The notes under the pieces were generated by a model that had not been told where the DNA came from, made no database searches, and was given only the letters and a program-made list of their open reading frames with translations. Positions 1 through 23,923 of a DNA stretch of 23,923 nt are shown here, piece after piece. This DNA is from Dysgonamonadaceae bacterium (GTDB taxonomy: Bacteria; Bacteroidota; Bacteroidia; Bacteroidales; Azobacteroidaceae). Position 1 is the first letter of the stretch. Each line of letters begins with the position of its first letter. Both the position numbers and the translations under genes were made by a program. Where the stretch lies: positions 1 through 23,923 of the forward strand of contig JAISKG010000174.1 of the NCBI GenBank assembly GCA_031261015.1, read 5' to 3'.

Positions 1-954
1 AAACTCTTTTCTCTTCAAATCAATAGCGACGAGGCTTTGCAAACGCCGATTAAAAAACAACAAATCTACGAAAAATTCTTTTTCATCCACTATCATACGA
101 TGTTGGTTGCCGATAAAAGCGAAATCTGTACCGAGCGCAAGGATAAATTTTTTGATATTACGCACAATTCCGTTTTCAATCATTCGCTCATCTTCATCGT
201 CAGGGTCTTCCATGTTGATAAAATCGAGTAAGTATTCGTCTTTGAAAGATTGCAAGGCAGCTTTTTGGAAATCAATGTTGGCAAGTGTTTTTGTGAAATT
301 ATTAACAATACTACCTTGTTGTTGAAACAAGTTAGCTTTAAGGTTGTATTTCAATTTTTCAACACTCCAAAATTCAGTAGCGCATTTTTGAATGTAAAAA
401 AGACGTTCTTTTATTGCATTGGTTTTTTCTAAAATAATACAGTGATGGGTAAAACCTACTTGCAAAAAATGAGACATATCCAATTCAGCAGTTGATAGCT
501 GTCGAATTGGAGTAATTAGCAAATTTGTATCTATTTCTAAATCGCCCATTGGCAATGGGCGATTTGAGTTGGCAATTTCGCCCATTATTGATGGGCGATT
601 TATATTTGTCAAATAATCAATAGGTTGCAATTCGTCCACTGACAATGGACAAATTGGAATGAAGGTGTTCCATGTTTCATAGAATTGCCTCATTCTCTTC
701 ATGTTGCTTTCAGAAAATCCTCTCAATCCCGGCAGTTCTTTCTGTAACTGTTGAGAGATGACTTCAATCGCATTTGTTCCCCAAAATCCTTTACGGCTAT
801 TGTTGGAAATGTATTCGCCAATGCCGAAATAAAGCGAAAGCATTTCACGATTCGCCAAAGCTGCCGCACGATAACGGCTTTTCAGAATTGCCTGCTTTAT
901 CGACTGAATGGCAGCGGTGTAGTTATTTGTAATGTTCTGTATCGTATCAGACAT
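1..954 (-). CDS. DUF1016/YhcG-type PD-(D/E)xK nuclease (C-terminus cut by window edge)
   Basis: An open frame of 318 codons runs from the ATG at 954 to base 1 without a stop; the remaining C-terminus lies outside the window. Residues about 15-95 match the DUF1016 N-terminal domain (LYFGIGEYIS, RKGFWGTNAIEVIS, LPGLRGFSESNMKRMRQFYE). Residues about 160-318 form the PD-(D/E)xK half, with visible core residues D297 (EKEFFVDLLFF) and D312-L-K314 (LVAIDLK). In this family such proteins are putative nucleases, often found beside restriction-modification genes. The linker between the domains (residues 102-158) holds four octapeptide repeats encoded by DNA palindromes; see the repeat entry. The gene starts 20 nt after the NdpA stop and has no promoter of its own that I can see, so it is probably the fifth gene of the operon that begins at 6685. 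The domain identification is firm; the biological role is inferred. Confidence 0.88.
   Translation of the reverse strand, partial: MSDTIQNITNNYTAAIQSIKQAILKSRYRAAALANREMLSLYFGIGEYISNNSRKGFWGTNAIEVISQQLQKELPGLRGFSESNMKRMRQFYETWNTFIPICPLSVDELQPIDYLTNINRPSIMGEIANSNRPLPMGDLEIDTNLLITPIRQLSTAELDMSHFLQVGFTHHCIILEKTNAIKERLFYIQKCATEFWSVEKLKYNLKANLFQQQGSIVNNFTKTLANIDFQKAALQSFKDEYLLDFINMEDPDDEDERMIENGIVRNIKKFILALGTDFAFIGNQHRMIVDEKEFFVDLLFFNRRLQSLVAIDLKRKEF
480..656. repeat. Four in-frame palindromes inside the DUF1016 gene
   Basis: Four inverted repeats lie within 177 bp. Centres and arms: 495 (480-491/499-510, two mismatches), 552 (539-551/553-565, 13 bp perfect), 588 (578-585/591-598, 8 bp perfect) and 642 (628-638/646-656, one mismatch). 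The centre distances 57, 36 and 54 are all multiples of three, and every centre falls on the first base of a codon at the fourth or fifth position of a repeated peptide unit. The units are C102-L109 (CPLSVDEL), R120-I127 (RPSIMGEI), R132-L139 (RPLPMGDL) and R151-L158 (RQLSTAEL). The 552 and 642 copies also agree at about 18 of 24 bases, so they look like diverged members of one element. All of this is read directly from the sequence; the origin is not known to me. Confidence 0.85.
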
Positions 955-974
955 ATTATCTTGTTTTTATTTGC

Positions 975-2018
975 TTATGTTTCTTCCTGATAATAGATTT
1001 TATAGAATTTTCCTTTTTCGTCGCGGCCTTGTTCGATTAAATTCCGGTCGCCGTGAATGTAAATGTCGAAGTTTTTATCCAATTTGATAACACTTTTTAG
1101 TGCACGAGTTTGTTTTTTGACAGCGCTTTCGGAAATAGTGAAATTATCGGCGATATCTACTGCGTATTCTTGTGCATAAACGGATTTATATTGATTGAAT
1201 TTTTCGATTATGTCAGGTTGTCCGATTACCTCGTTGGCAAATTCCTCTAAATTGAAATTGTCTTTGTCTTTGAGAAATTTTACTGCTTTATTTATTAAAT
1301 CGGCTTGGTCTGCGCCTGAAACTTTAAACTGTTGCGGAAGTTCATTTTTTACAAAATTCTTTGTAAGTGAAATAATATTCTGTGTATTGTAATACTCGTC
1401 TTTTCGTTGGCGAACGTGCAGAAAATCATCTATCCAATATTGCGCCTCCACGCCTTTGTTGGTGTTATCAACCACCGCCACAATATAGCCATTTTCTTTT
1501 TCGGTATTGAAAATCAAGCAACCCTTGTCTAATTTGTTGATATTGATACCTTTTTCGCTTTCAATTTCAAAGCCTTCGCCTTTCGGAAAAACTTTTAAGA
1601 ATGTATCTTTGTTTTCCGATTTGAACAGCCCGACTGCATCTACCGTTTCACCGTCAATAATACAATCTTTGAAATAGACGGTGTAAAACTCGCCGCCTTT
1701 GATTTTGGGGTGGGTACTTTGCTCGTATAAATGCTTGGCGAGATTTACGGATTGATCCAAAAGAGTATTGGGATTATCGAAAATCTTGCTTGCACAAACA
1801 AATATTTCATTCATGCTTATATCTATGTCGTGATAGAAATTGAAGTATTCGGGAGATTTGAAAGCGGAAACAAAGTAATTTATTAATATTTCTTTAATAT
1901 CATCTGTAATACTAAGAGTAGATTTTGTCAAAATGCAATTTTCATCTCTTAACTTATTACCTACAATATGTAATGATACATCTTTTATTTTTGATTCTAA
2001 CGCTGAAAACATAATCAT
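975..2018 (-). CDS. Nucleoid-associated protein, NdpA/YejK (37-kDa) family
   Basis: The 347-residue product resembles the Bacteroidota branch of the 37-kDa nucleoid-associated family (NA37, PF04245). Recognisable stretches are the N-terminal SKIKDVSLHIVGNK, the central LAKHLYEQSTHPKIKGGEF, KGCLIFNTEKENGYIVAVVD and the C-terminal FDIYIHGDRNLIEQG. E. coli YejK binds the nucleoid, but the family's precise function is not settled. The start ATG overlaps the stop of the upstream 881-codon gene as ATGA (2015-2018), which suggests translational coupling and a shared function; a second ATG at 2012 is also possible. Family assignment is confident; a defence role is only inferred from the neighbours. 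Confidence 0.85.
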   Translation of the reverse strand: MIMFSALESKIKDVSLHIVGNKLRDENCILTKSTLSITDDIKEILINYFVSAFKSPEYFNFYHDIDISMNEIFVCASKIFDNPNTLLDQSVNLAKHLYEQSTHPKIKGGEFYTVYFKDCIIDGETVDAVGLFKSENKDTFLKVFPKGEGFEIESEKGININKLDKGCLIFNTEKENGYIVAVVDNTNKGVEAQYWIDDFLHVRQRKDEYYNTQNIISLTKNFVKNELPQQFKVSGADQADLINKAVKFLKDKDNFNLEEFANEVIGQPDIIEKFNQYKSVYAQEYAVDIADNFTISESAVKKQTRALKSVIKLDKNFDIYIHGDRNLIEQGRDEKGKFYKIYYQEET

Positions 2019-4660
2019 ATTTTATTATAAAGGTTCAATTTTTCTTTTAATAATCGTCTAAATTCAATTTTCAATTCATTTTCTAATGTTTGTATATTTG
2101 GTACTTTGGCTTTATTCTTTGTATTAAGATAAACTTTACTCTTAAATTGAAAAACGCCATCAGGAATTGGTTTATTTTTTAATGCGTCCGAGAAATTAAG
2201 AATTGTATAATAATTTCCATAAACTCCGCGAATATTGAATTTGTAATTGATAATGATTTCTTCACATAGAATAATTGTTTTAAAATTCTCATCTTGTAAT
2301 TCTTTTACTCCGTCTAAGTTTTTGCCTTTTGATTGCGTTACATATTCCTTGCCTTTTTTATCTTGGTATTCTAAAGGTAAATCTATAGATTCGTCAAACA
2401 TATATTTAAACGCTTTGACATCATAATCTTGTAAACATAAAGAGGAATCAATATTTGTAAAACTCAATAAGAAATTTACACGTTCTCTATTTTCAAAATC
2501 CGAAAACGATATTTTAACGCTTTTTTCCTCAATAACATTTTTTTGTATTAAATCAGTAGAAATTGCTTTTTCGATTCTTTCTGCAATGGTTCGTGCAGGA
2601 CGGGAATTATATTCTTTATTTACTTCAAATTTATTTTCTTTTTGATTAAAAGTACCCGAAACTATTGCACGACTAAATACACTACTTACTAACGCCTGTT
2701 TATTAGGATTTACTTGTTCTAAATGTACTTCTATTGTAAAATTATTACTATTGGAAATTTGTTTCGGTTCTATTGCAAGAACTTTTGCTTTTAAATCATT
2801 CCCTAATTCTTGAAAATTGAATGAATTTATAGCAAAAGGGATATTATGTTGCAATAATGGATAAGAAATTTGACTACTGTCTAAAGTTTTGTCTTTTGTT
2901 TCAACAAGTCCAACCAATGATTCTATTTCCATAGGACTAAACAATAATCCCGTCATTAAGTGCATCATTTTTGTTCTGTCCGCATTTTTGAAATACACAC
3001 CTTTACGAGATAAAAATACTTTCAATTCAGGTGTTAATACAGTAGGTGAGTTTAAAAATGGTTTTATCGAATCACCATAAGGCAAATATTCCAATAAGTG
3101 AGATTGTATAAATATTTTCTTCTTTTTGTTTTTAGTTTCATCAAATTCTGTATTTAGTAAATCTTCTGTTATGGCGGGAACTCGTTGTAAATTAACTGTT
3201 TCGCATATTTTTAATTGTTGAATTCTTAACCTATTCGTCAACTCATCATTATTATATGAACGTACAACTTCATTTACTTCATTTTGATATTCTTCTTTAT
3301 AATCAGGAAAATAAACAATATATTCATTAGCCAATCCGCTCGTTAATCGAATTAACATCCAAATTATTTTTTTCAATCTGTCTCTACTATATTCGTCTGA
3401 ACAAAACATCAATACACTAATTTTATTATTATCTTCTTTTACAATGGGAATAATAGAAGAATTTATGTATTGAGGCGGCAGATAAATATCTCGTTTCCCT
3501 ATTTTTTCTAATGTAGAAGTATCTTCTGTTATGGGATACAAGAATTTAACAGATAATTCAGGTCTATATGTTCTCGCTGTAATAATAGAACTAATTAGAA
3601 AATTAGCCTTTTTGTTATCTATTACATAGTAAATCAAATCTTTGTTTAGAATATTGGATTTATAATAAGTGCTAATTTCATTTATTAGATTTCTATCTAA
3701 ATCTGTTTCTTTGGTTGATAATAAAAATTGAATACTGTGTTCCGTTAAGTTACTTATTGCTATTTTTCCTTGATTGATTAGTTGTTCGCGTACTAAATCT
3801 GTACTGTAAATATTTTGTTTGATTAATGCTTGAATATTTTGTTGATACTCCGCTTCCAAAGAACTATTTATGTAAATCACATCATTTTCATTGTCTTTTA
3901 ATCTACTCTTATAATTGCTCCAAAACTCAACTTTATATTCTTCATCTTGGTCTAATTTATCATTGTGTATAGTAACGCATTCATTTACATTAGGTTTACT
4001 CCACCCTATCAAGTGAAGTATATGTTTTATAATCGTTGTCTTAATATCGTCCCGTTCAACAGTTTCAGCAGGAAGTAATAATGAATATGCAGATTGTTCC
4101 AAATAGCGTTCCACTGCAATTAAATCATTTAATAAATACTGCTCAAAATCGAAACGATTTAGCACTTTCCCAACACTTGAATTAAGCAAAAACTGTTGAT
4201 TCAAACTTAATGCAAAAAGTTGAGCCAATTTGTTACTTATTTTATTCCTATTTTTATTTTCAAAGAAATCGTTAATCTTTGATAATATCAGTGTATTAAA
4301 ATCAGATATTGAAATGTCTATGTTTTTAATATCAACATTCCCAATCTTATTATTTTGTTGTGTATGCGTTGCATCATTCATTCTGCCAACTAAACACAGA
4401 GTATATTCGGAGGCATTGGGACAATTTGTTTCAAGTTCGTTTGCCCATTTAGTTACAGCAGGCAAAGCAAAAGGATTTATTGAAGATTTAACTTGCATTA
4501 CCTTTTTTGTACCATTACTGTATTCCCAGCAAATATCAACTTTTTCAGATTCATTGTCAGGTTCAACACAAACAGAAAGCCATTCCTTATCATTAAAGGA
4601 ATCCAGAACCGCTACAAGAGTTTGAATTATGTAGCCTTTTATTGCATAGTGTGCATTCAT
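2015..4660 (-). CDS. Large protein with N-terminal PD-(D/E)xK-like nuclease domain, possible GapS4b-like C-terminal part
   Basis: An 881-residue protein. Its first about 95 residues look like a dsDNA endonuclease domain of the DUF4297/Cap4 kind: YxxxGYIIQ at the start, E33, then V41-D42-I43 and Q56-V57-K58-S59-S60, the usual E-D-QxK spacing. Residues 100-500 are helical-looking and I do not recognise them; no Walker A motif is present, so it is not an obvious ATPase. Residues about 523-870 (LPYGDSIKPFLNSPTVL, SRKGVYF, GLLFSPMEIESLVG, FSDFENRERVNFLLSF) remind me of GapS4b, a partner in the two-gene GAPS4 defence system, but this rests on memory and is tentative. The gene is visibly more AT-rich than the housekeeping genes to the right. 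It follows the restriction endonuclease by 35 nt and overlaps the NdpA gene by 4 nt. An anti-phage function is inferred, not shown. Confidence 0.6.
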   Translation of the reverse strand: MNAHYAIKGYIIQTLVAVLDSFNDKEWLSVCVEPDNESEKVDICWEYSNGTKKVMQVKSSINPFALPAVTKWANELETNCPNASEYTLCLVGRMNDATHTQQNNKIGNVDIKNIDISISDFNTLILSKINDFFENKNRNKISNKLAQLFALSLNQQFLLNSSVGKVLNRFDFEQYLLNDLIAVERYLEQSAYSLLLPAETVERDDIKTTIIKHILHLIGWSKPNVNECVTIHNDKLDQDEEYKVEFWSNYKSRLKDNENDVIYINSSLEAEYQQNIQALIKQNIYSTDLVREQLINQGKIAISNLTEHSIQFLLSTKETDLDRNLINEISTYYKSNILNKDLIYYVIDNKKANFLISSIITARTYRPELSVKFLYPITEDTSTLEKIGKRDIYLPPQYINSSIIPIVKEDNNKISVLMFCSDEYSRDRLKKIIWMLIRLTSGLANEYIVYFPDYKEEYQNEVNEVVRSYNNDELTNRLRIQQLKICETVNLQRVPAITEDLLNTEFDETKNKKKKIFIQSHLLEYLPYGDSIKPFLNSPTVLTPELKVFLSRKGVYFKNADRTKMMHLMTGLLFSPMEIESLVGLVETKDKTLDSSQISYPLLQHNIPFAINSFNFQELGNDLKAKVLAIEPKQISNSNNFTIEVHLEQVNPNKQALVSSVFSRAIVSGTFNQKENKFEVNKEYNSRPARTIAERIEKAISTDLIQKNVIEEKSVKISFSDFENRERVNFLLSFTNIDSSLCLQDYDVKAFKYMFDESIDLPLEYQDKKGKEYVTQSKGKNLDGVKELQDENFKTIILCEEIIINYKFNIRGVYGNYYTILNFSDALKNKPIPDGVFQFKSKVYLNTKNKAKVPNIQTLENELKIEFRRLLKEKLNLYNKI

Positions 4661-4695
4661 AATAAATTATATTTTTAAAGTCAATAATTTTTATT

Positions 4696-5814
4696 TTAGA
4701 ATTCCGCATCTTCCTCCTCATAATTAAACTCCACCTTGCTTTGCAAAACAATTTCATCAAGTATATTATTCAAATAGCCTTGTTTTACGGCTTTTTGGAA
4801 ACGAATAGTAAGTATAGAAATGTTTATAACTTCTTCAATACAGGCCATATATTTTTTAACTATTGCTGCGATTGAGTAGGTTTTGTTTGCATTGTCCTTT
4901 ATCTTTTGCAAAATATCTTCGGCGTTTTCGGTTGATTTGATTATAAACGAAATCGGGTATTTCTGAATTTTGTCAATATCAAGAAAATATTTTTTGAAGT
5001 CCAATGTTTCAGTTACTTGGAAAAATTTACCGAGCGGTCGCATTACAAAATCTATTCCGCCATCGTTGGCGTTTGTTCTGCCTGTTTTGTACAACGTTAG
5101 ATTTTCTTCGTTTAATTTGTCAATTTCAAAACCCCAATAAATTTTTTGGTTGTGATAGTAATATTTTAGGATTGAATAACTTACAATTTCAAACAATCGC
5201 GCATCTACATTCGGGGCAAGCAAACCGATAATAAATTCTTCGACTTTTTCGGGTCTGGTTGTCCCTATTTTTTGCAGTTCCTCGCACGATTTCACAAAAT
5301 GCAAAAAAGCATCTTGTTTTGTGCGCACATATTCGTCTATGATTTTAATGATTGTTTCGGCAATGTTGAATGTCTTTTTGCCAACCTGTATTTTTAACAA
5401 GTTTTCATTTAACCAATAGCGATTTGTTGCATTATCATGAATGATAGGTTTAAATTCAGAGGTTGGAAAAAACTTTTCAAACTCTGAGTTCACACGATTA
5501 TTCAGCGCGTGATTTTGAAGTTTGCTGCCAAAAGGCAATTCTCTTTGTCGCGCAAAAAGAATACTGAATAGCGCACCTTCGTAAGCGGAATAATCGCCTT
5601 TTTTATGATAATTTTTGGCGATATAATCTTCAATAATTACATAAATGGCATAAAGATTTGCAAAACTGCCCCTTGCTTTTGAGCCGCGATTGGCAGAACG
5701 AGTTTTCTCATTCAGATATTGAATAAGCAGACTTTTTTCAAAAACAGTTTCAGCATTTTTGCCAAATTCTTGTTTTAAGATTTGCTTGATATTTTCAGTA
5801 AACGAGTGCTCCAT
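4696..5814 (-). CDS. Type II restriction endonuclease (probable partner of the adjacent methyltransferase)
   Basis: A 372-residue protein. The C-terminal half has a PD-(D/E)xK-like core: G245-R-T-N-A-N-D251-G-G-I-D255-F followed by FFQVTE (Q266-V-T-E269). The third position is T/E where lysine is most common, a variation seen in some restriction enzymes. The N-terminal half (AYEGALFSILFARQRELPFG) is typical of stand-alone type II enzymes of this size. Its first 20 nt overlap the 3' end of the methyltransferase gene on the same strand, the arrangement expected for a coupled restriction-modification pair. The specificity is not readable from the protein; by analogy with the partner methyltransferase (YhdJ) it may cut ATGCAT. 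I could not assign a named endonuclease family with confidence. Confidence 0.75.
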   Translation of the reverse strand: MEHSFTENIKQILKQEFGKNAETVFEKSLLIQYLNEKTRSANRGSKARGSFANLYAIYVIIEDYIAKNYHKKGDYSAYEGALFSILFARQRELPFGSKLQNHALNNRVNSEFEKFFPTSEFKPIIHDNATNRYWLNENLLKIQVGKKTFNIAETIIKIIDEYVRTKQDAFLHFVKSCEELQKIGTTRPEKVEEFIIGLLAPNVDARLFEIVSYSILKYYYHNQKIYWGFEIDKLNEENLTLYKTGRTNANDGGIDFVMRPLGKFFQVTETLDFKKYFLDIDKIQKYPISFIIKSTENAEDILQKIKDNANKTYSIAAIVKKYMACIEEVINISILTIRFQKAVKQGYLNNILDEIVLQSKVEFNYEEEDAEF

Positions 5815-6685
5815 CTAATTCTTCTTCAAATAAATTAAACATTGGAACTTTGGGTAAATCTACTTTTTTTGTTTCAAAACTGCGAATTTCCTTTTGCAGT
5901 TTTTCGCCCTTATATTCTGTGGCTAATTGCAATCGGCGCAAACCAATTTTCACATAATCTTCCTGCAATTCAATTCCGATTGATTTTCTGCCTAATTGTT
6001 GAGCCACATAACTTGTGGTAAAAGTGCCTGAAAATGGGTCTAAAACCGTATCACCAACATTAGAACTCGCTTTGATAATTCGTTCCAGCAAAGCAATTGG
6101 TTTTTGTGTCGGATGATTTTCATATTCGTCCATTCGATAACGTACACGTGCAAATTCCCAAACATTTCCGGGAACTTTTTCAGAATTATAAACTTGTGGC
6201 GGATTTTTGCGGTAATCAATCAACTTCCGCTTCGCACCCGTTTTAGCTTCTACCAAAATATCATTGGCGTTAAATGTATAATGATCCGGGTCTTTTACGC
6301 AAAATAAAATGGGTTCATACATAGAACCATAGTAATTTTTTGCCTGAACACCTGAACTGTCATAGTACCAAATCAAACGAGAAAGTATGGTCATTTTTTT
6401 GCGTAGAAAAATGTCCAAATAGGGCATAAATTGCGTAGAAGTCATAATGTACATACTGCCATTGGCTCGTAATTTATTGACACACAAATCAATCCACCTG
6501 TAACACCAACTCAAATAATCTTCGTCTGTCGCCCATTTGTCTTTATGTCCATTAAAATTTTTGCCTATATTGTAAGGCGGATCAACAAAAATTAAATCCA
6601 CAGAATTATCAGGCACCTCAGCAGATAAAACTTCCAACGAATCACCTTGTATAATTTTATGATTTTGATATTCCAATGTTTCCAT
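5795..6685 (-). CDS. DNA adenine N6-methyltransferase, YhdJ-like
   Basis: A 296-residue DNA methyltransferase of the N6_N4_Mtase family (PF01555), beta-type order: catalytic DPPY motif (D35-P-P-Y38) near the N-terminus and the AdoMet-binding DPFSG motif (216-220) near the C-terminus. Long stretches such as SSGVQAK, YGSMYEPIL, VEAKTGAKRKLIDYRKNPPQ, KVPGNVWEF and YENHPTQKP closely follow E. coli YhdJ (M.EcoKII), which methylates the A in ATGCAT. In E. coli it is an orphan enzyme; here a restriction endonuclease gene overlaps its 3' end by 20 nt, so it is probably the protective half of a restriction-modification system. It is the first gene after the promoter at 6715-6746, so the methyltransferase is made before the nuclease. 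The ATGCAT specificity is an inference from similarity. Confidence 0.92.
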   Translation of the reverse strand: METLEYQNHKIIQGDSLEVLSAEVPDNSVDLIFVDPPYNIGKNFNGHKDKWATDEDYLSWCYRWIDLCVNKLRANGSMYIMTSTQFMPYLDIFLRKKMTILSRLIWYYDSSGVQAKNYYGSMYEPILFCVKDPDHYTFNANDILVEAKTGAKRKLIDYRKNPPQVYNSEKVPGNVWEFARVRYRMDEYENHPTQKPIALLERIIKASSNVGDTVLDPFSGTFTTSYVAQQLGRKSIGIELQEDYVKIGLRRLQLATEYKGEKLQKEIRSFETKKVDLPKVPMFNLFEEELDGALVY

Positions 6686-6714
6686 ACTATTTTATCTTTA
6701 TCCTATTTAGACAA

Positions 6715-6746
6715 CAAATATATCCACATTTTAAATCAATCGCAAA
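6715..6746 (-). promoter_or_regulatory. Bacteroidota-type promoter of the restriction-modification/island operon
   Basis: On the minus strand TTTG (6746-6743) is followed after exactly 20 nt by TATATTTG (6722-6715), a perfect match to the Bacteroidota -33/-7 pattern. It lies 29 nt before the methyltransferase start. No other convincing promoter was seen between the five island genes, so it may drive all of them. Confidence 0.7.
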
Positions 6747-6770
6747 ATAATTTTCAATTCTTTCCACAAA

Positions 6771-6806
6771 TAAAAATCCCCAAAATCTTTTTGAATTTTG
6801 AGGATT
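6771..6806 (-). terminator. Rho-independent terminator of tRNA-Leu
   Basis: On the minus strand a 12-bp stem (arms 6806-6795 and 6786-6775, one G-T pair, 8-nt loop) ends in a T-rich run (TTTTTA). It sits about 22 nt after the 3' end of the tRNA-Leu gene and separates it from the island promoter. Confidence 0.75.
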
Positions 6807-6828
6807 GACAACTCTTTCTTTATTTTCG

Positions 6829-6910
6829 TGCGACTGAAGGGACTCGAACCCCCACGCCTCGCGGCACCAGATCCTAAGTCTGGCGTGGCTGCCAATTACA
6901 CCACAGTCGC
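6829..6910 (-). tRNA. tRNA-Leu, anticodon UAG
   Basis: The acceptor stem pairs GCGACTG (5', 6910-6904) with CAGTCGC (3', 6836-6830), discriminator A at 6829. The anticodon stem CCAGA/TCTGG encloses the loop CTTAGGA (6878-6872), giving anticodon TAG (6876-6874), which reads CUA leucine codons. A long variable arm (GTGCCGCGAGGCGT) fits the leucine class, and the T loop is TTCGAGT. CCA is not encoded. Its 3' end faces the defence-type island, so it may have served as an integration site. Confidence 0.93.
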
Positions 6911-6921
6911 AAAAGAGAGCG

Positions 6922-6952
6922 CAAAGATAACGGGATTTTTTGATTCGATCAA
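6922..6952 (-). promoter_or_regulatory. Promoter of tRNA-Leu
   Basis: Minus-strand TTG (6952-6950), 20-nt spacer, then TATCTTTG (6929-6922), 11 nt before the mature 5' end of the tRNA. This is the Bacteroidota -33/-7 pattern. Confidence 0.7.
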
Positions 6953-6971
6953 GTATTTCGAAAAGAGATTT

Positions 6972-7601
6972 TCAAAACCACAATACGGATTCCGGTCCCA
7001 TATTAAACAATAAATCAATGATACTGACTTGCGGTTGAAAGCCGTAACGATCGGCAAAGACTTGATAATAAGGACGAATCGTTTGCGTAACCGGCTTCTT
7101 GGGATGAATGACTTCGCGCAAATCGCAAACGCCCGACGGAATTTCTATCCCATATTCATCCGTATAATTGACGGACGGATTGATGTCTAACAACTTGCAA
7201 ATCAAGGTTCGTAACGTTTCGTTGAAATCAAATAAAAAATTCTGTGGCTTTTCATAAAACGGCCGAAAATCATCGGCGTAATACTCGAAAAAAGGTGTTG
7301 ACTGATAAGCCGATACAATCGCCTGCCAATGCAAATGCCGCCAATTGCCGTACTCGGCGATACGAATGTCTTTCGTCGGACATTTCAAGGTATCGGGCTT
7401 GACGATGGGAATACTCAAAGTTTGCAAACCATTGGCGGAAGCGATCACACAGCGATTACGATACGTCTGTTTTGTGTAATGACAATGCTGCTCAATCGTC
7501 GCCCTCCCACTTCGGTAAAGAGCCGTATAATACTCAACCGGAGCCAGATAAGCTGTCGATAAAATTACTGATTTTTCACTAACCGGAACAATCGCTTCCA
7601 T
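6972..7601 (-). CDS. WbqC family protein
   Basis: A 209-residue protein matching the WbqC-like family (PF08889): [20 protein letters not shown] near the N-terminus, LSIPIVKP, the I-x-x-Y-G-N-W-R-x-x-H-W segment, [11 protein letters not shown] and a C-terminal [12 protein letters not shown]. Members occur in polysaccharide or lipid-carrier gene clusters, but the biochemical activity is not established. The start overlaps the 3' end of lepB by 37 nt; conserved family sequence begins only about residue 13, yet no closer ATG, GTG or TTG exists, so the listed start is kept. It is probably cotranscribed with dapB and lepB. Confidence 0.88.
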
Positions 7602-9004
7602 CGAACTTTTCCGTCAAATAAACCTCTGTCTTTATCAAGCGACAACCAAATCAATAGCGGTTGCCCAACGATATGATCTTCGGGAACAAAGCCCCAATAG
7701 CGCGAATCCAGCGAGTTGTGCCGGTTGTCGCCCATCATGAAATAATAATCATACTTAAATGTGTAACTGTTGGTTGGAACGTCGTTTATATAAATTTTAT
7801 CGCCGTCGCGCCGTAAAGTATTATTTTCGTAATTGATGATGCAACGCGAATACAAGGCCAGATTTTCTTCATTAAGTACAATCGTTTCGCCTTTTTTGGG
7901 AATCCACAGCGGGCCGAAATCGTCGCGCGTCCAACCGGTATCGTAAGTGTAGGGATACGTGCGATCGCCGACGAAAGGCGGCGAAAGGCGGACGGAGCGC
8001 GCCCAACCGGCTTTTTGCAAATAAGTTAGCGCCTCTTGTGTCAACGGCAGGATATAAACAGGATTGTAGCCGCCAGCTGCATTGGGTTCGATGCCTAAAG
8101 CATTAAACGCATCGATGGGATCGGAATATTCGTTCAAAAAATGGCGGTCGTCGGGACTGACATCCAACTTGCGGAATTGCTTTTCGGAAAGCCGGGCACC
8201 TTGCGTTTCTACGAAATAATTGAATTGCAATTTTTTCGGATTCGGCAAAATTTCTCCGTTAATATATACTTGATTATTTATGATTTGCAATGAATCACCC
8301 GGCATCCCAATGCAACGTTTCACATAATTTTCGCGCCGGTCAACGGGACGATAGATAACGTCGCCATAAATTCGTTTGTTTTCGTTCACGGCTTTCCAAC
8401 CATTTTTATAAACCAAGTCATAATAATCGCGATCTTGAGCGTATAATGCTACGGTATCTCCGGCAGGAAAATTAAATACAACAATATCATTGCGTTTCAC
8501 GTGCCCGAATCCTTTCAGGCGTTTGTAATCCCAATACGGCCAATCGCTGTAAGATTTCGTATTCAAAACCGGCATCGTATGATGAGTCAAGGGCATAGCC
8601 AAAGGCGTATTCGGCACGCGCGGCCCATAACTCAATTTGCTTACCAAAAGATAATCGCCAACCAGCAAACTTTTTTCCAAAGAAGAAGTTGGGATTTTAT
8701 AATTCTGGAAAATAAAAATATGAATCAACGAAACGGCGATCAATGCGAAAATAATCGCGTCGGCCCAATCGGCAATTGTGCGTAAACCTTTGTTTTTCGA
8801 ATGTTTCCAAGCATCCCAAGTTATGAAGCGGGAAATGTAAATATCGAAAATCAGAAATTCGATCAGCAATAACCAATAATTACCCACCCAAATGCAAAAC
8901 CCAATCAATAACAAACTGAGCAACGCAAATTTGATCCATTGCGACTTCTTCGCTTGCCGAAGGTGCTCCTGAAAGGGTTTAGACTTTTTTACCGTATTGT
9001 CCAT
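7565..9004 (-). CDS. lepB: Signal peptidase I
   Basis: A 479-residue Bacteroidota-type signal peptidase I, which removes signal peptides from exported proteins at the outer face of the inner membrane. Hydrophobic segments lie about residues 25-60 and 83-100. The active-site box reads [14 protein letters not shown] with nucleophile S108 (usually followed by Met, here Leu) and the general base K229 in [12 protein letters not shown]. The C-terminal boxes are [25 protein letters not shown]. It is longer than E. coli LepB because of a large insert between the catalytic halves, as usual for this phylum. It follows dapB by 32 nt on the same strand and overlaps wbqC. Confidence 0.95.
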
Positions 9005-9036
9005 AGCTTTTTTATTTGAAGAATATTATCTATATA

Positions 9037-9753
9037 TTAGAGATTCAATAAATCGTTCATAGTGAGAAAACCTTTTTTGCCTTGCGTATATTCGGCGGCG
9101 AGTACGGCGCCCAACGCAAAACCTTTCCGGTTTTTCGCTTCGTGCTTGATGCAGATAATGTCAGCATCCGATTCGTACTCAACAACATGAATACCGGGAA
9201 CTTCGCCTTCGCGTTCGGCATGAATCAGCAGATCACCGGACGCGCCTTGCACAGCTTCTTTCCATTGCTTTTTCCGGTCGATTTCTTCCAAAATCGCTTC
9301 GGCCAACGTAATACCTGTTCCGCTGGGCGAATCCAATTTATGGATATGGTGAACTTCTTCCATGTGCACGTCGTATTGCGGAAAGCGATTCATGATCTTC
9401 GCCAAGTAGCGGTTGACGGCAAAAAAGATATTCACACCTATACTGTAATTTGAAGCGTAAAAGAAAGTTTGCCCGTTTTGTTCGCATTCTTTTTTCACGG
9501 TATCTAAATGTTGCAGCCATCCTGTAGTGCCCGCTACAACCGCTTTCCCGCGCGCAAAACATTTTTGATAATTAGCCAAAGCCGTTTCCGGGCGGGTAAA
9601 CTCAATTGCCACATCTGCCGAAAGAAACGCCGGCGAGTCAAAATCCTGCTGATTATCCACATCAATAATCGACACGATTTCGTGTCCCCGTTCACGAGCG
9701 ATTTCTTCGATCGTATGTCCCATTTTCCCGTAGCCGATCAGCGCAATTTTCAT
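9037..9753 (-). CDS. dapB: 4-hydroxy-tetrahydrodipicolinate reductase
   Basis: A 238-residue DapB, which reduces the dihydrodipicolinate precursor to tetrahydrodipicolinate with NAD(P)H in the lysine/diaminopimelate pathway. The nucleotide-binding motif GYGKMG is at 7-12, AGTTGW at 74-79, and the catalytic region E133-V-H135-H-I-H-K139-L-D-SPSGTG contains the expected His and Lys. The protein is shorter than the E. coli enzyme (273 residues), as in other Bacteroidota. First gene of the dapB-lepB-wbqC cluster; a -7 box lies at 9779-9786. Confidence 0.95.
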   Translation of the reverse strand: MKIALIGYGKMGHTIEEIARERGHEIVSIIDVDNQQDFDSPAFLSADVAIEFTRPETALANYQKCFARGKAVVAGTTGWLQHLDTVKKECEQNGQTFFYASNYSIGVNIFFAVNRYLAKIMNRFPQYDVHMEEVHHIHKLDSPSGTGITLAEAILEEIDRKKQWKEAVQGASGDLLIHAEREGEVPGIHVVEYESDADIICIKHEAKNRKGFALGAVLAAEYTQGKKGFLTMNDLLNL

Positions 9754-9778
9754 CGAAAACTTTTATTTTTTTGATTTG

Positions 9779-9786
9779 CAAAGATA
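9779..9786 (-). promoter_or_regulatory. -7 element upstream of dapB
   Basis: Minus-strand TATCTTTG, a perfect TAnnTTTG, 25 nt before the dapB start. No clear TTG box is found 19-21 nt further upstream. Confidence 0.5.
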
Positions 9787-9938
9787 AACAATATAGCTAA
9801 GTTCTTTTCGATTGAGGGTATTAATTTAGTTTAAAATTGTGATTTGTGGAGTTGATGAAGAAATTGTTGTAATTCCGAGAGCATTACTCGTTAACGTTAA
9901 GAGTTTTATTCCTACAAAGTAGCCTGTATTTTTATTAA

Positions 9939-10000
9939 AACCCCAGAGTACACGGAGGGCGCGGAGTTTTTTCTCTGTGCCCTTTGTGCTCTCTGTGGTT
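9939..10000. repeat. Long imperfect palindrome (CACAGAG-type intergenic repeat)
   Basis: Arms 9939-9966 and 9973-10000 (28 nt each, loop TTTTTT) match at 21 of 28 positions, several mismatches being G-T compatible. The repeating core resembles CCACAGAGNNCACAGAGG-like intergenic elements I have seen in many environmental bacterial genomes. It lies just upstream of the promoter at 10009-10039, and no second copy occurs in the window. Confidence 0.7.
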
Positions 10001-10008
10001 AAAAAAAG

Positions 10009-10039
10009 TTGCATCTAATCAATCAAAACCTTATCTTTG
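10009..10039 (+). promoter_or_regulatory. Promoter upstream of the barrel pseudogene
   Basis: TTG (10009-10011), 20-nt spacer, TATCTTTG (10032-10039): a perfect Bacteroidota promoter pattern directly after the palindrome. It now drives only a broken reading frame. Confidence 0.6.
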
Positions 10040-10125
10040 CATCTATATTAATCAAAACAGCTATTCCTTCCAATCAAATTACAAAAATAGAGTTTCATTA
10101 CCCGAATGCATCCGATACTTTATCT

Positions 10126-10796
10126 ATGTATTACTTGCCAGCCAAAGGTATCTATGGCGGAACCAAGTGGGTAGCTTGCGTAGGAGAAGGCCCTTTTGTT
10201 TCGGCTTACATGAACGCTTGGCGTTATCGTATCGATGGAAATAACGGCCAACTCATCTTGGAGGGAATAAAACAAGTTACTCATAATGGCAATGGGACAA
10301 CGATGATCATTACGGACTTCAATTCGGACTCGGTATCCGAAGTGCGATATTTAAATTTATCACATACGGGGGCGATCTCGGTTATGCTTCTGCCGATTAC
10401 ATTGATGACGTGAAGCGGATAGAAAATCATCCGGGGAACTGGAATAATGCGCCCGTTATTCCGGAAGATTTCTCAAAAGCCTCGCTGTTTCGCTTCAATA
10501 CTTTTTTAGGATTGCAATTGCCTTTGGATTTGAAAAAAATCTACGTTGTGCCGGCCGGCCATATTTCTTTCGGTGGAGTATTTTCAGCCGATTATGCTAC
10601 CTTGCATTACGGCCCTATGGCAACCTTGGATTTCGGATTTAAGATGAAATACGGCAGCATTTTATTCATTGGAGCGGGTTATCGTCGCAATATTCCGTTA
10701 AAAAGCGAAGAAGGCAAAGCGGAGGTTTCCGCGCCGGGATTCGAAGCATATCAACCTTACGGCAATCTCATGTTCCGCTTGAGTTATAAATATTAA
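10126..10796 (+). pseudogene. Frameshifted outer-membrane beta-barrel protein remnant
   Basis: The first part reads in one frame (from ATG 10126: MYYLPAKGIYGGTKWVACVG...). Around 10297-10310 barrel-like sequence continues in another frame (YGLQFGLGIRSAIFKFITYG, then GDLGYASADYIDDVKRIENH) to a TAA at 10794-10796, ending in the typical C-terminal aromatic FRLSYKY. The upstream stop of that second frame (10284) and the downstream stop of the first (10411) mean neither frame alone is whole. No signal peptide or convincing start is present, although an upstream promoter is. I read it as a decayed outer-membrane protein gene with one frameshift and a lost N-terminus; a sequencing error could explain the shift but not the missing signal peptide. 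The exact 5' boundary is uncertain. Confidence 0.65.
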
Positions 10797-10819
10797 CATA
10801 CGATTCCAATTTATTTTCC

Positions 10820-10827
10820 TACCTTTG
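10820..10827 (+). promoter_or_regulatory. -7 element upstream of the metallo-hydrolase gene
   Basis: TACCTTTG (TAnnTTTG), 16 nt before the ATG at 10844. No matching TTG box was found 19-21 nt upstream. Confidence 0.45.
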
Positions 10828-10843
10828 TCCAATTTTCAATCGA

Positions 10844-11647
10844 ATGGATCTACGATTTCTTAGTCTGGCAAGCGGTAGCAGCGGCAATTGTTATTATTTG
10901 GGAACTCCCACTTACGGGATTCTTTTAGATGCCGGCATTGGGATCCGGACGATCAAAAAAGCGCTCAAAGAACATGAGATCGGACTGGAGCAGATCATGG
11001 CGGTATTCATCACGCACGATCACAGCGATCATATCAAATGCGTGGGTTGCTTAGGCGAAAAATATGGGATTCCGGTGTATGCTACCGAGTTAGTTCATGA
11101 GGGAATCCGGAATAATCGCTTCGTGGATGTAAAGCTTCACACTTCTCGCCAGACGATAGAAAAAGGACAAGCCGTCTGTATCAAAGATTTCAGTATCACG
11201 GCTTTCGACGTTCCGCACGACGCGAGCGATTGTGTCGGCTATGTCATTCAATTTCAAAATCAGACTTTTGTTTTGGCGACCGATATCGGTTGTATCAATG
11301 AGTTGGTAGCGCCTTACATTTGCCAGGCCAATCATTTGATTATCGAAGCCAATTATGACCAGGAAATGTTGCTCAACGGACATTATTCCAAATTTTTGAA
11401 AAAACGAATCTCCAGCGGAACCGGCCATTTGTGCAACACCGAAACCGCTGAATTTCTCGCTGCCAACTTCAAGCAACACTTGAAAAACATCTGGCTATGT
11501 CATTTGAGTAAAGAAAATAACCATCCTCAATTAGCATATAAAACCATCGAAGCGGCCTTCGACCGTTCCGGCATCCGCATCGGCACGGATGTACAAGTAA
11601 CTATTTTGAAGCGCAACTCGCCTTCGGATCTTTATATCCTGATTTAA
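10844..11647 (+). CDS. MBL-fold metallo-hydrolase, YycJ-like
   Basis: A 267-residue metallo-beta-lactamase-fold protein. The metal-binding motif T57-H-D-H-S-D-H63 follows the N-terminal LSLASGSSGNCYYLG typical of the YycJ/WalJ branch; further metal ligands are likely in PHDASD and the TDIG segment, and the C-terminal LCHLSKENN is conserved in this branch. YycJ-like proteins are putative exonucleases or phosphodiesterases linked to DNA repair or cell-wall control in Firmicutes; the substrate here is unknown. Its TAA shares bases with the stop of the convergent kinase gene (11644-11647). Confidence 0.9.
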   Translation: MDLRFLSLASGSSGNCYYLGTPTYGILLDAGIGIRTIKKALKEHEIGLEQIMAVFITHDHSDHIKCVGCLGEKYGIPVYATELVHEGIRNNRFVDVKLHTSRQTIEKGQAVCIKDFSITAFDVPHDASDCVGYVIQFQNQTFVLATDIGCINELVAPYICQANHLIIEANYDQEMLLNGHYSKFLKKRISSGTGHLCNTETAEFLAANFKQHLKNIWLCHLSKENNHPQLAYKTIEAAFDRSGIRIGTDVQVTILKRNSPSDLYILI

Positions 11648-13311
11648 TCGGGATATAAACCGCCGCCCAAAAATTCCCGTAAAAGCGAGGTATTCGGCAA
11701 TTCCTGAATATCAATATATTGAAAATAACGCAAGAAACGCAACAAGCGGTAAGCGTCGGTATATTCGGGCGTCATCGGTGGAATTTCTTTCAACATCGGC
11801 TCCACGCTTCGGCGCAAAGCGGCCAACTCGTAAGGCATCGCCGAATTAAACGTTGCATCGGCATTTTCCTGAAACGGGAAAATCCATTTGTCCTCGCCGC
11901 GGCGAACCGACGGCCAGCGGGAAATTGTTTCTTTAGCCGAATAATTACGGAAATAATAATCGCGTACAATGCGCCGGATCAAACGGTTGTCGGTCGTCGA
12001 AACCCAGTTGTGGTTGTCCAATGAAATAGACGTCAAAGCCGACACATAAATTTTGTACATTTCTTCGATCGGAATATTGGGCAATAGTGTCGGATTCATC
12101 GCATGGATGCCTTCCATCACGAGGATCGAATTTTTCTTCAACTGAACGGTATTTCCTCGATAAACCCGTGAGCCGGTCTTGAAATCGTAAGTCGGCAAAG
12201 CCACTTCTTCGCCGGCCAAAATCCGTTGCAAATCAATGTTGAATTGCTTTAAATCGATGGCATACAGCGATTCGTAATCGTAGGCGCCGTCTTCATCTAA
12301 AGGAGTTTCTTCGCGACTCACATAATAATCGTCCAACGAAATATTGATCGGATCTAATGTTTTGACCATCAATTGAATATCCAAACGTCTGCAAAACGTA
12401 GTTTTTCCCGACGAAGATGGGCCGGAAATCAGCACGACACGTAATCCGTTGACGTAGCGAGCCGCGATTTCATCGGCCATCTGAGCAATATTCCGTTCCT
12501 GCATCGCTTCCGAGATTTTCACAATCTTTGAAATTTCGCCTTTCTCCGCCCATTGATTCAATTCACCGACATTGCTCACGCCGATCGCTTTTTGATATTT
12601 CAATAAGTCCTGCAGCACCGTCCGCATTTTCTTTTGCATCACAAAAGGTTGAAGTTCATCGGGTTGTTCGGGATTGGGAACACGTAACAACAATCCGTCG
12701 TTGTATTTCTGCAATTTAAAAAGGTAAATACATTTCGTACTCGGCAACAACGCGCCGTAAAAACAATTGATATAACCGTCCAAAGCATTGTAGCGACTAT
12801 ACACTTCACCGACAGTCTTCAGCAGCACGGCTTTATCTTCCATGCCGTTTTTATTGAAAATCCGGATCACGTCTTCCGTCTGTTCCTCAAACGTTTGGAA
12901 AGGGTAATCGGCGCCAATAATTTCCTGCATCCGGGTTTCGATGGCGTGCACGTCTTCGGTTGTGATTTCACGCTTCAAATCCAGATCGCAATAATAGCCT
13001 TTCGAGAGCGAATGTTCGATCCAAAGCCGCTTGCCGGGATACAAATCTTTCACGGCTTTCGCTAAGACAAAACACAGAGAGCGTACATACGTCCGCATTC
13101 CGGAAGGATCGCTAATTCCAATAAACTCAACCGTTTTCGGATGATAACAAGTGTAGTACAGCGGTTCGGTTTTGTTGTTCACACGCGCGCAGGTCGGCGC
13201 ATGCGGCAACTTTACTTCCATCGTTCGGTAAACCTCTAAAAGCGAAACCCCAATCGGGAAATCTTGGTAACTGTCGTTATTCTTACAATAGATTCTAACG
13301 GTTTCTTGCAT
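11644..13311 (-). CDS. Nucleoside (uridine) kinase with TGS/ThrRS-like N-terminus
   Basis: A 555-residue protein typical of Bacteroidota. Residues 1-65 form a TGS-like domain, residues about 70-200 resemble the second additional domain of threonyl-tRNA synthetase, and residues about 285-490 are a P-loop uridine kinase/phosphoribulokinase domain with Walker A G297-P-S-S-S-G-K-T304 and ISLDDYYV. It probably phosphorylates uridine/cytidine in pyrimidine salvage; the role of the tRNA-synthetase-like part is unknown. The gene is convergent with the metallo-hydrolase and shares stop-codon bases with it. A -7 box lies at 13355-13362. Confidence 0.9.
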   Translation of the reverse strand: MQETVRIYCKNNDSYQDFPIGVSLLEVYRTMEVKLPHAPTCARVNNKTEPLYYTCYHPKTVEFIGISDPSGMRTYVRSLCFVLAKAVKDLYPGKRLWIEHSLSKGYYCDLDLKREITTEDVHAIETRMQEIIGADYPFQTFEEQTEDVIRIFNKNGMEDKAVLLKTVGEVYSRYNALDGYINCFYGALLPSTKCIYLFKLQKYNDGLLLRVPNPEQPDELQPFVMQKKMRTVLQDLLKYQKAIGVSNVGELNQWAEKGEISKIVKISEAMQERNIAQMADEIAARYVNGLRVVLISGPSSSGKTTFCRRLDIQLMVKTLDPINISLDDYYVSREETPLDEDGAYDYESLYAIDLKQFNIDLQRILAGEEVALPTYDFKTGSRVYRGNTVQLKKNSILVMEGIHAMNPTLLPNIPIEEMYKIYVSALTSISLDNHNWVSTTDNRLIRRIVRDYYFRNYSAKETISRWPSVRRGEDKWIFPFQENADATFNSAMPYELAALRRSVEPMLKEIPPMTPEYTDAYRLLRFLRYFQYIDIQELPNTSLLREFLGGGLYPD

Positions 13312-13354
13312 ACTTCAATCGTTAATAATGTGTTAAAAGACCGGATTCAGATGA

Positions 13355-13362
13355 CAAAAATA
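13355..13362 (-). promoter_or_regulatory. -7 element upstream of the nucleoside kinase gene
   Basis: Minus-strand TATTTTTG (TAnnTTTG), 43 nt before the kinase start. No good -33 box was found. Confidence 0.4.
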
Positions 13363-13405
13363 CTAAATTAATTCAATCGGCTAATCATTTTTGTCAAGAA
13401 AGTAT

Positions 13406-13413
13406 TACTTTTG
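13406..13413 (+). promoter_or_regulatory. -7 element upstream of the FKBP lipoprotein gene
   Basis: TACTTTTG (TAnnTTTG), 57 nt before the ATG at 13471. No TTG box at the usual spacing. Confidence 0.45.
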
Positions 13414-13470
13414 CTCAGTTTTTTCGACATCAAAGCGATTTTTTTCTATAATGACTTAAAAATATAAAAA

Positions 13471-14364
13471 ATGATGAAAAAGTTAGTTTGCATTTCAACA
13501 ATGTGTTTGGCGTTTTTCGCCATGGTAACGATGGTTTCCTGTACTCCGAAGGCTCCGAAAGCGAACCTGAAAACGGAAATCGACTCTCTTGCTTACGCAA
13601 CAGGCGTGAATATGACTCAAGGCTTGTCGCAATACCTCGAACAATTAGGCATCGAAGATGCGCAAAAAGCCGATTTTTTGGCCGGTTTTTTGGAAGGCGC
13701 TAAAGTAAACAAAGACGACAAGAAAACGATTGCCCGCTTAACCGGTTTGCAAATCGGACAACAAGTCTTGAATCAAATGCTTCCGAATACGGAACGCCAA
13801 ATTTTCGGATCGGATTCGACCCGCACTTTAGACAAAGCTAATTTCTTAGCCGGTTTCCTTACCGCAGTGAAAAACGATTCGTTGTTGCTGATCAAAAAAG
13901 AAGAAGCTCAAATGTATGCTTCTACTGTCGGCCAACGTATTCACATGGAGCAATTTGAAAAAGAAAACGCTGAAGCGAAAGCTTCCAACGCCAAATTCTT
14001 GGAAGAAAACAAATCGAAAGAAGGCGTGGTCACTTTACCCAGCGGCCTGCAATACAAAGTAATCTCTGAAGGCAAAGGCCCGAAACCAGCTGCAACCGAC
14101 TTTGTGAAAGTAGATTACACAGGCACTTTGATCGACGGAACAGAATTTGACAGTTCTGCGAAAAACGGCGGCCCCCTCGAATTGGCTTTGAATCGTGTCA
14201 TCGCCGGTTGGACGGAAGGTATCCAATTGATGCCTGTCGGTTCCAAATATATTTTCTATATTCCGTATAATTTGGCTTACGGCGAACAAGGGCGTCCGGG
14301 AAATATTCCTCCTTACGCCACTTTGATTTTCGATGTAACTTTACACGAAATCGTTAAGAAATAA
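13471..14364 (+). CDS. FKBP-type peptidyl-prolyl cis-trans isomerase, lipoprotein
   Basis: A 297-residue lipoprotein: signal peptide followed by a lipobox ending at C24 (MVSC). Residues about 35-180 form the helical N-terminal region of FkpA/Mip-type enzymes (repeated FLAGFLEGAK / FLAGFLTAVK segments), used for dimerisation in that family. Residues about 185-297 are the FKBP domain: LPSGLQYKVISEGKG, VKVDYTGTLIDGTEFDSS, VIAGWTEGIQLMPVGSKY, IPYNLAYGEQG, IPPYATLIFDVTL. It probably assists folding of exported proteins in the periplasm or at the outer membrane. A second in-frame ATG directly follows the first. Confidence 0.93.
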   Translation: MMKKLVCISTMCLAFFAMVTMVSCTPKAPKANLKTEIDSLAYATGVNMTQGLSQYLEQLGIEDAQKADFLAGFLEGAKVNKDDKKTIARLTGLQIGQQVLNQMLPNTERQIFGSDSTRTLDKANFLAGFLTAVKNDSLLLIKKEEAQMYASTVGQRIHMEQFEKENAEAKASNAKFLEENKSKEGVVTLPSGLQYKVISEGKGPKPAATDFVKVDYTGTLIDGTEFDSSAKNGGPLELALNRVIAGWTEGIQLMPVGSKYIFYIPYNLAYGEQGRPGNIPPYATLIFDVTLHEIVKK

Positions 14365-14375
14365 GACTTTTCGTC

Positions 14376-14419
14376 ATTGCAAATGGAGCGAAGCCGGTTT
14401 GCTTCGCTCCATTTGTAAT
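14376..14419. repeat. 19-bp hairpin between the FKBP and Lrp genes
   Basis: Arms 14376-14394 and 14401-14419 pair over 19 bp with a single G-T pair around a 6-nt loop (CGGTTT). It begins 12 nt after the FKBP stop. There is no following T-run on either strand, so it is not a canonical terminator; transcript-end protection or attenuation is possible. It overlaps the 5' end of an N-terminally longer Lrp frame, which argues against that start. Confidence 0.75.
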
Positions 14420-14443
14420 GGTGGTTTAAAGAATTCGTTTTAT

Positions 14444-14908
14444 ATGGAAAAAATCGACAAATTAGATCGCAAGATACTGCAAATTATTTCACAAAACGCC
14501 CGTATTCCGTTCAAAGATGTAGCGGATGTTTGCGGGGTTTCGAGAGCTGCCATTCACCAGCGCGTTCAAAAAATGATCGAAATGAAGGTGATCGTCGGAT
14601 CGGGTTATCACATGAATCCGAAGTCACTGGATTTCAATACTTGCACGTATATCGGCGTGAAATTGGAACGCGGTTCGATGTACAAAGACGTAGTGCCTGA
14701 ACTCGAAAAAATTCCCGAAGTTGTGGAATGTCATTTTACGACCGGCCCTTACACCATGCTAATCAAACTCTACGCCAGAGATAATGAGCATTTTATGGAA
14801 TTACTCAACGGACGGATTCAAGAAATTCCGGGCGTAATTTCGACCGAAACATTGATTTCTCTTCGCCAAAGTTTCAAACGGGAAATTCCTGTGCTTGCCA
14901 CGGTTTAA
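14444..14908 (+). CDS. Lrp/AsnC family transcriptional regulator
   Basis: A 154-residue regulator starting at ATG 14444 (MEKIDKLDRKILQIISQNAR); an earlier in-frame start at 14399 lies inside the hairpin loop and adds non-conserved residues. Residues about 1-60 are the winged helix-turn-helix (IPFKDVADVCGVSRAAIHQRVQKM), residues about 70-150 the RAM/AsnC ligand-binding domain (VECHFTTGPYTMLIKLYARD). Such proteins sense amino acids and form octamers or dimers on DNA. The effector is not predictable here. It is followed by the phosphatase lipoprotein gene 25 nt downstream. Confidence 0.9.
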   Translation: MEKIDKLDRKILQIISQNARIPFKDVADVCGVSRAAIHQRVQKMIEMKVIVGSGYHMNPKSLDFNTCTYIGVKLERGSMYKDVVPELEKIPEVVECHFTTGPYTMLIKLYARDNEHFMELLNGRIQEIPGVISTETLISLRQSFKREIPVLATV

Positions 14909-14933
14909 TACTATTTAATGTATTGATAATAAC

Positions 14934-15992
14934 ATGATTAAAAGAGCTTTTCTGTCCTTAGTTTGTCTGGGCCTCTTTTATTCTTGTACGAAAGAGAAAC
15001 CCGACATCCATACTGCCTGCGAACTGACGGCAACGGGTACGTATGTGATTAAGTGGGAAACGTTTCCGTCGATGACGGGAAACGTGAAGATTTACGAATC
15101 GTCCAAAACCGATTCGTTCGACTTAAATTCGCCCATTGCCGAACAAAACATTAGCATTGGCTACAAAAATGTGTTGCCGATGCCGACCAACAAGCGATCG
15201 TATTTCCAATTGGTTTTCAATAAAGAATATTCGGTAATCACGGCCGACCGGATCATTCCGATGCAGAAAATTTTCAATTTCAGGGATTTGGGAGGCTATC
15301 AAAACCGGCATAAACAGCAAGTCCAATGGGGCAAACTCTACCGCTCCGGCTCGCTGGCGATGGCGAACAAGCACGACATCACCACTTTAAAACAGTTGGG
15401 CATTAAAACCGTGATCGACTTCCGTACAGAGAAAGATACTCATTTGCATCCTTCGCAATTCCAAGCCGAACAGATCTTTAACTTGCCGTTGCGCGGCAAC
15501 AATTACAATGTTTTCTTCGATGAGATTTTATCCGGAAAAATGCAGCGCCACGATGTGATTATGTATTTGCAGGAAGTTTTTTATTTTCTGCTCGAAAACA
15601 ATTCCGATTATTTCACCAAGATGTTTGATGTTTTGTTGAATGAACAGAATTATCCGGTGATGATGTATTGTTCGTTGGGGCAAGACCGTTCCGCAATCGC
15701 CGTCGCTTTAGCGCTTGCCGCTTTAGATATTGATCAGGAAACAATCATCAACGATTACTTGTTATCCAACGAATTGATCAATTATCATTCGTTGGTTGAC
15801 AACGCCGATAATTTTACGCCGCAGGTGCAGGAAACGATTACCGCTTTGTTCCGGGCACACCGGGAAACGATTTCTTATTCGTTTAATCAGATTGAGCAGG
15901 AGTATGGCTCGATGCAGAATTATTTGGAGAAGGAATTGCAGATGACGGGGAAGAAAAGAGAGAAATTGAAGGAGTTGTTGCTGTATAAATAA
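14934..15992 (+). CDS. Tyrosine-phosphatase family lipoprotein
   Basis: A 352-residue protein with a lipoprotein signal ending at C18 (LFYSC). Residues about 20-105 form an extra N-terminal domain of beta type. Residues about 110-350 match the bacterial protein tyrosine/serine phosphatase family Y_phosphatase3 (PF13350): NFRDLGGY, GKLYRSGSL, TVIDFRTEKD and a P-loop C246-S-L-G-Q-D251-R252-S253. The usual HCxxGKDRT loop has Tyr for His, Gln for Lys and Ser for Thr, but the catalytic Cys, Asp and Arg are kept, so activity is likely. Its site of action is the periplasmic or outer leaflet side. Probably cotranscribed with the Lrp gene. Confidence 0.88.
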   Translation: MIKRAFLSLVCLGLFYSCTKEKPDIHTACELTATGTYVIKWETFPSMTGNVKIYESSKTDSFDLNSPIAEQNISIGYKNVLPMPTNKRSYFQLVFNKEYSVITADRIIPMQKIFNFRDLGGYQNRHKQQVQWGKLYRSGSLAMANKHDITTLKQLGIKTVIDFRTEKDTHLHPSQFQAEQIFNLPLRGNNYNVFFDEILSGKMQRHDVIMYLQEVFYFLLENNSDYFTKMFDVLLNEQNYPVMMYCSLGQDRSAIAVALALAALDIDQETIINDYLLSNELINYHSLVDNADNFTPQVQETITALFRAHRETISYSFNQIEQEYGSMQNYLEKELQMTGKKREKLKELLLYK

Positions 15993-16062
15993 GCGCCTTA
16001 CTATCTATCTACCTTGCAATCACCTACAAAATAGATAATTCTTGAGATAATCATTTACAACA

Positions 16063-16096
16063 AGCCTTCCCAAATTTTCAAAAACTTGGAAAGGCT
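16063..16096. terminator. Possible terminator hairpin in a convergent gap
   Basis: Arms 16063-16073 and 16086-16096 pair over 11 bp with one C-A mismatch around a 12-nt loop, in the gap between two convergent genes (15992 and 16131). There is no U-run at the right place on either strand, so the terminator call rests mainly on position. Confidence 0.4.
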
Positions 16097-16130
16097 ATAA
16101 GAAAAAAGTAGTTCAATACGTTATCTTCAA

Positions 16131-17123
16131 TTAAAAAGGAGAATATTCCACCAAGAAACCGTCGTTCAACCTGTTTTTAGCCCGGATGCGTACAAATTTT
16201 TCCATCCCATTGTCTTTGAAACCAACGACATATCCGGCATTTTCTTCATAGAAACCAAAGCGAACCGGAGTGCGGCCGTTGCCGCTGTTAAACTGCCTTT
16301 TTTCCGTGATATCGGAAAGATTTTCGTGATGGCCGGCCTCAAAGAAAATATAGTCGCTGTTCCAATAATCATTGTTATCGAGAGCGTCGCGAAGGATGTG
16401 CCAATGATTGTCGTATTTTTCATAAACCAACAACCAAAGGTCGCCGTCTTTGTGTCCCAGGCAGATTTTCCGGGCATTGTCGGCAAACAAAACGAGTAAA
16501 CGGTCTTTGTGCATGTCGTAGCGGTTTTCGAGAGCTGTTTCGTAGGGATGCCGGCAAAAATCCATTGGACTGGACTGCAACCAAAATTCCCCCGCATGCA
16601 AACCGACAAGATCGTCGTCCGGATTTTCATTATCTTGATTATCGTCAATCGGATTGTCTTCGTCTTTATCTTCATAGCCGCCGCGCTTAAACACCAACAA
16701 CACTTTTTCAACGGAAAAAGAATACAGCAAATCCTGAGCGGAATTAGTGACTAATTCGTAAAATACTCCCGCCCTTTCGCTGTTTATCGTTAATTCATTT
16801 CCTTTGATCGTATAATCCACTCCGCTAAGAGAATAGATCCGATCTTGCACATAAAGAAAATTGCAGCCAAACGTAGCAACCATCGGTTTCAACCGGCTTT
16901 CAATCTGATAAAGCAATTGCTTTTCTCCGGCGGATCCTTCTTCCAAAGCATTGATTAATTGTCCATTGCCGTTGCGATAAACGTAATTGACTTGCTGTAA
17001 ACGCCACGTGCCTTGCACTTCATCGGGAACCGTGATTTCCGCCTCATCGCAGCCGGAAAAAGTTGACAGCAGGCACAAGCCAGCCAACAAAGCGTATAAA
17101 TAGTTTTTCATTTTTTTCATCAT
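16131..17123 (-). CDS. Lipoprotein of unknown function with acidic linker
   Basis: A 330-residue protein with a lipoprotein signal ending at C25 (STFSGC). The segment VQGTWRLQQVNY after the signal resembles lipocalin-like or META-type N-termini in Bacteroidota. Residues about 150-171 are a strongly acidic linker (rich in D, E and N) that separates two domains; the C-terminal domain (GLHAGEFWLQSSPMDF...) is not recognised. Third gene of an envelope operon: it starts 10 nt after the CsgG/LpoB-like lipoprotein gene. Function unknown. Confidence 0.82.
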   Translation of the reverse strand: MMKKMKNYLYALLAGLCLLSTFSGCDEAEITVPDEVQGTWRLQQVNYVYRNGNGQLINALEEGSAGEKQLLYQIESRLKPMVATFGCNFLYVQDRIYSLSGVDYTIKGNELTINSERAGVFYELVTNSAQDLLYSFSVEKVLLVFKRGGYEDKDEDNPIDDNQDNENPDDDLVGLHAGEFWLQSSPMDFCRHPYETALENRYDMHKDRLLVLFADNARKICLGHKDGDLWLLVYEKYDNHWHILRDALDNNDYWNSDYIFFEAGHHENLSDITEKRQFNSGNGRTPVRFGFYEENAGYVVGFKDNGMEKFVRIRAKNRLNDGFLVEYSPF

Positions 17124-17133
17124 CGAATCGTTT

Positions 17134-17901
17134 TTATTTATTTTTTAATGCGTTCACCAGCTGATTGGCAAAATAAGCAGCCACTTCATTTTGCGTATTC
17201 AAAAATGTCCAGTTGATCCGGTCATACCAAATGTCACTGTTGCGTTGCTCACTCAAGCGATACTTGGTCGGCATTCCCGTCCGGAACAGCACTTCAAAAT
17301 CGCAACCTTCGGTGCATCGTTGCTTATGAATCGTAAACATACCGCCGACCGAGCCGGTTTCGGCAATCACAATTTTGTAACCGAAGCGGGCATACGAAGT
17401 ATTGAGCGCTTCGCTGCTCGTCGTGTATTGCGATCCCGTCGCTTTTACTTTGTAATTCGGTTGATAAAAAGGAATCGCCAGCGAAAGTTCGGTTACTTCG
17501 ATGAAAAGGTCGATTTTGAGTTTTTTACCGATTTGCTCATAATCGAAAATATCACTGGTGTTTTGCAAAATATTTTGAACGGAGGCGCGGTCTTTGACAT
17601 CAAATCCGGCCATCAACAACGTTTTTTCCAATTCGGCATAAATAAAATTGTTTTGCTCCTGTTGGGCAGACGTTACATTTTGTACACCTTGTGGCACGCG
17701 CAGCACGACCGAAAGCTTCGGATGAGTAGCCAGATAAGCTTTTAAATCGTTGGTAGCGACAATCATATCGTTTAATACCGGCGCTTTTACCGTGGCCAAT
17801 TGGGGTTTGGGACCGCCGCACGAAACAATCGTCATACAAACGATGACGCCGATCATAATTCCTGTTGATTTTCTAATTAATGTATTCATCATTTTATTCA
17901 T
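17134..17901 (-). CDS. Lipoprotein, CsgG/LpoB-like
   Basis: A 255-residue protein with a lipoprotein signal ending at C28 (TIVSC). Its middle part (FIYAELEKTLLMAGFDVKDR, then IGKKLKIDLFIEVTEL) resembles the alpha/beta core shared by CsgG secretion lipoproteins and LpoB penicillin-binding-protein activators, but no signature is decisive. It is shorter than CsgG and has no clear pore loop. It sits between a barrel protein gene (7 nt upstream) and another lipoprotein gene (10 nt downstream), so the three products probably act together in the cell envelope. Confidence 0.7.
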   Translation of the reverse strand: MNKMMNTLIRKSTGIMIGVIVCMTIVSCGGPKPQLATVKAPVLNDMIVATNDLKAYLATHPKLSVVLRVPQGVQNVTSAQQEQNNFIYAELEKTLLMAGFDVKDRASVQNILQNTSDIFDYEQIGKKLKIDLFIEVTELSLAIPFYQPNYKVKATGSQYTTSSEALNTSYARFGYKIVIAETGSVGGMFTIHKQRCTEGCDFEVLFRTGMPTKYRLSEQRNSDIWYDRINWTFLNTQNEVAAYFANQLVNALKNK

Positions 17902-17908
17902 TTTTTAA

Positions 17909-18571
17909 TTAATACTTGAATTTATAACAGATTCCCAAATCAATACCGAAAACGAATGCGCCGAAAAAACCGTAATCGATACTGGAATCGGCTGGAGCAA
18001 TCATTTCCATAAATTTATCGGAGCCAAATGCAGCGCCGAAATTTCCGCCGACAGTAAGCGCTAACGGCAAATCACCGAGCGGAATATGTCCGTCGATCAA
18101 CATCGTGAAACCATGCACGGGCTTTTGTTGGTTGTCATACAGCGACAAGTAGCGACCGAATTGAACATAATGCAATCCGATGCAAAGATCGTTACCTGCC
18201 CAAAAATCAAAGCCGGCATTTAACGACAAACCTTTCAACGATTTATTGGTAAACGGCAAGCCGCTTTCCTTGAAAAAATCTTCCACTTCGTCGTCGCCTC
18301 TAATAAAGACAGGGATAGACAATGGGAAAGAGCGCGTTCCGATGGCTGCGCTCAATCCGAAACCTTTAGTCAACTTGGCTTGGACTTTGACCCCCAAATT
18401 TCCATACGATACGCCCGCGCCCACTCCGGCCGCAAAGAAGCGATCGCCTTTTTTCGTCGTTTCTATCCGTTCGCCGCCCTCGGTGACGTAGCCGGGCGTT
18501 AATTCATCTTGTGCATGTGCCAGTACGCAAGAAAACATCCAAAATAGGATGCCGAAAACAATTTTTCTCAT
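17909..18571 (-). CDS. Outer-membrane beta-barrel protein
   Basis: A 220-residue protein with an N-terminal signal peptide (cleavage probably after AHA, before QDELTPG), alternating aromatic/polar strands (GVGAGVSYGNLGVKVQAKLT, GLSLNAGFDFW, FGAFVFGIDLG) and a C-terminal CYKFKY typical of small outer-membrane barrels. Size fits an 8-stranded porin-like barrel. First gene of the three-gene envelope operon, with a promoter at 18598-18628. Substrate or partner unknown. Confidence 0.8.
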   Translation of the reverse strand: MRKIVFGILFWMFSCVLAHAQDELTPGYVTEGGERIETTKKGDRFFAAGVGAGVSYGNLGVKVQAKLTKGFGLSAAIGTRSFPLSIPVFIRGDDEVEDFFKESGLPFTNKSLKGLSLNAGFDFWAGNDLCIGLHYVQFGRYLSLYDNQQKPVHGFTMLIDGHIPLGDLPLALTVGGNFGAAFGSDKFMEMIAPADSSIDYGFFGAFVFGIDLGICYKFKY

Positions 18572-18597
18572 CTGTTTATTTTATTTAAGTTCAGGTA

Positions 18598-18628
18598 CAA
18601 AAGTCCGAGTATAATGACAAAAAAACAA
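18598..18628 (-). promoter_or_regulatory. Promoter of the envelope operon
   Basis: Minus-strand TTG (18628-18626), 20-nt spacer, then GACTTTTG (18605-18598), one mismatch from TAnnTTTG, 26 nt before the barrel gene. The gap behind the response-regulator gene has no other feature. Confidence 0.5.
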
Positions 18629-18693
18629 GGGTAAAAATTACGGAGCGCTGCCCATAAATTTTACTCTTTTCGTGGTGTGACGAATAAAAAATC

Positions 18694-19356
18694 TTAATCC
18701 AAGTTGATGATACCTGCTTTCAAGGCGACGACTACGATTTGCACAACGGTTTTGACTTGCAGTTTTTCCTTGATGCGTTCTTTGTGCGATTCAACGGTAT
18801 TGTTGCCGATGTTGAGAATCACAGCGATTTCTTTGCTCGAATAACCTTGTGCCAGCAGTTCGATGATTTTGATTTCGCGGGGCGTGAGGTGATGTGTGTT
18901 GGCCGATGTTGTTTCTGCATTGAAAACATCCAATAAGGTGGCGAGCGGCAAAGTTTCACCGAGGTAGCGACCTTTGCCTTCGCGGGCGGAGAGAATAGCA
19001 TGAATCAATTCATCGGGTTTGGTATCTTTCGGCAAATAGGCGCAGGCGCCGGTTTGCAAAGCTTTCGATAAATAAGAAACGCTTTTGTAATGAGAAAGAA
19101 ACAGAATTTTGACGGAAGGGTAATTTTTTCGGATGAACCGGGCGAGTTCGATACCGTCGGTTTCGCTTTCGAGGCTGATGTCAAGCAAAACTATATCGGG
19201 AATTTGCTGTTTAATACAATCCAAAGCGGCGGCCGGATTGACGGCTTCTCCGCTTATGTGAAAATTCTCGTTTTTCCGGAGAATAATTTTCAAGCCCTCG
19301 CGGTGAATCAGCGAATCATCGACCAGAAGAATATCAATCCAATTGTGCGTTTCCAT
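18694..19356 (-). CDS. NarL/FixJ-type response regulator
   Basis: A 220-residue response regulator. The receiver domain (about 6-125) has the acidic pair D13-D14, phosphoacceptor D59 (VLLDISLES), the S87 switch residue and K109 (AYLPKDT). The C-terminal LuxR-type helix-turn-helix is about 155-215 (LTPREIKIIELLAQGYSSKEIAVILNI). The gene overlaps the 3' end of the sensor kinase gene by 23 nt, so the two are translated together and form a cognate pair. Targets are not visible, but the envelope operon just downstream on the same strand is the nearest candidate. Confidence 0.93.
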   Translation of the reverse strand: METHNWIDILLVDDSLIHREGLKIILRKNENFHISGEAVNPAAALDCIKQQIPDIVLLDISLESETDGIELARFIRKNYPSVKILFLSHYKSVSYLSKALQTGACAYLPKDTKPDELIHAILSAREGKGRYLGETLPLATLLDVFNAETTSANTHHLTPREIKIIELLAQGYSSKEIAVILNIGNNTVESHKERIKEKLQVKTVVQIVVVALKAGIINLD

Positions 19357-22300
19357 CGAGAAATTTGTTTAAGGTGACTATAAAACAACAACCTTTGCCG
19401 GGTTCACTTTCGACGCGGATCGTTCCACCCTGCAAATGTAGAAATTCCTTGGTAATTATCAAACCTAAACCCGAACCTTGTTCGCCGGCAGTACCTTGAG
19501 TTTGAACTTTTGTATCCAAACGGAAGAGGCGTTTTTGATTTTCTTCGGAGATGCCGGGTCCTTGATCGGTGATGGAAAAATCAACCGCAGAGGACGAGGA
19601 GAGCACGGAGAGATCGTTGGATTGCAGAGTGATGTTGCCGCCGGGGAAGGAGAAATGGATGGCGTTGGTGATCAGATTGCGTAAGACAGTGGATAATAAA
19701 TTGGTATCGGCTGCGACGAATTGATTTTCGGGAATGAGATTGACGAAAGTGATGTTTTTGATTTGTGCGGTATGTTTTAAAAAATCTAAGGTTTGCGTGG
19801 TGATTTCTTTGAGATTGGTTTTTTGTAAATTGGCTTTCAACAGTCCCATTTGAGAAACAACCCAGAGCAGGAGATCTTCAAGCATAGAGCTTGTTTGGCC
19901 GGTTGTTTCGTGGATGATGCGGATGAGATTGTATTTTTCTTCGTCGCTCAATTGGTCGTATTGTTCGTACAAGGCGTTAGTGGTTAGATGCAAGGATTTT
20001 AACGGATTGCGCAAATCGTGGGAGATGATGCCGAAAAAGCGGTTTTTAGAATCGTTCATGGCGCGCAGTTCGCCGGTTCGTTTTTCGACGATGGCTTCCA
20101 AACGAAGATTGGTTTGCTTCAATTGTTTTTCCCGCAAGCGGATAATGGCGATGATGATGCCGATGACCAGTAACATGCCGGTGATTAGAAACCAGATTTG
20201 GCGATACCAAGGCGTAGCGATATGAATTTTCAAGGTTTGAATATTGTCGCTCCATTCGCCGAAACAATCGGAAGATTCTGCGATGAAAACGTAATTTCCC
20301 GACGGAAGATTGGTGTAACTGGCAGTTAACGCAGGCGCGCTCGTGTAAGTCCATGTATCGTCAAATCCTTGCAGCCGATAACGGTAACGAATCAGATCGA
20401 TAAATTCGTAATCGGTGGAAGAAAAATGAACGGAGAAAGAATTTTCATGATATTTTAAGTTAATTTTTTCACGTTCATTTAAATCAAAATAACGGACAGA
20501 ATCTTTCAGAGCGAAATGCGAAAAAACGACCGGTTGCGGTTCAAAACCGTTCATGATTTTTTGCGGATCGAAAATATTCAGACCATAATTTCCACCGAAA
20601 GCCAGCCGGCCGTCGGACAAGCGACGCCCGGCTTTCCCGAAATCCTTGTCCTGCAATCCGGGAAAATCCGCGATGTGACGGACGATTTTTCCCGAATCGT
20701 TCACGACCCACAAACCGTCGTCGGAAGCAAGCCACAAATTGCCGGCGCGGTCTTCCTGTATGCTTCTGATTTTGTATTCAGGTAGAATCGTTTCAAAATC
20801 AGAAGTTTGCGGACAATATTTATTTAAACCTTTGTTGGTCCCGATCCAAATAACGCCTTTGGAGCCTTCAAAAATGCAATAGATAAAATTATCGGAAAGG
20901 CCGGTTTCGTCCCAATTGTGATGGATAAAGTGGGTGAAGCGATCGGTTTTCGGATTCAGCACGCTGATGCCGTTTTCCGTTGTTCCGATCCAGATATTTT
21001 CCGATTGATCCTGTATCAAGCAAGAAGTAAGACGAGAAGTTAAAGTATGTTCGTCAGGAACACTTTTATCGATGAAATGACCGGTTTTTCGTTCCCAGAT
21101 GCACAATCCGGCAGCAGTAGAAACCCAGAGATCAGCATTGCCGTCTTCGCAAACCGAAAAAACTTGATTGTCTAAAAGGCTGAAGCGATCTTTCGGATCG
21201 TGACGGTAAACCTTTAGATTTGCACTGAGAAACGGATTAACAGTGGTCTGTCCGGTTTTCGGATCCAGCATTTTCAATCCGTCATCGGTTGGAATCCAAA
21301 TTTTGCCGGATTGATCGGTAAATTTCCCCTTTTTCTCCCAAGGAATTTTCGGAGCGAAATTTTCCGGGAAATGTTCGAATTGATCAGTATTCAAATGGTG
21401 TTTGATCACGGCTGATCCGGTTTGAATCCAAACCACGCTGTCTTGCAAGCAAATATCGACGCACTTGAAATCGACCGGAATATTCGCCCATTTCGCCTTG
21501 CAATATTGAAAATATCCGTCAAAAATCGCTTTATTCGGATAATCGCGCGGCAAGCGGCCACCGTAGCGAACAAACGTTTGTGTGCAAGAATCGTAATAGC
21601 CGTAATAAAAGCCACCGCCGAGAAACATCCGTTGCCGGTGAGGATCGTAAGCCAAGCGAAACACAGTATTCTTGCACGGATAATTACCGGGAATGTAATG
21701 TTTAGGCAAAAATTCACTCTTTTCGCGGTCGAACAAATTCAATCCGAAGGCTTCCCAAGTAGCGCACCAAAAACGATTTTGATTATCTTCCAAAAATCCG
21801 GCGTACCAATTCGCTCCGAAAGGATTGCCTTCAAACAATCGAGGATATGAATTGTCGGCGGCTTTGCTCCACAAAGCCCATCGCTTGAAAATTTTCGCCT
21901 TTTTATCGTAAATATTGAATCCGACATGCGACCAAAGACCAACGTAAATTTTCCCCTTCTGATCCTGATAAAGTACAGAAACTTTATTCTCGTTGATCGA
22001 AGGAAAATGCAGGGGCGTTTGGCGAAAATGATCGTAATGATCGAAAATCGCCGATTCTTCTGCCGGTTTTTCCGTCGTAATGAATTGATGACGGAAATAT
22101 TGTGCGAGCGTTTTCTTTTCACGTTCAAAAGTCGCCCGGTCCAAATCATGCTGTAACAAACGATACCTAAGATTGCCGAAATATTCCGTTTTCATCGAAA
22201 AAGTATCCACTCCGTGCTCGGCGGTTCCGACCCAGATCAAGTCATCTTTGTCTTGCATCACGGCTGTGATTTCATCAGAACTTAAACCGTTTTCCTGCCC

Positions 22301-23389
22301 GTTGAAATGCCGGTAATGCCGGAACACATTTCCTTTTTCCGAATAAAGACTGAGGCCTTTGTCGGTTCCGATCCAGATGCGATTGCTGCGATCTTTGTAA
22401 AGGCAATAAATATGATTGGAAATCAACGAGTTCGGATTGAAAACATTTTGTTGCAAGCGAGTGATTTCTTTGTTTTGCAAATTCAAGTGCATGATGCCGA
22501 AGGCGCCTCCCAGCCAAATTTCTCCCTTTTCATCGCAAATTGCCGAGGTCGCCGAAAAGGGAAGCCGGGTAACGATTTCCGCTTTTTGTTGCCCCATATC
22601 GTATTTCAGCAACAAACCGGGATAATTGCTCCACAGCAAGTCGCCTTGAAGAGTTTCGATATAGCAAGCCGCTTCATAAAAATCGACAAGGTTTTTATCG
22701 ATTAATTCGGCGATTTTGTCCATATTTTTATTCGGAACGAGGGTCGGAATTTCGTTTCTTCCGCCAATCCACAGATTGTGCTTGGAATCTTCAAAAATCT
22801 GGCAATAATAATAATCGCCTTCGTTGATGCGAGCGGAATGTTTTCCATGTATCCATCGCGAATTTTTGACATCGAAGCGACTCAGGAATCCGCCTTGCGT
22901 TTCGCACCACAAGTAACCTTGGCGATCGGAGTAGAGCGCTTTTATATAGTTGTTTTTCAAGCTATTGGTATCTTTGGCTTGGGCAAAATAACGCGTAAAA
23001 TCGTTGGTTTGGCGATTGTAGCGATTCAATCCGTTTTGTGTGCCAATCCATAAATTGCCATAACAATCTTCGCTTAAAGCGGTTATGAAATTATCAGACA
23101 CACTACCGTCTGTTTCCGATTGCCGGCGGTAAACGGTAAAAACGGAGCCGTCGTAGCGTGTGAGGCCGTTGTCGGTTGCGAACCACATCACGTTGTAGCA
23201 ATCTTGCAAGATATTCAACACCAGATTGGAACTTAGTCCGTTTTTGGTGGAAATATTTCGAAATGCGGTGTATGGATCGTTTTTTTGCAGGAAAGAATTT
23301 TGGGCAAAAAGCAAAGCAGGAAGAAACAGTTGAATGAGAATAATCAGCCAACTTGCTATTCTCCTGCTTTTGTTCTTTACTTTTACCAT
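19334..23389 (-). CDS. Sensor histidine kinase with beta-propeller (Reg_prop) and Y_Y_Y domains
   Basis: A very large sensor; I start it at ATG 23389 (1351 residues) because an upstream ATG at 23443 lies inside the predicted promoter spacer and adds a non-signal-like tail. Numbering from the upstream ATG: signal peptide about 26-47, many two-component propeller repeats (NLWIGT, IWIGTDKGLSLY, LWVSTAAGL) about 65-980, a Y_Y_Y domain about 1000-1065, transmembrane segment about 1083-1101, HisKA with H1142 (SHDLRNP), then the ATPase domain with N1256/N1260 (NLITNAI), DQGPG (1293-1297) and GSGLGL (1323-1328). The periplasmic part probably senses a polysaccharide or other ligand. Unlike hybrid sensors of this phylum there is no fused receiver or AraC domain; the separate NarL regulator takes that place. 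Confidence 0.93.
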   Translation of the reverse strand: MVKVKNKSRRIASWLIILIQLFLPALLFAQNSFLQKNDPYTAFRNISTKNGLSSNLVLNILQDCYNVMWFATDNGLTRYDGSVFTVYRRQSETDGSVSDNFITALSEDCYGNLWIGTQNGLNRYNRQTNDFTRYFAQAKDTNSLKNNYIKALYSDRQGYLWCETQGGFLSRFDVKNSRWIHGKHSARINEGDYYYCQIFEDSKHNLWIGGRNEIPTLVPNKNMDKIAELIDKNLVDFYEAACYIETLQGDLLWSNYPGLLLKYDMGQQKAEIVTRLPFSATSAICDEKGEIWLGGAFGIMHLNLQNKEITRLQQNVFNPNSLISNHIYCLYKDRSNRIWIGTDKGLSLYSEKGNVFRHYRHFNGQENGLSSDEITAVMQDKDDLIWVGTAEHGVDTFSMKTEYFGNLRYRLLQHDLDRATFEREKKTLAQYFRHQFITTEKPAEESAIFDHYDHFRQTPLHFPSINENKVSVLYQDQKGKIYVGLWSHVGFNIYDKKAKIFKRWALWSKAADNSYPRLFEGNPFGANWYAGFLEDNQNRFWCATWEAFGLNLFDREKSEFLPKHYIPGNYPCKNTVFRLAYDPHRQRMFLGGGFYYGYYDSCTQTFVRYGGRLPRDYPNKAIFDGYFQYCKAKWANIPVDFKCVDICLQDSVVWIQTGSAVIKHHLNTDQFEHFPENFAPKIPWEKKGKFTDQSGKIWIPTDDGLKMLDPKTGQTTVNPFLSANLKVYRHDPKDRFSLLDNQVFSVCEDGNADLWVSTAAGLCIWERKTGHFIDKSVPDEHTLTSRLTSCLIQDQSENIWIGTTENGISVLNPKTDRFTHFIHHNWDETGLSDNFIYCIFEGSKGVIWIGTNKGLNKYCPQTSDFETILPEYKIRSIQEDRAGNLWLASDDGLWVVNDSGKIVRHIADFPGLQDKDFGKAGRRLSDGRLAFGGNYGLNIFDPQKIMNGFEPQPVVFSHFALKDSVRYFDLNEREKINLKYHENSFSVHFSSTDYEFIDLIRYRYRLQGFDDTWTYTSAPALTASYTNLPSGNYVFIAESSDCFGEWSDNIQTLKIHIATPWYRQIWFLITGMLLVIGIIIAIIRLREKQLKQTNLRLEAIVEKRTGELRAMNDSKNRFFGIISHDLRNPLKSLHLTTNALYEQYDQLSDEEKYNLIRIIHETTGQTSSMLEDLLLWVVSQMGLLKANLQKTNLKEITTQTLDFLKHTAQIKNITFVNLIPENQFVAADTNLLSTVLRNLITNAIHFSFPGGNITLQSNDLSVLSSSSAVDFSITDQGPGISEENQKRLFRLDTKVQTQGTAGEQGSGLGLIITKEFLHLQGGTIRVESEPGKGCCFIVTLNKFLDGNAQLD

Positions 23390-23424
23390 TCCAAATTGGG
23401 CAACAAATTTAAAAAATTGCGGTA

Positions 23425-23456
23425 TAAAGATACAAAACTTCATAAGTTCTCACAAA
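23425..23456 (-). promoter_or_regulatory. Promoter of the sensor kinase/response regulator genes
   Basis: Minus-strand TTTG (23456-23453), 20-nt spacer, then TATCTTTA (23432-23425), one mismatch from TAnnTTTG, 35 nt before ATG 23389. The alternative ATG at 23443 falls in the spacer, which decides the start choice. Confidence 0.55.
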
Positions 23457-23485
23457 AAATCCGGTACTTTTTCAAAAATTTCACG

Positions 23486-23493
23486 TATTTTTG
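23486..23493 (+). promoter_or_regulatory. -7 element upstream of the FMN reductase gene
   Basis: TATTTTTG (TAnnTTTG), 26 nt before the ATG at 23520. No TTG box at the usual distance. Divergent from the kinase promoter, with about 30 nt between the two elements. Confidence 0.45.
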
Positions 23494-23519
23494 AGGACAA
23501 TAATAAAAACCTGAAAAAA

Positions 23520-23923
23520 ATGAAAGTAATTGCAATCAACGGAAGTCCCCACAAGGACGGCAACACGGCTCATGCGTTGAAACAAGTCGGAGCGGAGCTA
23601 CAGAAAGAAGGCATTGAGTTTGAAATAATTGAAGTCGGCGGAAAATCTATTCGCGGTTGCATCGCCTGCGGAAAATGTGCCGAAAAACGAAACGAAAAAT
23701 GTAATTTCACGGACGATATTGTAAACGAAACCCTCGTTAAAATGAAAGAAGCCGACGGCATCCTTCTTGGCTCGCCGGTTTATTATTCGGGCATTGCCGG
23801 CACGATGAAATGTTTTCTCGACCGCACGTTTTATGTTGCCGGAGCCAATGGTGGGATGTTTCGTCACAAGATAGGCGCATCGGTGGTCGCAGTCCGGCGC
23901 ACGGGCGGCAGTATGACTTTCAA
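23520..23923 (+). CDS. NADPH-dependent FMN reductase/flavodoxin family protein (cut by window edge)
   Basis: The frame opens at ATG 23520 and runs off the right edge after 134 codons without a stop. It matches the NADPH-dependent FMN reductase family (PF03358): the FMN phosphate-binding loop GSPHKDGNTAHAL at 8-20, a CIACGKC cysteine pair, LLGSPVYYSGIAGTMKCFLD and the RRTGGSMT segment. Such proteins are flavin-binding oxidoreductases, often acting in iron-sulfur or quinone metabolism. The substrate cannot be told from the fragment. Confidence 0.85.
   Translation, partial: MKVIAINGSPHKDGNTAHALKQVGAELQKEGIEFEIIEVGGKSIRGCIACGKCAEKRNEKCNFTDDIVNETLVKMKEADGILLGSPVYYSGIAGTMKCFLDRTFYVAGANGGMFRHKIGASVVAVRRTGGSMTF

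Follow-up and report, generated by a model that had tools for sequence, protein, structure and literature searches.

The linker of a YhcG/DUF1016 nuclease gene at the start of the window (the whole stretch of 23,923 nucleotides of contig JAISKG010000174.1, from a Dysgonamonadaceae bacterium, that we analysed) contains four palindromes. Each palindrome is very probably a binding site of the protein encoded by the same gene, as predicted from sequence covariation and a structural model. The covariation of bases with residues suggests that each YhcG nuclease recognises its own gene. We believe that the best overall explanation, with a probability of about 0.8, is a DNA site of the gene's own protein, for which autogenous control is the most likely use.

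The gene occupies positions 1–954 of the minus strand (318 codons, with the 3' end past the contig edge) and encodes a DUF1016/YhcG nuclease of the PDDEXK type, a member of the YhcG/DUF1016 family (PF17761, PF06250; COG4804). Pfam matched DUF1016_N at 100.2 bits (gathering score 32.8) over residues 19–104 and YhcG_C at 88.4 bits (gathering score 32.5) over residues 235–318. The palindromes lie between both matches, in the linker where the sequence-only reading had placed them. They are all on the minus strand, and their symmetry was scored over the 12 pairs at distances 2–13 from the centre. Palindrome 1 (629–655, centre 642, AATTTGTCCATTGTCAGTGGACGAATT in gene sense) has 10 of the 12 pairs, palindrome 2 (575–601, centre 588) has 9, palindrome 3 (539–565, centre 552, AAATCGCCCATTGCCAATGGGCGATTT) has all 12, and palindrome 4 (482–508, centre 495), the weakest, has 9, with 5/8 in the core. 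In one of them, arms of 13 bp match perfectly about a single base; the other three are quasi-palindromes. As that reading had also stated, the spacings are 57, 36 and 54 nt and every centre is the first position of a codon.

The contig edge cuts the gene off at YhcG_C position 83, and another contig of the same genome (contig 169, positions 1–195; L017) begins with YhcG_C positions 90–156 and is possibly the remainder. Beside the nuclease gene, positions 4696–6685 of the window hold a type II restriction-modification pair, composed of a methyltransferase (PRK11524 model, above cut-off) and a match to a type II restriction enzyme model. A nucleoid-associated protein of the NA37 type (975–2018) adjoins an 881-aa protein (2015–4660), a single chain matched by both the GapS4a and GapS4b anti-phage models, below cut-off.

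Shuffled versions of the gene were compared with the observed sequence by three scores, namely the best arm, the sum of the best four arms and the number of arms scoring at least 8. These scores were matched by 0, 0 and 0 of 300 gene-wide synonymous shuffles, by 0, 0 and 2 of 300 gene-wide codon shuffles and by 0, 0 and 0 of 500 codon-order shuffles of the linker. Synonymous shuffles restricted to the linker matched them in 84, 2 and 49 of 500 cases, because repeated codons swap between the copies. Shuffled codons, in which palindromes at equal density had been named as the mark of chance, thus did not refute the observation, the linker-only synonymous shuffles being the weakest case. Chance or codon bias was rejected on these shuffles, the family survey, the drop on recoding and the silent-site covariation described below. 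An inversion between palindromes was also considered; the plus-strand frame with similar peptides contains stops and the idea was dropped.

The genome itself (2.0 Mb scanned, 72% complete) gave 30 forward matches to the window core pattern with up to three mismatches, against 15 for the reversed pattern. All matches with 0–1 mismatch fall within the window gene, so the genome-wide search proposed earlier found no close copies elsewhere. Contig 196 of the same genome carries a second YhcG gene with two linker palindromes, the arms of which are unlike those of the window. It was this second gene that directed the analysis away from a single element and towards a trait of the whole family.

YhcG_C matches are present in 171 of 295 genomes of the same order (168 above cut-off). 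Genes were collected from this order (the best-scoring YhcG_C matches among those listed); 80 loci of named GTDB genomes, viral contigs and additional genomes supplied the others, and the sample comprises the matches as returned by the searches. Removal of 122 duplicates from 439 HMM matches gave 317 genes, 306 of which were mapped, 11 having no mapped helix or W. A first set of 212 genes had 10.7 palindromes per kb in the linkers against 0.43 elsewhere in the same genes, with 236 of 241 palindromes in one codon phase. At least one phase-0 palindrome was found in 275 of the 306 mapped genes, from bacteria, an archaeon and viral contigs, and the absence from homologues that would have spoken for chance was not found. 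Most of the 275 genes have one site (203), while 59 have two, nine have three and four have four. The same test applied to the other two codon phases returned 1 and 3 of the 306 genes, and a control stretch in the nuclease domain returned 12. By source, palindromes occur in 77/81 genes of named GTDB genomes (which span an archaeon, a cyanobacterium and many phyla), 34/38 of other bacteria, 49/54 of viral contigs, 114/132 of the same order and 1/1 of Escherichia coli. Many of the 31 palindrome-less genes retain weaker palindromes. A group from the same order with helices such as SPQNLWRM, delimited by eye and not by a tree, has no palindrome, and seven genes of this order (L033, L036, L041, L062, L068, L071 and L072) have helix and nuclease and lack the palindrome, as natural losers of it.

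The site, which lies in the N-terminal domain where the linker joins two helical stretches, is built of an A/T-rich flank, an 8-bp half-site, a 3-bp centre, the mirrored half-site and another A/T-rich flank. Among 226 distinct sites, which were chosen for symmetry, positions 3–8 from the centre pair in 95–99% although each position is variable, position 1 pairs in 67%, and positions 10–13 are A/T-rich, mostly AATT. The best phase-0 centre of each of 211 linkers gives a similar pairing picture. The arms vary from gene to gene and the symmetry is kept. When 351 sites are recoded synonymously, the symmetric pairs out of 12 drop from 10.55 to 5.92.

Such symmetry might also serve a hairpin in the translated mRNA, the structure of which would pause translation between the two domains or bind the protein being made. 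The RNA of the linker does fold strongly (-62.4 kcal/mol, z -8.3), and a hairpin can form. A role as the mRNA site that the sequence-only reading had offered does not follow from it: the mismatches at positions 3–8 of the arms (15 G:T, 29 A:C and 28 others) are not enriched in G:U, which argues for duplex DNA rather than mRNA. Some outer flanks (AAAA/AATT) are unpaired, and non-coding copies occur downstream of stops and in intergenic DNA. Rfam gave nothing at gathering score for window positions 1–1200, and the bases covary with two helices of the protein. We therefore consider the mRNA hairpin very improbable.

The covariation was measured as mutual information between site positions and protein columns (L046 numbering), with the linker columns and the 31 genes without a palindrome excluded. 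The highest peaks join residue 91 to position 7 (z 11.3), residue 95 to position 5 (z 8.0), residue 94 to positions 8 and 9 (z 6.5 and 5.8) and residue 194 to position 3 (z 5.6). Peaks elsewhere join residue 266 to position 11 (z 6.2), 66 to position 12 (z 5.4) and 165 to position 3 (z 5.2). Mapped by sequence, residues 91, 94 and 95 form the i, i+3, i+4 face of one predicted helix before the linker, and residues 194 and 195 lie on another predicted helix after it. The helix before the linker covaries with the outer positions 5–9 and the helix after it with the inner positions 2–3. R91 is accompanied by G7 in 139 of 140 cases, E94 by C8 in 31 of 31 and R195 by C2 in 103 of 103. In our judgement, the pairings of Arg with G, Glu with C and Asn/Gln with A follow familiar protein-DNA chemistry. 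Residue and base changes share tree branches far above expectation and disjoint pairs of relatives agree, while eight of nine control columns have no excess (column 98 is borderline) and the non-cognate pairs 91/5 and 95/8 are more weakly associated.

The strongest single result is a silent one. Where the codon at positions -9 to -7 stands for valine, its third base is G (GTG) in all 51 genes that have R91, as against 1 of the 36 genes that have another residue. As a silent third base tracks R91, contact between parts of the protein is not a sufficient cause alone. With unusual clarity, the specificity of an encoded protein is here seen to shape its coding sequence, even at silent positions. 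The linker peptide is alike in many members (Q-Q-x-V-x-Q), as would suit palindromes that were a mere by-product of the peptide or of codon bias and had no function as DNA. The fall in symmetry on recoding, a silent position that tracks a residue of another helix and a paired change in a non-coding copy (see below) speak against this by-product, the probability of which is negligible.

The window gene largely fits the code. Codons of its first predicted recognition helix (residues 82–95) are at 670–711 of the minus strand and contain S83, K86 and R87, which are family positions 91, 94 and 95; those of the second predicted DNA-reading helix (residues 198–206) are at 337–363 of the same strand, with V198 and E199 as family positions 194 and 195. 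K86 is accompanied by G8 at all four sites, R87 by C5 at three, V198 by T3 at three and S83 by a C or a T in position 7, likewise at three; the site at 495 is the exception. The closest relative found (L206, 51% identity), compared by eye, has Asn for Arg at residue 95 and A for C at position 5, which conforms to the code, and G at position 7 despite the same serine, which is contrary to it.

A structural model of the N-terminal part of YhcG resembles the DNA-binding domain of ParB/Noc; a sequence search of solved structures gave merely two weak matches (E 0.09 and 0.11). In the accessible part of a study of ParB and Noc, the palindrome is composed of two short half-sites, a helix of the helix-turn-helix reads the outer bases and another position reads the inner bases (PMC7383237). 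The likeness to ParB-parS and Noc-NBS would thus comprise both a predicted DNA-binding fold and a palindrome with outer and inner reading, and covariation and model agree on a candidate reading of outer and inner bases by a dimer on the palindrome. The earlier suggestion of a self-matching DNA site that is the protein's own target gains support from this putative ParB/Noc-like fold and from the two-helix covariation. Unlike ParB/Noc, YhcG continues into a PD-(D/E)XK nuclease domain, and the Pfam scan of the window protein returned only DUF1016_N and YhcG_C and no N-terminal (CTP-binding) domain of ParB. The YhcG site also differs in being kept in its own gene family-wide with a widely diversified sequence. 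A probable single-gene precedent is the parS site within spo0J of B. subtilis. The PD-(D/E)XK assignment of YhcG dates from 2005, and the accessible part of that report calls the N-terminal domain of about 200 aa helical and structurally unmatched (PMC1189080).

Sites of a gene's own type were also found outside the linkers. In about 1.1 Mb of loci, 14 such sites with at least 14 of 16 core letters lie outside linkers, against none for the reversed template; at 13 of 16 letters the counts are 17 and 7. Four are 12–30 nt past a stop, and two, plus a third at 13/16, are 21–26 nt upstream of a predicted start. One own-type palindrome 17 nt past a stop (L074) has an outer arm ending in TTTT and might also act as a terminator. 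With up to two mismatches allowed, a 27-nt pattern of the CAGACA type occurs in 56 of 295 genomes, 54 of which have YhcG as judged by eye, and a control pattern in none. Among the matches listed, 35 sites in 30 loci divide into 26 in a YhcG frame, eight elsewhere and one 36 nt from a truncated YhcG frame. The neighbours of the non-YhcG sites include genes for SLFN_AlbA_2 (two), AbiEii, ResIII/HSDR_N and DUF4062 proteins, as well as EF-Tu, a glycosyltransferase and DUF6298. Five loci (L452, L463, L459, L462 and L466) have YhcG-type palindromes outside YhcG by SLFN_AlbA_2, AbiEii, HsdR-like and DUF4062 genes, and these families are common in defence islands.

In the accessible part of one report, Rickettsia palindromic elements are described as palindromic DNA translated in frame within genes (PMC4316617). 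The YhcG palindromes resemble them in being translated in frame, and the sequence-only reading had proposed a small element of this kind that spreads in frame. Several copies within one gene do suggest duplication, and the eight sites without a YhcG frame and the ninth outside one would suit a mobile element. Yet in all the phyla concerned the palindromes keep to a single gene family and to one homologous position within it, the outside copies are a minority in the sequences searched for them, and the arms vary between genes and still fit the helices of the protein. The 295 genomes hold five copies of a stricter pattern of a different type, each of them in a YhcG gene, and similar copies across many unrelated genes were not found in the own genome, the 295 genomes or the 30 loci. 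Unlike the Rickettsia elements, the palindromes are not scattered over unrelated genes, have no single consensus and are linked to the specificity of the encoded protein. A mobile element that inserts in frame is thus a very improbable explanation, and this part of the earlier reading is not supported.

YhcG genes were seen in 38 of 185 sampled gammaproteobacteria and also in E. coli K-12. The DNA of E. coli yhcG matched 9 of 369 gammaproteobacterial genomes, the sole extensive match (>600 nt) having 67% identity. Three phase-0 palindromes lie in K-12 yhcG, and the arms of one are 15 bp long. CAGAC-N3-GTCTG occurs five times in 116 kb around the gene, all within the surrounding 16 kb (three of them in yhcG itself, a fourth with its centre about 28 nt past the yhcG stop and the last just after gltD), and not at all in 100 kb of flanks. 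By BLAST, the gltD site matches 5341 of 5426 genomes at a median of two places each, and the best place is often yhcG. In four other strains gltD and yhcG are adjacent, whereas K-12 has the gltF-yhcF genes in between; the K-12 YhcG-type palindrome at L231:618–700 lies near the left junction of this stretch.

Outside nt 241–420, the full 60-nt blocks of yhcG from FUJ80154 and K-12 are identical at 53–60 of 60 positions (the final block is shorter, with 47 matches). The three blocks that cover recognition helix and linker agree at 29–41 of 60 positions, with gaps counted. Helix and site blocks of the two alleles thus differ as a unit. Among the 5426 genomes, the helix and linker block of the K-12 type matches 3915 and that of the FUJ80154 type 469. 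The conserved nuclease block of K-12 yhcG matches 3665 genomes, so the remainder of the gene is also strain-variable. The non-coding site past the yhcG stop differs between K-12 and FUJ80154 by a paired change at ±7 and by the centre and is otherwise identical. The difference between the alleles is comparable to the exchange of target-recognition domains in HsdS, except that the differing block of yhcG takes the DNA site along with the reading helix. In E. coli 13P484A (L476), yhcG is present as a fragment only, after which comes an IS1 element.

In the mechanism that we propose, a homodimer would bind the palindrome through the ParB/Noc-like domain, each protomer reading one half-site, and bound YhcG would carry its PD-(D/E)XK domain to the gene that encodes it. 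Transcription of a potentially harmful nuclease might be limited by occupation of the sites within the gene and, in some cases, of those just before the start or after the stop. The in-gene site is inseparable from the gene under transfer and near the specificity helix. With the site beside the recognition-helix codons, recombination could transfer the specificity and its site jointly, and the two E. coli alleles point this way. That the in-gene sites serve autogenous control is tentative, at somewhat less than even odds. Few copies lie just before a start, which leaves room for self-targeting beside it.

In self-targeting, the in-gene site would be an address for cleavage or loading, and copies of the own gene in sister mobile elements, incoming plasmids or phages, or rival alleles would be cut or excluded. 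With the gene as the very target, its site would be retained within it. The in-gene position in 275 of 306 genes and the few copies just before a start agree with this, as do a D..(D/E)xK-like motif in 290 of 306 genes and the E. coli alleles that differ in helix and site as a unit. YhcG models are included in PADLOC as PDC-S02 (PDC we take to mean phage-defence candidate), which is the only anti-phage link of the window gene. YhcG genes are also found on viral contigs and, according to the accessible parts of two reports, on mobile elements (PMC4316617, PMC13183296). Against self-targeting, cutting of the own chromosome would be harmful unless conditional, a protecting partner was not identified, copies of the site lie in intergenic DNA too, and paralogues of one genome are not mutually orthogonal beyond expectation. 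We regard it as unlikely, though less so than the mRNA hairpin or the mobile element. A general principle of self-address, by which a nuclease gene must carry in frame the co-evolving recognition site of the encoded enzyme, which would act on copies of that gene, for self-limitation or for exclusion of sister mobile elements and rival alleles, is doubtful and only a little more probable. A homing endonuclease gene interrupts its own recognition site, whereas the YhcG sites are intact inside the gene; if true, self-addressed nucleases of bacteria and archaea would form a class that works in the opposite sense to homing.

An in-gene palindrome is not described in the titles and abstract openings listed for DUF1016/YhcG, and a search on intragenic operators gave nothing. 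The portions of the YhcG/DUF1016 literature seen likewise mention neither a site within the gene nor a recognition code nor a likeness to ParB/Noc. YhcG/DUF1016 is a very widespread yet uncharacterised nuclease family, to our knowledge with no established function. Its N-terminal domain now gains a likely fold and role. For most members, a candidate DNA target can be read straight from the gene, and the family offers a natural protein-DNA recognition code of which each gene states both halves. The function of YhcG thereby becomes testable in E. coli K-12 by ordinary assays.
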